Below, piece by piece: positions 1 through 64,000 of a stretch of 64,000 nucleotides of DNA (position 1 is the stretch's first letter; each line of letters starts with the position of its first letter). Location: positions 1 to 64,000 of the forward strand of contig CACMAX010000001.1 of NCBI GenBank assembly GCA_902611845.1, given 5' to 3'. The notes below the pieces were generated by a model, which saw only the letters and a list, made by a program, of their open reading frames with translations, had not been told where the DNA came from and ran no database searches. The stretch is from an uncultured Pelagibacteraceae bacterium (GTDB lineage Bacteria; Pseudomonadota; Alphaproteobacteria; Pelagibacterales; Pelagibacteraceae). Position numbers and translations under genes: made by a program.

Positions 1-981
1 GAAAAATCAAATGAATTTCTTAAGGGAATAAATATTTTGAATAAGTATCATTCTAAAAATAGTAAAAAATACAGAGAAATTATCAATAAATTAAAACCTC
101 AAAATAACAAAATTGAAAATTTAGCTTTTTTACCAGTTACAATTTTTAAAGAAATAGAATTACATTCAATTAAAAAAAAAGAAATTGATACAATTGCTGT
201 TTCTTCCGGCACTACTGGTAATAATCTATCGAAAATTTATCTAAATAAAGAAAATTCAATTAATCAATATAGAGTTCTAAACAAAATTTTAAGTGAATTT
301 TTAGGAAATAAAAAATTTGATTTTTTCTTTCTTTCGGAGCCTCCCATAAAAGACAATAACGAAATCAATGCAAAGTCTGCAGGAATTTTTGGCTTTTCAT
401 CAATCGCAAAATCAAAAACTTATGGTATAAAAAATAATTCAATCCAAAAAGAAAAATTAGATACATTTTTAAAGATCAAAGAAAAAAAAATTCTTTTTGG
501 TTTTACATCTGATATATGGAAATTTTTAATCGAAAGTGATTTTAAATATAAGTTTAATAATACAATCTTAATTCATGGCGGTGGTTGGAAAAAATTAGAA
601 AATAAGAAAATTTCAAGTGTAAAGTTTGATAAAATTTTAAAAAATAAATTTAAATTCTCAAAAATAATAAATTATTATGGTATGATTGAGCAGACAGGAT
701 CGATATTTTTAGAGTGTCACAAGTGTAAAAATTTTATAACTTCTATATACTCTGATATAATTATAAGAGATGAAAATTTTAATTCTATTTTTAATAAACC
801 TGGTCTTATACAACTAATCTCACTTTTGCCAATTAGTTACCCTGGTCACAACATATTGACGCAAGATATTGGAATTATAAACAATAAAACTTGCAACGAT
901 TGTTCAAGTAAAAAGGGAAAAAGATTTAAGGTGCTTGGAAGAGTGATTAATTCAGATGTAAGAGGATGTAGTAATATCTAA
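1..981 (+). CDS. LuxE-like acyl-protein synthetase (5' truncated by window edge)
   Basis: Frame open to base 1; motifs FLPVTIFKE, SSGTTGN and YGMIEQTGSIFLEC typical of the LuxE family. Confidence 0.8.
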   Translation, partial: EKSNEFLKGINILNKYHSKNSKKYREIINKLKPQNNKIENLAFLPVTIFKEIELHSIKKKEIDTIAVSSGTTGNNLSKIYLNKENSINQYRVLNKILSEFLGNKKFDFFFLSEPPIKDNNEINAKSAGIFGFSSIAKSKTYGIKNNSIQKEKLDTFLKIKEKKILFGFTSDIWKFLIESDFKYKFNNTILIHGGGWKKLENKKISSVKFDKILKNKFKFSKIINYYGMIEQTGSIFLECHKCKNFITSIYSDIIIRDENFNSIFNKPGLIQLISLLPISYPGHNILTQDIGIINNKTCNDCSSKKGKRFKVLGRVINSDVRGCSNI

Positions 982-2156
982 TGATATTAAATAATATAAA
1001 AGAACTTAAAATTTTTTTTAAATCTAAAAAAATTACATGTAGACCTTTTTCCGATGAAGTTATAAATTTTTTAGATCATTTCTCAAAAAATTTATTAAGT
1101 AATAAATCATTAAAACAATATCCAGAAATTATAACATTTGCTTTTTGGATTAGAAAATCAAACTTTTTAAACCAAATTAAAAAATATGATATAATTTTTA
1201 AAGATAGAATGGGACGAGGTTTAGCTTTTCATATACCGCCCTCAAATGTATCAACTGGCTATTTTTATTCATGGATTTTCGGGTTGATTTCAGGGAATTC
1301 AAATTTGATTAAACTACCATCTAAAAAAAATATAATTTCAGAAGTTTTATTAAATGAACTTTTTAAATTAAATAAAAATAAAAAATTTACTAAAATTTTT
1401 AAAACAAACAAGTTTATTAGTTATCCCAATGACAAAACAGAAATCACGAAATTAATTTCTGCAAATTGTGACATCAGACTAATTTGGGGTGGAGACAATA
1501 CGATAAATTTTATAAGGAAATTTGAAATCCCAGTTCATTCTCAAGATTTTTGTTTTTATGATAGATATTCATTTGCCATTATACAACTGAATAAAAATAC
1601 TAACATCAAAGATTTAGCTAATAAATTTTTTAATGACACTTTAATAATGGATCAAAATGCATGTTCAAGTCCACATTTAGTTATTTGGAAAGATACAAAT
1701 AGCTATAAAATCAATAAGTTTTGGCGTGAATTCGCAAAAATAATTAAAGAAAAATATTCACTTGATACCGGCAATAAATATTTAAAATATTCTAATGTTA
1801 TATCAAATTTAAATAAAATAAAATTTTTTAAAAATTTAGTAAATCATGAAGAATTATTTTCTAGAATTCAAGTTTCAAACGTTCAATCAAATATCTCAGA
1901 TATTAGAGGTAAATTTGGAATGTTTATAGAGTTCGAAACAAGTAATTTAAACATTTTAAAAAAAATTGTTCAAAAAAAATACCAAACATTAACCTATTAT
2001 GGTGTCGAAAAAAAAACAATTAAAGAATTCGTTTTAAAAAATAATTTAAATGGAATTGATAGAATTGTTAGAATAGGAAACGCTTTGAATATGTCTTTAA
2101 TTTGGGACGGATATGACATAACAAGGTCTTTATCAAGAATTATAGACTATGATTAA
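981..2156 (+). CDS. LuxC-like acyl-CoA/acyl-protein reductase
   Basis: 391 aa; DQNACSSPHLVIW matches the LuxC catalytic Cys region; overlaps the LuxE-like stop. Confidence 0.85.
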   Translation: MILNNIKELKIFFKSKKITCRPFSDEVINFLDHFSKNLLSNKSLKQYPEIITFAFWIRKSNFLNQIKKYDIIFKDRMGRGLAFHIPPSNVSTGYFYSWIFGLISGNSNLIKLPSKKNIISEVLLNELFKLNKNKKFTKIFKTNKFISYPNDKTEITKLISANCDIRLIWGGDNTINFIRKFEIPVHSQDFCFYDRYSFAIIQLNKNTNIKDLANKFFNDTLIMDQNACSSPHLVIWKDTNSYKINKFWREFAKIIKEKYSLDTGNKYLKYSNVISNLNKIKFFKNLVNHEELFSRIQVSNVQSNISDIRGKFGMFIEFETSNLNILKKIVQKKYQTLTYYGVEKKTIKEFVLKNNLNGIDRIVRIGNALNMSLIWDGYDITRSLSRIIDYD

Positions 2157-2604
2157 AACTTTAAGTAAGAAAGAAATTTTGAATATACAGAAAAATAGAG
2201 AACCGTTTTTAATGATGGATGAGGTTAAATTAATATCTGATAAAGAAATTATAGGAAAAAAAAACTTCGATGATAGTTTTTGGGTGTTCGAATGTCATTG
2301 GCCTGGAGATCCAAATGTTCCTGCTGTATTTCAAACTGAAGCTTTAACACAAATTTCATCAATGATTGTATTATCAAATCAAAAATATCACAATAATACT
2401 TTTTTAGTCGTTATGTCTAATAATTTAAAGTTTAAAAGAAAAATAACACCAAATGAGACATTAATTGTAAAGTCTAAACTATTGTATTTTAATAGAGGTG
2501 TAGCAAAATTTAAAGCTGAAGGAAGAGTAGATGACGAATTTTGTTGTTCTGGTGAGTTTACAATGGTTTTACAAGAGGAAATATCTAAATTTAATAAGGA
2601 TTGA
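2149..2604 (+). CDS. FabZ/FabA-like 3-hydroxyacyl-ACP dehydratase (hotdog fold)
   Basis: 151 aa; PFLMMDEV, HWPGDPNVPAVFQTEALTQ with His and Glu retained. Confidence 0.85.
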   Translation: MIKTLSKKEILNIQKNREPFLMMDEVKLISDKEIIGKKNFDDSFWVFECHWPGDPNVPAVFQTEALTQISSMIVLSNQKYHNNTFLVVMSNNLKFKRKITPNETLIVKSKLLYFNRGVAKFKAEGRVDDEFCCSGEFTMVLQEEISKFNKD

Positions 2605-2634
2605 ATTATATTATATTTTGTGTAAAAAATTGCC

Positions 2635-3696
2635 ATGCCAATTCATTCATCTTTATTAAAAAAACCTAGATTAGTAAAAAAACTAAAAGATTTTTATGAA
2701 TACGTAAAATACAATGACGGCAAAGTTGGAACAAAAACAAGAGGCATAGATTTAAATTTTAACAATGCTTGTAATTTAAGATGCAAGTATTGTTTTACAA
2801 ATTCACCTAAAGGAGATCATGTCAAAGAATACCTAGATTATGATGCTATAGCAAGATTAGCAGACGAAGCTGATGAACTAGGTTATTTTGAATTTGATTT
2901 ACAAGGAGGTGAGCTTTTACTTCAACCTAAAAAATTATTTAAAGTTTTAGAAGCAATAAAACCTGAAAGATTTTATTTGTACTTAACAACAAATGGATAC
3001 TACCTTGATGAAAAGATGGCAAATAGGCTTGCTGAAGCTCAAGTAAGCAGAGTATCAGTGAGTATAGATAGTATGGATGAGAAAATTCATGATGAAATAA
3101 GAGGAAGAAAAGATTCCTGGAGGAGAGCTATGGAAGGTTTAAAACACGTTCAAAAAGCAGGAATAGATCCATACTTAAATATTACAGTTGGTCATTATAA
3201 TGCACATACAGATCATTTGAAACAATTATTAGATTATTCAAAAGACCAAAAATACAAAACACTACTAAACGTAGCAGTACCAGCTGGAATGTGGCAAAAA
3301 GCTGAAGACATAATATGTGATGACAAAGATAGACAATATTTAAGAAAAATTAGAAAAGAATATAAAAATTTAGTTAGGAATATATGGAATCCATTTGATA
3401 GATCTTATGAAGGAATTCTTGGGTGTACAACTGTCAATCGTTTATACATAACACCAATCGGCGATGTTTTAGTTTGTCCATATGTTCATATAAAAATTGG
3501 AAATATTTTTAAACAGTCTCTAAAAGAAATTGTAGACTATGGGTTTAAAATCAAACATTTTAGAAATCACAGTGATTTATGTTTAGCAGGAGAAGATAAA
3601 AGTTTTATTAGAAAATATATGACTAAAAGCGGTCAATCAATTTTTAAACCAGCTGAAGCAAAAGATATATTTTCAAAAGAAGATTTAATTAATTAA
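2635..3696 (+). CDS. Radical SAM protein with SPASM-like C-terminus
   Basis: 353 aa; CNLRCKYC (CxxxCxxC) motif, DLQGGELLL, C-terminal GDVLVCPYVHIKIGNI. Confidence 0.85.
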   Translation: MPIHSSLLKKPRLVKKLKDFYEYVKYNDGKVGTKTRGIDLNFNNACNLRCKYCFTNSPKGDHVKEYLDYDAIARLADEADELGYFEFDLQGGELLLQPKKLFKVLEAIKPERFYLYLTTNGYYLDEKMANRLAEAQVSRVSVSIDSMDEKIHDEIRGRKDSWRRAMEGLKHVQKAGIDPYLNITVGHYNAHTDHLKQLLDYSKDQKYKTLLNVAVPAGMWQKAEDIICDDKDRQYLRKIRKEYKNLVRNIWNPFDRSYEGILGCTTVNRLYITPIGDVLVCPYVHIKIGNIFKQSLKEIVDYGFKIKHFRNHSDLCLAGEDKSFIRKYMTKSGQSIFKPAEAKDIFSKEDLIN

Positions 3697-3701
3697 ATAA
3701 A

Positions 3702-4460
3702 TTGAAAGACCTTCAAAATAAAACAGTTCTATTAACAGGTTGTAATAGAGGAATAGGGTACACTATCCTTGAAAAACTTGCTGAGCATAAATGTAATATA
3801 ATTGCTTGTACCAGAAATGAAAATGAAAAGTTTACAAAAAAAATTGATAAACTTAGATCAAAATTTAGTTCAAAAATTAAAAATTATTATTTTGATTTAG
3901 AAAGTTTTGAATCCATTAAAAATTCAGTCAAAAAGATTTTAGTAGAAAATGAGAAAATCGATATTTTAATAAATACTGCTGGTATTTTGCATAACTCATT
4001 GTTTCTTATGTCAACAACTTCTGAAATTCAAAAAATTCTAAATGTTAATTTTACTTCACAGATATTGCTTACTCAATTAATTGCAAAAAAAATGGTTTTA
4101 AAAAAATCTGGAAATATAATTTTTTTTTCATCGTCATCTGCAAAAGAAAATAATTTTGGTAGAAGTATTTACTCGGCTTCAAAGTCTGCAATAGAATCAA
4201 TGTCAAAATCATTATCTAAAGAACTTGGACGGTATAATATTAGAGTAAATACGATTGCTCCAGGTCCAGTAGAAACAGAAATGTTTAGTAAATTTACAGA
4301 CGAAGAAAATACAAAAAAAATTATTAATAGAACTGCATCTAAAAAAATTGCAAAAACAGATGATATTGCAAATTTAGTAATTTTCTTATCATCAAATTTA
4401 TCAAGTCATATAAATGGTCAAATAATAAATATAGATGGTGGATTAGGTATAAATGAATGA
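3702..4460 (+). CDS. SDR family oxidoreductase (FabG-like)
   Basis: 252 aa, TTG start; TGCNRGIG, NTAGI, YSASKSA, INIDGG. Confidence 0.9.
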   Translation: MKDLQNKTVLLTGCNRGIGYTILEKLAEHKCNIIACTRNENEKFTKKIDKLRSKFSSKIKNYYFDLESFESIKNSVKKILVENEKIDILINTAGILHNSLFLMSTTSEIQKILNVNFTSQILLTQLIAKKMVLKKSGNIIFFSSSSAKENNFGRSIYSASKSAIESMSKSLSKELGRYNIRVNTIAPGPVETEMFSKFTDEENTKKIINRTASKKIAKTDDIANLVIFLSSNLSSHINGQIINIDGGLGINE

Positions 4461-5298
4461 TAATAAAGACTATCTAGTAGAGATAAAAAAAAATTCAAAA
4501 GAATTTAGAAAAAAAATTCTTTTGATGTCATATGAGGCAGGTCATTCTAGTGCTCATATTGGTGGTGCTTTTTCTTCAGTGGAAATACTCTCAACATTAT
4601 TTACTAAATTTTTTAATTATAATAAAAATAATCCAGCGGATCCTTCAAGAGATAGATTCATATTAAGTAAAGGGCATGGGTGTTTAGTTTATTATTCCAT
4701 GTTAAGCAGCATGGGTTATATAACCAAAGAAGAGCTAAAGACCTTTGAAAAAAATGGATCTAATCTTTTAGGCCATCCAGTAAAGAACCAGGAATTAGGT
4801 ATTGAATTTTCTAATGGTAGTCTTGGAATGGGTTTATCAATAGGAATAGGTTTATCTATAGGTTATAAAAGAAAAGTTAAAAAAAATAAAGTATATGTTT
4901 TAATGGGGGATGGAGAATGTAACGAGGGCTCGGTTTGGGAGTCGATTATGTGTGCTCCTAACTTTGATCTTGATAATTTAATTACATTTATCGATAATAA
5001 TAATTTTCAACAAACTGGTAGTAATGATGAAATCTTAAAAAATAAAAATTTGAAATCTAAATTCGAAAATTTTGGCTGGGAAGTGTTCGAAGTTGATGGA
5101 CACAATGAGGAACAATTATTAACCACAATAAATAAATTAAATTTAAATAATAAAAAACCCAAAGCAATTATTTGCAAGACAATCAAAGGCAAAGGTATTT
5201 CCTTCACAGAAAATGATAATAAATGGCATCACTCTGTCTTAACAAAATCTAATTATGAAGAAGCAATAAAGGAATTAGAAAATAATGAAATTGGATAA
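4453..5298 (+). CDS. Transketolase, N-terminal (TPP-binding) subunit
   Basis: 281 aa; GHGCLVYY, GDGECNEGSVWE...DNNNFQQTG TPP motif. Confidence 0.9.
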   Translation: MNDNKDYLVEIKKNSKEFRKKILLMSYEAGHSSAHIGGAFSSVEILSTLFTKFFNYNKNNPADPSRDRFILSKGHGCLVYYSMLSSMGYITKEELKTFEKNGSNLLGHPVKNQELGIEFSNGSLGMGLSIGIGLSIGYKRKVKKNKVYVLMGDGECNEGSVWESIMCAPNFDLDNLITFIDNNNFQQTGSNDEILKNKNLKSKFENFGWEVFEVDGHNEEQLLTTINKLNLNNKKPKAIICKTIKGKGISFTENDNKWHHSVLTKSNYEEAIKELENNEIG

Positions 5299-6250
5299 AT
5301 CTAAAATTAAAATTTTTTCGCAAATAGGCATGAGAGCATCTTTTGGAATGGTATGTCTTGAATTAGTAAAAAATAATAATAATCTGATGGTTTGCACTGC
5401 AGATGTGTCTACTTCAGCTGGTCTAGACAGATATAGAAAAAAATATTTAGATAATTATGTAGATGTAGGTATAGCAGAACAAAATTTAATCGGTGTTGCT
5501 ACAGGATTATCAGATTTAGGTTATGATGTTATAACAACAACATTTTCTCCATTTCAAACACTAAGATGTTGTGAGCAAATTAAAGTTAATCTTGGTTATA
5601 TGAAAAATAAGATAATTATGGTTGGTTTAGCAAGTGGTTTGGTTTTAGGTGAATTAGGTTTTACACATGCATCTATAGAAGACATTGGGGCAATCAGGTC
5701 GATCCCAAATTTAAAAATTATTTCTCCATCAGATAGTGGTGAATTATTTAAATGCTTAGGAAGTTCTTTAAATGAAAAAGGCTCGGTTTATATTAGGCTT
5801 ACAGGTGGTGCAAATAATAAAATAATAAATCATGATGACTATAATTTTGAAATTGGAAAGAGTATTGAGCTGAGATCTGGAAAAGACGTTTGTATTATCA
5901 GTAATGGTCAAATAATTAGTGAGTGCCTTGAGGCATCAACACTTTTAGAAGATGATAATATAGGCTGTTCTGTGATAAATATGCATACAATCAAACCTAT
6001 TGATAAAACAAAAATTAGAGAAATAGCTTTAAATTTTAAATTAATAGTTACTGTTGAAGAGCATAATATTATTGGAGGATTGGGATCAGCAGTTGCAGAG
6101 GAAATTTCACAAATTGGGGCAAATACAAGACAGATATTTCTTGGCATAAACGACTCTTATGCCAAAGGAGGAAATTATGTTTACATGAAAGAAATTTTTA
6201 ATATAAGTTCAAAAAAAATATATCAAAGAATAAAAAATGAAGTCAAATAA
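5285..6250 (+). CDS. Transketolase, C-terminal (pyrimidine-binding) subunit
   Basis: 321 aa; VDVGIAEQNLIGVATGLSDLGYDV; overlaps preceding subunit gene. Confidence 0.9.
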   Translation: MKLDKSKIKIFSQIGMRASFGMVCLELVKNNNNLMVCTADVSTSAGLDRYRKKYLDNYVDVGIAEQNLIGVATGLSDLGYDVITTTFSPFQTLRCCEQIKVNLGYMKNKIIMVGLASGLVLGELGFTHASIEDIGAIRSIPNLKIISPSDSGELFKCLGSSLNEKGSVYIRLTGGANNKIINHDDYNFEIGKSIELRSGKDVCIISNGQIISECLEASTLLEDDNIGCSVINMHTIKPIDKTKIREIALNFKLIVTVEEHNIIGGLGSAVAEEISQIGANTRQIFLGINDSYAKGGNYVYMKEIFNISSKKIYQRIKNEVK

Positions 6251-6482
6251 TGCCGAAATTTACAAAGAAACTTTTATTTCATCTTTATCTATTGATCAAA
6301 AAAATTTTTCTGAAGATTTGAAATATAATGAAATTGAAGAATGGGACTCCATTGGACATATGACTCTTATAGCTGCTTTAGAGGAAAAATTTAGTATTTC
6401 TATTGATACAGATGATATTGTCGATTTCAGCTCCTTTAAAAAAGGTAAAGAAATTTTAAAAAAATATAAAATTCCTTTTTGA
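6237..6482 (+). CDS. Acyl carrier protein-like
   Basis: 81 aa; EWDSIGHMTLIAALEEKFSISI with phosphopantetheine Ser in DSIGH. Confidence 0.85.
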   Translation: MKSNNAEIYKETFISSLSIDQKNFSEDLKYNEIEEWDSIGHMTLIAALEEKFSISIDTDDIVDFSSFKKGKEILKKYKIPF

Positions 6483-7472
6483 TTTTTTTAATTTAATAAG
6501 CAATATAAAATAAACACATAAAGTTATCAAAATTAAATACAGATCAAGTATAATTCCAATTGTAGATATTAAATAAGGAGCAATACATACTGAAATATAA
6601 GGTATATAGACGTATTTTTTATTAATTATTTTATTAAATAAATGATGCAAATGAGTAGTATCTGGATTGAATGGATGCTTTTTATTTAAATATCTTTCAA
6701 TAAATACTCTAAGCATGTCTATGCCTGGTATAATGAATAACAAAAATATTTTTTCTGCTGTTAAATTCATTTCTATTAAAGGTAGCTCAATTTTAAAATT
6801 ATAAAAATAAAGTGTCATTACAGCAAAAAAAGACGACCCGATATTGGTCCCTGAATTTCCTGAAAAAAAAATACTAAAAGTATTACAGATCAACAATACA
6901 AACATTAATATTAAGTAAAAATTGAATATAAAATTGTTATTAAAAAAAAACATTAAATATAAAAAAATCATATATGATAAAAATATTCCATTTTCTCCAT
7001 CGATTAGATTGAAACTATTAATTAGTAGCAATATACAAAATGTTGTAAAAAATATCGAGGTTCCAAACAAGTAAATTTCTTTATCAAAGTATTCAATATA
7101 GATTTTTTTTACTACTAAACTGTCGTTAATAAGTAAAAATATTAAGGTTGATATGACAAATATAATAAGTTTATTGTTGGGTTTTATTCCCTTACTATCA
7201 TCTAATAAACCACAAAAGGACATTACTAGAAAATATAGTACCGAAGAGAAAATAAAATAATTATTAAGTGATTGATATTGAGAAAAAATTAAAAAAAAAA
7301 AAATTAATATAATTGATAAAAGTAGCCCTGCAATCGTTGAAGTTTTTTGTTTGTGTAGTTTACGTTTTTTATCAGGTTTATCTATAATTCCTAATTTTTC
7401 TGTGATTTGTTTTTTATAAATAAAAATAATTGAAAATGTTATTAAGGTTAATATTAAGTAACTATTAATCAT
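6456..7472 (-). CDS. Polyprenyl-phosphate sugar-1-phosphate transferase (WecA/MraY family)
   Basis: 338 aa polytopic; GLLDDSKGI, NSFNLIDGENG, ERYLNKKHPFNPDTTHLHHL. Confidence 0.85.
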   Translation of the reverse strand: MINSYLILTLITFSIIFIYKKQITEKLGIIDKPDKKRKLHKQKTSTIAGLLLSIILIFFFLIFSQYQSLNNYFIFSSVLYFLVMSFCGLLDDSKGIKPNNKLIIFVISTLIFLLINDSLVVKKIYIEYFDKEIYLFGTSIFFTTFCILLLINSFNLIDGENGIFLSYMIFLYLMFFFNNNFIFNFYLILMFVLLICNTFSIFFSGNSGTNIGSSFFAVMTLYFYNFKIELPLIEMNLTAEKIFLLFIIPGIDMLRVFIERYLNKKHPFNPDTTHLHHLFNKIINKKYVYIPYISVCIAPYLISTIGIILDLYLILITLCVYFILLIKLKKSKRNFIFF

Positions 7473-7485
7473 TTTAAAAATTCAT

Positions 7486-8388
7486 TTATTCAAAATTTGA
7501 ATATAATGTTTGTATATTTAAAATTTCTCTTTTTTCACTTGTAATAATTTTAGTTCTTCCATGCATAAACCTTTGGTTATCAATCATACATATATCATTT
7601 TTTTTCCACTTGAATTCAATTGTTAGTTTTTTTGTTATCTTATTAATTTCATCATAAATTTTTTTTGGTATTCTATTTCCATTTAATAATTTGCAACTTA
7701 AAATCTGTGGATCTGTCCCAAATACCGCAAGTAAATGATTGCAAAAACTCAAAACTCCTGGTTTTCTTGTTTCGTTAACAACATATTTTAAGTATTTTGT
7801 ATAAATGTAGCCCTCTTTTAAATTTATAGATGTATCAAAAGTTCCTGGAGCATGTAACAGCCAGTCTTTCATTTTACTTAATGAATTATTTTTACTCAAT
7901 TTTTTTTTTAATCCATTGCTTTCAAATGGTATCTTTAACTCAAACATTACTTGATTTTTAAGAAAAAATTTTTTTGTATTTAAGCTTAAATTTTCATAAA
8001 CTTTTGTCCCATCGCAAAAAGTTGTGAAACCACTTATTTTTGAGGGCTTTATACAAACAAACCAAAGTATTTCGGGCCAAGATGGTGAAAAACTTGCTTC
8101 AGAATGCAAAGCCATTCTTTTATTTCCAGTGTCTACAGTATTTATTTTTTTATTATTAAATCTCATCTCTCGTCTTCTTGCATCATTGGCATATCTATGG
8201 GTAAAGAGGTCAGTCAATGCAGTAATTTTTTTTGGATCAAACTTGTAATTTCTAAAAATTATAATCCCATATTCCTTAAATAGTTTGATAATTTTATTTT
8301 TATTAATTTTTTTTAAATCTTTATGATCTTGATTTTGCAATATTATTCCACCGCCGTTAAATAATTTGGATATATTGCTTATTTTCAT
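7486..8388 (-). CDS. TauD/TfdA-like 2-oxoglutarate/Fe(II) dioxygenase
   Basis: 300 aa; ALHSEASFSPSWPEILWF, DNQRFMHGRT, EKREILNIQTLY. Confidence 0.8.
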   Translation of the reverse strand: MKISNISKLFNGGGIILQNQDHKDLKKINKNKIIKLFKEYGIIIFRNYKFDPKKITALTDLFTHRYANDARRREMRFNNKKINTVDTGNKRMALHSEASFSPSWPEILWFVCIKPSKISGFTTFCDGTKVYENLSLNTKKFFLKNQVMFELKIPFESNGLKKKLSKNNSLSKMKDWLLHAPGTFDTSINLKEGYIYTKYLKYVVNETRKPGVLSFCNHLLAVFGTDPQILSCKLLNGNRIPKKIYDEINKITKKLTIEFKWKKNDICMIDNQRFMHGRTKIITSEKREILNIQTLYSNFE

Positions 8389-8390
8389 TA

Positions 8391-9236
8391 TTATATTTCT
8401 CTACTTGGGTTCCCAAATACCTTCGTATTTCTTTTTACATTTTTAATAACAACTGAACCAATTCCTATATGACTATTTTTTCCAATAATTATATTATTAA
8501 TTAAATTTGCACATGGTGATATTAAAACATTATCCTCTACCTTTACACTACCACCAATATTTGATCCACCCGTTATAGTTACATTATTACCTATTTGGCT
8601 ATTATGTGCAATTTGAACAAGTGTATCAATCATTGTGTTATTTCCTATTTTTGTAAAACCGAAAGTGCCTTTGCTTATAACGCTATTAGAGCCAATTATA
8701 GAATTATCACCTATATGAACACCACCTGAAATAGGCATATGATAAATTTTTTTGCCTTTTCTCTCAAAAGAAAAACTTAGAGCCCCAATCACTGCCCCTG
8801 ACCTAATAATACAATTCTTTCCAATAATAGTGTTCTCTTTAATAATAACCCCTTCTTCTATAATTGAATTTTCACCTATTTGAATATTATTTTCTAAAAT
8901 ACTTTTTGAAGATATTTTGCTTAACTTAGAAATTTTGTTTTGAATTTTATTTTTAATTACAAATTTTTTTTTTAACAATAGATTATATATTTTCGAAAAT
9001 TCTAGTCTCGGACTTTTAGAAAATATTAAATTTTTTTTACTTCGTCTTAAATCAGTTAATATAACAGCGTTATTTGGTAATTTCTCACCTAAGTACTTTT
9101 TTTTATTAATAAATACAAGTGAGTTTGCCATTATATTATCTTTGGCACAAATTTTATTTATATACATTTTACAATTCTTATACTTTTTATCTAATTTAGA
9201 GAGATATATTTTTTGTTTAAGTCTAATATAATTCAT
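8391..9236 (-). CDS. LpxD-like hexapeptide-repeat N-acyltransferase
   Basis: 281 aa; many I-G-x4 hexapeptides, QIAHNSQIGNN, GNPSREI. Confidence 0.75.
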   Translation of the reverse strand: MNYIRLKQKIYLSKLDKKYKNCKMYINKICAKDNIMANSLVFINKKKYLGEKLPNNAVILTDLRRSKKNLIFSKSPRLEFSKIYNLLLKKKFVIKNKIQNKISKLSKISSKSILENNIQIGENSIIEEGVIIKENTIIGKNCIIRSGAVIGALSFSFERKGKKIYHMPISGGVHIGDNSIIGSNSVISKGTFGFTKIGNNTMIDTLVQIAHNSQIGNNVTITGGSNIGGSVKVEDNVLISPCANLINNIIIGKNSHIGIGSVVIKNVKRNTKVFGNPSREI

Positions 9237-9239
9237 ATA

Positions 9240-10010
9240 TTAATTAAAAAATTGTTGAAATTTAAAAAAAATCTTTTTAAATAAAACCAAGAGACCACCA
9301 AGTCTATTTTTTTTTATTATCATATAATCTTCTGTTGCTTTTTTTAAATAATTACTAATACGTGTGCTGGTTCCTCCATGGTTCATAGAAACTATATATT
9401 GATTTGTATATATAATTTTGATCTTATTTAAAGAAAATAATCTTATAATATAATCATAGTCAGATGAAATTTTATATTGCAAATCATATTCACCTAGTAA
9501 CTCAATAATTTCTCTTTTAATAAATAGAGAAGTATGTGCAGGAACCCAACCTTTAAAAAGTTTTTCTTTATAAAAATCAGAGTTTAAAACTTTATTTTCT
9601 AAACTTGTTGGACTTGCAATCCATTTTCTAATTATTTTTTTGGAATTATAATTTTTCAATATAATATTTCCATAGACTACATCTGCATTATAATTTTGAA
9701 AAAAATTTACTATGTTTTCAAAACAATTTTCATTCATTATTTGATCGTTTGAATGTAATATAAATATAATCTCTCCTTCAATTTTCTTAAGACCTTTATT
9801 TAATGCAAAATAAATTCCATTATCATTTTCACTTATAATTTTTAAATCGCCTTTATAATTATTTTTAATAATTTCTAGTGTTCTATCTTTAGAAATATTA
9901 TCTACTATGATGAGCTCATAGTTTTTGAATGATTGTTTTTTAAGGGAGTTTAATGTTTCTATTATAGTTTCTTCACTATTATTAGTACAAGTAATAACAC
10001 TTATTTTCAT
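9240..10010 (-). CDS. Glycosyltransferase family 2
   Basis: 256 aa; MKISVITCTNNSEETIIETLNSLKKQSFKNYELIIVDN. Confidence 0.9.
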   Translation of the reverse strand: MKISVITCTNNSEETIIETLNSLKKQSFKNYELIIVDNISKDRTLEIIKNNYKGDLKIISENDNGIYFALNKGLKKIEGEIIFILHSNDQIMNENCFENIVNFFQNYNADVVYGNIILKNYNSKKIIRKWIASPTSLENKVLNSDFYKEKLFKGWVPAHTSLFIKREIIELLGEYDLQYKISSDYDYIIRLFSLNKIKIIYTNQYIVSMNHGGTSTRISNYLKKATEDYMIIKKNRLGGLLVLFKKIFFKFQQFFN

Positions 10011-10022
10011 ATCATTTAAGTT

Positions 10023-11705
10023 CTATTTATCCAAATAAACTACATTATAAGATAAACTTTTTTGTAAATTTGCATTTAAATAATTTCCATAATTCACACA
10101 AGGCGATTTAAAGTACATACAATACTCATTATTAGCAGGTTTATAAAATTTTTTTTCTGAAATATAAAATTCATTCAAAATCGGATAATCATTCTTATTA
10201 TTCATTGAATAAAATTTTGGCCACGGATAATTTGTATAATTTAATTCAATATTAATTATTCTATTAATATTTTTAACAGTAAAAACACACAAACAAATAC
10301 TGAGAATTACTAAATATTTTTTTTTATAATTATTTTTTTGTTTAAAGAATTTCAAACCAATAAAACTAAAAAGTGTAGCGATTAAAGCTATATTGTATGA
10401 ATAACCATATCTAAAGACAGGTAATTTAATTAACCAAATTATATTAAAAATAATTAATAGTGAAATAGTTATTAGTATATGTTTGTTAATGTCTAAATTT
10501 TCTTCAAATTTATTTTTTTTTAGTCTAAAAAAAATAAAGAATACAATTAAACTTAATGATAAATATATTGAGATTATATTTATCATGAATAAAAAATGTT
10601 TGGAGGACCAAGTACTGACCCAATTAAAATTTTTAGAATATTGATCTATTTTGAGTAGTTTATCATTTTTTTTACTATTATTTATGTAATCAGGCCAACC
10701 TTTTGCCCAAGCTTCATTCTCTATTGATACATTTTTACTTAAACTTTTGTTTGACCATTTAAAATTATCAAAGCACAAGCTAGTTACAGGAAAAATTAAA
10801 CATCCAGAAATTAATAAATTTTTTATTACCCATATAGTAAAAAAAATTGAGATAAAATATAATCTTTTATATTTAAAAAAATCAAAAATTTTAATTTTAT
10901 CCCAAATTAGAAATATAAAGAAGAAAGATAATATTAAAATAATTTTATTTAAAATAATAAAAAGAATTAATAGAAAAGTATTTAAAACTTCTTTTATATT
11001 AAACTGATTCTTTAAGATTAAAGATAAAAGATAAAAAAAAAGTAAGTGAGATGGCGTGTCATTTCCATATTCGCTATACCTATTCATTTTATAGAACATG
11101 AAAATCTGGACAAAAATTAAAAAATAAAACTCGATATTATATTTATTCAGTTTAATTAAATTAAATGTTCTTGATATAAAATTAACTAGAATAGCACTAA
11201 AAATTAATGCTGAAGGCAAAACAATACCATTAATACCAATGACAAAGTTATTTAGTATAGCGGACGTATGTTGTAAAATAGATGCATGTGCATATCTAAA
11301 ATGAAGATTTGATAATCCAATAATAATTTTTTCATTATTTAAAATATTAATATATGGCAAATGATAAAGACCTGCATCAGGTCTATAAACATTGCTTCCA
11401 ATAATAAGAAGGGAGATTATTAACGTAGATAGAAAGCAAAAAATATAAAATTCTATATCAAGAAAGAAATTTTTTAAATGTCGATAAATAAATGTTAGTA
11501 AAAATAATATAGTGATAGAGTTAATAGTATTATTAAGTGGTAAGAAAAAATTTAAAAGTAAGGCTGAAAAAGAAATTAGTATTATTCCGTAAATAAGTTG
11601 GGTAGAATAGGTAATATAATTATTTTCTTTTTTTGATATAAAATATGTTCCAAGAGGAACAATCAAAAAATGTAACAGATAGATTTTTAGAAACAAAAAA
11701 AACAT
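10023..11705 (-). CDS. Large polytopic membrane protein (LIC_10190-like / GT-C-like glycan assembly protein)
   Basis: Track ORF 10023-11792 trimmed to the internal ATG at 11705 so it does not overlap the divergent GT2; many TM segments, DAGLYHLPYINIL motif. Confidence 0.6.
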   Translation of the reverse strand: MFFLFLKIYLLHFLIVPLGTYFISKKENNYITYSTQLIYGIILISFSALLLNFFLPLNNTINSITILFLLTFIYRHLKNFFLDIEFYIFCFLSTLIISLLIIGSNVYRPDAGLYHLPYINILNNEKIIIGLSNLHFRYAHASILQHTSAILNNFVIGINGIVLPSALIFSAILVNFISRTFNLIKLNKYNIEFYFLIFVQIFMFYKMNRYSEYGNDTPSHLLFFYLLSLILKNQFNIKEVLNTFLLILFIILNKIILILSFFFIFLIWDKIKIFDFFKYKRLYFISIFFTIWVIKNLLISGCLIFPVTSLCFDNFKWSNKSLSKNVSIENEAWAKGWPDYINNSKKNDKLLKIDQYSKNFNWVSTWSSKHFLFMINIISIYLSLSLIVFFIFFRLKKNKFEENLDINKHILITISLLIIFNIIWLIKLPVFRYGYSYNIALIATLFSFIGLKFFKQKNNYKKKYLVILSICLCVFTVKNINRIINIELNYTNYPWPKFYSMNNKNDYPILNEFYISEKKFYKPANNEYCMYFKSPCVNYGNYLNANLQKSLSYNVVYLDK

Positions 11706-11709
11706 TTTT

Positions 11710-12420
11710 ATGAATAATGTTGAAATAACTATAATTATACCAGTTTTTAATGAAATAAATACATTAGAAAAACTTTTAGAAAAAATAAACAAAATTAACT
11801 TGAAAAAACAAATTATAATAATTGATGATTATTCAACTGACGGGTCTAGGCAATTAATTGAAAAATTTGATCAAGATAACTTAAAAAAGATTTTTCATGG
11901 GAAAAATTATGGAAAAGGCGCATGTATAATTAGTTCTCAAAAATATGTTGTTGGAGAGTATACAATTATACAAGACGCAGATCTGGAATACGATCCAAAC
12001 GATATAGTCAAAATTTATACTCAAGCTAAATCAAAAAATTGTGATGTTGTATATGGCTCAAGAGTGCTCAATAAAAATAAATATCAAAAATTGGAAAATT
12101 TTAGTCATAGAGTTAGAATTTATGGAAATGTATTTCTTACATACCTTTCGAATATTTTAAACAATCAAAATTTAACTGATGCACACACATGTTACAAATT
12201 ATTTAAAAGTCAAATATTTAAAAATATCAGTTTAAAAGAAAAAGATTTTTCTTTTTGTCCAGAAATTACAACCAAACTATCTTTAAAAAAAATCTCAATA
12301 AAAGAAATTCCCATTAATTATCAAGGCAGAACCTATTCAGAGGGGAAAAAAATTGTTGCCACCGATGGTTTTAAAGCTATTAAGACTTTGATAAAATATA
12401 GATTTTTTTCTCATGATTAA
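11710..12420 (+). CDS. Glycosyltransferase family 2 (dolichyl-phosphate mannosyltransferase-like)
   Basis: 236 aa; TIIIPVFNEINTLEKLL, QDADLEYDP. Confidence 0.9.
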   Translation: MNNVEITIIIPVFNEINTLEKLLEKINKINLKKQIIIIDDYSTDGSRQLIEKFDQDNLKKIFHGKNYGKGACIISSQKYVVGEYTIIQDADLEYDPNDIVKIYTQAKSKNCDVVYGSRVLNKNKYQKLENFSHRVRIYGNVFLTYLSNILNNQNLTDAHTCYKLFKSQIFKNISLKEKDFSFCPEITTKLSLKKISIKEIPINYQGRTYSEGKKIVATDGFKAIKTLIKYRFFSHD

Positions 12421-13237
12421 TTTTGTTAAATATAGGTTAATAAAGTTTCTTGAAAAAATCCCATTTATTCAATTATTAATATATAACAATCTAATTTATT
12501 TTAAATTTTTATTACCTCATGATAAAGATTATTTTGCCTTAAAATTGATTTTTAATAAAAATGAAAAAAATAGCTTTCTAGATGTTGGGGGTAATATTGG
12601 AATATCAACACTAGGATTTAGACAATTAGGATTTAATAAAAATGATATTTTAATATTTGAGCCAGATGAATATTTATTCTCAAAATATTTAGTAAAAATT
12701 CGAAATAAACAAAAAAAAATTAAAATATTTAATTTTGGTTTATCCAATAAAAATCAAAACTTGGATTTATTTAGAGCATTTTATCAAAACATTTTTATAC
12801 ATTTTAACAATAGCTTCGACTTAAATTATTTAAAAAATAAAATTAAGGAAAATTATCCTGAAAATTATAAGAGTTTTAGTTATAAAAAAAAAAAATTTGT
12901 TCTTAAGAAATTTGATGATCTGAATATACATAAAAAAATTTCATTTATTAAAATTGATGTAGAAGGACTTGATCACTTAGTAATTAAAGGTATGAAAAAG
13001 TTGATTATAAAACAGAAACCTGTTTTTTTGATCGAATTTAATAAATCAAATTTTAAAATAATATACGATTTTTTCAAAAAAAAATATGATTGCTATATTT
13101 ACATGTTAGAAAAAAATTATTTAAAAAAAATTTTACTTAAAGATTTAAATAAAATAAAAAACTTTCAAACACCTGATATCCAGTATACAAAAAATAGTTT
13201 TAATATTTATTTTATACCAAAAGACCATATTTTTTAG
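12413..13237 (+). CDS. FkbM family methyltransferase
   Basis: 274 aa; FLDVGGNIGISTLGF, FIKIDVEGLDHLVIKGM. Confidence 0.85.
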   Translation: MINFVKYRLIKFLEKIPFIQLLIYNNLIYFKFLLPHDKDYFALKLIFNKNEKNSFLDVGGNIGISTLGFRQLGFNKNDILIFEPDEYLFSKYLVKIRNKQKKIKIFNFGLSNKNQNLDLFRAFYQNIFIHFNNSFDLNYLKNKIKENYPENYKSFSYKKKKFVLKKFDDLNIHKKISFIKIDVEGLDHLVIKGMKKLIIKQKPVFLIEFNKSNFKIIYDFFKKKYDCYIYMLEKNYLKKILLKDLNKIKNFQTPDIQYTKNSFNIYFIPKDHIF

Positions 13238-13298
13238 AAAAAATTCAAATTAGATTTGCAATTTTATTATACTAGAGTATTAGATTTACTAATAACAT

Positions 13299-14336
13299 AT
13301 GGCAAAAAAAGCATTAATATTTGGGGTAACTGGGCAAGATGGATCTTATTTATCAAAGTTTCTTTTGAAAAAGGGCTATGTTGTTCATGGAATTAAGAGG
13401 CGTGGATCTACATTAAATACTGAAAGAATAGACGACATATATACAGACCCTTTAATTAAAAAAAATAACTTTTTTTTACATTATGGAGACATAACAGATT
13501 CACTTTCAGTAAATAATATTATTAAAAAAATTCAGCCAGATGAAATTTATAATTTGGCTGCTCAATCACACGTTGCGGTTTCGTTTGAAATTCCAGAGTA
13601 TACATCTAATGCTGATGCTTTAGGTACACTGAGAATTTTGGAGGCTATCTCAAAATCCCGAAAAAAAATTAAATTTTACCAGGCCGGTTCATCAGAAATG
13701 TTTGGAAAAGTTCAGGAAACGCCACAGAATGAGAATACACCCTTTTATCCTAGAAGCCCTTATGGTGCTGCAAAATTATATTCACACTGGATAACAGTAA
13801 ATTATAGAGAATCGTATAAAATCTTTGCATGTAATGGAATTTTATTTAATCATGAAAGTCCATTAAGAGGAGAGACTTTTGTAACCAAGAAGGTTGTACG
13901 TGCATTATGTAAAATAAAATTCAAAAAACAAAAGAAATTATTTATTGGTAATCTTTATTCAAAAAGAGATTGGGGTCATGCTGAAGATTATGTTATTGCA
14001 ATGTGGAAAATGCTTCAGCAAAAAAATCCTAGCGATTTTGTTATCTGTACTGGCAAACAATATACAATAAAACAATTTATCAACTTTACAGCAAAAAAAT
14101 TAGGAATAAAAATAGTTTGGAAAGGGAGAGGAATTAACGAAAAAGGTTTTGATCAAAATAATAATTGCGTAATTGAATGTAAAAGTAAATATTTTAGACC
14201 TGCCGAAGTAGATTCATTAAAAGGTGATTATTCAAAAGCAAAAAAAATTCTTAATTGGAGGCCAAAACATAATATCCATTCTTTAATTGATGATATGATT
14301 AAATATGAAATTAAGAATTTAAATAATGATAGATAA
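13299..14336 (+). CDS. gmd: GDP-mannose 4,6-dehydratase
   Basis: 345 aa; ALIFGVTGQDGSYLSKFLLKKGYVVHGIKRRGS, FNHESPLRGETFVTKK. Confidence 0.95.
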   Translation: MAKKALIFGVTGQDGSYLSKFLLKKGYVVHGIKRRGSTLNTERIDDIYTDPLIKKNNFFLHYGDITDSLSVNNIIKKIQPDEIYNLAAQSHVAVSFEIPEYTSNADALGTLRILEAISKSRKKIKFYQAGSSEMFGKVQETPQNENTPFYPRSPYGAAKLYSHWITVNYRESYKIFACNGILFNHESPLRGETFVTKKVVRALCKIKFKKQKKLFIGNLYSKRDWGHAEDYVIAMWKMLQQKNPSDFVICTGKQYTIKQFINFTAKKLGIKIVWKGRGINEKGFDQNNNCVIECKSKYFRPAEVDSLKGDYSKAKKILNWRPKHNIHSLIDDMIKYEIKNLNNDR

Positions 14337-15279
14337 AAAATCAAAAATCTTCATAGCAGGTCATAATGGCATGGTTGGATCTGCAATTTTAAAGTATTTT
14401 AAAAAAAAAGAATTTAAAAATCTTTTAACTATAGATAGAAAAAAACTTGATTTAAGAAATCAAAATAATGTCAATAATTATCTAAAAAAAATAAAACCAG
14501 ATGCAGTTATATTAGCAGCAGCTAGGGTCGGCGGCATTAATGCAAATAACGAAAAAAGAGCAGAATTTATTTATGATAATTTATCAATTCAAAATAATGT
14601 AATACACGGTAGCTATATTAATAACGTAAAAAATTTAATATTTCTGGGTTCTAGTTGTGTCTATCCTAAATTTAGTAGAATACCAATAAAAGAGACTGAA
14701 CTTTTATCTAACTACTTAGAAAAAACAAATGAACCATATGCGATTGCTAAAATAGCAGGTATTAAGATGTGTGAAAGTTATAATTTGCAATATGGAGTAA
14801 ACTATAAATGTTTAATGCCATGTAATTCATATGGTATAAATGATAATTATGATCCATTGTATTCACATTTTTTTCCAGCGTTAATAAAAAAAATAATAGA
14901 TGCACTAAGGTCTAAAAAAGACCATATTAAAATTTGGGGATCTGGTAAACCTTTAAGGGAACTTATATATGCAGATGATATAGCTGACGCATGTTATTTT
15001 TTTCTTACGAAAAAAACAAAACATTCACTTATTAATATAGGTTCAGGAAAAGATAATTCAATAAATTTCTATGCTAAATTTATAATGAATCATTTAGGCG
15101 TAAGTTTAAAAATAATCCATGAAAAAAAAAAATTGGAGGGTACGTTTAGAAAAGTTTTAAATGTAAATTTAGCAAAAAAGTATGGATGGTCTTTCAAAAC
15201 ATCTCTTGAGGATGGGACATCTAAAACAATAAATGATTATTTACATAAAGAAATCTTAATTAAAAAAAAACAAGTATAA
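14326..15279 (+). CDS. fcl: GDP-L-fucose synthase
   Basis: 317 aa; IFIAGHNGMVGSAI, LGSSCVYPKFSRIPIKE, GINDNYDP. Confidence 0.93.
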   Translation: MIDKKSKIFIAGHNGMVGSAILKYFKKKEFKNLLTIDRKKLDLRNQNNVNNYLKKIKPDAVILAAARVGGINANNEKRAEFIYDNLSIQNNVIHGSYINNVKNLIFLGSSCVYPKFSRIPIKETELLSNYLEKTNEPYAIAKIAGIKMCESYNLQYGVNYKCLMPCNSYGINDNYDPLYSHFFPALIKKIIDALRSKKDHIKIWGSGKPLRELIYADDIADACYFFLTKKTKHSLINIGSGKDNSINFYAKFIMNHLGVSLKIIHEKKKLEGTFRKVLNVNLAKKYGWSFKTSLEDGTSKTINDYLHKEILIKKKQV

Positions 15280-15299
15280 TTAAAATAATTTTGCAATAT

Positions 15300-15327
15300 T
15301 TGACTTTTGTACTCTTTATGGTATCAA
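15300..15327 (+). promoter_or_regulatory. Candidate promoter for the isolated 5S rRNA
   Basis: TTGACT (15300-15305), 16-nt spacer, TATCAA (15322-15327); predicted start near 15334 coincides with the 5S 5' end. Confidence 0.4.
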
Positions 15328-15331
15328 AATA

Positions 15332-15451
15332 TTGCCTGGTGATTATTGCGAAGGTGTTATACCCGATCCCATTCCGAACTCGGAAGTCAAGCCCTCCAGC
15401 GCCGATGGTACTTTGTCTTAAGACATGGAAGAGTAGGACATTGCCAGGCTA
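15332..15451 (+). rRNA. rrf: 5S ribosomal RNA (isolated from 16S/23S)
   Basis: TGCCTGGTGATTATTGCGAAGGTGTTATACCCGATCCCATTCCGAACTCGGAAGTCAAG...GCGCCGATGGTAC...GGAAGAGTAGGACATTGCCAGGC; conserved CCGAACTCGGAAG and terminal helix GCCTGG/CCAGGC. Confidence 0.95.
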
Positions 15452-15457
15452 TCCTTA

Positions 15458-16351
15458 ATGAAAAAATTTATTGTAGTAACTGGTGGTGCTGGTTTTGTAG
15501 GTTCAAACTTAATCAAGTTACTTATTAGTAAAACAAAATTTAAAATAATTAGTTTAGATAATTATTCAACTGGAACAACAAAAAATCATATTTTGTCTAA
15601 ACGAATAATTTATTTAAGAGGAAATACAATAAAGATAAGTTCAAAATTAGAAAAATATAAGAATAAAATCGACTCCATTTTCCATTTTGGAGAATTTTCA
15701 AGAATCTACCAAAGTTTTAAATATTTTAATCAATGTTACGAATCTAATTCGATTGGTAGTAAAGAGGTTTTCAAATTTTGCTTAGATAACAAAATAAAAT
15801 TAATTTATTCTGCAACCTCTGCATCATTAGGTCAAAAAGGTAACGATAAAAATTTATCTCCTTATGCTTTTACAAAATCAAAAAATTTGGAATTATTAGA
15901 AAATTTAAAAAAATGGTTTAGTTTAAAATTTGAAATTATTTTTTTCTACAATGTTTATGGCAGCAATCAAATAGAACAAGGAAACATGGCAACTGTTATT
16001 GGAATATTTCAAAATCAGTATAAAAAAAAAATACCACTTTCTGTTGTTAAGCCAGGGACGCAGACAAGGAGATTTACACATATATACGACACTATTGATA
16101 TTTGTTATATGGCATGGAGAAAAAATAAATGCTCATATTACAGCATAAGTCATAAAAAACCTTATTCAATTATCGATGTGGCAAAAATGTTTAATTCGAA
16201 AATACGATATTTACCAGCTAGAGTAGGCGAAAGATATGCATCAGCATTAACTAATATGTCTTTTAATAACAAAGTAATTAAATATTATGGAAAAATAAAT
16301 TTGAAAGATTACATAACATCGTTTATTAAAAGCAGAAATAATAAATTATGA
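15458..16351 (+). CDS. NAD-dependent epimerase/dehydratase (UDP-glucose 4-epimerase-like)
   Basis: 297 aa; [32 protein letters not shown]. Confidence 0.85.
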
Positions 16352-16473
16352 AAATTGCTAGTTCTTTAAAGTCGTTGAAAAAAAGAGATCTTAATTCTAA
16401 ATTAGTAAGACGAAGAGGAAGAGTTTACATAATAAATAAAAAAAATCCCAAATTTAAAGCTAGACAAAAATAG
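16348..16473 (+). CDS. rpmJ: 50S ribosomal protein L36 (absent from ORF track)
   Basis: 41 aa by manual translation: [41 protein letters not shown]. Confidence 0.93.
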
Positions 16474-16481
16474 AGTCTACG

Positions 16482-16592
16482 ATGGATAATGAGAACCATA
16501 AAAATACATGGAATAACTTCACAAAATTTGTGTTGTGGGGCTCTGTTGCGGTTGTTGTTATTTTAATTTTAATGGCAATATTTCTTTTATAA
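16482..16592 (+). CDS. aa3-type cytochrome c oxidase subunit IV-like small membrane protein (absent from ORF track)
   Basis: 36 aa by manual translation: MDNENHKNTWNNFTKFVLWGSVAVVVILILMAIFLL; directly upstream of pntA. Confidence 0.7.
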   Translation: MDNENHKNTWNNFTKFVLWGSVAVVVILILMAIFLL

Positions 16593-16593
16593 A

Positions 16594-17682
16594 ATGATTG
16601 TTGGATCAATTTCAGAAAATAAAAATATTGAAAAAAGAGTTGCTATAACTCCAGATGTAGTAAAAAAATATCAATCATTAGGGCTAGGTGTTTATTTAAC
16701 CAAAAATTATGCTTTGCATATTGGTATAACTGACAAAGAATATGAACTTGAGGGTGCTAAATTTTTTAATAAAGATGAAGAGGTAATTTCTCAATCAGAT
16801 GCAATTTTACAAATGAATATTATAAGTGATGAAAACTTAGATAAACTTAAACAAAATCAAATATTTATTGGCGTTTTAAATCCTTTCTTAAATGAAAAAA
16901 AACTACAAAACATAACTTCAAAGAAAGTTAATTGCTTTTCTTTAGATCTTCTACCAAGAATAACGAGAGCACAATCTATGGATATTTTATCATCACAAGC
17001 AAACTTAGCTGGATATAAAGCTGTGGTAGACTCATTTTCTTATTTTCAGAAAGCAATTCCAATGATGATGACTGCTGCAGGCACAATTTCTGCAGCAAAA
17101 GTATTAATAGTTGGAGCGGGTGTAGCAGGCTTACAAGCAATAGCAACAGCAAAAAGAATGGGTGCAATAGTATTTGCGACAGACGTTAGAATAGCTTCCA
17201 AAGAACAGGTTGAAAGTCTAGGTGGAAAATTTTTGTCAGTTGAAGGGTCGGAAAATTTAGAAACAGAGGGCGGCTATGCAAAAGAAACATCTGAAGATTT
17301 TAAACTTAAACAAGAAGAATTATTAAAAGATACATTAAAAAAAATTGATATTGTTGTATGCACTGCTTTAATACCAGGAAAAAAAGCTCCAATAATTTTA
17401 AAAAAAGATATGATTGAGCAAATGCCAAATGGTTCAATTATTTATGATCTAGCTGCTTCCCAAGGAGGTAATTCTGAGTTAACCAAAGCTGATCAAATAG
17501 TTGAAAGTAATGGAGTAAGAATAATTGGAGAAACCAATATATTAAACAAACTTCCAGTATCAGCTTCAAGCCTATATGCAAAAAATTTATTTAATTTTAT
17601 CAATAATTTATTTAATAAAGATAATAAATCTTTTGAAATTAATTTAGAAGATGAAATAATTAAAAAAACAAAAGTAAAATAA
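16594..17682 (+). CDS. pntA: NAD(P) transhydrogenase subunit alpha, part 1
   Basis: 362 aa; RVAITPDVVKKYQSLG, VLIVGAGVAGLQAIATAKRMGA. Confidence 0.95.
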   Translation: MIVGSISENKNIEKRVAITPDVVKKYQSLGLGVYLTKNYALHIGITDKEYELEGAKFFNKDEEVISQSDAILQMNIISDENLDKLKQNQIFIGVLNPFLNEKKLQNITSKKVNCFSLDLLPRITRAQSMDILSSQANLAGYKAVVDSFSYFQKAIPMMMTAAGTISAAKVLIVGAGVAGLQAIATAKRMGAIVFATDVRIASKEQVESLGGKFLSVEGSENLETEGGYAKETSEDFKLKQEELLKDTLKKIDIVVCTALIPGKKAPIILKKDMIEQMPNGSIIYDLAASQGGNSELTKADQIVESNGVRIIGETNILNKLPVSASSLYAKNLFNFINNLFNKDNKSFEINLEDEIIKKTKVK

Positions 17683-17984
17683 TGGAAATAGATCCTTTTA
17701 TATTTAGACTTAGCATTTTTATTTTGTCAATTTTTGTAGGGTATTACGTTGTTTGGAGTGTAACACCATCATTGCACACTCCATTAATGTCTGTAACTAA
17801 TGCAATATCTTCAGTCATAATAGTAGGTGCAATTATTGCGGCTTTAGCCAGTTCTTCAGATAGTATATTTGAAACGTCAAATCTTTTTGGATTTTTAGCA
17901 ATAATATTAGCTGCAGTTAACATTTTTGGGGGATTTTTAGTTACTCAGAGAATGTTGCAAATGTATAAAAAGAAGAAAAAATAG
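17682..17984 (+). CDS. NAD(P) transhydrogenase subunit alpha, part 2 (TM)
   Basis: 100 aa; [24 protein letters not shown]. Confidence 0.93.
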
Positions 17985-17986
17985 AT

Positions 17987-19381
17987 ATGTCAGCTAATTT
18001 GTCAGCATTATTTTATCTTATATCTGGAATTTTATTTATTCTAGCATTAAGAGGCCTTTCTTCACCAGAGACATCAAGGCAAGGGAATTATTTTGGTATT
18101 GCAGGAATGGTAATTGCAATATTAGTTACATTCCTAAGTGTTGGTAATTTTGGCCCAGCATTAATATATGTTTTAATTTTTTTGGTAATTGGTGGCAGTA
18201 TAGGAGCTTTTATCGCTTTTAGAATACCAATGACAGCAATGCCAGAACTTGTTGCAGGTTTTCATAGTTTAGTTGGACTTGCAGCTGTATTTGTAGCTAT
18301 TTCAGCGTTTTTAAAACCTGATGCGTTTGGATTAGGAATTATAGGAGAAATTAAATTAGCAAGCTTAATTGAAATGTCTTTAGGTGCAGCCATAGGAGCG
18401 ATTACATTTTCAGGTTCAATAATTGCATTTTTAAAATTAAGAGGAATTATGTCTGGTTCACCAATTACATTCAAGGGTCAACATTTCATAAATTTACTAT
18501 TAGGGATTACAATTATTTTTTTAATTTATTATTTGTGTACATCACAATTATCAAGTGTTTTTTGGTCAATAATAATAATTTCTTTTTTAGTAGGGGTTTT
18601 ACTTATTATACCTATAGGTGGCGCAGATATGCCAGTTGTGATTTCAATGTTAAATTCTTATTCAGGTTGGGCTGCAGCAGGTATAGGTTTTACGCTTGAA
18701 AACACAGCTCTAGTAATAACAGGGGCTTTAGTAGGTTCGTCAGGAGCGATACTTTCCTACATTATGTGCAAAGGAATGAATAGGTCTTTCTTTAATGTAA
18801 TCTTAGGAGGATGGGGAGCTAGTGAACAAAGCTCTTCTTCTCAAAACAAAGAGCAAAAACCAGTCAAAAGTGGAAATGCTGATGATGCAGCATTTTTAAT
18901 GAAGAACGCTTCATCAGTTATAATTGTGCCAGGTTATGGAATGGCTGTTGCTCAAGCACAGCATGCTTTAAGAGAAATGGTTGATGCATTAAAGAAAAAT
19001 GGAGTAAAAGTATCTTATGCCATACATCCAGTTGCTGGAAGAATGCCAGGACATATGAATGTTTTATTAGCAGAAGCTAATGTACCGTATGATGAAGTTT
19101 TTGAATTAGAGGAAATTAATAATGATTTTGCAAATTGCGACGTAGCATATGTAATTGGAGCAAATGACGTAACCAACCCAGTCGCGAAATCAGATCCACA
19201 AAGCCCAATATATGGAATGCCAGTTTTAGATGTTGAAAAAAGTAAGTCAGTTCTTTTTGTCAAGAGAAGTCTCTCTCCAGGATATGCCGGAATAGATAAT
19301 GATCTTTTTTATAGAGATAATACGTTAATGCTATTCGCGGATGCTAAAAAAATGACTGAGGAAATAGTTAAGAGTTTGTAA
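17987..19381 (+). CDS. pntB: NAD(P) transhydrogenase subunit beta
   Basis: 464 aa; [37 protein letters not shown]. Confidence 0.96.
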
Positions 19382-20074
19382 TTGACTAAAATATTTTGTG
19401 ATATAGCTGATAAAAAACTTATAAAGAAGTTTGACAAAAAAAAAATAGTCAAAGGATTTACAACAAATCCTAGTTTAATGAGAAAAGCCGGTGCAAAAAA
19501 TTATGTTAAATATTTTAAAGAAATACTTAAAATAACGAGAAAACCTGTTTCCTGTGAAGTTTTTGCTGACGACTCAAAAAACATGATTTTGCAAGGAAAA
19601 AAAATTAATAGATGGGGTCAAAATGTTTATGTCAAAGTTCCCATCACCAATTCTAAAGGTTATTTCATGGGCAAAGTAATTAGAGAACTTAATAAAAAAA
19701 AAATTAAGTTAAATATAACTGCCGTATATACTTCCAATCAAACAAAACAAATTTTAAAAAATATTGATAAAAAAACAAAAGTCATAATTTCAATATTTGC
19801 TGGAAGAATGTCTGATACTGGCAAGGATCCAATCCCACAATTTAAAAAAAGTATAAAGTTATCAAAAAAATTTAAAAATGTTGAAATTCTTTGGGCAAGC
19901 ACGAGAGAGCCTTATAATTACATTCAAGCACAACAAATTGGTTGTCAAATTATCACTGTGCCGCCTGCTATTATCGAAAAAATTCAATGTTTTGGTAAAA
20001 GTTTTAAAAATTTAACAGTCGATACAGTCAAGGGCTTTTTAAAAGACACGAAAAAATCTAAATTTAAGATGTAA
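19382..20074 (+). CDS. tal: Transaldolase
   Basis: 230 aa, TTG start; FCDIADKKLIKKF...VKGFTTNPSLMRKAG, VYVKVPITN. Confidence 0.88.
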   Translation: MTKIFCDIADKKLIKKFDKKKIVKGFTTNPSLMRKAGAKNYVKYFKEILKITRKPVSCEVFADDSKNMILQGKKINRWGQNVYVKVPITNSKGYFMGKVIRELNKKKIKLNITAVYTSNQTKQILKNIDKKTKVIISIFAGRMSDTGKDPIPQFKKSIKLSKKFKNVEILWASTREPYNYIQAQQIGCQIITVPPAIIEKIQCFGKSFKNLTVDTVKGFLKDTKKSKFKM

Positions 20075-20077
20075 AAC

Positions 20078-20154
20078 TGGTTGCGGGGGACGGATTTGAA
20101 CCGCCGACCTCAAGGTTATGAGCCTTGCGAGCTACCAGGCTGCTCCACCCCGCG
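20078..20154 (-). tRNA. tRNA-fMet(CAT), CCA encoded
   Basis: Reverse complement folds as CGCGGGG-TG-GAGC-AGCCTGGTA-GCTC-G-CAAGG-CTCATAA-CCTTG-AGGTC-GGCGG-TTCAAAT-CCGTC-CCCCGCA-ACCA; C1-A72 mismatch marks an initiator. Confidence 0.96.
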
Positions 20155-20157
20155 AAA

Positions 20158-20364
20158 TTAAATCCTATTTTTGAGTTTGTTAAGTTTTTTTACTCTCTTA
20201 ATGTTTTCTTGAAGAATTCTTTTTTTTTTTTCAGATGGTTTCTCATAATTATTTTTAAGTTTTATAATTTTAAAAAAACCGTCTCGCTGAAGTTTTCTTT
20301 TTAAAACTCTTAGCGCTTGCTCAACATTATTATCTTTAACTTCTATTTTAATAACAACCTCCAA
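20158..20364 (-). CDS. rpsU: 30S ribosomal protein S21
   Basis: 68 aa; VEQALRVLKRKLQRDGFFKIIKLKNNYEKPSEKKKR. Confidence 0.95.
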   Translation of the reverse strand: MEVVIKIEVKDNNVEQALRVLKRKLQRDGFFKIIKLKNNYEKPSEKKKRILQENIKRVKKLNKLKNRI

Positions 20365-20414
20365 AAAGTGCGATTAGTTAACATTTTAAATAATATTTGT
20401 CTATAATTTTCAAA

Positions 20415-20990
20415 CTAAATTTTACTAGATATATTCAATTTATCTTTTTCTCTCTTTTCTTTCAATATACGTCTTTCTGCTTTTTCAATAGCAGTCAATA
20501 AATCTTTTTGAGTGAGCAAACCCATTGCCACGGGATCTTTAGCATTTAGTGCATTATAGTTCCAATAGCTTTTATTTCTTATTGAACTGACAGAATTTTT
20601 TGTAACGCCTACTAATTTTGCTATCTGAGAATCTTTTAAAATTGAATGATTTTTTAAAAGCCAAAGTGCTGAATCTGGTTTGTCTTGACGTTTCGATAAT
20701 GGAACATATTTCTTAACTTTATTTTCGTTATTTTTTATTTCAATATCCTTATCAATTATAATCAATGGTCTATTTTCATCTTTTGAGGATAATTCAATTT
20801 CTTCAGTAGTTAGTTGTCCCGAGTTAACTGGATTGTAACCAACAATTCCTTTTGCCACCTCTCCGTCTGCAATACCTTGAACTTCAACTTCGTGAAGTTT
20901 GCAAAAATCTGCAATCTGCTTAAATGTTAAAGTTGTATTTTCAACTAACCACACTGCAGTTGCCATAGGCATTAATGGAGCTTTTGACAT
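20415..20990 (-). CDS. DUF1013 cell-cycle transcriptional regulator TrcR-like
   Basis: 191 aa; [46 protein letters not shown]. Confidence 0.88.
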   Translation of the reverse strand: MSKAPLMPMATAVWLVENTTLTFKQIADFCKLHEVEVQGIADGEVAKGIVGYNPVNSGQLTTEEIELSSKDENRPLIIIDKDIEIKNNENKVKKYVPLSKRQDKPDSALWLLKNHSILKDSQIAKLVGVTKNSVSSIRNKSYWNYNALNAKDPVAMGLLTQKDLLTAIEKAERRILKEKREKDKLNISSKI

Positions 20991-21220
20991 TAAGTTTTAT
21001 TTTCAGATCTGAAATTTTGGAATTTTTTATTGAATTTACTTATTCTTCCTTTATCCAAAATTTTTTGTTTGCCACCAGTCCATGCAGAATGAGATTTAGG
21101 ATCTATTTCTAGTTTTAAAGTTTCGTTTTCTGATCCCCAAGTAGACTTTGTTTCAAATTGGCTGCCATCAGTCATTTCAACCTTAATTGTATGATATTTA
21201 GGATGTAAGTTTTTTTTCAT
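20990..21220 (-). CDS. rpmE: 50S ribosomal protein L31
   Basis: 76 aa; [29 protein letters not shown]. Confidence 0.95.
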
Positions 21221-21255
21221 GGGCAGGCTTATAACAAAAATTATTTTAAAAACAA

Positions 21256-22002
21256 TTAAAACTTATCCAATTTTTTAAGCATTTTATCGTAAACATTTGG
21301 ATTTCCTGCCCTTATGTCTATTTTATTGATTTTAAAATCTTTAATGTTATTTACTTTTCCTCCAGCTTCTTCAATTATTATTTTTCCTGCTGCTATATCC
21401 CAAATATTGATGTTATTGTGAAAATAACCATCAAATCTTCCACATCCAACATATGCTAAGTCTAAAGCTGCACAACCTGTGTTTCTCAAGTTTAATTTAG
21501 GAAATATTTTTCTAATACCATCATTATTAGTGGCAAATAAACACTCATCTACATTCGATTTATTTGAAACTCTAATTCTACTGTTATTAATAAATGAGCC
21601 ACTATCTTTTTCTGCATAAAATATCTCATTTTTAATTGGATCATAAATCAAACCAGACACTATTTCTCCATCTATTTGTAGAGCAATTGATATGGCAAAA
21701 TGTGGTACCCCATGTAAAAAATTAATTGTCCCATCTATTGGATCTATAATCCAAAAAATATTTTTATTTTTATTTAAAATTTTACCTGTTTCCTCTGTTA
21801 TAAATGAGTAATTTTTTTTTGATTTTGCTAATTCTTCTATAATTATTTTTTCAACTCTTTTATCAGTTTTTGTTACAAAATCTTTTGGACCTTTTTTGGA
21901 TACTTGTAAATTTTCTAACTCACCAAAATCTCTGATAATCGTTTTAGAAGCTTTCTCAGATGCCTTTATCATTAAATTTAGATTAGCTGATATTGAGTTC
22001 AT
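21256..22002 (-). CDS. suhB: Inositol monophosphatase family protein
   Basis: 248 aa; [46 protein letters not shown]. Confidence 0.92.
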
Positions 22003-22003
22003 T

Positions 22004-22564
22004 CTATATTTTTTTTACATACTCCATACTTCTTGTATCTATAACAATTGTATCCCCACTTTCTATAAAAGGAGGGACTTGAATGTTTAAACCATTATCA
22101 AGCACTGCTGGTTTATATGAGGATGATACTGTCTGACCTTTAAGGGCTGCGTCCGTTGATTCTATTGTGCAAGTTATTTGATTTGGAAGCACAATACTTA
22201 AAGGTTCTTCATTATGAAAATTTATAGTAACTTCTAAATTTTCAGTAAGCATTTTACCTTTTACTCCAACCATACTTTTGCTTAAATTAATTTGCTCAAA
22301 TGAGATTGGATTCATAAAATAAAAAGCATTTTCATCACTGTATAAGAAATTGTATTTTACCTCCTCTAATAAAGCTTTTTCTACAGTTTCACTTGATCTA
22401 AATCTTTCATTTAGTTTTGTATTTTTCAATATACTTTTCATTTCTACTTGAGCAAAAGCACCACCTTTTCCAGGCTTCACATGATTTGTTTTTAGAATTT
22501 CCCATAAATCATCTTTATATTCCAATATCATTCCTACTCTAATTTCAGTTGCATTAATTTTCAT
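22004..22564 (-). CDS. efp: Elongation factor P
   Basis: 186 aa; NHVKPGKGGAFAQVEMKSI, VEYNF-like and IESGDTIVIDTRSMEYVKK. Confidence 0.96.
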   Translation of the reverse strand: MKINATEIRVGMILEYKDDLWEILKTNHVKPGKGGAFAQVEMKSILKNTKLNERFRSSETVEKALLEEVKYNFLYSDENAFYFMNPISFEQINLSKSMVGVKGKMLTENLEVTINFHNEEPLSIVLPNQITCTIESTDAALKGQTVSSSYKPAVLDNGLNIQVPPFIESGDTIVIDTRSMEYVKKI

Positions 22565-23178
22565 ATTAGTTTTTTTATAGCTTGATGTGGTTTAAATTTT
22601 TTATTATTCCAAATGTAGCCTGAGATAGCTAAAAAATCTGCTTTATTCAATAATAGATTTTTATAATTTTTCTCATTTATTCCACCAATTGCAACAATAG
22701 GTAAATTTACTGACTTTTTAATTTTATTTAAAATGTTTATGTTTGCTTTATATCTGACTCTTTTGGTTGTAGTTTTATAGAAAGCACCTAAGGCAATATA
22801 ATTTGCACCATTTAGTGATGCTTTTTTAGCAAGCCTAAATGAATTATGACACGTAATTCCAATTATTTTGTTTTTTAAAATTTTTCTTGCATTAATAATA
22901 TTCATATCTTTTTGACCTAAATGACAACCATCAGCATTCACTTTTATTGCAAGACAAGGATTATCATTAATAATTAATTTTACTTTATTTTTTTTGCAAA
23001 TTTTTAAAATTCTTTTTGCAATTAGAATTTTTTTTTTAATGTTTTCTTTTTTAAGTCTTAATTGAAAAAACATTACTTTTTTTGATTTCAAAACTAAATT
23101 TAGGTTATTGTAGAATAAATTATTTATTATTTTATTAGGCGATATTAAATAAATAAATTTTTTATTGCGAATTTTCAA
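22561..23178 (-). CDS. thiE: Thiamine phosphate synthase
   Basis: 205 aa; LIINDNPCLAIKVNADGCHLGQKDM, IGITCHN, GAFYKTTTK. Confidence 0.88.
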   Translation of the reverse strand: MKIRNKKFIYLISPNKIINNLFYNNLNLVLKSKKVMFFQLRLKKENIKKKILIAKRILKICKKNKVKLIINDNPCLAIKVNADGCHLGQKDMNIINARKILKNKIIGITCHNSFRLAKKASLNGANYIALGAFYKTTTKRVRYKANINILNKIKKSVNLPIVAIGGINEKNYKNLLLNKADFLAISGYIWNNKKFKPHQAIKKLI

Positions 23179-24175
23179 GATTTTCTGACCATTTTCCTTG
23201 TGCTGCTAGAGTACACATTTTAGCCCTATGATCGAATATTTTCTGGGTTCCGATTATGTTTTTAATATCTTTAGACCAAAATTTCAGTGCACTTTGTTGA
23301 AGAGCTCTTCCATAAGAATAAGTCATGATAAAATTCGAATCATTTTTTATATTTATCTGATTTAAGTTTGCTGTAGCTTCTATTTCCGTTTGACCTCCCG
23401 ACAGAAAAGCTATGCCAGGTACAGATGACGGCACATTATTTTTTAAACAATCTAAAGTTAGTTCTGCAATTTCTTCACTAGAAATTTTTTCGCCAGAATT
23501 TTTTCCTGGTAAAATCATGTTTGGTTTTAATATTGTTCCCTTCAAATCAACATTATTTAATTCTAACTCTTCATAACATTTACTTATTACTTCAGACGTT
23601 TTCATTAAACAATCTTTAGCAGAATGATCTCCATCCATTAAAACTTCGGGTTCAATTATAGGAACCATTCCTGCTTCTTGAACTAATGCAGCATATCTAG
23701 CCAACACATGAGCATTTGACGAAATAGATAGTTTGCTGGGATATTTATCAGAAATTAAGTAAACACCCCTCCATTTTGTAAATCTTGCTCCAAGTTTATA
23801 ATAATCATTAAGTCTCTCTCTTAAACCGTCTAAACCTTCTGTAATTTTTTCTTCTTTAGATCCTGCCAATATTTTGGCTCCTGTATCAACTTTAATGCCT
23901 GTTAACGAACCACTTGAATTTATTAGTTCAGGTATAGTTTTTCCATCAGACGTTCTCTGTCTTATTGTTTCATCATATAGTATTACTCCACCTATACATT
24001 TACTCATTGATGAAGATGAAAATAGAGTTTGTCTAAAAACCAGTCTATTATTTTCATCGGAATGTACTTTTACGGAGCTTAATCTTTTTGTCATTGTTGT
24101 TGTACTTTCATCAGCTGCAAGTATACCTTTGCCATTCGATAAAATTTGAAGAGCGATTTTGTTAAGTTCAGACAT
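23162..24175 (-). CDS. Class I fructose-bisphosphate aldolase
   Basis: 337 aa; GKGILAADESTTTMTKRL, FTKWRGVYLI, VPIIEPEVLMDGDH, FLSGGQTE. Confidence 0.95.
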   Translation of the reverse strand: MSELNKIALQILSNGKGILAADESTTTMTKRLSSVKVHSDENNRLVFRQTLFSSSSMSKCIGGVILYDETIRQRTSDGKTIPELINSSGSLTGIKVDTGAKILAGSKEEKITEGLDGLRERLNDYYKLGARFTKWRGVYLISDKYPSKLSISSNAHVLARYAALVQEAGMVPIIEPEVLMDGDHSAKDCLMKTSEVISKCYEELELNNVDLKGTILKPNMILPGKNSGEKISSEEIAELTLDCLKNNVPSSVPGIAFLSGGQTEIEATANLNQINIKNDSNFIMTYSYGRALQQSALKFWSKDIKNIIGTQKIFDHRAKMCTLAAQGKWSENLENSQ

Positions 24176-25348
24176 TTAATTTAATGCTTTTATACCAGGG
24201 AGAACTTTGCCTTCAAGATATTCTAAAAATGCTCCACCTGCAGTTGAAACAAAATTAAATTTATTCTTAATATTTAGTGAATTAATTAATGCTACCGTAT
24301 CGCCTCCACCAACAACTGAAAATATTTTGCTTCCTCTGTTTGCTATATATTTTGCAACTTCTGAACTTCCTAATGAAAAATTCTCATTTTCAAAGTAACC
24401 TAATGGTCCGTTCCATAATATTGTAGAGGAATCGTCAATAATTCTTTTTATTTCAACTAGAGTTTTTGATCCTACATCAAGTATCATATCATCGTCTTCA
24501 ATATCTTTAAAATCTTTTTCAAAAGATTCATCGTTCAATTTTTTTCCGATTTTAACATCTTTCGGAAAATATATTTTACAATTATTTTTTTCAGCATATA
24601 TGAATATTTCTTTTATTATGTAATCAATATTTTTTTCATATATTGAGTTACCAATTTTTAAACCTTTGTATTTGAATATATTATTCGCCATAGCGCCAAC
24701 TATTATAATACTATTAAATTTTGGTATTAAATTTTTTATTATATTTATTTTTGAAGATATTTTAGATCCACCAATTATACATGTTATAGGCTTTTTTATT
24801 TCAGAAGTTATCTTGTTAAGAGCATTTACCTCTGCATTAATTTGAATTCCGCTATACGATGGAATATAATTTGTTATTTTTGATACAGAGGCATGATCTC
24901 TGTGTGAACACGAAAATGCATCATTAACATATATTTCACCTAAGCTTGCTAATTTCTTTGAAAATTTATCATCGTTGGCTTCTTCTTCAGGATAAAATCT
25001 AATATTTTCAAGTAGTACTAACTCATCATTTGAATTCTTAAAAATGTCTTCTTTATTTAAATTAAAAATGTTTTCTTTAAGTAATGACACTTCTTTTTTA
25101 ATTTTACTTTTAATATACAGCGATACCAATTCTAGTGAAAGTTCCTTAATTATTTTACCTTTTGGTCTCCCAATATGAGATATTATTATAATCTTTGCTT
25201 TTTTTTTTAATAAAAATTCTAGTGTAGGCATAACCTTATCAATCCGGTTAGCATCTGTTATTTTTCCATTTTTTATCGGAACATTTAAATCGAGTCTTAG
25301 AATTACACATTTATTTTCAATGTTTTCTATATTTTCAATAGATTTCAT
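24176..25348 (-). CDS. pgk: Phosphoglycerate kinase
   Basis: 390 aa; VILRLDLNVPIKNGKITDANRI, SHIGRPKG, GGGDTVALI. Confidence 0.96.
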   Translation of the reverse strand: MKSIENIENIENKCVILRLDLNVPIKNGKITDANRIDKVMPTLEFLLKKKAKIIIISHIGRPKGKIIKELSLELVSLYIKSKIKKEVSLLKENIFNLNKEDIFKNSNDELVLLENIRFYPEEEANDDKFSKKLASLGEIYVNDAFSCSHRDHASVSKITNYIPSYSGIQINAEVNALNKITSEIKKPITCIIGGSKISSKINIIKNLIPKFNSIIIVGAMANNIFKYKGLKIGNSIYEKNIDYIIKEIFIYAEKNNCKIYFPKDVKIGKKLNDESFEKDFKDIEDDDMILDVGSKTLVEIKRIIDDSSTILWNGPLGYFENENFSLGSSEVAKYIANRGSKIFSVVGGGDTVALINSLNIKNKFNFVSTAGGAFLEYLEGKVLPGIKALN

Positions 25349-25350
25349 TA

Positions 25351-26355
25351 TTAGATCTTGCTTACATACTCAGCAATGTCACACATTCTGTTCGAAAAAC
25401 CCCATTCATTATCATACCAAGCTGAAATTTTTCCCATTTTATTTCCAACTACATTAGTAAGTGAAGAGTCTATGATTGCAGAAGCACTATTGTGATTAAA
25501 ATCAACTGAGACTAGCTTCTCATCTGTAACACTTAGAATATTTTTAAGTTTCAATTTAGATGCTGAAATCAAAGAGTTGTTTAATTTTTTTACAGTAATA
25601 TTTTTTTTAACATTAAATATAAATTCTATTAATGAAACATTTGGTGTTGGCACTCTCATTGCTACCCCTTCTAGCTTACCTTTCAGTGGGGGTATAATTT
25701 CACCAATAGCTTTTGATGCACCAGTAGATGTGGGTACAATTGATTGACTTGCAGATCTCGCCCTTCTTGGATCTTTGTGAGAATTATCTAATATTCTTTG
25801 ATCGCTTGTAAAAGCATGTATGGTCGTCATAAAACCATTAAGAATTATAAAATTTTTATTAATTACGTCTGCAACAGGAGCTAAGCAATTTGTTGTGCAT
25901 GAAGCTGCTGAAATAATTCTATCATTCTTGTTGATCTTCTTATGATTTACGCCAAAAACTATAGTTTTGTCTGCCATTTTACATGGGGCCGATACAATAA
26001 CTTTTTTTACCCCATTTTCTATATGTGGTAGTAATTGATCTTTAGAATTAAACTTACCTGTGCACTCGAAAACATAATCTACACCGTATTTTTTCCACTT
26101 TATGTCATTAATCATAGAGTGTTGTGTGTAAGATATTTTTTCTTTATTTATTTTTATGTAATTTCTTCCAGATTTTACTAGAGAACTAAAATTACCATGA
26201 ATTGAATCATATTTTAATAAATTTGAACAAATTTCAGAGCTCGATTTATTATTAATATGTTTGATTATTATTTTACCTTTGTGATTTTCAAAAATTGACC
26301 TCACAATCATTCTGCCAATTCTCCCCATACCATTAATTCCAACTTTTATCGTCAT
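25351..26355 (-). CDS. gap: Glyceraldehyde-3-phosphate dehydrogenase, type I
   Basis: 334 aa; GINGMGRIGRMIVRS, SAASCTTNCLAPVADV, WYDNEWGFSNRM. Confidence 0.96.
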   Translation of the reverse strand: MTIKVGINGMGRIGRMIVRSIFENHKGKIIIKHINNKSSSEICSNLLKYDSIHGNFSSLVKSGRNYIKINKEKISYTQHSMINDIKWKKYGVDYVFECTGKFNSKDQLLPHIENGVKKVIVSAPCKMADKTIVFGVNHKKINKNDRIISAASCTTNCLAPVADVINKNFIILNGFMTTIHAFTSDQRILDNSHKDPRRARSASQSIVPTSTGASKAIGEIIPPLKGKLEGVAMRVPTPNVSLIEFIFNVKKNITVKKLNNSLISASKLKLKNILSVTDEKLVSVDFNHNSASAIIDSSLTNVVGNKMGKISAWYDNEWGFSNRMCDIAEYVSKI

Positions 26356-28307
26356 TTTTTTATATAGAATTTAATTTTTTTACTAATTTTTTCACTACTT
26401 AAACCAAAATGATCATAGACTTTTTTATAAGGAGCACTTTTACCAAAGTCATCTATTGAAAAAGACAAGCCATTTTCAATATATTTTTCCCAAGACATTT
26501 TTGATCCTGCCTCAATTGAAAAAGTGTTTTTGCTTTCCTTTAAGATTTTATCTTTATAGCTCTTGTTTTGTTTGTCAAAAATTTCTTGGCAAGGCATTGA
26601 TATTACTTTTGAATAAATTTTTTGTTTGGCCAATTTATGACTAGTCTCAATTGCAAGATTAACCTCTGATCCTGAGGCTAAAATAGTTAAATTTATATTT
26701 TTTCCAGTCCTTATAACTTCATAAGCTCCCATAGAGCATTGATTTTTTTTGCTAAAACTCTTTCTTATGGGTTTTAAGTTTTGTCTAGTTAAAGCTAATA
26801 TGCTAGGTGTTTTGTTACTGTTTAAAGCAATATCCCAGCATTCAATTGTTTCAGTTTGATCTGCTGGCCTCAATACATTTAAGTTTGGAATAGATCTTAA
26901 TGCAGCAAGCTGCTCTACAGGTTGATGCGTAGGCCCATCCTCTCCTAGTCCAATTGAGTCATGTGTCATTATATAAATTACCTTCTGTTTCATAATAGCA
27001 GACAGTCTTATTGAAGGTTTGCAATAGTCTGAAAATATTAAAAAAGTACCTCCATAAGGAATAAAATTACTATGAAGAGCTAATCCATTCATAACCCCAC
27101 TCATTGCGTGTTCTCTAACACCATAGTGAATATAATTACCATCAAAGTTACTTGAATTTATAATTTTATGTAACTTAGTTTTTGTATTGTTTGATCCCGC
27201 TAAATCGGCAGAGCCACCAATTAAAGTATTTTTCTCTTTTAATATAGCTGATAAAAACTCTTCTGAGGATTTTCTTGTGGCTATAATCTTTAAATTTTTT
27301 ATTGCATCTTTTTTTTGTTTTTTAATTGAACTTGAGAATTTATTTTTTATAACACTTTTAAATTTAAGTTTGTGTTTACTAAAAGTTTTATTCCATATTT
27401 TTTCTTTTTTAATACCTTTTTCTCCGATTTTCCTCCAATCAATTAAAATTTTTTGAGGTATTTTAAAAGGTTTATAATCCCAATCTAATTTTTTTCTAAC
27501 TAACTTAATTTCATCTATTCCAAGAGGACTTCCATGAGAAGAGGCCTTTCCACTTTTATTTGGAGATCCAAATCCTATTTTTGTTTTACAAGAAATCACA
27601 GTTGGTTTTTTTGATGTTTGTGCTTTTTTTAATGCATTGTAAATCTCTTTATAATTATGCCCATTGATTAAAATATAATTCCATCCATAGCTTTTAAATC
27701 TGTTTTTATAGTTATCTGATACTGCTAAACTAGTAGGACCATCTATTGAAATAGAATTATTATCAAAAAGCATTATAAGATTATTAAGTCTAAGGTGACC
27801 AGCTAAACTCATTGCTTCATGACTTATTCCTTCCATAAGGCACCCATCACCAGCCAAGACATAGGTTTTGTGATTAATTAAATTTTTACCTAATTTTTTT
27901 TTCAATATTTCTTCTGCAATTGCAAAACCTACGGAATTTGCAATTCCTTGGCCTAAAGGACCAGTTGTTGTCTCAATACCTGAGTTTGGGTGATACTCTG
28001 GGTGACCAGCACAAATTGAATTTAGTTGTCTAAATTTCTTGATGTCGTTAAGTGATACACTTTTATACCCAGTCAAGTACAAAAGCGAATAAAGCAACAT
28101 TGATCCATGTCCAGCTGATAAAATAAATCTATCTCTATTAAGCCAGTTTGGATTTTTTGGATTAAATTTTAGAAAATATTTAAATAAAATTGTTGCAACA
28201 TCGGCCATACCCATTGGCATACCTGGGTGACCAGAATTAGCGTTTTGAACCGCATCCATTGATAAAAAACGAATAGCATTTGATAAATTTTTTTCTATAT
28301 TTTTCAA
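26352..28307 (-). CDS. tkt: Transketolase (full length)
   Basis: 651 aa; NSGHPGMPMGMADV, GDGCLMEGISHEA, GEDGPTHQPVEQL. Confidence 0.96.
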   Translation of the reverse strand: MKNIEKNLSNAIRFLSMDAVQNANSGHPGMPMGMADVATILFKYFLKFNPKNPNWLNRDRFILSAGHGSMLLYSLLYLTGYKSVSLNDIKKFRQLNSICAGHPEYHPNSGIETTTGPLGQGIANSVGFAIAEEILKKKLGKNLINHKTYVLAGDGCLMEGISHEAMSLAGHLRLNNLIMLFDNNSISIDGPTSLAVSDNYKNRFKSYGWNYILINGHNYKEIYNALKKAQTSKKPTVISCKTKIGFGSPNKSGKASSHGSPLGIDEIKLVRKKLDWDYKPFKIPQKILIDWRKIGEKGIKKEKIWNKTFSKHKLKFKSVIKNKFSSSIKKQKKDAIKNLKIIATRKSSEEFLSAILKEKNTLIGGSADLAGSNNTKTKLHKIINSSNFDGNYIHYGVREHAMSGVMNGLALHSNFIPYGGTFLIFSDYCKPSIRLSAIMKQKVIYIMTHDSIGLGEDGPTHQPVEQLAALRSIPNLNVLRPADQTETIECWDIALNSNKTPSILALTRQNLKPIRKSFSKKNQCSMGAYEVIRTGKNINLTILASGSEVNLAIETSHKLAKQKIYSKVISMPCQEIFDKQNKSYKDKILKESKNTFSIEAGSKMSWEKYIENGLSFSIDDFGKSAPYKKVYDHFGLSSEKISKKIKFYIKK

Positions 28308-28359
28308 AAAGTATCCTATCTAGACTTAGGTGATTCAATTTATTAATATAGATATATAT

Positions 28360-28683
28360 ATGAAAAACATTGATGAAAAAGAAAAAAAATTAAAAGATAC
28401 TTTAAAAAAATTAGGAGAGATAAACATTCAACATAATGAAGAATTAGATAAAGTTGCAATTTTAAAAGATCAAAAAAATCAATTAGAAATTGAAAAAAAA
28501 CATATAACTAAATCTCTCCAAAGCTTAGAAGAAGAAAACTTAAAACTTAGAAGTCAAATAAATGAATTAAAAAAGGATAACGAAACTTCAAAAAGAAAAG
28601 AAAATCAATTTAATGAAAAAATTGATGAATTAAATCAAGAAACAGATAATTTATTGGAAGAATTAGATAAATGGCAAATGTGA
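28360..28683 (+). CDS. Coiled-coil protein (DUF4164-like)
   Basis: Track ORF starts at GTG 28330; in-frame ATG at 28360 preferred; heptad-rich; directly upstream of zapA. Confidence 0.6.
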   Translation: MKNIDEKEKKLKDTLKKLGEINIQHNEELDKVAILKDQKNQLEIEKKHITKSLQSLEEENLKLRSQINELKKDNETSKRKENQFNEKIDELNQETDNLLEELDKWQM

Positions 28684-29117
28684 ATATAAAATTTAATGGT
28701 AAGGAATATTTATTATCTTGTGAAGATGGGCAAGAGGAACATTTGGAAGAATTATCATTGAGTTTAAATAAAAAATTTAATGATCTAAAATTTGATCTTG
28801 GAAATATTGGAGAGAATAAATTATTACTAATATCTTCTATAAAAGTCATGGATGAGTATTTTGAAACCAAAAAAAAAGTAGATGCGCAAAAAAAAGAGCT
28901 TCAAGAATTAAAAGAAAAATTTAAAGAATTAAAATCTTTAGTTTATCAGTACAAAGATGGAAAAGAAAATGAAATTAAAAATTTAAGCTCAACACAAGAA
29001 GAACTTGAGAATGATATTGAAAACTACAAAATAAGTTACGAAAATTTAATAGACAAAGTAACTTTAGAAATAGAAGACTTTGTCAAAAAAAATAGCACAA
29101 ATACGTCTGTTTCATAA
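28671..29117 (+). CDS. zapA: Cell division protein ZapA
   Basis: 148 aa; VNIKFNGKEYLLSCEDGQEEHLEELSLSLN. Confidence 0.85.
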   Translation: MANVNIKFNGKEYLLSCEDGQEEHLEELSLSLNKKFNDLKFDLGNIGENKLLLISSIKVMDEYFETKKKVDAQKKELQELKEKFKELKSLVYQYKDGKENEIKNLSSTQEELENDIENYKISYENLIDKVTLEIEDFVKKNSTNTSVS

Positions 29118-29124
29118 AATATCA

Positions 29125-29664
29125 GTGTCAAAATTTAAATTAAGAAAAAAAATTATTAACTTAAGAAAAAAAAAATATTTTGAAATCAAAATAGACGATA
29201 ATATTATTAATAGCTTTCATAATAAAATTAATCTATCAAAAAATAAAATTATTGGAGGTTATTTTCCAATAAATTTTGAATTTGATTGTTTGCAAATACT
29301 AAAAAAATTTTATTCTAACGATTATAGTATTTCGTTGCCAGTTATAAAAAGAAATCATCAAATGGATTTTTATACATGGAGTCCAAATGATCCTTTAACA
29401 ATAAACTCATTAGGAATTCCTCAGCCACTAAAATTGAAAAAAGTATACCCAGATATAATATTTGTACCAATAGTTGCTTTTGATAAATTCAGGAACAGGA
29501 TTGGCTATGGTGGTGGATTTTATGACAGATATTTAGAAAAAATTTCTAAAATTAAAAAATGTACAACAATTGGACTGGCTTTTTCACATCAAAAAGTTAA
29601 TAAAATTAATATTGAAAATTTTGATAGAAAATTAGATTTAATTTTGACAGAAAAATTAATGTAA
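29125..29664 (+). CDS. 5-formyltetrahydrofolate cyclo-ligase
   Basis: In-frame GTG at 29125 preferred over track start 29080; VPIVAFDKFRNRIGYGGGFYDRYL. Confidence 0.9.
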   Translation: MSKFKLRKKIINLRKKKYFEIKIDDNIINSFHNKINLSKNKIIGGYFPINFEFDCLQILKKFYSNDYSISLPVIKRNHQMDFYTWSPNDPLTINSLGIPQPLKLKKVYPDIIFVPIVAFDKFRNRIGYGGGFYDRYLEKISKIKKCTTIGLAFSHQKVNKINIENFDRKLDLILTEKLM

Positions 29665-29666
29665 AA

Positions 29667-30473
29667 ATGAAGATTTTATTTTTAGGTGATATAGTTGGAG
29701 ATGCAGGCTTTAAATCAGTAAAAAAAAACTTGCCACATATAGTTTCAAAAAAAGATATAGATTTTGTTTGTGTTAACGGTGAAAATGCAGCCAGTGAAGG
29801 TGTGGGTCTAACTGAAAATATTGCTAATGAACTTTTTAATGTAGGTGTAGATGTAATTACAACAGGTAATCATGTTTGGGATCAAAAAGAAATTTATGAA
29901 TATATAAAAACTGAAAAAAAATTATTAAGACCAATAAATATGAGTGGAAATTTACCTGGTAAAGGTTTTTCTATATTCAATTCAAAAAAAAATCTAAAAG
30001 TTGGTGTACTAAATCTTATGGGTAACGTTTTTATGAAAAAATGTGATGATGTTTTTAAAATTGCTACTGAATTTATTGCAGAAAAAAAAAAATCAAAAGA
30101 TTATGATTTTTTAATAGTGGATTTTCATGGAGAAATAACAAGTGAAAAAATGGCTATAGGCAATCTATTTGATGGATATGCAACTTTAGTTGTAGGTACC
30201 CATACGCACGTGCCAACAAATGATGCAAGAGTCTTAAAAAATGGAACTAGCTATATTACTGATGCTGGAATGTGTGGCGACTATGACTCGGTAATTGGTA
30301 TGAATGCACAAAATTCAATTAACAGATTCCTAAAAAAAGAATCTGTAAAACATTTTCCTGCCAATGGAGAAGCATCTCTGAGTGGGGTAGTTGTAGACTG
30401 TGATGCAAAAAATGGATTAGCAAAAAATATAGAAAGCTTCATTTTCGGTGGAAGTTTAAAAAACATAAATTAA
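29667..30473 (+). CDS. YmdB-type metallophosphoesterase (TIGR00282-like)
   Basis: 268 aa; MKILFLGDIVGDAG, VNGENAASEGVGL, TGNHVWDQKEI, GTHTHVPT. Confidence 0.9.
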   Translation: MKILFLGDIVGDAGFKSVKKNLPHIVSKKDIDFVCVNGENAASEGVGLTENIANELFNVGVDVITTGNHVWDQKEIYEYIKTEKKLLRPINMSGNLPGKGFSIFNSKKNLKVGVLNLMGNVFMKKCDDVFKIATEFIAEKKKSKDYDFLIVDFHGEITSEKMAIGNLFDGYATLVVGTHTHVPTNDARVLKNGTSYITDAGMCGDYDSVIGMNAQNSINRFLKKESVKHFPANGEASLSGVVVDCDAKNGLAKNIESFIFGGSLKNIN

Positions 30474-30475
30474 TT

Positions 30476-31198
30476 ATGGCTGGACATTCACATTGGGCAG
30501 GTATTAAACATAAAAAAGGCAAAGCTGATAAACAGAGATCAAAAATTTTTTCTAAACTTTCTAGAGAAATCACAGTAGCCGCTAAACTAGGAGATAAGAA
30601 CCCCGATATGAATTCGAGACTAAGATCAGCAATACAAGCGGCCAGATCAGCCAACATGCCAAAAGAAAATATTGAAAGAGCAATTGAAAAATCTTCTAGC
30701 AATGATCAATCAAATTTTGAAAATATTAGGTATGAAGGTTTTGGACCAAGCAAATCCGCTGTAATAGTTGAAGCATTGACTGATAATAAAAATAGAACCG
30801 CTTCTAATATAAGAACAATATTTTCGAAAAATAACGGTTCTTTAGGAACCCAGGGTTCTGCGTCACATAATTTTCATAGATTGGGTGTAATTAAAATAGA
30901 CAAAAATGAAATTGAGCAAGATAAAATTTTTGAATTAGCAATCGAGTCGGGCGCAAACGATTATATTTCTCGTGATGAATTTCATGAAGTTCATACGGGT
31001 ATAGATGAAATATATGAGGTAAAAAAAAAATTTGAAAAAGTTATCGGAAATTTTCTTTCTACCGAAATCGAGTGGCTACCCATAAATAAGGTATCTCTTA
31101 AAGGAGAAGAAAATCAAAATATGCTAAAATTTTTAGAAACTCTAGAGGATGAGGATGATGTACAAAATGTTTATACAAATGTTAACTTTGAAGGTTAA
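30476..31198 (+). CDS. YebC/PmpR family regulator
   Basis: 240 aa; MAGHSHWAGIKHKKGKADKQRSKIFSKLSREI. Confidence 0.95.
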   Translation: MAGHSHWAGIKHKKGKADKQRSKIFSKLSREITVAAKLGDKNPDMNSRLRSAIQAARSANMPKENIERAIEKSSSNDQSNFENIRYEGFGPSKSAVIVEALTDNKNRTASNIRTIFSKNNGSLGTQGSASHNFHRLGVIKIDKNEIEQDKIFELAIESGANDYISRDEFHEVHTGIDEIYEVKKKFEKVIGNFLSTEIEWLPINKVSLKGEENQNMLKFLETLEDEDDVQNVYTNVNFEG

Positions 31199-31696
31199 AT
31201 GATAATTGTTGGAATTGATCCAGGAATAGCAGGCGCTATTTGCTTTTTTTCTGATGGGAAAGTCATTGATGTAATCGACATGCCTACAATGGCTGAAGGA
31301 AAAAAAAATAAAAAACAAGTTAATGGAAGGCAAATTTATAATGAAATAATGCTAATAAAAAATAAATTTATGAATGAAAAAATGAGTGTAATAGTCGAAC
31401 AAGTTTCTGCCATGCCAGGACAGGGTGTAACAAGCATGTTTAATTTTGGACAATCATTTGGAGTTATTAAAGGCATATGTTCTGCAATGGAGCTTCCTAT
31501 TTTTTATGTTAGACCAGCAAAATGGAAAAAACATTTTAATTTGATTAATTCTGAAAAAGATGCCAGTAGAACTAAAGCAATAGAGATGTTTCCTAAAATT
31601 TCTAATAAGTTATCAAGAAAAAAAGATAATAATAAAGCAGATGCTATTTTAATTGCTCAATATTTTGAAAACACAAGGGAAAACAACGATAACTAG
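31199..31696 (+). CDS. RuvC-like Holliday junction resolvase (phage/organelle-like subtype)
   Basis: 165 aa; IVGIDPGIAGAICFF, VIVEQVSAMPGQGVTSMFNFGQSFGVIKG, KADAILIAQYF. Confidence 0.75.
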   Translation: MIIVGIDPGIAGAICFFSDGKVIDVIDMPTMAEGKKNKKQVNGRQIYNEIMLIKNKFMNEKMSVIVEQVSAMPGQGVTSMFNFGQSFGVIKGICSAMELPIFYVRPAKWKKHFNLINSEKDASRTKAIEMFPKISNKLSRKKDNNKADAILIAQYFENTRENNDN

Positions 31697-31752
31697 ACTA
31701 TTAGAGTTCTTTGAAGTCAAATTAATGACATATTTTAATGGGAAACGATTGA

Positions 31753-32427
31753 ATGGAAGCAGATATTGTAACGCAAAGTTTAGGTTTAGCAAGTAACACA
31801 GATTTTTCTTTAATTAGTTTATTTTTGCGAGCGGATATAATTGTCAAGTCGGTAATCATAATATTAATTCTAAGTTCAATTTATTCATGGGCAATAATAT
31901 TTGAAAAAATAAGAATGTTTAGAAAAATTAATAAAAGTGCTGAGGAATTTGAGGAAAAATTTTGGAAATCAAAATCAGCTGAAACTTTTTATAATAGCCT
32001 TCCATCAAATATTGAAGATCCAATGGCAAAGTTGTTTAAAAGCTCAATGCAGACAGTGATGAAAACAAGATCAAAGTCAAATCTTAATGAGCGACTATCT
32101 AGCATATTAGAAGTAAATATAGAAAAACAAATGGTAGTTGTTGAAAAGTATAATAGTTTTTTAGCAACTGTAGGGTCAACTGCACCATTCATAGGTCTGT
32201 TCGGAACAGTTTGGGGAATTATGAATTCATTTCAATCAATTGCAATATCAAGAAATACCAGTCTAGCAATAGTTGCACCAGGTATTGCTGAAGCCTTATT
32301 TGCAACTGCACTTGGATTATTAGCTGCAATTCCAGCAGTAATTGCCTATAATAAATTTAATTCAGACTCTAGAAAATACTCACAAAAATTAGAAAATTTT
32401 TCAAAAAGATTCTTATCAATTATTTAA
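31753..32427 (+). CDS. tolQ: TolQ proton channel
   Basis: 224 aa; ATVGSTAPFIGLFGTVWGIMNSF. Confidence 0.95.
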   Translation: MEADIVTQSLGLASNTDFSLISLFLRADIIVKSVIIILILSSIYSWAIIFEKIRMFRKINKSAEEFEEKFWKSKSAETFYNSLPSNIEDPMAKLFKSSMQTVMKTRSKSNLNERLSSILEVNIEKQMVVVEKYNSFLATVGSTAPFIGLFGTVWGIMNSFQSIAISRNTSLAIVAPGIAEALFATALGLLAAIPAVIAYNKFNSDSRKYSQKLENFSKRFLSII

Positions 32428-32844
32428 ATGGGATTTAAGCTCAAAAGTTCAAAAAACGATCCAATGAGTGAAATTAATGTTACACCATTTGTTGATGTAA
32501 TGTTGGTTTTACTAATTATATTCATGGTCACTGCACCATTACTAACTGTTGGAGTCCAGGTAGATTTGCCAGAAACTTCTGCCGATACACTTCCTGAGGA
32601 AAATGAACCTTTAACTTTAACAATTAATTCAAAAGGTGAAATTTTTATACAGGAAACTAAAGTGGAGTTTAATAATTTAATTGTAAAAATATTGGCAGTG
32701 TCAAATAATAGAACTGATACAAGAATATATGTTAGGGGAGACAAAGCCATTAACTATGGAAGGGTTCTTGAAATTATGGGAATGCTTTCAGGATCAGGAT
32801 TCACAAAAGTTGCTTTAATATCTGAACCAAATAAAGAGAGATAA
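32428..32844 (+). CDS. tolR: TolR
   Basis: 138 aa; MSEINVTPFVDVMLVLLIIFMVTAP. Confidence 0.95.
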   Translation: MGFKLKSSKNDPMSEINVTPFVDVMLVLLIIFMVTAPLLTVGVQVDLPETSADTLPEENEPLTLTINSKGEIFIQETKVEFNNLIVKILAVSNNRTDTRIYVRGDKAINYGRVLEIMGMLSGSGFTKVALISEPNKER

Positions 32845-32849
32845 AGATT

Positions 32850-33818
32850 ATGTATCGAGGTCTTTTAATCTCATCTGGATTTCATATTGCTATTGTTATA
32901 GTGAGTATTTTGGCTTTGCCATTTGTTGCCAAAAAACCTTTGGATATTCCACCTCTTATCTCTGTTGAACTTATTCAAATAGCCGAAAAGACAAATATTC
33001 CTTTCGCACCAAAAGCATCTAAAATAATTGAAAAGGCAAAAAAAGAAAATGAGAAACTCTTGTCGGAGCAAGCCCCTCCTAAAAAAGTAAAAAAAGATGA
33101 AAAAAAAGAAGTTCAGACAGATAAAAAAAAAAATGAAATTTCTAAGATTGCATCAAAAAAAACACCAACCAGTAAAAATAAAATAGAAAAGTTAAAAAAA
33201 GAAAAATTAAATGCTGTACCTATGCCTGATGAAGATAAACAAAAAATTCAACCCAAAGAAGAAAAAAAGCAAAAACCATCAAAAGAGATAAATGATGAGA
33301 ATATTAAAAAAATAGTTGAAACCAAAAAACCTATTTTAGATGAAAAAAAAGTTAAACAAGTGTCTGAATTTGAGAAAAAAGAAAAATTGGATCTAAATGA
33401 AATTGCAGCTTTAATTGATAAAAAAAAAGAAAATTTAGCAGAAACAAAAAAAGAAGTAGATAAAATTTCTCAATCAACTGATGAAACAATGGAATATTCA
33501 AAGCTAACATTAAGTGAGGAGGATGCTTTAAAGGCTCAAATATTTACATGTTGGAGTGTGCCTATAGGTTTGCCATTTAGTGAAGATTTATTAGTTAGAG
33601 TTAAACTTCAATTAAAACCAGACGGAACAATTCAAAAGCTTGAAATGCTAGATCATGTAAAAATGAATACACCAGGTAAAGAAAAATTTAGAACACTAGC
33701 AGATAGTGTTAGAAGAGCTATTCAGCTTTGTAATCCATTAAAAGTTCCTACAAGTGGTTATGAAAGATGGAAAAATATGATTTTAAATTTTGATGCTCGT
33801 GATATGCTTGGTGGATAA
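32850..33818 (+). CDS. tolA: TolA-like Lys/Glu-rich periplasmic spanning protein
   Basis: 322 aa; N-terminal TM, long K/E-rich region, C-terminal domain; tolR-tolB position. Confidence 0.85.
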
Positions 33819-35164
33819 TGATTAGAATATTTAGCTTAACCTTTTTAGTATTTTTGTTTTTAACGACGAAATCAAATTCTTTAATAGAAATTGATATAAC
33901 AAGAGGTAATTTAGATCCTTTGCCAATCGCAGTTTCACCATTATTTCAAGATGATAACTCAAAAAAAAATTCAATTAATGAATTAAAATTAGATAATGTT
34001 GGCTCTGAAATTTCATCTGTAGTAGAAAATAATCTAAAAACCTCAGGTTTATTTAATCCACTTAGCAAAGAAGCATTTTTACAAAAGCCTGATATTGCAC
34101 ATTTAAAACCAAGGTTTGAAGATTGGGCACTTATTAAAGCACAAGCTTTAATTACAGGAAAAGTAACAATTGAGAATAAAAAATTAAAAGTTGAATTTAG
34201 ACTCTGGGATATTTTAGCTGGAAGAGAAATGATGGCCTTAGCATTTACAACAGTCCCTAGTAACTGGAGAAGAGTTGGACACATAATTTCTGACAAAGTT
34301 TATGAAAGATTAACTGGAGAAAAGGGATATTTTGATACAAGAATTATTTATGTATCTGAAGAGGGGCCAAAAACAGCTAGAATTAAAAAATTAGCTATTA
34401 TGGATCAAGATGGTTTTAATACAAAATACTTAACATTGGGAAATGAGTTGGTTTTAACTCCAAGATTTAATCCAACAAGTCAGATGGTTACTTATTTATC
34501 ATATTTTAAAAATCTTCCTAGAGTATACCTTTTAGATATCGAAACTGGAACACAAGAAGTAGTTGGTGATTTTCCAGGAATGACATTTGCCCCAAGATTT
34601 TCACCTGATGGAAAAAAAATTATAATGAGTTTTGCTAAAGATGGTAATTCTGATATTTACACTATGGATTTAGAGAATAGAATTGTTGAAAGAATTACTA
34701 ATCATCCTTCAATTGACACATCTCCGTCATATTCACCAGATAATAAATTTATAACATTTAATTCTGATAGAAGCGGTTTTCAACAAATCTACGTTATGAA
34801 AGCTGATGGTTCAAATGTAAAAAGAATTTCTTTTGGGAAAGGTTTGTATGGAACACCTGTATGGTCTCCAAGAGGTGATTTAATTGCATTTACAAAATTA
34901 CATAAAGGAAAATTTTATATTGGTGTAATGCGAACAGATGGTTCAGGAGAAAGATTGCTAACTGAAAATTACTATCAAGAAGCTCCATCTTGGTCTCCAA
35001 ACGGGAGAGTATTAATTTTCTATAGAGAGACCAAATCAAATGACAGAGGAGAAGGATTTAGCGCTAAACTTTGGTCTATAGATCTAACAGGATATAATGA
35101 AAGGCAAGTTCAAACAGAGACGGACGCCTCTGACCCATCTTGGTCGTCTTTATTAAGTAATTAG
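33818..35164 (+). CDS. tolB: TolB
   Basis: 448 aa; repeated beta-propeller blades ([24 protein letters not shown]). Confidence 0.95.
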
Positions 35165-35263
35165 GGCTTTTTTATTAAATTTTAATATAAATTAAGTTGA
35201 TTTTTATGCTTGAAACATCTAATTAGTTGTGAAAAAGTTCTAATAAATTATTAAGGAGCATTA

Positions 35264-35752
35264 ATGAATTTTAGCAAATCATTTAGAAATACTTTTCTAG
35301 TTATATTATTAAGTTTAATCGTATCAGCTTGTGCTACAAAAAAAACCACAACAAAAGTTGAAGGCCAAATGCAAGGTGATGTCTACACAGGTACTGATAC
35401 CGTTAAATACTTAGCTGACGGTGTTCCGGACAGAGTATTTTTTGCAACAAACGAGTCAATTTTAACAACCAAATCTAGAGATACATTAAGAAAACAAGCA
35501 AATTGGTTAAGAGCGAATTCTAGCATAAATGTAGTAGTTGAAGGCCATGCTGACGAAAGAGGCACTAGGGAGTACAACTTAGCATTAGGTGAAAGAAGAG
35601 CAAATGCTGCTAAAGACTATCTGATTACTTACGGAATATCTGCTGATAGAATATCAGTAATAAGTTACGGAAAAGAGAGACCTGTTGATTCAGGATCCAA
35701 CCCACTTTCATGGTCTAAGAATAGAAGATCTGTAACTGTAAAAGCCAACTAA
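35264..35752 (+). CDS. pal: Peptidoglycan-associated lipoprotein
   Basis: 162 aa; lipobox-like VSACA, VVEGHADERGTREYNLALGERRANAAKDYL. Confidence 0.95.
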   Translation: MNFSKSFRNTFLVILLSLIVSACATKKTTTKVEGQMQGDVYTGTDTVKYLADGVPDRVFFATNESILTTKSRDTLRKQANWLRANSSINVVVEGHADERGTREYNLALGERRANAAKDYLITYGISADRISVISYGKERPVDSGSNPLSWSKNRRSVTVKAN

Positions 35753-35770
35753 AGCTATTTAAAATATTTT

Positions 35771-35814
35771 AAAGACCCTTAGATTGATTATATTAATCTT
35801 AGGGTCTTTTTTTT
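35771..35814 (+). terminator. Intrinsic terminator downstream of pal
   Basis: AAAGACCCTTAGATT ... AATCTTAGGGTCTTT stem with one mismatch, then an 8-nt T run. Confidence 0.85.
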
Positions 35815-35842
35815 GCCATCATTATAATTAAAAAATTATTTA

Positions 35843-36857
35843 ATGTTTAAAAAGTATATTAAAATTCTTACTTATATATTTCCCATATCTTTAATTACTT
35901 TCAATGTAGCTTCAGAAGATTTGAGTATGAGGGAAATTTTTAGACATTATTCAAAAAGATCTTAGAACACTAGAAAGAGCAGTCTACTCAGAATCATTTC
36001 AAAAAAAATCTGCTGGAGGGACTTCTTTGACAGATAAAGAAACCGAAGATGTATTAACAAGACATTTATTAAAATTGTCTGAAATAGAAAAACAATTCCA
36101 AAATTTAACTAATAAGTTTGAAGAAGTGAATTTTAAAATTGATAAATTATCTTCAAGACTATCAAAAACCCAAGCTGACAATCAGTTAAGGTTTCAAGAA
36201 TTAGAGAATAATTCTAGTCTTGCACAAAAGACTGAAATTAATGAACAGAATTTATCTTTAAATGAAAATAATCAAAATACTGAAACAGACTTAGCCAAAA
36301 AAAAAATTATGCCAGGCACATCTCAACCTCAGGATTTAGGAACAATATCTTATAAAGATATGACTGATAAAAGTGAGACCCAATCAATTCAATCTGTTGA
36401 GACAACTAAGACTATCTTAACAGAAAATTTTATTAATGAAGAAAAAATTTTACCTAATGCGTCTCCTTTGGAGCAGTATGAATTTGCGACTAGCTTTTTA
36501 AAAGTTGGAGATTATAATATGGCAGAAAGAGCATTTAGAGAATTTGTGGATACAAATCCAGATAATGATCTCTCTGGAAATGCACAATATTGGTATGCAG
36601 AGACTTTTAGAATAAGACAGCTCTACACTGATGCAGCATCTGCTTACTTAGAGGGTTATCAAAAATATCCCAAGAGCGAAAAAGCACCTATTAACCTTCT
36701 GAAGCTTGGTGTATCCTTGGTCCAAATAGGAGAGAAAGATCAGGGTTGCTTAATGATTGCTGGTGTTAAAAAACAGTATCCAAATGCCACTCAATCAGTT
36801 CTTCAAAAAGCCAAATATGAAGAGAAAAAGTTTGAGTGTAACAAAGAAAAATCTTAA
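35843..36857 (+). pseudogene. cpoB: CpoB/YbgF-like TPR protein with +1 frameshift at the T5 run 35937-35941
   Basis: 35843-: MFKKYIKILTYIFPISLITFNVASEDLSMREI(F..), then DIIQKDLRTLERAVYS...EQYEFATSFLKVGDYNMAERAFREFV to 36857 in the next frame; removing one T restores MREILDIIQKDLRTLERAVYS. Confidence 0.85.
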
Positions 36858-37869
36858 TTTTTATTTAACAAAATTAAAGGATCCTCAAGTACAAAAATTA
36901 TATAATCAATTTTCAAATAATCTTAAATCTTTAGACATTAGTAACAAGAAGATTATGGTTGGAGTATCTGGTGGTGCTGACAGCTTATCTGTATTATTTT
37001 TCTCTCAGTGCTATTCGTTAAAACATAAAGCTAAATTACACCCTGTTATAATAGATCATAAACTAAGAAAAGAATCGACAATTGAGGCCAAAAACTTGAA
37101 GCATAAACTTAAAAAAAACTTTAATATTAACTGTAAAATCCTTTCAAAAAAATTTACTAAAGTTGATAAGAATATACAATCTTATGCAAGAGATCTAAGA
37201 TACGATTTATTTTACAAAGAGTGTAAACAACGTAAAATAGATTGCATATTGTTGGGCCATCATAAAGATGATCTAATTGAAAACTTTTTTATAAGATTTT
37301 TGAGAGGCTCTGGATTAAAAGGGCTTGTTTCATTTGATAAAAATGTAAGTAATTATAATGGTTTAAAAATTATTAGACCATTTTTATCAACTTCAAAAAA
37401 AGATTTAGCTATAATTAATAATAAAACTTTCGGTTTTTCTGTAGACGATCCTACAAATTATAATGATAAATTCTTAAGGAGCAGAATTAGAAAACTTATT
37501 AATAATTTAAATAAAGAAGGTTTAAAATTTAATAAATTCTATTTAACTTTAGAAAATTTATCAAAAAGCAATCAAGTTATTGAATTTTTTGTAGAGAAAA
37601 ATGTTTCTGAAAACTCAAAATATTTTGAGAAAGAAAAAAAAACAATTTTAAACCAATCTTTTTTCAAAAATCCAGAGGAAATTATTTTGAGAAGTTTTAC
37701 ACGAGTAATTCATAACATTAGTAAGAAAAAAAACTATCCAAGAGGCAAGAAGGTTATTGGAATATTAGATTCTTTAAGGTTTTCAAACAAAAATGTAAAA
37801 TTAACACTTTCTGGATGTATTATTGAAAAAATTAGCAATTCAGTGATTATTTACCAAGAAAATCGATAA
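36817..37869 (+). CDS. tilS: tRNA(Ile)-lysidine synthase
   Basis: Track ORF from 36757; in-frame ATG 36817 more plausible; VGVSGGADSLSVLFF, LGHHKDDLIENFFIRFLRGSG. Confidence 0.9.
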   Translation: MKRKSLSVTKKNLNFYLTKLKDPQVQKLYNQFSNNLKSLDISNKKIMVGVSGGADSLSVLFFSQCYSLKHKAKLHPVIIDHKLRKESTIEAKNLKHKLKKNFNINCKILSKKFTKVDKNIQSYARDLRYDLFYKECKQRKIDCILLGHHKDDLIENFFIRFLRGSGLKGLVSFDKNVSNYNGLKIIRPFLSTSKKDLAIINNKTFGFSVDDPTNYNDKFLRSRIRKLINNLNKEGLKFNKFYLTLENLSKSNQVIEFFVEKNVSENSKYFEKEKKTILNQSFFKNPEEIILRSFTRVIHNISKKKNYPRGKKVIGILDSLRFSNKNVKLTLSGCIIEKISNSVIIYQENR

Positions 37870-37934
37870 TTTTTTTTGTTAAATGATCAAAATGACACTT
37901 GTTAATTTAATAATAATTCTTAATTTAATACTCT

Positions 37935-39827
37935 ATGAATTTTAAAAACTTAGCAATGTGGGGCATAATAGTAATTTTGATTATTGGTCTTTACAATATG
38001 TTTAAAAACCCACAAGGTTCGGTTTCCCAAAAGAATAAAATTATCTTCTCTGAATTTTTGACAGAAGTTGACAACGGAAGAGTTGTTAAAGTTGAAATAC
38101 AAGGAAAGAATATAAAGGGTGTATTATCAAATGGGAATCAGTTCACCACTTACGCTCCTGAAGATCCGAATTTAATTCAAAAGCTAAGTGAAAAGGGTGT
38201 TAGCATTTCAGCTAGTCCATTAGAGGAGAAAATGCCTTCTTTATTAGGAATATTACTTTCATGGTTCCCAATGCTTTTACTTATTGCAGTTTGGATTTTT
38301 TTCATGAGGCAAATGCAAGGAGGAAAAGGTGGCGCTATGGGATTTGGTAGGTCAAAAGCCAAAATGATGAATGAGGTAAAGGGTAAGGTTACCTTCAATG
38401 ATGTAGCTGGTGTTGAAGAAGCGAAAGAAGAAGTTGAGGAAGTTGTTGAATTTTTAAAAGATCCAAGAAAGTTTAGTAGATTAGGTGGTAAGATACCAAG
38501 AGGATGTTTATTAGTGGGCCCCCCAGGTACTGGTAAAACATTATTAGCTAGAGCAATCGCTGGTGAAGCAGGTGTACCATTCTTTACTATTTCTGGATCA
38601 GATTTTGTTGAAATGTTTGTCGGTGTTGGAGCTTCAAGAGTAAGAGATATGTTTGAGCAAGGTAAAAAACATTCTCCATGTATAATATTTATTGACGAAA
38701 TTGATGCTGTAGGAAGAAGCAGAGGAGCAGGTCTTGGTGGAGGAAATGATGAAAGAGAGCAAACACTTAATCAGCTTTTAGTTGAGATGGATGGATTTGA
38801 CACTAATGAAGGTGTAATTATTATAGCTGCAACTAATAGACCAGATGTATTAGACCCTGCCTTATTAAGACCAGGAAGATTTGATAGACAAGTTGTAGTT
38901 TCAAATCCGGATCTAATTGGAAGAGAAAAAATTTTAAAAGTACACGCAAAAAAAATATCAATGGCACCTGATGTTAACTTAAGAACAGTTGCTAGAGGAA
39001 CACCTGGATTTTCTGGTGCAGATCTAGCAAACCTTGTCAATGAAGCTGCATTGTTAGCTGCAAGAAAGAATAAAAGAATAGTTACATATCAAGAATTTGA
39101 AGAAGCTAAAGATAAAGTAATGATGGGATCAGAGAGAAGATCAATGGTAATGTCAGAGGAGGAGAAAAAATTAACTGCTTACCATGAGGCTGGGCACGCA
39201 ATTGTAACAATAAATGAAAAGGCCGCTTATCCTATACACAAAGCAACAATAATACCAAGAGGTAGAGCTTTAGGAATGGTAATGCAATTACCCGAAAGAG
39301 ATGAAGTTTCTCAAACAAGAGAACAACTTCACGCACAAATGGCTATTGCAATGGGTGGAAGAGTTGCTGAAGAAATAATTTTCGGAGATGAAAAAGTAAC
39401 AACAGGAGCAGCAAGCGATATTGAGCAGGCAACTAAAAGAGCAAGAGCAATGGTTATGAGGGCTGGTCTAAGTAAAGAAATGGGCCCAGTTGCTTACGGT
39501 GAAAATGAGGAAGAGGTATTTTTAGGGAGATCAGTTGCTAGACAGCAAAATATGTCTGAGGAAACAGCAAGAAAAGTTGATAGTGAAATTAGAAAATTTG
39601 TAGATATGGGCTATGAAAGAGCACGAAAAGTATTAACTGAAAAAATTGACGACTTACATAAATTAGCTAAAGCTTTATTGACCTATGAAACTTTGACAGG
39701 AGCAGAAATTGAAGATTTGATTAATAAAAATATATATCCAAAAAATAAAGAAGATCTTAAAGTTGAGGATGATGATCAAAACTCAGCACTTGGCTCAATG
39801 GGCTTAAAGCCAAAGATAGTGCACTAA
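37935..39827 (+). CDS. ftsH: ATP-dependent zinc metalloprotease FtsH
   Basis: 630 aa; [28 protein letters not shown]. Confidence 0.97.
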
Positions 39828-39833
39828 GCACTG

Positions 39834-40883
39834 ATGAATAAATATTACACTAGAGCGTGTAATTTTTATTACGGAACAACATCAGAAATATACATTAAAA
39901 AAAAAAAATCTATTCCTCTAAATGGTTGCAATCATATTTCTTTTGATAAATTAGAAATCATTGACAGAAAAAAAAACAAAATAATCAATATTAAAGATAT
40001 TAGCAAACTTTCAACTAAATTAAAAAAAAAAGTTAATAGAGATCTAAAAAATATAAAAAAAAAGAAAATTTTTAAACAAATAAATTTATCAGATAACCCT
40101 ATTTTGATGGGCATAGTTAATTTAACTCCAGATAGTTTCTCAGATGGGGGCAAATATAATAAAAAAAATTTAGCGTTAAAACATATAAATAATTTATTAT
40201 CAAATGGCGCAAAGATAATAGATGTTGGTGGAGAGTCTACAAGACCAGGTGCAAAAGATATTAATCCTAGAAAAGAATGGGATAGAATAAAGTTTATCTT
40301 AAAAATTTTAAAAAATAAAAAGAGTTTTGTTTCATTAGATACTAGAAAAAGTTTTGTTATGAAGAATGCCTCTAAAATAAAAGTAGATCTTATAAATGAT
40401 GTTTCTGGACTAAGTTATGATCCTGAGACTATAAATTATTTAAAAAAAACAAAAAAACCTTTTGTCATTCATCACATGAAAGGAACACCAAAAAATATGC
40501 AATTAAAACCATCTTACAATAATGTATTGCTTGATATTTATGATTTCTTTGAAAATAAATTAAAATATTTAAGAAACGAAGGTATTAAGCATAATAATAT
40601 TATATTAGATCCAGGTATAGGATTTGGAAAAAATTTGAAACATAATATTACTCTTTTAAAGAATATTTCTATTTTTCATTCACTAGGCCTTCCTGTAATG
40701 TTGGGCTTGTCTAGAAAAAGATTTATTAAAGATATTTCAAGAGAAAATGATACTAAAGAAAGGATTGGTGGAACTGTATCTTCATGTATTCAAGCATATC
40801 TTCAAGGAATTCAAATTCTAAGGGTTCATGATATTAAAGAAATTAATCAAGCATTTAAAGTATTTAAAGAATTACAAAACTAA
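39834..40883 (+). CDS. folP: Dihydropteroate synthase
   Basis: 349 aa; MGIVNLTPDSFSDGG, DVGGESTRPGA, DPGIGFGKN. Confidence 0.95.
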   Translation: MNKYYTRACNFYYGTTSEIYIKKKKSIPLNGCNHISFDKLEIIDRKKNKIINIKDISKLSTKLKKKVNRDLKNIKKKKIFKQINLSDNPILMGIVNLTPDSFSDGGKYNKKNLALKHINNLLSNGAKIIDVGGESTRPGAKDINPRKEWDRIKFILKILKNKKSFVSLDTRKSFVMKNASKIKVDLINDVSGLSYDPETINYLKKTKKPFVIHHMKGTPKNMQLKPSYNNVLLDIYDFFENKLKYLRNEGIKHNNIILDPGIGFGKNLKHNITLLKNISIFHSLGLPVMLGLSRKRFIKDISRENDTKERIGGTVSSCIQAYLQGIQILRVHDIKEINQAFKVFKELQN

Positions 40884-40885
40884 AA

Positions 40886-42217
40886 ATGATTAAAAAATAT
40901 TTTGGAACAGATGGAATTAGAGGAAAAGTTAATGGATCTAAAATAAATGGAGAAATGTTTTTCAAATTTGGTTTAGCAGCGGGAACATACTTTAAAAATT
41001 TAAAAAAAAGTAAACAAACAGCAATTATTGCAAAAGACACTAGATTATCAGGTTATACGCTTGAACCAGCTTTAGTATCTGGATTGGCATCAGCAGGAAT
41101 GCATATTTATACTTTGGGACCCCTTCCAACAAATGGTTTAGCGATGCTAACACAAAAAATGAGAGCTAATATGGGTATAATGATTACTGCATCTCATAAT
41201 CCATATCACGACAATGGATTAAAGTTATTTGGACCTGATGGACTTAAATTATCTGATAGAATTGAGAAGAAAATTGAGAAACTAATTGATTCAAAGATTA
41301 TTAAAAATCTATCAAAACCAATAGAATTGGGGAGAGTTAAAAGATTAGAGGATGCTAACGATAGTTATATTAAAATATTAAAACAAAATTTCCCATCCTC
41401 ATTTAGTTTAAAAGGTATCAAAATTGCTTTAGATTGTGCCAACGGAGCTGGCTACAAAGCTGGTCCAGCTTTATTTAAATCATTAGGTGCTAAAGTATAT
41501 GACACAGGCACATCTCCTAATGGTTTAAATATAAATCTCAAATCCGGATCTACCTACCCAAGTAAAATTTGTCAAATGACAAAAAAAAATAAAGCTCATA
41601 TAGGTATTTCATTGGATGGAGATGCTGACAGAATAATTGTCTGTGATGAAAAAGGAAAGATTATTGATGGAGATAAAATTCTCGCAATGTTAGGCGAGAG
41701 ATGGAAAAGAAAAAAGATTTTAAAAGGAGGCGTCATTGGTACATTAATGTCAAATTATGGCTTAGAAAATTTTTTTAAAAACAATGGAATTAAATTTTTA
41801 AGATCAGATGTGGGAGACAGATATGTAAAAGAAAAAATGAAAAAAAATAAATTTAATTTAGGGGGGGAACAGTCTGGTCATATAATTCTTGGAAAGTTTG
41901 CGACAACTGGTGATGGGTTATTAGTCGCACTAGAAATCCTTTTCTCTTTAAGAAAAACAAAAAAAGCAAGTGAGCTTTTTAACAAATTTAAACCCACCCC
42001 TCAAATGTTAGAGAATGTTGAAGTTAAAGATAAATCAATTATTAATACCCCAAAATGCAAAAAAGCAATTAACGAAGCAAATAAAATAATTAAAAACAAA
42101 GGAAGAATTTTAGTTAGAAAATCTGGTACTGAACCAAAAATAAGAATTATGAGCGAGTCAGAGGACTCAAATTTAAATAAATTATGTGTTAATATAATTA
42201 AAAAATCTATTCAGTAA
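40886..42217 (+). CDS. glmM: Phosphoglucosamine mutase
   Basis: 443 aa; KYFGTDGIRGKVN, ITASHNPYHDNGLK, SLDGDADRIIVCDE. Confidence 0.96.
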   Translation: MIKKYFGTDGIRGKVNGSKINGEMFFKFGLAAGTYFKNLKKSKQTAIIAKDTRLSGYTLEPALVSGLASAGMHIYTLGPLPTNGLAMLTQKMRANMGIMITASHNPYHDNGLKLFGPDGLKLSDRIEKKIEKLIDSKIIKNLSKPIELGRVKRLEDANDSYIKILKQNFPSSFSLKGIKIALDCANGAGYKAGPALFKSLGAKVYDTGTSPNGLNINLKSGSTYPSKICQMTKKNKAHIGISLDGDADRIIVCDEKGKIIDGDKILAMLGERWKRKKILKGGVIGTLMSNYGLENFFKNNGIKFLRSDVGDRYVKEKMKKNKFNLGGEQSGHIILGKFATTGDGLLVALEILFSLRKTKKASELFNKFKPTPQMLENVEVKDKSIINTPKCKKAINEANKIIKNKGRILVRKSGTEPKIRIMSESEDSNLNKLCVNIIKKSIQ

Positions 42218-42218
42218 A

Positions 42219-43031
42219 TTGAAAATCAAATCTAAAATATTAATTATTGCAGGATCAGATTCCTCTGGAGGAGCTGGCATCCAAGCAGATATTAAATCAG
42301 TTACTTCTCTTGGCTCTTTCGCTATGACAGCAATAACAGCAGTAACAGCTCAGAATACTACTGGTGTAATGTCTATAATACCAGTACTTAGTAAAGAAAT
42401 TTCTAATCAAATTGAATTTACCTCAAAAGATATAAGGCCAGATTCAGTAAAGATAGGAATGCTGCACTCTACTGAGGTTATAAATTCAGTATTAAAATCA
42501 ATAAAAAAATCAAAATTAAAAAAAATAATATTAGATCCTGTCATGGTGGCTAAAGGTGGAACCAAGCTTATAGACAATAAAGCAATTTTAGTATTGAAAA
42601 AAAAACTAATAAAAAAAGTTGATTTAATAACACCAAATATTCCTGAAGCAGAGATACTAACAAAAATAAAAATTAAATCTATAACGGATATGAAAAATGC
42701 TGCTAAAATATTATTAGATTTAGGCGCTAAGAATGTTTTAATTAAAGGTGGTCATTTAAGCTCTAAAAACTTAAAAGATATTTTTGTAAATAAAAAAGAA
42801 ACTGCAATATTTGTTAATAAAAAAATTGATACAAAAAATACTCACGGAACTGGATGTACATTATCAAGTGCAATTGCAACATATTATGGATGTGGAAAAA
42901 CTCTAAAGAAATCTTGTGAGTTAGGTATTAGATATGTAAACAATGCCATTAAAACAAGACCAAACTTTGGAAAAGGAAATGGACCAATTAACCATTTAAA
43001 TAGTTTTACTATAGATAAGAAATTTAGATGA
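42219..43031 (+). CDS. thiD: Hydroxymethylpyrimidine/phosphomethylpyrimidine kinase
   Basis: 270 aa, TTG start; [41 protein letters not shown]. Confidence 0.94.
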
Positions 43032-44317
43032 ATAATGTAGTTGTTGTTGGATCGCAGTGGGGAGATGAAGGAAAAGGTAAGATAGTTGATTGGTTATCAA
43101 GCGAAGCAGACGTAGTCGTAAGATTCCAAGGAGGACATAATGCTGGTCATACGTTAGTCATAGATGGTGTTACTTATAAACTGAGATTGTTACCATCTGG
43201 GATTGTCAGAAAAAATAAAATTTCTATTATAGGAAATGGAGTTGTAGTAGATCCATGGGCGCTGCTAGATGAAATCGAGGAAGCTAAATCTAAAGCTGTA
43301 GAAATCAATGAAAATAATCTGATTTTATCTGAGGCCGCCACACTAATTTTACCATTTCATAAAGAGATGGATGAAATAAGGGAAGATTCTGCTGGTAAAT
43401 CAAAAATTGGAACTACAAGAAGAGGAATTGGTCCAGCTTATGAAGATAAAGTCGGACGAAGATCTATAAGAGTAATGGACCTTGCATCCAAAAAAAATCT
43501 AGAAAATAGATTAGCTGTGGTTTTAGAACATCATAATGCTATCCGAAAGGGATTGGGTAAGCCAATATATGAAAAAGATAAACTAGTTGAGGATTTATTA
43601 AAAATAGCACCAAATATATTAAAATATTCAGCTCCTGTTTGGAGAAAGATAGATCAATTTAAATCAGAAAATAAAAAAATATTATTTGAAGGGGCTCAAG
43701 GAATATTACTTGATGTGGATCATGGGACATATCCATATGTAACTTCATCTAATACAGTAGCAGCTTCAGCAGCAACAGGATCTGGATGCGGTCCAAATTC
43801 AATAAACTATGTGTTAGGAATTACAAAAGCATATACAACAAGGGTAGGTGAAGGACCTTTCCCAACAGAATTAACAGATGATATTGGTAATCATTTAGGT
43901 GAAAAGGGACATGAATTTGGAACTGTAACTAGTAGAAAAAGAAGATGTGGCTGGTTTGATGGAGTTCTAGTAAGACAAACTATAAAGATTTCAGGCATTA
44001 ATGGTATAGCATTAACAAAATTAGATGTATTAGATGAACTTGATGAAATAAATCTTTGTGTAGCTTATGAGTTAAATGGAAAAAAAATAGATTATTTTCC
44101 TGCAGCTGTTGAAGATCAATTGAATGTTAAACCAGTTTATAAAAAACTTGAAGGTTGGAAATCTAAAACCCAAGGTGTAAAAAAATTTGATGATTTACCT
44201 AATAATGCAAAGATTTATGTAAAAGCTATTGAAGAGTTCATTGAGACAAAAATATCAAGTATTTCAACAAGTCCAGAGAGGGAAGATACTATTCTTTTAA
44301 TAGATCCATTTAATTAA
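43028..44317 (+). CDS. purA: Adenylosuccinate synthase
   Basis: 429 aa; [31 protein letters not shown]. Confidence 0.97.
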
Positions 44318-44365
44318 TATTAGAATTAATTTAATTAACTATAAAATCCATCATATACTACTAAT

Positions 44366-46159
44366 ATGATCAATAAATATATTCACATATTTATTATTTT
44401 TTTTGTTATTTTAATCAATCCTAAGCATGTATACGCTGTTGATTTATCATCAACTACTCCTTCAGATAATGCAACACAGATTGCTGTAAATACTTCTATT
44501 ACACTTGTATGGGCAGGCAGAGTAACTACAAATAACGGAAATGTAATTTTAAAAAAAACTTCTGACGATAGTACAGTAGAGTCATTTGCATCAAATTCAA
44601 TGTTCTTAATTTTGGATATGTCTGGAAATGCTTCAGTAATAATAACTCCTTCATCAAATTTAGATGAAGATACCGAGTACTATGTTTTAATAGATAGTTC
44701 TGCATTTAATGGATTTGACGGTATTGCAAGTAAAACAACTTTAAATTTTAAGACAGTTGACAATAATAATCCTACTTTAACATCTGCTTCGCCATCTGAT
44801 GATGCCTCTAATGTTAGTGTATCATCAAATATAGTTCTTACATTTAATGAAGCTGTAGATGCTGAAAGTGGAAATATTGATATAATCAATACATCGACAG
44901 GCGAAGCGATAGAGATTGATGTAACAGGATCTTTATTATCTGGAAGTGGAACAACTGAAATTACTATTAATCCATCATCTGACTTAGAAAATGACACATC
45001 TTATCATGTAAAAATAGATTCAACCGCATTTGATGATGCAGTTGGAAACTCTTATGCTGGTATTTCAAACACAACAACTTTAAATTTTACTACCGCAAAA
45101 GGTCAAATTTTTAACGATACTGTAAAAACTTTAGTAAAAAATCAAACAACAGCATCAATTCAATCAATGACTCAGTCATTAAATAGAGTAAATAGCCGCT
45201 TAAATTTTATTAGACCAATTCAGAATAGCAACACTTCAAGAAATAAAATAGCTTTAAATTTTAATAACTCATACGCAAACAAAATAGTTGATGCTTTAAC
45301 AACTAACTTAATAAAATATGAAAAAAAGAAGAGAAAATTTGCTTTTTGGAGTGAAGGCAACCTTTCTTTTGGAAGAATAAACAACAAAGGTAAAGATTTG
45401 GGTCAGGATCTTAGCACCAAGGGTTTTACTGTAGGATTTGATAAAAAAATTACAGATCTAAAAACTATAGGTTTAGCATTAAATCAATCTGAGCAAGAAA
45501 CTCAAATTGGAAGTAATGATGCACATATGGATGCAACAGCAAAATCTTTATTAATCTATGGAAGTAACCAATTTTTTGAAAATCGATATTTCGAGGCTGC
45601 CATTGGATTTGGAGAAACAGAAATTGATATCAATAGAAAAGTATCTGGAGGAAATAATAAAGGCCTAAGAGATGGAAAACAATTATTTGGAAGCTTCACT
45701 TACTTGTACGAACCATTAGAACAAAAAGAAAGTAAAAACTTAAATTATTATTCTAGGATAGATTTGGGTTATACGATATTAGACGATTACATAGAAAGTG
45801 GTGATGGTGACTCAATTAATTACAATGATCAAAATATAAAAAGTTCGTCATTATCTTTTGGATTTAATTTTTCAAATATATTAGAAATAGATCAAGGATT
45901 TATTACACCTTTAATACAGTTTGAAATTGGTAAAAATAAAACAATAAATTCACTATCAGAAGCTTATTATGTAAATGATTCTTCAAATATTTATGCTAAT
46001 GCAATATCTGATCAAAATACATCACATGCAAAGCTAACCCTTGGAATAGGGGCTACGTTGGAAGACGGTTTAAATATAAGTTTCATGGTCGATCATTATA
46101 GAAATGATAACGAAGCATTTAATACCAGTTTAACTGCAAATATTAGAAAAGAATTTTAA
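44366..46159 (+). CDS. Autotransporter-like surface protein with two SbsA/Big_5-type Ig-like domains and C-terminal beta-barrel
   Basis: 597 aa; signal peptide, two related repeats (STTPSDNATQIAVNTSI.. and SASPSDDASNVSVSSNI..), FWSEGNLSFGRI, alternating C-terminus ending IRKEF. Confidence 0.8.
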   Translation: MINKYIHIFIIFFVILINPKHVYAVDLSSTTPSDNATQIAVNTSITLVWAGRVTTNNGNVILKKTSDDSTVESFASNSMFLILDMSGNASVIITPSSNLDEDTEYYVLIDSSAFNGFDGIASKTTLNFKTVDNNNPTLTSASPSDDASNVSVSSNIVLTFNEAVDAESGNIDIINTSTGEAIEIDVTGSLLSGSGTTEITINPSSDLENDTSYHVKIDSTAFDDAVGNSYAGISNTTTLNFTTAKGQIFNDTVKTLVKNQTTASIQSMTQSLNRVNSRLNFIRPIQNSNTSRNKIALNFNNSYANKIVDALTTNLIKYEKKKRKFAFWSEGNLSFGRINNKGKDLGQDLSTKGFTVGFDKKITDLKTIGLALNQSEQETQIGSNDAHMDATAKSLLIYGSNQFFENRYFEAAIGFGETEIDINRKVSGGNNKGLRDGKQLFGSFTYLYEPLEQKESKNLNYYSRIDLGYTILDDYIESGDGDSINYNDQNIKSSSLSFGFNFSNILEIDQGFITPLIQFEIGKNKTINSLSEAYYVNDSSNIYANAISDQNTSHAKLTLGIGATLEDGLNISFMVDHYRNDNEAFNTSLTANIRKEF

Positions 46160-46164
46160 TAAGT

Positions 46165-47055
46165 TTAATTAGCTGGTAATAAATTTTTTGATTTAGCAGA
46201 GTTCAGCATGTGTTTTTGAAGTTTTTCAAAAGCTTTATTTTCAATTTGTCTTATTCTTTCTCTGCTTATTTTGAATTTCTTACTTAAGTCTTCCAAAGTT
46301 ATTGGATCATCTGTCAATCTTCTAGAGTAAAGAATTTCTTTTTCTCTTTCATTTAAAATTTTAATAGAATCCTGAAGAAGATCTTTTCGTTGTTCCATTT
46401 CTTCATTTTGTGCAAATTTAAGTTCTTGATCCATATCATTATCCACAACCCAATCTTGCCATTCATCACCATCTTCTCCAATAGGTGCATTTAAAGACTG
46501 CTCTTTTCCTGAAAGCCTTCTATTCATAGATACTACTTCTTGTTCACTAACATCTAATCTGTTTGCTATATCTTTCACGTGTTCATCACGTAAGTCACCC
46601 TCAGATCTAGGTGCAATTTGATTTTTTAATTTCTTCAAGTTGAAAAAAAGCTTTTTCTGAGCTGTTGTAGTTCCTATTTTTACTAAGCTCCATGATCTTA
46701 GAATATACTCTTGAATAGAAGCTTTAATCCACCACATTGCATAAGTTGCAAGTCTAAAACCTTTTTCAGGTTCAAATTTTTTAACAGCTTGCATTAAACC
46801 TACGTTACCTTCTGAAATCATTTCATTAAGAGGCAAACCATAGCCTTTGTAACCCATTGCTATTTTAGCAACTAGTCTTAAATGACTTGTAACAAGCTTT
46901 TCAGCTGATTTAACATTTCCTGTAGTTTGCCAGTTTTTAGCAAGCATGTATTCTTCTTCTGCATCTAGCATAGGAAACTTTTTTATCTGAGCTAGATAAG
47001 CTGCTAAGCCACCCTCATTTGAAAGAGATGGCAAATTGTATGTATTATTACTCAT
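46165..47055 (-). CDS. rpoH: RNA polymerase sigma factor RpoH (sigma-32)
   Basis: 296 aa; GNVGLMQAVKKFEPEKGFRLATYAMWWIKASIQEYILRSWSLVKIGTTTAQKKLFFNLKK. Confidence 0.95.
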   Translation of the reverse strand: MSNNTYNLPSLSNEGGLAAYLAQIKKFPMLDAEEEYMLAKNWQTTGNVKSAEKLVTSHLRLVAKIAMGYKGYGLPLNEMISEGNVGLMQAVKKFEPEKGFRLATYAMWWIKASIQEYILRSWSLVKIGTTTAQKKLFFNLKKLKNQIAPRSEGDLRDEHVKDIANRLDVSEQEVVSMNRRLSGKEQSLNAPIGEDGDEWQDWVVDNDMDQELKFAQNEEMEQRKDLLQDSIKILNEREKEILYSRRLTDDPITLEDLSKKFKISRERIRQIENKAFEKLQKHMLNSAKSKNLLPAN

Positions 47056-47098
47056 CGGAAGTATTTATGTAATAGAGAAATTTTTTTTTACAATCGTT

Positions 47099-48079
47099 TT
47101 ATTTACTGAATTTTCTTAGTTTTTTTAAGATATCATTTAATTCAATTGGGATATTTGATGAAAATTCTAATCTTTTTCCTTTCCTTGGATGGTCAAAACC
47201 TAACTGTTTTGCATGCAAAAATTGTCTATCTAAATTTAAAATTTTATTATTAAGATCTTCATCAATGTTTTTAAATTTCTTAAATTTCTTTTTATATTTT
47301 TTATCTCCAAGAATATTGTTACCTTTGTATGACATATGAACTCTTATTTGATGAGTTCTACCAGTTTCTAATTTACATTGTATAAAACTAAAAGTTGGAA
47401 CTTTATCATTCTCGAAAACTTCTAATGTTTCATAATGTGTAATTGCCTTTTTGCCTTTACTAAATGAGACCTCCATCATCTGTCTGTTTTTAGAACTTCT
47501 AGTTATGAACGTTTCAATAGTTCCCTTTTGAGGTCGTAATTTTCCCCATATTAAAGTTTGATAAACTCTTGTTATAGTGTGTTCAGAAAACTGAATTGAT
47601 AATTTTTCATGAGTTGAATTATTTTTTGCAATTACAATTAATCCTGATGTATCTTTGTCAATTCTATGAACTATACCAGGTCTAAGTTCATCTCCAATAT
47701 CAGATAAATTTTTACTATCATAATTCATTAATGCGTTAACTATTGTATTATCGTAATTACCAGCACCAGGATGCATTGAAATTCCTGAAGGTTTGTCAAT
47801 TACAATTAAATCTTCATCTTCATAAATTATATTTAATTTAAATTTATAAGGTTTTAAGCTTTGTTTCTTAGGCTCAACAATTTCAAGTTCAATTTTGTCA
47901 TTTACTTTAGTCTTAATCGAAGGATCTTTGATAATTCTTTCATTAATTTTTAACTTACTATTTAATATTAAATTTTTTACTCTAGTTCTGCTTAAACGTT
48001 TATCATGGTTGGCCAATATGATATCTACCCGTTTGTTATTATCGTCTTCTCCAACAATAAAATTGATGATATTTTTCAT
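47099..48079 (-). CDS. rluD: RluD-family pseudouridine synthase
   Basis: 326 aa; S4-like N-terminus, DKPSGISMHPGAGN, GIVHRIDKDTSGLIV. Confidence 0.92.
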   Translation of the reverse strand: MKNIINFIVGEDDNNKRVDIILANHDKRLSRTRVKNLILNSKLKINERIIKDPSIKTKVNDKIELEIVEPKKQSLKPYKFKLNIIYEDEDLIVIDKPSGISMHPGAGNYDNTIVNALMNYDSKNLSDIGDELRPGIVHRIDKDTSGLIVIAKNNSTHEKLSIQFSEHTITRVYQTLIWGKLRPQKGTIETFITRSSKNRQMMEVSFSKGKKAITHYETLEVFENDKVPTFSFIQCKLETGRTHQIRVHMSYKGNNILGDKKYKKKFKKFKNIDEDLNNKILNLDRQFLHAKQLGFDHPRKGKRLEFSSNIPIELNDILKKLRKFSK

Positions 48080-48102
48080 AAATTACTATATTAAATTAGT
48101 AT

Positions 48103-48179
48103 GCGTTCGTAGCTCAACTGGATAGAGCGCCAGATTTCGGCTCTGGAGGTTCAGGGTTCGACTCCTTGCGGGCGCACCA
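48103..48179 (+). tRNA. tRNA-Arg(TCG), CCA encoded
   Basis: GCGTTCG-TA-GCTC-AACTGGATA-GAGC-G-CCAGA-TTTCGGC-TCTGG-AGGTT-CAGGG-TTCGACT-CCTTG-CGGGCGC-ACCA. Confidence 0.96.
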
Positions 48180-48192
48180 CTATTCCCCCATA

Positions 48193-48972
48193 TTAATAAG
48201 TGTTCCTTTTTTTTTTTGCAACATGGAAAGAATAATAGAATAATGCAATTGATAATACAAAGTAAACCCCATTCCACATAAATGCATTATAGATATTTTG
48301 AATATCTACACTTTGATTAATCAAAATGTTTCTTGCTTCTTCGAAAATATATACCAATGGCAATAAGTATGCTATTTTTTGAAACACTTCTGGCAAAATT
48401 TCTATTGGATAATATATGCATCCAAACGGAGCTAATAAAAACATTGTAGACCATGCTATATTTTCAAAAGAGGGTCCATATCTTAATAGACCTGCTGATA
48501 CAAGGATGCCAAGCGTTATTCCAAATAAATATAGACTCAAAAATAAAAAGAATAAAAATATTCCTAAATCTAAAATAGAAATACCAAACAACGGAGAGGT
48601 TAAAAGTACTGCTGGTATTAGACCTATAAGCGCTCTTATTAAAGCTGTAGCAACAAGTGAAGTTAATATTTCACCAATTTTCATTGGCGCAATAAATAAA
48701 TTTGTAAAGTTTCTGCTCCAAATTTCCTCAAGAAATAGCATATTAAATCCAATACTAGTTCTAAAAAGAAAATCATAAAGGATTGCGCAAGTTAATATAA
48801 CTCCAACTGCATTATTATAATATGTTGTATGTGTAGCAAAAAAATTTGAGATAAAGCCCCACAATGTAATTTGAATAGTCGGCCAATAAACAAGATCCAA
48901 AATCCTTGGGAAAGATCTGGTAATTAAATAAAAATGTCTTAAAAAAAGACCATACATTCTAGTTAAGCTCAT
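48193..48972 (-). CDS. ABC-2 type transporter permease
   Basis: 259 aa; hydrophobic; FLEEIWSRNFTNLFIAPMKIGEILTS, LAPFGCIYYPIEILPEVFQKIAYLLPL. Confidence 0.88.
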   Translation of the reverse strand: MSLTRMYGLFLRHFYLITRSFPRILDLVYWPTIQITLWGFISNFFATHTTYYNNAVGVILTCAILYDFLFRTSIGFNMLFLEEIWSRNFTNLFIAPMKIGEILTSLVATALIRALIGLIPAVLLTSPLFGISILDLGIFLFFLFLSLYLFGITLGILVSAGLLRYGPSFENIAWSTMFLLAPFGCIYYPIEILPEVFQKIAYLLPLVYIFEEARNILINQSVDIQNIYNAFMWNGVYFVLSIALFYYSFHVAKKKRNTY

Positions 48973-49696
48973 TTTTACTCCTAGATAATTTTAAAAAAAC
49001 TTCTTCAAGGTTTTTTCTGCCATGTTTACTGATTAATTCTTCAGGATTTCCTTTATCGATTATAATTCCATCTTTCATCATTAGAATTGACTTACAAAGT
49101 CTAGTGACTTCATTCATATTATGAGAGGCAAGAAGTATAGATATTTTTTTTTCTTTTTTATAATCTTCCAAAAAACATCTAACAAAATCACCTACCTCTG
49201 GATCTAATGATGCGGTTGGTTCATCTAATAGTAATACTTTTGGTTCATTGATTAATGCTTTTGCCAAACTAACTCTATTTTTTTGTCCAGATGATAATTC
49301 ACCTGTAATGCTATTAAGTAATCCTCCCAATCTTAATTTTTCTGATAAAAATTCAATCCTCTCATTAATATTATTTATTTTGTATAATTTTCCATAAACG
49401 TTTAGATTTTGTTTAACCGTAAGTTTTTTTGGTAATTCAATATATGGAGATATGAAGTTTATTTGTTCCAAGATTTCAATTCTATTTCCCTCCAATTTTT
49501 GACCATTTATCAAAATTTCTCCGCTCGTTGGTTTCAGAAGTCCTAACAACATACCAATGGTGGTTGTTTTGCCTGAGCCATTAGGACCTAATAGGCCTAA
49601 AATTTCGTCTTCTTTTATGTTAAAGCTTATACCTTTTACAGCCTCATTCTTTCCATAATTTTTTTTAATATTTTTTACTTCGACTAAATTTTTCAT
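48959..49696 (-). CDS. ABC transporter ATP-binding protein
   Basis: 245 aa; GLLGPNGSGKTTTIGMLLG, LSSGQKNRVSLAKALINEPKVLLLDEPTASLDP. Confidence 0.96.
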   Translation of the reverse strand: MKNLVEVKNIKKNYGKNEAVKGISFNIKEDEILGLLGPNGSGKTTTIGMLLGLLKPTSGEILINGQKLEGNRIEILEQINFISPYIELPKKLTVKQNLNVYGKLYKINNINERIEFLSEKLRLGGLLNSITGELSSGQKNRVSLAKALINEPKVLLLDEPTASLDPEVGDFVRCFLEDYKKEKKISILLASHNMNEVTRLCKSILMMKDGIIIDKGNPEELISKHGRKNLEEVFLKLSRSKNELN

Positions 49697-50628
49697 TTTT
49701 TTGATGCTCTAAGAAGTCTATCGTTAATCACTAATCCAAAGTTTCGGTTTGGTATTTTTTGCACAGCTATTTTTCTGTAACCTAACTTCTTAATTTTTCT
49801 TAATGTTTTATACAAATTTTTACTACTCTCCATTAGATTATTTGTCTTACTTAAATAAAAATAATTCTTATTATTTTCTTTTTTCTTCTTGATTAGGATA
49901 AAAGCCTCATCTTTTTTTATTTTAACTGCGTTTAATCTAATGGGTATACCTGGTGAATAATGAACCCTCCCTCTACCTGGAGAACTTATATTGTTTTTAC
50001 CATATAATTTAGTTTTTAAATTTATTTTTAATTTTTTTTTTAATATAGAAATATCTAAACCGCCCAATCTTAAAATTTGGGGTTTTTTTACTAAACTTAT
50101 TATTGTAGATTCAATACCAACTTTTGATCTTCCACCTTCTAGAATAAATTTAATTTTTTCTCCAAATTCATCATATACATCATCTTTTGTCACTGGGCTT
50201 ATTCCTTCAGAAATATTTGCACTTGGTGCAGCTAAAGGATATTTTAAAGATTTTAATAATATTCTAGCGGTTTGGTGACTTGGAAATCTTACACCTAACG
50301 TTTTTTTGTTATTAGTAACATTTTTTGAAATTTTGCTTTCATTTTTTAGTTTTAATATAAAGGTAATTGGACCAGGGCATAATGAATTATAAAGTTTATA
50401 AAACAAAGTATTTGTCTCACAATCTTTTTCCAAATCTTTAATATTATAGTAATGAACTATTAAAGGGTTATCAGAAGGTCTTCCTTTTAATTTAAATATT
50501 TTTTTAGTGCCTTTATCAGAATAGGCATTAGCAGCTAATCCATAGACAGTTTCTGTAGGTATTCCAATACATTCGTTATTATTTAAATATTTTACTGCTT
50601 TTTTAATATTTGAATCATTGATTTTCAT
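49693..50628 (-). CDS. Sua5/YrdC threonylcarbamoyl-AMP synthase
   Basis: 311 aa; GIPTETVYGLAANAY, KLKGRPSDNPLIVHY, STIISL, GRGRVHYSPGIPIRL. Confidence 0.93.
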   Translation of the reverse strand: MKINDSNIKKAVKYLNNNECIGIPTETVYGLAANAYSDKGTKKIFKLKGRPSDNPLIVHYYNIKDLEKDCETNTLFYKLYNSLCPGPITFILKLKNESKISKNVTNNKKTLGVRFPSHQTARILLKSLKYPLAAPSANISEGISPVTKDDVYDEFGEKIKFILEGGRSKVGIESTIISLVKKPQILRLGGLDISILKKKLKINLKTKLYGKNNISSPGRGRVHYSPGIPIRLNAVKIKKDEAFILIKKKKENNKNYFYLSKTNNLMESSKNLYKTLRKIKKLGYRKIAVQKIPNRNFGLVINDRLLRASKK

Positions 50629-50648
50629 ATAATATTACAAACTATTAT

Positions 50649-50903
50649 ATGAATGAAAAAATTTTGCCAGATGATATTGAATTAAAATCTTTGAGTGAAC
50701 TCACAGATATTGCAGATCGTTTAATTCAAAAATTAGAAAATAAAAAAAATTTGGAAGAAACCATTGAAGATTATCAATATTTAATAAAGTTAAACAATAT
50801 AATAGAGAAAAAATTTCAAAAGGACTCAAAAAATATATCTGAAAGTACTAAGCTAAAAATAGAAGAATTAACCTCAAAAAAAAATGAAAAAAAAATTAGT
50901 TAA
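50649..50903 (+). CDS. xseB: Exodeoxyribonuclease VII small subunit
   Basis: 84 aa; small acidic/coiled protein immediately upstream of ispA-dxs, the usual xseB position. Confidence 0.65.
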   Translation: MNEKILPDDIELKSLSELTDIADRLIQKLENKKNLEETIEDYQYLIKLNNIIEKKFQKDSKNISESTKLKIEELTSKKNEKKIS

Positions 50904-51753
50904 AACTGTTAATGAAGTAAATAAATTTTTAAAAAATTACATAGCAAAACAAAAAAAAACAGATCTAATTATACCTATTAAATATGGTTTATTTCCTGGA
51001 GGAAAAAAAATAAGATCTAAGCTTATTTTTGATGTTGGAAAAATTTTTAATGTAGAAAAAAAATATCTTTTATATTTAAGTTCAGCTGTTGAATGTATAC
51101 ACGCTTATTCACTAATACATGACGATTTACCGTGTATGGATGATGATGATATTAGAAGAGGTAAACTGACTACACATAAAAAATTTGGAGAATCAACAGC
51201 AGTTTTAGCTGGAAACTCCCTTTTAACATTAGCTTTTGAAATTTTATCTGATCCAAAGTTTAATATAAATAACAATAAAAAAATTTCTCTAATAAATCTA
51301 ATATCTCAATCATCAGGACACCAAGGAATAGCCGGAGGTCAATTTTTGGATTTAAATTATGAAAGAAAAAAAGTTTCTAAACAAAAAGTTATAGATATGG
51401 AGATTAAAAAGACTGGAAAATTATTTTCATTCAGCTGTTTGTGCCCAGTTATTTTGACAAATAAAAAAGATCAAATAAAAAAATTTTCAATTATTGGTGA
51501 AAAAATTGGCTTACTTTTTCAAATTGCAGATGATTTAATTGATTATAGCAGTACATCAAAAACTGCAGGAAAAAAAACAAATAAAGATTCAAAAAGGGGA
51601 AAAGCAACATTAATAAGTTTACTGGGATATAAAAATGCTGTTAAATATGCTTCGAAACTAAAAAAAGAAATTTTTAATAGTTTAGTTAGCTATGAAAATA
51701 ATGCTAGTGATTTAAAAGAGACAATTGAATTTATATTAAGTAGAAATAAATAA
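50884..51753 (+). CDS. ispA: Farnesyl/geranyl diphosphate synthase
   Basis: 289 aa; GGKKIRSKLIFDVG, SLIHDDLPCMDDDDIRRGK, FQIADDLIDY. Confidence 0.93.
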   Translation: MKKKLVKTVNEVNKFLKNYIAKQKKTDLIIPIKYGLFPGGKKIRSKLIFDVGKIFNVEKKYLLYLSSAVECIHAYSLIHDDLPCMDDDDIRRGKLTTHKKFGESTAVLAGNSLLTLAFEILSDPKFNINNNKKISLINLISQSSGHQGIAGGQFLDLNYERKKVSKQKVIDMEIKKTGKLFSFSCLCPVILTNKKDQIKKFSIIGEKIGLLFQIADDLIDYSSTSKTAGKKTNKDSKRGKATLISLLGYKNAVKYASKLKKEIFNSLVSYENNASDLKETIEFILSRNK

Positions 51754-53664
51754 ATGCAAAATTATAAATATTTAAATAATATTAATTTTCCTTCAGATAT
51801 AAAAAAACTAAATAATGAAGAATTAAAAGTTCTATCAGAAGAAGTAAGAAGCGAAATGATTGATGCTGTTTCAAAAACAGGTGGTCATCTAGGTGCAGGT
51901 TTAGGTGTTGTAGAATTAACAGTAGCACTTCACCATGTTTTTGACACCCCAAAGGACAAATTGATATGGGATGTTGGTCATCAATCATACCCTCATAAAA
52001 TTTTAACAGGAAGAAAAGATAAAATACGAACTTTACGACAAGGAAGTGGATTATCTGGTTTTACAAAGCGATCAGAAAGTGAATTCGATCCCTTTGGTGC
52101 AGCTCATAGTTCTACTTCTATTTCTGCTGGACTTGGCATTGCAACAGCAAATAAATTATCAAATAAATCAGAACAGGTTATAGCAGTTATTGGTGACGGT
52201 GCAATGAGCGCAGGAATGGCATATGAAGCTATGAATAATGCTGGAGACTCAAAAACAAAAATGATCGTAATTTTGAATGACAATGACATGTCAATTGCAA
52301 AACCAGTTGGCGCAATGAAATCTTATCTTGCTAAAATTTTTTCAGGTAAAATTTATTTTAGTTTCAGAGAAACAGTTAAAATGATTATTTCATCCTTTTC
52401 AAAAAGATTTAGCAAAAAGGCTGGAAAGGCTGAAGATTTTTTGAGATCGGCTGTCACAGGTGGTACATTATTTAATTCATTAGGTTTTTATTATGTTGGT
52501 CCAATTGATGGTCATGATTTAGATGTTCTATTGCCAATTTTAAATAACGCAAAAGAAAGTAATCATAATGGTCCAATACTAATTCATATAAAAACTCAAA
52601 AAGGCAAAGGATATAGTTTTGCTGAAAAATCTGATGACAAGTATCACGGAGTTACAAAATTTGATGTTCAAACTGGAGTTCAACAAAAATCAACAACTAA
52701 AGCTCCTGCTTTTACAAAGGTATTTGCAAATACATTAATAGAGCATGCAAAGAAAGACAGTAAAATTGTAGGTATAACTGCTGCTATGCCGTCTGGGACA
52801 GGAATGGATGCATTTAGTAAAGTTTTCCCTGATAGAACTTTTGATGTTGGAATTGCTGAACAACATGCAGTTACTTTTGCTGCAGGTTTAGCAACGGAAG
52901 GTTATAAGCCTTATGCAGCAATTTATTCAACATTTTTACAAAGAGCTTATGATCAGGTAGTTCATGATGTTGCAATTCAAAGTTTACCAGTAAGATTTGC
53001 AATTGATAGAGCTGGTTTAGTTGGTGCCGATGGAGCCACTCATGCAGGTGCTTTTGATATTACATATTTATCAACTTTACCTAATTTTATTGTTATGGCA
53101 GCAAGTGATGAAGCAGAATTGGTAAGAATGGTTAATACCTCAGTAAATATTAATAATAAACCATGTGCATTTAGATATCCAAGGGGAAATGGAGTAGGTT
53201 TAGAATTACCCGACATCAACGAAAAAATAGATATTGGAAAAGGAAGAGTTATAAGAGAAGGAAAGAAAGTTGCCCTAGTAAGTCTTGGAAACAGATTAAA
53301 AGAATGTTTATTTGCTGAAGAAAGTTTAAAAAAAATGGGAATTAATCCAACAATTATTGATGCTAGATTTGCAAAACCTCTGGATGAAAATCTCATGTGG
53401 CAAGTTGCAACAAATCATGAAGTGCTAATTACATTGGAAGAGGGTTCTATTGGAGGCTTTGGAGCACATTTAAATCATTTCTTAAATGAAAAGAATTTAT
53501 TGGATAATAATTTAAAATTTAGATCAATGATTTTGCCTGATAAATTTTTAGACCAAGATAAACCAGAAGAAATGTATAAAGAAGCTGGTTTAGATGCTAA
53601 ATCTATTGAAGAGAAAGTTTTAGAAACTCTAAATTCTAAAGTTGTGATTAAAAAAACGAATTAA
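51754..53664 (+). CDS. dxs: 1-deoxy-D-xylulose-5-phosphate synthase
   Basis: 636 aa; [55 protein letters not shown]. Confidence 0.97.
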
Positions 53665-54746
53665 TTACCACATTGAGCTTTATTCATTAAGTAATGATCA
53701 AGAATTACACAATGCATCATTGCTTCGCCTATAGGCACTGCTCTAATACCTACACATGGATCATGTCTCCCTGTGACTGAAATTGAAGTATTTTTTCCAA
53801 ATTTATTAATTGTTTTTCTTTGAGAAAGAATTGATGAAGTTGGTTTTACTGCAAAAGAAACTATTATTTCTTGACCACTAGAAATTCCTCCAAGAATTCC
53901 TCCAGCATTATTTGATTTAAATTTTGTTTTCTTTCCTGTTTGTGACATTTCATCAGAATTTTGTTCACCAGAAAGTTGAGCAGAGTTCATTCCTGATCCT
54001 ATATTTACACCTTTTACCGCGTTAATACTCATCATAGCTGATGCTAAATCCATATCTAATTTAGAATAAATTGGAGCTCCTAATCCAACAGGTATACCTC
54101 TTGCTCTTACTTCAATAATAGCTCCACAAGATGAGCCAGCTTTTCTTATCCCAAGTAAATATTTTTCCCATAATTTTAAAACTGTTTTATCAGGACAAAA
54201 TAGGGGGTTTTTTGCAATGAATTTGTCATTCCATTTTTCTGTGTCACATCCTAGTATTCCTAATTGTGTTACTGCTCCAATTACACTGTATTTTTTCCCA
54301 ATAATATTTTGCAAAACTTGTTTTGCTATTGCTCCTGCTGCTACTCTTGATGCAGTCTCTCTTGCTGACTGTCTGCCTCCACCTCTATAATCTCTAATTC
54401 CATATTTTTTAAAATATGTGTAATCAGCATGACCAGGTCTAAATTTATCTTTAATATTTTTATAATCCTTAGAACGCATATCTTTATTGAAAATAATCAT
54501 TGAGATAGGCGTACCAGTTGTTTTGCCCTCAAATGTTCCTGATAAAATTTCCACTTTATCATCCTCTTTTCTTTGAGTTGTGAATTTAGACTGACCAGGC
54601 TTTCTTTTATTTAATTCTAATTGAATGTCTTTAATATTAAGCTTAATATTTGGGGGACATCCATCAACAACACATCCAATTGCTTGACCGTGAGACTCAC
54701 CCCATGTAGTAAATCGAAAAAATTTTCCAAATGTATTAAAAGACAT
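53661..54746 (-). CDS. aroC: Chorismate synthase
   Basis: 361 aa; [39 protein letters not shown]. Confidence 0.97.
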
Positions 54747-54778
54747 TATATTATTATATAAATTATTTTGGTTAAATT

Positions 54779-55402
54779 ATGAACGAAAAAAATTCTTTAG
54801 GATTAGATAAATGCTTTCTTGAACTTGATAATCCAATATTATTATTCACTGAATGGTATAAAGAGGCAAAGAAAACTGAAATAAATGATCCAAATGCGTT
54901 AGCTCTAGGCACTATTGACGAAAAAGGTTATCCGAATGTAAGAATGGTATTACTCAAAGATTATGGAGAAGACGGATTTGTCTTTTACACTAACTTTAAT
55001 AGTAATAAAGGAAACTCTATAAAGCGTAATCCAAAAATTTCAATGTGCTTTCATTGGAAAAGTTTACTCAGACAAATCCGTATAGTTGGTACCGCTGAAA
55101 AAGTTTCAGATGATGAAGCGGATAATTATTATTATTCCAGAAGTTATGGAAGTAGAATTGGTGCTTGGGCCTCAAATCAAAGCTCAATTTTAAAAGATAG
55201 AGAAGAACTAAACCAATCAATAAAAAAATTTAAAGATCTCTATAAAGATGAAAATAATGTACCAAGACCTGATCATTGGTCAGGCTGGAGGTTAAAACAC
55301 CACGAAATTGAATTTTGGTTAGATGGTGAAAATAGAATTCACGAAAGATTAAAATATATTAAAGAAGATAATGCTTGGAAAAAAATTCTTTTATCACCTT
55401 AA
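54779..55402 (+). CDS. pdxH: Pyridoxamine 5'-phosphate oxidase
   Basis: 207 aa; PNVRMVLLKDYGEDGFVFYTNFNSNKG, GSRIGAWASNQSS. Confidence 0.96.
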   Translation: MNEKNSLGLDKCFLELDNPILLFTEWYKEAKKTEINDPNALALGTIDEKGYPNVRMVLLKDYGEDGFVFYTNFNSNKGNSIKRNPKISMCFHWKSLLRQIRIVGTAEKVSDDEADNYYYSRSYGSRIGAWASNQSSILKDREELNQSIKKFKDLYKDENNVPRPDHWSGWRLKHHEIEFWLDGENRIHERLKYIKEDNAWKKILLSP

Positions 55403-56412
55403 AATTTTCTATTAATACTAAAAGCAGTTAAATTTTTTAGTATAGTTTTTTCTTCACAATCTTGAAATATACTTAATGAATTTGATGCTAAACTTATATA
55501 GTGTTCCGCTTTTTTGTAACACTCACTAATTATATTATATTTTTTTACTAACTTAAGCACATAGTCAAATTGTTCTTTAGATCTGATATTTTGATCAAAT
55601 ATTTTTTTTAAAACTAATTTTTCATCTGAAGATAATTTTTGATTTAATAGAATAATAGGGAGAGTTACCTTGCCTTCAAAGAAATCTTTCCCTATCTCTT
55701 TACCAAACATTTTTAATTCTGAGTTATAATCAAGTGTATCATCTGCAATCTGAAATGTTAATCCAAGGTTCTTTCCATAGAATTCTAGTGCATCTTTAAA
55801 TTTATTTTCTTTATCAGTAATTATCGACCCAACTTTTGAAGATGCCGAAAATAAAGCTGCAGTTTTAGAAGAAATTATATTCAAGTATGTTTCTTCTAGC
55901 ATTTCAGAGTCACCTTTATGTTGTAATTGCAAAACTTCTCCTTGAGCAATAGTTGATGATGTAGAAGATAAAAGTTTTAATACTTCAATGCTTCCATCCT
56001 CAACCATCATTTCAAAACATCTACTTAATAAATAGTCCCCAACAAGAATTGATGACTGATTTCCCCAAATTTTATTTGTAGTTTTTTTTCCTCTTCTTAA
56101 ATCTGCGCTGTCAATTACATCATCATGCATAAGAGTTGCTGCGTGTATAAGTTCAACACATGCAGCTAGGTTCACATCTCTACTACCTTTTGTATATCCA
56201 CACAATTTAGCACACTCCAAAGTAAGCAATGCTCTTAATCTTTTACCTCCACTAGTCATGTGGTAAGCTGTCATTTCTTTAACAAGCTCAACTTTACTAT
56301 CTAATTTATAAGAAATTTTGTCTTCAACTAAACTTAGTTTTTCATCAACAGAATTTACTAAATCTATATATGCATTAGTTATTTGCTTTTTTAATTGAAC
56401 TACTGAACCCAT
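55399..56412 (-). CDS. ispB: Long-chain polyprenyl (octaprenyl) diphosphate synthase
   Basis: 337 aa; SGGKRLRALLTLECAKL, TLMHDDVIDSADLRRGK, FQIADDTLDYN. Confidence 0.93.
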   Translation of the reverse strand: MGSVVQLKKQITNAYIDLVNSVDEKLSLVEDKISYKLDSKVELVKEMTAYHMTSGGKRLRALLTLECAKLCGYTKGSRDVNLAACVELIHAATLMHDDVIDSADLRRGKKTTNKIWGNQSSILVGDYLLSRCFEMMVEDGSIEVLKLLSSTSSTIAQGEVLQLQHKGDSEMLEETYLNIISSKTAALFSASSKVGSIITDKENKFKDALEFYGKNLGLTFQIADDTLDYNSELKMFGKEIGKDFFEGKVTLPIILLNQKLSSDEKLVLKKIFDQNIRSKEQFDYVLKLVKKYNIISECYKKAEHYISLASNSLSIFQDCEEKTILKNLTAFSINRKF

Positions 56413-56520
56413 AAATTCAAAATATTACATTAAGTTTATTAATATACTTATCAATTGACGCACCTATTTCTTCAACTATAAGTAGCTTTATAATTAATTA
56501 AAATTTTTATAATCATTTGT

Positions 56521-57328
56521 ATGTTTTCATTTTTTAAAAAAAAAAAAATTGTTAGTCATTTAAGACTTACGGGCGTCATTGGAAATGTTGGAAAGTTCAA
56601 ACAAGGAATAGAATATTCCTCTCAAGAAGAAATGATAAAAAAAGCTTTTTCAGTAAAAAAAGCAGAGGCTGTAGCAATTTCAATTAATTCACCAGGTGGT
56701 TCACCAGTTCAATCACATCTAATATATAAATTTATTAGAGAACAATCTAAGAAAAACAAAAAAAAAGTAATAGTTTTTGCGGAAGATGTTGCTGCATCTG
56801 GAGGCTATCTAATTGCATGCGCAGGTGATGAGATTTATGCTAATGCAAGTTCTATAATCGGATCAATAGGAGTGATTTATTCTTCTTTTGGTTTTAAAGA
56901 TTTAATTCAAAAAATCGGAGTTCAAAGAAGGGTTTATACAGCTGGAAAAAATAAAAGTACCCTAGATCCTTTTTTTAGACGAGAAAGAAGAGGACATTCA
57001 AAGATTAAAAAATATTCAACTGGAACTTCACCAAGAATTTATTAATGTTGTAGAAGAAAGTAGATCAACAAAATTAAACAAAACTGATGTTGAACTTTTT
57101 TCTGGAGAATTTTGGTCTGGTAAAACATCCTTAAAACTTGGTTTGATAGATGGAATAGGGAATGCAGAACAGATATTGAGAGAAAAATTTGGTGAAGATG
57201 TTGAAATTAAAAAATTTGAAAAGTCTAAAGGATGGCTTGCCAAAAAACTTTCGTCTTCAGAAGACCATGCGGATAAATTGATAAGTGTTTTAGAGGAAAG
57301 ATCTATTTGGCAAAAGTATGGTTTCTAA
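56521..57328 (+). pseudogene. S49 family peptidase (SohB/SppA-like) with +1 frameshift at the T7 run 56970-56976
   Basis: NSPGGSPVQS, AEDVAASGGYLIACAGDEIYA, GSIGVI; removing one T gives STLDPFLDEKEEDIQRLKNIQLELHQEFINVVEESR...FSGEFWSGKTSLKLGLIDGIG to the stop at 57328. Confidence 0.88.
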
Positions 57329-58202
57329 AAAAAAAACAAAAAATCCAAAATCATTTATTTCTTTTCAGGATACAATATTAAATCTTCAAAAGTACTGGTC
57401 AAAAAAAGGTTGCGTTATTTTACAACCTTATGATTTAGAAGTTGGGGCAGGAACATTTCACCCAGCAACAACTCTGAGATCATTAGGTCCTAAACCATGG
57501 AAAACAGCTTACGTTCAACCATCAAGAAGACCAACAGATGGAAGGTATGGAGAAAATCCTAATCGTTTGCAACACTACTATCAATTTCAAGTTTTAATAA
57601 AACCTTCACCAAAAGATATTAAAAAAATGTATCTTAATAGCCTTTCATCATTAGGTATTAAACACGAAGAGCACGATATCAGATTTGTAGAGGATGATTG
57701 GGAAAGTCCAACCCTAGGTGCTGCTGGTCTTGGATGGGAAGTATGGTGTGATGGCATGGAAGTTACTCAATTCACTTATTTTCAACAAATGGCAGGGATG
57801 GAATGCAATCCAATATCTGTTGAGATTACTTACGGTTTAGAGAGATTATGTATGTTTATTCAAGGTAAAAAAAATGTTTTTGATTTAATTTGGAATGATG
57901 AAGGAGTTTTATACAAAGATGTTTTTCATCAAGCTGAAAAAGAGTTTTCAGCCTATAATTTTGAGTATGCAAACACAGATAAACTATTTAAGATTTTTGA
58001 TATGCTCGAACAAGAAGCAAAATCATTAATTGAAAAGAAAATTTCTCTTCCAGCATATGATCAATGTTTAAAATCAAGTCATGTGTTCAATATTTTAGAT
58101 GCTAGAGGAGTTATAAGTGTTGCACTAAGAGCAGAATATATTGCAAGGATAAGAGATCTAACAAGAGAAATTGGAAAAATTTGGGTAGAAACACAAAATT
58201 AA
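57318..58202 (+). CDS. glyQ: Glycyl-tRNA synthetase alpha subunit
   Basis: 294 aa; [49 protein letters not shown]. Confidence 0.97.
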
Positions 58203-58203
58203 G

Positions 58204-60267
58204 ATGTCTGAATTTTTCCTTGAATTATTTAGTGAAGAAATACCTTCCAGATTACAAATCAATGCCAGAAATGATTTAACACAAATTCTTAAAAAATTTT
58301 TTGACGATAATGAAATTATATTTAAAGGTAAAATTAATACTTATTCAACTCCAAATAGGCTCATTGTTTATATAAATAAGATACCTAAAGATTTAATAAA
58401 AAAAGCAGAGAAAATTAGAGGTCCTAATATAAATGCTCCAGAAAAGGCTTTAGAAGGATTTTTAAAATCCAATAAAATAAGTAAAGAAAAAGTTTTCAAA
58501 AAAAGCACTGAAAAAGGCATATTCTACTTTTACAACAAACCATCACAAAAAATAAAAACATACGATTTATTAAAAGAAAATATTGCAAGTTTGCTTTTAA
58601 AAATTTCATGGAAAAAATCAATGAAATGGGGCAATCATGATTTATATTGGGGGAGACCGTTAAAATCAATATTAGCTTTATTTGATAAAAAAATAATTGA
58701 ATTTAAATTAAACCATTTACAGAGTTCAAATAAAACTTTTACAGATAAAGATCTAGAAGATGAAGTAAAAAGTTTTGTTGATTTTAAATCTTATATAAAA
58801 TTTTTTAAACAAAAAGGAGTAACAATTGACCATAATAAAAGGAAGGAATTTATAATTAAAGAAATAAATAAAGCAACTAATCAAAAAAAAATTCGTATAA
58901 AAGTGAATGAAAAACTTATAGACGAAATAATAAATATTGTTGAAAAACCAAAAATTTTAGTATGTGAGTTTAATAAGAAATTTTTAGAAATTCCACAAGA
59001 AATACTTATTATAACAATGCAACATCACCAAAAATATTTTCCTACATTTGATAGTAAAAACAAAATAACAAATAATTTTATAGTTGTGGCAGATTGCAAG
59101 GACAAAAAAGGATTAGTTAAATTAGGAAATCAAAATGTTGTAAATGCAAGGTTGGCAGATGCAGAATTTTTTTGGAACAGAAATAAGTCTCAAAATTTAG
59201 TTAAACAGGTATCTAGATTGAAGCAAATTAATTATTTTAAAGGATTGGGAAGTTATTTTGATAAAATACAAAGAGTAAGAAAATTAAGTGGAATAATATC
59301 AGATGAACTTTTAATAAGTAAAGAAAAGATAGAAATTGCCTCCTCAATTTGCAAAGTAGATTTGATGTCAGATTTAGTTGGAGAGTTTCCCGAATTGCAA
59401 GGCGTGATGGGTGGATACTTTGCAAGAGAACAAGGTTTTGACGAAGAAATAAGTTTAGCTGTTTCAGAGCATTACTTACCAAGTGGTATTGATAGTAAAG
59501 TTCCAAAAAAACCATACAGCATAGCATTATCGTTAAGTGACAAAATAGACTCCTTAGTTGGATTTTTTGGAATTAATCTCAAACCAACTAGTTCAAAAGA
59601 TCCTTATGCCTTAAGAAGAATGGCAATTAGTTTATTAAGGTTAATAATTGAAAATCAAAAAAAAATAAAATTAAGAGATCTAATAAATTATTCAATAAAT
59701 TTATACAAAGATCAAAATTACTCTTTTGACTCAAAATTGATAAATGATGAATTGGGAGATTTTATTTTAGAAAGATTAAAAAATTATTTGAAAGAAAAAA
59801 ATATTAGGTCAGATATTATTGAGTGCTCCACTAATTCATATGGAATAGATGATTTACTAAAAATTTTTAATAAATCATTAAATTTGAATAAAAATATTAA
59901 AAAAGATTTTGGTCTTGATGTTATTACAATTTATAAAAGATCTGCAAACATTTTAAATAGCGAAAGTAAATCAAAACTAGAAATTGTAGGTTCTGCCGAT
60001 CCTGGTCTTTTTAAAAATGATTATGAAAAAAATCTTTATAAAAAAATACATACTATAAGAAAGTATTTTTCAAGTATAGGTAGAGACGAGGATTATGATG
60101 AAAGTCTTAAAACACTTTCAAGTGCCAAAATAGAGGTTAATGAGTTTTTTGATAACGTAATAGTTAATGATCAAGAAGAAATAATTAAAAAAAACAGACT
60201 AGAACTTTTAAAAATGTTGTGTAAAAGCTTCGATAATTATTTTAACTTTTCAAAAATAGAAGCATAA
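58204..60267 (+). CDS. glyS: Glycyl-tRNA synthetase beta subunit
   Basis: 687 aa; FFLELFSEEIPSRLQ, QHHQKYFPT, CKVDLMSDLVGEFPELQGVMGGYFAREQG. Confidence 0.95.
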   Translation: MSEFFLELFSEEIPSRLQINARNDLTQILKKFFDDNEIIFKGKINTYSTPNRLIVYINKIPKDLIKKAEKIRGPNINAPEKALEGFLKSNKISKEKVFKKSTEKGIFYFYNKPSQKIKTYDLLKENIASLLLKISWKKSMKWGNHDLYWGRPLKSILALFDKKIIEFKLNHLQSSNKTFTDKDLEDEVKSFVDFKSYIKFFKQKGVTIDHNKRKEFIIKEINKATNQKKIRIKVNEKLIDEIINIVEKPKILVCEFNKKFLEIPQEILIITMQHHQKYFPTFDSKNKITNNFIVVADCKDKKGLVKLGNQNVVNARLADAEFFWNRNKSQNLVKQVSRLKQINYFKGLGSYFDKIQRVRKLSGIISDELLISKEKIEIASSICKVDLMSDLVGEFPELQGVMGGYFAREQGFDEEISLAVSEHYLPSGIDSKVPKKPYSIALSLSDKIDSLVGFFGINLKPTSSKDPYALRRMAISLLRLIIENQKKIKLRDLINYSINLYKDQNYSFDSKLINDELGDFILERLKNYLKEKNIRSDIIECSTNSYGIDDLLKIFNKSLNLNKNIKKDFGLDVITIYKRSANILNSESKSKLEIVGSADPGLFKNDYEKNLYKKIHTIRKYFSSIGRDEDYDESLKTLSSAKIEVNEFFDNVIVNDQEEIIKKNRLELLKMLCKSFDNYFNFSKIEA

Positions 60268-62937
60268 ATGCCAAAATTAGTATTTAATTTTAAATCTAAA
60301 GACACAAAAAAAATAAAAAATCCAAAAAATATTTTAGGTGGCAAAGGTGCAAATTTATCTGAAATGGGAAGGATGGGTTTACCTGTCCCACCTGGATTTA
60401 CGATTTCCACTGAAGTTTGTGATTTATTTTATAAAAATAAAAAGAAATTAAAACCTAAAATCATAAATGAAATAAATAAAGAATTAAAAAATATTGAAAA
60501 AGATTCTGGTAAAAAATTTGGAGATTTGAAAAATCCGTTATTATTATCAGTAAGATCTGGCGCAAGAGTATCCATGCCAGGAATGATGGATACTATTTTA
60601 AATCTTGGACTAAATGACGAAACTGTCATTGCTTTAGCAGATAAAACATCAAATATTAGATTTGCAAAAGATAGTTATAGAAGATTTATACAAATGTATG
60701 CAAATGTTGTTATGGGTGTTGAAAGTTATAATTTTGAAGAATTAATTGAAAATTACAAACTTACAAAAGGTGTTTTGCTAGACACTGATTTAAATGAAGA
60801 TGACTGGGACGGATTGATTAAAGAATTTAAAAACATTGTAAAAGAAAAAACAAGAAAAAATTTTCCTCAAAATATTAATGAACAATTACTAGGTGCAATT
60901 AGTGCAGTCTTTTTGTCATGGGATAGTAACAGGGCAAAGGTTTATAGAAAATTAAATCATATTCCTTCAGAGTGGGGAACCGCAGTAAATGTTCAGTCAA
61001 TGGTTTTTGGTAATATGGGTAATGATTGTGCGACAGGTGTTGTATTTACGCGTAATCCATCCAATGGAATCAATGAAATCTATGGCGAATATTTAATAAA
61101 TGCTCAAGGAGAAGATGTTGTTGCAGGAACAAGGACGCCCCAACATATAACTAAGAAAGCTAGAAAAGATGCAAAAGAAACACTTCTTTCAATGGAAGAG
61201 TCTATGCCTAGAGTTTACAAAAATCTAAAAAATATTCTTATAAAACTGGAGAAACATTATAAAGATATGCAGGATGTGGAGTTCACAGTCGAAAATAATA
61301 AATTGTGGATGTTGCAAACTAGATCAGGAAAAAGAACAGCAAAATCATCAGTAAAAATTGCTGTCGATATGGAAAGAGAAAAACTTATCACAAAAAAAGA
61401 GGCTGTTCTTAGAGTACAACCAAATTCATTAGATACTTTGCTTCATCCAACTTTAGATGAAGCAGCGAATTTAGAAGTAATAGCCAAAGGCCTTCCAGCT
61501 TCGCCGGGAGCAGCTAGTGGAAAAGTGGTATTTACATCTGATGAAGCTGAAAGACTAAATGGAATGATGCAAAATACAATCCTAGTAAGAGTAGAAACAT
61601 CACCTGAAGATATCAATGGAATGCATGCAGCCAAAGGAATTCTTACTGCAAGAGGAGGAATGACCAGCCATGCCGCAGTAGTTGCAAGAGGAATGGGTAG
61701 GCCTTGTGTATCTGGCTCAAGCGAAATAGAAATAGATTACCAAAATAAAATTTTTAAAACAAAGAATAATGAAATTAAAGAAGGTGATTTAATTACAATT
61801 GATGGATCAACTGGTAGAATTATAAAAGGAGAAGTTAAAACTGTTAAACCCGAAATTTCGGGAGATTTTTCTAAACTTATGAGTTGGGCTGACAAATTTA
61901 GAAAACTAAAAATTAGAACTAACTCTGAAACACCTCTCGACAGTAAAACTGCTAGAGAATTTGGAGCTGAAGGAATAGGTCTTTGTAGAACAGAACACAT
62001 GTTTTTTGATGAAGAGAGAATTTTATCTGTAAGAGAAATGATTTTATCAAAATCAAAAGAAGATAGGGCTAGTGCTTTAAAGAAACTACTTCCTTTTCAA
62101 AAAAAGGATTTTATTGATATCTTTAAAATTATGAATGGTCTACCTGTTACAGTTAGATTATTAGATCCACCGCTTCATGAATTTTTACCGAAAAATCGAA
62201 AAGAAATTAGCGATGTAGCAAATGCTTTAAACATCAAAAGTTCAGAATTAGAGGGAAGAATAACAGAACTTCATGAACAAAATCCAATGCTCGGTCATAG
62301 AGGTTGTAGATTAGGTATATCATTCCCAGAGATATATGAGATGCAGTGCACAGCGATTTTTCATGCATTAGCAGAATGTAAAAAACTCAAGATAAAATCT
62401 ATTATTCCGGAGATCATGATACCTTTGGTATCTACTGAAGCAGAAATAAAAATAATGAAAGATTTAGTAATTAGAGTTGCAAAAGAAGTTGAAAACAAAA
62501 CCAAAACAAAACTAAATTTTTTAGTGGGGACAATGATTGAGCTCCCAAGAGCAGCAATTAAAGCAGATGATATATCTAGACATGCAGAATTCTTTAGTTT
62601 TGGAACAAATGATTTAACACAAACAACTTTTGGAATTAGCAGAGATGATAGTGGCAAGTTTTTAAATGATTATATTGATAATAAAATTTTCGATATCGAC
62701 CCATTTGTTTCTATAGATGACGGAGTTGGGGATTTGATAGAAATGGCAGCAAAAAAAGGTAAAAGAATTAACAAAAAAATTAAACTTGGCATATGTGGTG
62801 AACACGGAGGTGATCCTAAAAGTATCGATTTTTGTGCACGTGCTGGATTAGATTATGTATCCTGCTCACCTTATAGAGTGCCAGTTGCAAGACTTGCTGC
62901 CGCTCAAGCTCAATTAAAAAAAAAAATTAAATTCTAG
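60268..62937 (+). CDS. ppdK: Pyruvate, phosphate dikinase
   Basis: 889 aa; LGGKGANLSEMGRMGLPVPPGFTIST, GGMTSHAAVVARGMGRPCV, ICGEHGGDPKSI. Confidence 0.97.
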   Translation: MPKLVFNFKSKDTKKIKNPKNILGGKGANLSEMGRMGLPVPPGFTISTEVCDLFYKNKKKLKPKIINEINKELKNIEKDSGKKFGDLKNPLLLSVRSGARVSMPGMMDTILNLGLNDETVIALADKTSNIRFAKDSYRRFIQMYANVVMGVESYNFEELIENYKLTKGVLLDTDLNEDDWDGLIKEFKNIVKEKTRKNFPQNINEQLLGAISAVFLSWDSNRAKVYRKLNHIPSEWGTAVNVQSMVFGNMGNDCATGVVFTRNPSNGINEIYGEYLINAQGEDVVAGTRTPQHITKKARKDAKETLLSMEESMPRVYKNLKNILIKLEKHYKDMQDVEFTVENNKLWMLQTRSGKRTAKSSVKIAVDMEREKLITKKEAVLRVQPNSLDTLLHPTLDEAANLEVIAKGLPASPGAASGKVVFTSDEAERLNGMMQNTILVRVETSPEDINGMHAAKGILTARGGMTSHAAVVARGMGRPCVSGSSEIEIDYQNKIFKTKNNEIKEGDLITIDGSTGRIIKGEVKTVKPEISGDFSKLMSWADKFRKLKIRTNSETPLDSKTAREFGAEGIGLCRTEHMFFDEERILSVREMILSKSKEDRASALKKLLPFQKKDFIDIFKIMNGLPVTVRLLDPPLHEFLPKNRKEISDVANALNIKSSELEGRITELHEQNPMLGHRGCRLGISFPEIYEMQCTAIFHALAECKKLKIKSIIPEIMIPLVSTEAEIKIMKDLVIRVAKEVENKTKTKLNFLVGTMIELPRAAIKADDISRHAEFFSFGTNDLTQTTFGISRDDSGKFLNDYIDNKIFDIDPFVSIDDGVGDLIEMAAKKGKRINKKIKLGICGEHGGDPKSIDFCARAGLDYVSCSPYRVPVARLAAAQAQLKKKIKF

Positions 62938-63770
62938 ATTTCTAATTTTAAGTCTAAAGCATTCATTGAGTGGGTTAGAGATCCTATAGATATTCTATCT
63001 ACTCCAGTAGAGGAAACATTTTTAACATTCTTTAAGTTAATTCCTCCTGATGCTTCAGTTTCATAAAATTTCCCAGACATTTTGACTGCTTTTTTTAAAT
63101 TTTTTGAATTCATATTATCTAATAAAATTCTATCAAATTTCAGACCCAATATTCTCTTTAACTGAGATAAGTTATCAACCTCTACTGTTATTTTTTTTCT
63201 ACCCTTATTTTTGATGGCTCTTTGAATTAAATTTTCAAAATTTTTTTCAGAACTTATATGATTATCCTTTATTAAGTATTCATCACTTAAGTTAAATCTG
63301 TGGTTTGTTCCACCACCTAATTTAACAGCATATTTTTGAATTACTCTAAGATTTGGAATCGTTTTTCTTGTACAGCATATTTTAGTTTTTTTTCCTACCT
63401 TTTTTACAAACATATTTGTTTTCGTTGCTATTCCAGAAATATGAGAAACAAAGTTTAATGCTACTCTCTCGCCAGTTAAAATATTTTTTAGGTCACCATC
63501 AATAGTCGCAACTACCTCTCCTTTTTTAATTCGAGATCCATCTTTTTTTTTTTTTTTAAATTTTATTTTTTTATCAATTAATTTGAAAGTTTCTTTTGCA
63601 AATTCTATACCACCCAAAATACCTTTTTGGTTACTTATCATTTTAACTTTCTTTTTAATATTATTATTAATTAATTCTGAAGTAATATCGCCTGATGGAT
63701 ATAAGTCCTCATTCAAAGCTAATTTACATGAAGATTTTATAAAATTTTTACTTAATTGAATTTTAGACAC
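62934..63770 (-). CDS. nadC: Nicotinate-nucleotide pyrophosphorylase (carboxylating)
   Basis: 278 aa; ALNEDLYPSGDITSELI, ALNFVSHISGIATKT, CTRKTIPNLRVIQKYAVKLGGGTNHRFNLSDEYLIKDNH. Confidence 0.95.
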   Translation of the reverse strand: MSKIQLSKNFIKSSCKLALNEDLYPSGDITSELINNNIKKKVKMISNQKGILGGIEFAKETFKLIDKKIKFKKKKKDGSRIKKGEVVATIDGDLKNILTGERVALNFVSHISGIATKTNMFVKKVGKKTKICCTRKTIPNLRVIQKYAVKLGGGTNHRFNLSDEYLIKDNHISSEKNFENLIQRAIKNKGRKKITVEVDNLSQLKRILGLKFDRILLDNMNSKNLKKAVKMSGKFYETEASGGINLKNVKNVSSTGVDRISIGSLTHSMNALDLKLEI

Positions 63771-63775
63771 AGATT

Positions 63776-64000
63776 TTATCTGCCTATTTCTGCCATTCTC
63801 TCTACAGATTTTCTTGCTTTTTGAATTGTCTCATTGTCCATAATTAATTCATTAGTTTCATTTTCTAAACAATCTAATATTTTAGGCAAAGTAATTCTTT
63901 TCATATGAGGACAAAGATTACATGGTCTAATGAATTCAACATTTGGATTATCAATTTGGACATTGTCACTCATCGAGCATTCTGTGACCATCATAACTTT
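63776..64000 (-). CDS. nadA: Quinolinate synthase (5' truncated at window end)
   Basis: VTECSMSDNVQ...NVEFIRPCNLCPHMKRITLPKILDCLENE; frame runs into the window edge. Confidence 0.88.
   Translation of the reverse strand, partial: KVMMVTECSMSDNVQIDNPNVEFIRPCNLCPHMKRITLPKILDCLENETNELIMDNETIQKARKSVERMAEIGR

Follow-up and report, generated by a model that had tools for sequence, protein, structure and literature searches.

The closest described relatives of the locus studied here are flagellin glycosylation islands of Aeromonas and Enterobacteriaceae, for which two reports (PMC7874193, PMC4875605) describe a core of acyl carrier protein (ACP), short-chain dehydrogenase/reductase (SDR), AMP-binding ligase, LuxE and LuxC genes. 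For the LuxE/LuxC genes of such islands, a possible fatty-acid component has been the only explanation offered. In Shewanella, an unusual flagellin glycan (274 Da plus a 236-Da moiety) depends on the flagellin modification operon sfmABCDE (PMC3765264). Synthesis of glycolyl-ACP has been proposed for SclQ1-4 (scleric acid) and reported for QncN/QncL/QncM (PMC6335953). The split transketolase of Carboxydothermus takes several non-phosphorylated aldehydes in vitro (PMC7661550), and an E. coli transketolase changed at both H461 and D469 shows higher activity with propionaldehyde (PMC3657141).

A cassette at the contig start

The window (a 64,000-nucleotide stretch of SAR11 DNA) opens with eight co-directional genes that fill positions 1 to 6482. 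The first-pass annotation had described them as mostly overlapping, and this was borne out: all eight ORFs were recovered at the annotated positions with Pfam matches, and neighbouring genes overlap by 1 to 14 bases at five of the seven junctions and lie 30 and 5 bases apart at the other two. Catalytic motifs are intact across the eight ORFs, which are as follows.

1..981, plus strand: LuxE-type acyl-protein synthetase (acyl-adenylating, with a C-terminal acyl-accepting Cys), 5′-truncated by the contig start; Pfam LuxE, 3.6e-34
981..2156, plus strand: LuxC-type acyl reductase with conserved catalytic Cys228 (NACSSP); Pfam LuxC, 2.3e-29
2149..2604, plus strand: FabZ-like hot-dog dehydratase, His50 and Glu64 conserved; Pfam FabA/FabZ (FabA-like domain), 1.9e-15
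2635..3696, plus strand: radical SAM enzyme with CxxxCxxC and three C-terminal Cys; Pfam Radical_SAM, 1.1e-29, plus SPASM
3702..4460, plus strand: FabG-like SDR; profile matches and YxxxK motif
4453..5298, plus strand: transketolase N-terminal half (TKN; ThDP-binding PP domain) with GDG...NN motif; Pfam Transketolase_N, 4.7e-46
5285..6250, plus strand: transketolase C-terminal half (TKC; Pyr and TKC domains) of the LuxC-linked clade, with GLDR signature (SAGLDRY); Pfam Transket_pyr, 1.3e-26, plus Transketolase_C
6237..6482, plus strand: dedicated ACP with DSI phosphopantetheine site (conserved W36 D37 S38); Pfam PP-binding, 2.5e-4

Contig C1, from a genome of 1.26 Mb and 26 contigs, begins at base 1. 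LuxE is therefore missing its N-terminus (326 aa, whereas most intact relatives have about 350 to 367 aa), and the preceding gene is cut off. In relatives with sequence beyond this point, the gene directly 5′ of LuxE is an AMP-binding ligase. The window thus holds four of the five genes ACP, SDR, AMP ligase, LuxE and LuxC, the missing AMP ligase coinciding with the contig start, and the cassette comprises nine genes rather than the eight originally counted. A search of the same genome for an orthologue of the ligase returned only distant AMP-binding proteins (24 to 27% identity). Two further FabA/FabZ-family genes lie outside the cassette.

The names LuxE and LuxC are predictions from family profile and motif only. 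LuxE carries SSGTTG and, at residues 321 to 324, RGCS, whose Cys323 is shared by at least 93% of the 23 relatives compared; its match to the solved LuxE 7xc6 chain E is weak (2.4e-9). Both families are fatty-acid reductase subunits of luminous bacteria, which would fit bioluminescence or a fatty-aldehyde (wax, alkane) metabolism. Against this, LuxE scores far below the NCBIfam LuxE equivalog cut-off (61.6 bits against 550), no LuxD-like gene is found among the cassette genes, and the surroundings are those of a glycan locus. The absence of luxAB, which had been claimed for the window as a reason to doubt bioluminescence, extends to the whole assembly (91.7% complete), where no Bac_luciferase match was found. 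Context effectively refutes this reading, and we give it next to no weight.

No other cassette gene is as well conserved as that of the radical SAM enzyme. Its invariant columns include Cys 46, 50 and 53 of the CxxxCxxC motif and the C-terminal Cys 264, 281 and 316, which probably bind one auxiliary Fe-S cluster. An AlphaFold2 model (18 sequences, pLDDT 74) gave generic matches to the MoaA, anSME, SkfB and viperin folds. These subfamilies matched about equally, with no single clear nearest relative, and reading a function from the fold was abandoned. Comparison with named NCBIfam subfamilies yielded no assignment (best 95 bits, cut-off 500).

Conservation as a unit

With the radical SAM protein as query, 63 loci were found in SAR11, SAR324, Marinagarivorans and Kordiimonadales; the cassette thus occurs in SAR11, other Alphaproteobacteria, SAR324 and one gammaproteobacterium, spanning several phyla and classes. 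All nine genes are present in 43 loci; a contig end interrupts every one of the other 20. Gene order is mostly kept, ACP lying apart from TKN and TKC in loci L109 and L114. Pairwise identity covaries most strongly for TKN-TKC (0.78) and LuxE-LuxC (0.68). PF04443 occurs in 24 of 297 genomes of the order, which makes the cassette accessory; a plasmid search with the radical SAM protein gave no match. Recurrence of this gene set in 63 loci, with its order largely preserved, is more than chance would produce, and the cassette is a real, conserved functional module. A lack of conservation elsewhere, named at the outset as grounds for rejecting the proposed pathway, was not what we found; the proposal was right to treat the genes as one unit, but it left out the radical SAM step although this gene is the most conserved.

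Surface-glycan surroundings

Downstream of the cassette lie glycosyltransferases, a gene of the GDP-mannose dehydratase family and other NDP-sugar genes, in agreement with the earlier remark that a surface glycan is encoded next door. Surface-glycan genes likewise surround the cassette in the other loci long enough to show them. The nearest neighbours in the window are the following.

6456..7472, minus strand: glycosyl transferase family 4 (WecA-like), outside the core cassette; Pfam PF00953
7486..8388, minus strand: TauD/TfdA-family dioxygenase, possible accessory; Pfam PF02668
8391..9236, minus strand: hexapeptide-repeat acyltransferase, possible accessory; Pfam Hexapep

The dioxygenase cluster (C12) occurs near the cassette in 9 of the 63 loci. 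In locus L052, a similar-looking minus-strand ORF follows ACP, and an LpxA-like ORF sits at the position matching the hexapeptide-repeat acyltransferase; LpxA-like genes also occur within the clusters that carry a GMC oxidoreductase.

One alternative is that the product decorates flagellin-bound nonulosonic acid, as with the Aeromonas island and the Kordiimonadales locus L114. The latter adjoins PseF-, PseG- and PseI-like genes, a TPR protein and three ORFs judged from their sequence to be FlbT-, FlaF- and flagellin-like; PseI is found in many LuxE/LuxC loci and a Maf protein in some. A NeuB/PseI-like gene lies near the cassette in 35 of the 63 loci. However, no flagellin was found in 15 SAR11 genomes with a LuxE locus, the present one included, and NeuB/PseI is absent from this genome (G000) and from its nearly complete relative G020. 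Nor is NeuB/PseI commoner where LuxE is present (19 of 23 LuxE-bearing genomes, against 17 of 22 without a LuxE match). A nonulosonate link is therefore neither required nor enriched. Of the features of the glycosylation-island module, the cassette shares the five genes (the AMP ligase as seen in relatives) and the location among glycan genes, but not the association with nonulosonic acid synthesis and flagellin. Flagellin as a general target is refuted for SAR11 and may hold for Kordiimonadales; for the present cassette we regard it as very improbable.

A transketolase clade linked to LuxC

TKN and TKC together have the PP domain with GDG...NN, the Pyr domain with catalytic Glu and the active-site His residues of split transketolases; His35, 75, 108, 259 and 260 of TKN are conserved. 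Their closest solved relatives are the split-transketolase chains 6yak (TKN, 3.5e-60) and 6yaj (TKC, 5.5e-51). In a tree with 31 other ThDP rows (26 to 27 other split-type hits plus references), the LuxC-linked transketolases formed one group apart from the rest (support 98/83), and those of the radical SAM type were supported at 100/100. The GLDR signature was absent from all non-LuxC rows compared, which makes it a sequence signature for the clade. A TKC-only search of 249 genomes found only two members of the LuxC-linked group beyond our own genome, both beside LuxE/LuxC. New here is a dedicated split-transketolase clade that occurred only beside LuxE/LuxC in these comparisons. New as well are the radical SAM enzyme, with its very high conservation, and the loci L045 (SAR11) and L207, in which an IlvB-type ThDP enzyme takes the place of the transketolase beside ACP, FabZ, AMP ligase, LuxE and LuxC. 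FabZ was not detected in the surveyed LuxE and LuxC loci without a ThDP enzyme; it was found in four of five non-type-C loci that have one (counting the ThDP gene of L045) and in L207.

At the sites equivalent to H461 and D469, the 83 cassette TKC proteins compared have Ala/Gly and Leu/Phe, unlike the genome's own transketolase, which has retained His and Asp. We considered the changes of H461 to Ala and D469 to Leu as proof of a non-phosphorylated aliphatic acceptor. Most of the other split-type hits in the comparison, where LuxC is absent, have lost the two residues as well, and the change is therefore neither diagnostic nor decisive for the family.

The adjacency of TKN, TKC and ACP would also suit synthesis of a two-carbon hydroxyacetyl thioester on ACP from a ketose phosphate, the other enzymes then modifying this unit; precedents combine a ThDP-domain protein, a Pyr and TKC protein and an ACP (PMC6335953). 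Those precedents include a lipoyl/acyltransferase protein, whereas Pfam finds no lipoyl domain in the cassette proteins of the window. TKN is transketolase-like (Transketolase_N at 4.7e-46 against E1_dh at 2.3e-8), ACP is separated from both halves in the two loci named above, and the AMP ligase would be superfluous. Glycolyl-ACP formation is accordingly very improbable.

Proposed pathway

From the observed gene set, motif conservation, co-occurrence, clade specificity and genomic context, we infer the reactions, their order and their product as follows. The AMP-binding ligase, cut off here 5′ of base 1, would put a carboxylic acid on the dedicated ACP, and the bound chain could be adjusted by FabZ and/or the FabG-like SDR. 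The acyl group would pass to the C-terminal Cys of LuxE and on to LuxC for reduction to an aldehyde. The specialised split transketolase would then move a two-carbon ketol unit onto this aldehyde, giving a (deoxy)ketose-like keto-polyol longer by two carbons. The radical SAM enzyme, which occupies the position of the GMC oxidoreductase in sister clusters, may contribute a step shared by all members, namely an oxidation, a dehydration or an epimerisation. Neighbouring transferases would attach the product to the glycan.

Transketolase requires an aldehyde acceptor and LuxC makes one, which counts in favour of a linked pathway. The IlvB-type swap in L045 and L207 independently favours an aldehyde with ThDP carboligation, in line with the first-pass annotation's scheme (acyl-ACP to aldehyde to ketol extension), in which the acyl chain, the donor and the product would be putative. 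Aldehyde formation with ketol transfer is the best-supported chemistry for the cassette. That the cassette forms the core of a pathway running from acyl-ACP through the LuxC aldehyde to an unusual surface-glycan building block is a proposal to which we attach somewhat less than even confidence.

AMP ligase and LuxE are two acyl-activating-like enzymes, and the ACP branch could therefore be separate from the aldehyde branch. AMP ligase, ACP, SDR and FabZ would then yield a hydroxyacyl or enoyl group for transfer to a sugar by an acyltransferase, the LuxE/LuxC aldehyde would be used elsewhere, and the split transketolase would make a separate sugar precursor for the same glycan, with no carbon-chain link. 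LpxA-like or hexapeptide acyltransferases and AAC(3)-like acetyltransferases adjoin many clusters, and the authors of the island reports suggest fatty-acid-type or lipid-sugar components (PMC7874193, PMC4875605). Most surveyed glycosylation islands with LuxE/LuxC lack any ThDP enzyme, so their aldehyde may serve another end. Such a division leaves unexplained both a transketolase clade found only beside LuxE/LuxC and its replacement, in the same gene set, by an only distantly related ThDP enzyme; we consider it unlikely, though deserving of real weight.

Returning to the linked pathway, the ThDP variants, of which one is a split transketolase and the other of IlvB type, suggest a definite reaction: aldehyde formation, then ketol or acyl transfer. 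More tentative than the proposal for the cassette itself is the wider suggestion of a widespread marine pathway in which a glycan sugar or keto-polyol is made not from nucleotide sugars but by ketol transfer onto a LuxC-made, carrier-derived aldehyde, and is finished by a new and highly conserved radical SAM enzyme. If true, the ocean's most abundant bacteria would make surface sugars by a new route, encoded in hypervariable loci that probably have a part in phage recognition.

Comparison with known systems

The cassette had been called undescribed, which overstated its novelty: its five-gene core is known from flagellin glycosylation islands (PMC7874193, PMC4875605), and it is thus not wholly new. 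No paper with the complete gene set was found in open-licence full text. The Group II Aeromonas and Enterobacteriaceae islands share ACP, 3-oxoacyl-ACP reductase (SDR), AMP-dependent synthetase, LuxE and LuxC in a glycan locus. In contrast to the cassette, the accessible parts of those reports mention neither a split transketolase nor a radical SAM enzyme, place FabZ in one strain only, and tie the islands to pse genes and flagella, both missing from our genome.

The luxCDE fatty-acid reductase of luminous bacteria resembles the cassette in its LuxE and LuxC families and in their motifs (adenylation motif and C-terminal Cys of LuxE, catalytic Cys of LuxC), whereas our assembly lacks LuxAB, the cassette lacks a LuxD-like gene, and its module includes ACP and AMP ligase. 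In Shewanella sfmABCDE, a NeuB-like gene is accompanied by a ThDP enzyme and, as in the cassette, a FabG-like SDR, but the ThDP enzyme is of IlvB type and the five operon genes include neither LuxE/LuxC nor ACP (PMC3765264). The Scl/Qnc systems share a two-protein transketolase-like ThDP enzyme and a dedicated ACP; they differ in their lipoyl/acyltransferase protein and nonribosomal peptide assembly, and LuxE/LuxC are not described for them (PMC6335953). The Carboxydothermus split transketolase (6yaj/6yak, PMC7661550), the closest solved relative, has the same two-chain architecture, without the GLDR signature and with His and Asp kept at the H461/D469 positions.

No study of the annotated Rhizobium plasmid cluster L054 or the G443/G618 clusters was found in open-licence full text. 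These clusters differ from the cassette in that a GMC oxidoreductase replaces the radical SAM enzyme and an LpxA-like acyltransferase is added, and L054 has an aminotransferase and a glycosyltransferase. They share with it a split transketolase of the same clade together with FabZ, ACP, AMP ligase, LuxE and LuxC, and the SDR is held in common with L054 and L163.

A nine-gene module conserved within and beyond SAR11

The eight open reading frames of the cassette were recovered on the plus strand at the coordinates (window positions 1-6482) of the first-pass annotation, with overlaps at five junctions. Pfam assigned them to LuxE, LuxC, FabA/FabZ, Radical_SAM plus SPASM, SDR, Transketolase_N, Transket_pyr plus Transketolase_C, and PP-binding. 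The motifs comprised SSGTTG and a C-terminal RGCS (LuxE), NACSSP (LuxC), His/Glu (FabZ), CxxxCxxC (radical SAM), YxxxK (SDR), GDG...NN and AEQN (transketolase halves) and DSI (ACP), and are those that would be expected for activity. Their residues were conserved across 20-23 sequences per family. Because window base 1 is the start of contig C1 (1.26 Mb assembly), LuxE is truncated and the preceding gene is missing. Separately assembled contigs (L072, L078, L083, L084, L089, L113) likewise start inside LuxE.

PF04443 (LuxE) matches were found in 24 of 297 Pelagibacterales genomes (23 above cut-off). Most of the loci fetched carried all eight genes, as a rule arranged as in the window; exceptions were cut by contig ends, held a different cassette (L045) or were weak matches. 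Scanning of genome contigs with a radical SAM alignment as profile yielded 63 close relatives and 5 unrelated radical SAM proteins. Where loci reached far enough, an AMP-binding protein (cluster C0, 45 loci) was encoded upstream of LuxE, mostly directly; thus, the complete module has nine genes (AMP ligase-LuxE-LuxC-FabZ-radical SAM-SDR-TKN-TKC-ACP, where TKN and TKC are the transketolase halves). All nine were present in 43/63 loci, and, judged by coordinates, the missing genes of the other 20 would fall past a contig end. The set proposed as a unit by the first-pass annotation recurs in 63 radical SAM loci, in SAR11 and beyond: SAR324 (L107), Marinagarivorans (L109) and Kordiimonadales (L114, L116), with another non-SAR11 locus from a separate search (L209, genome G918). 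Gene order differed in several non-SAR11 members, which favors a functional link between the genes over recent shared ancestry of a single DNA segment. At L117:9427-10173, a second cassette-type radical SAM gene (533 bits) lies ~7 kb from the first and reaches the contig end.

Pairwise identities over 42 complete loci covaried most strongly for TKN-TKC (0.78), followed by LuxE-LuxC (0.68), as would be expected for subunits that meet. Radical SAM was an outlier (mean identity, 0.78 versus 0.38-0.61 for the other proteins); the SAR324, Marinagarivorans and Kordiimonadales proteins shared 60-69% identity with that of the window. One possible interpretation is a strain-variable acyl part, with radical SAM acting on a part that does not vary.

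Four LuxE/LuxC arrangements

Neighborhoods fetched after LuxE searches of 399 phylum and 385 class genomes could be sorted into four types.

Type A: ACP, AMP ligase, LuxE and LuxC; SDR usual; PseI/PseF/PseG or Maf often
Type B: type A genes, split transketolase and LpxA-like acyltransferase (Rhizobium L054, L160, L163)
Type C: the cassette of the window, in which radical SAM replaces the GMC oxidoreductase of type B
Type D: FabZ, IlvB-type ThDP enzyme and NeuB (one SAR11 genome, L045; another alphaproteobacterium, L207)

Type A has been reported from Aeromonas group II islands and Enterobacteriaceae (PMC7874193, PMC4875605). Type B loci, L157 excepted, also carried FabZ and GMC oxidoreductase. 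The swap between radical SAM and GMC is a correlation across few loci; both may serve as oxidation-type steps. FabZ was not detected in tabulated LuxE/LuxC loci without a ThDP enzyme.

The SAR11 type D locus (L045:773-8847) reads ACP-FabZ-ThDP-NeuB-AMP ligase-LuxE-LuxC, an IlvB-type ThDP version of the cassette. A Rhizobium anhuiense plasmid (L054:3972-16392) carries split transketolase, LuxE/LuxC and GMC oxidoreductase alongside a TonB siderophore receptor, and LuxC and transketolase matches recurred on R. leguminosarum and R. beringeri plasmids.

Genomic context and probable target

Downstream, the window encodes GT4, a TauD dioxygenase, a hexapeptide acyltransferase, GT2, an FkbM methyltransferase and NDP-sugar enzymes. 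GC content was 26.0% in the cassette, 23.6% in the following glycan genes and 29.2% elsewhere. In the single-contig relative G020 (stated as 99% complete), an LpxA-like ORF follows the cassette; dioxygenase-like and GT4-like ORFs, recognized from ORF starts only, also follow it. A search of 15 LuxE-bearing SAR11 genomes found no flagellin, and NeuB was not enriched (19/23 LuxE-bearing genomes versus 17/22 others). A surface polysaccharide is thus the most likely target in SAR11, with nonulosonic acids an optional accompaniment to the cassette.

Several other families neighbor the cassette: B12-binding radical SAM proteins, adjoining it outside SAR11 (L114:6351-7976, L107:3760-5646; cluster C23, 6 loci, including a few from SAR11), and, in SAR11 and non-SAR11 loci, a DUF4910/DUF2172 protein (L114:8071-9531; cluster C10, 11 loci) together with a family of AAC(3)-like acetyltransferases (L114:3856-4695; cluster C5, 16 loci).

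Split transketolase and predicted chemistry

TKC of types B and C formed a single group (support, 98/83) against 31 other rows, comprising other split-type matches and reference ThDP sequences; type C alone had 100/100 support. A GLDR stretch was common to type B/C TKC and occurred in none of the other rows. In a TKC-only search of 249 genomes, members of this group outside the window's own genome were found only in G443 and G474, both adjoining LuxE/LuxC. At the positions matching H461 and D469 of the E. coli enzyme, 83 cassette TKC proteins carried Ala/Gly and Leu/Phe, while the window's own full-length transketolase kept His and Asp. Mutations at these sites raise propionaldehyde activity of transketolase (PMC3657141; see also PMC5073344). 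However, in a control comparison most other split-type matches had lost both residues too, so that this argument now counts for little.

The best-supported scheme, a tentative one, is that LuxE/LuxC would form an aldehyde from an ACP-bound acid, to be extended by ketol transfer from the split transketolase. That the ACP, aldehyde and ketol branches run separately is the main rival, and a less likely one. Formation of glycolyl-ACP is very improbable: the Scl/Qnc systems, for which this route is proposed or reported (PMC6335953), have a lipoyl protein, whereas Pfam showed no lipoyl domain in the window's cassette proteins.
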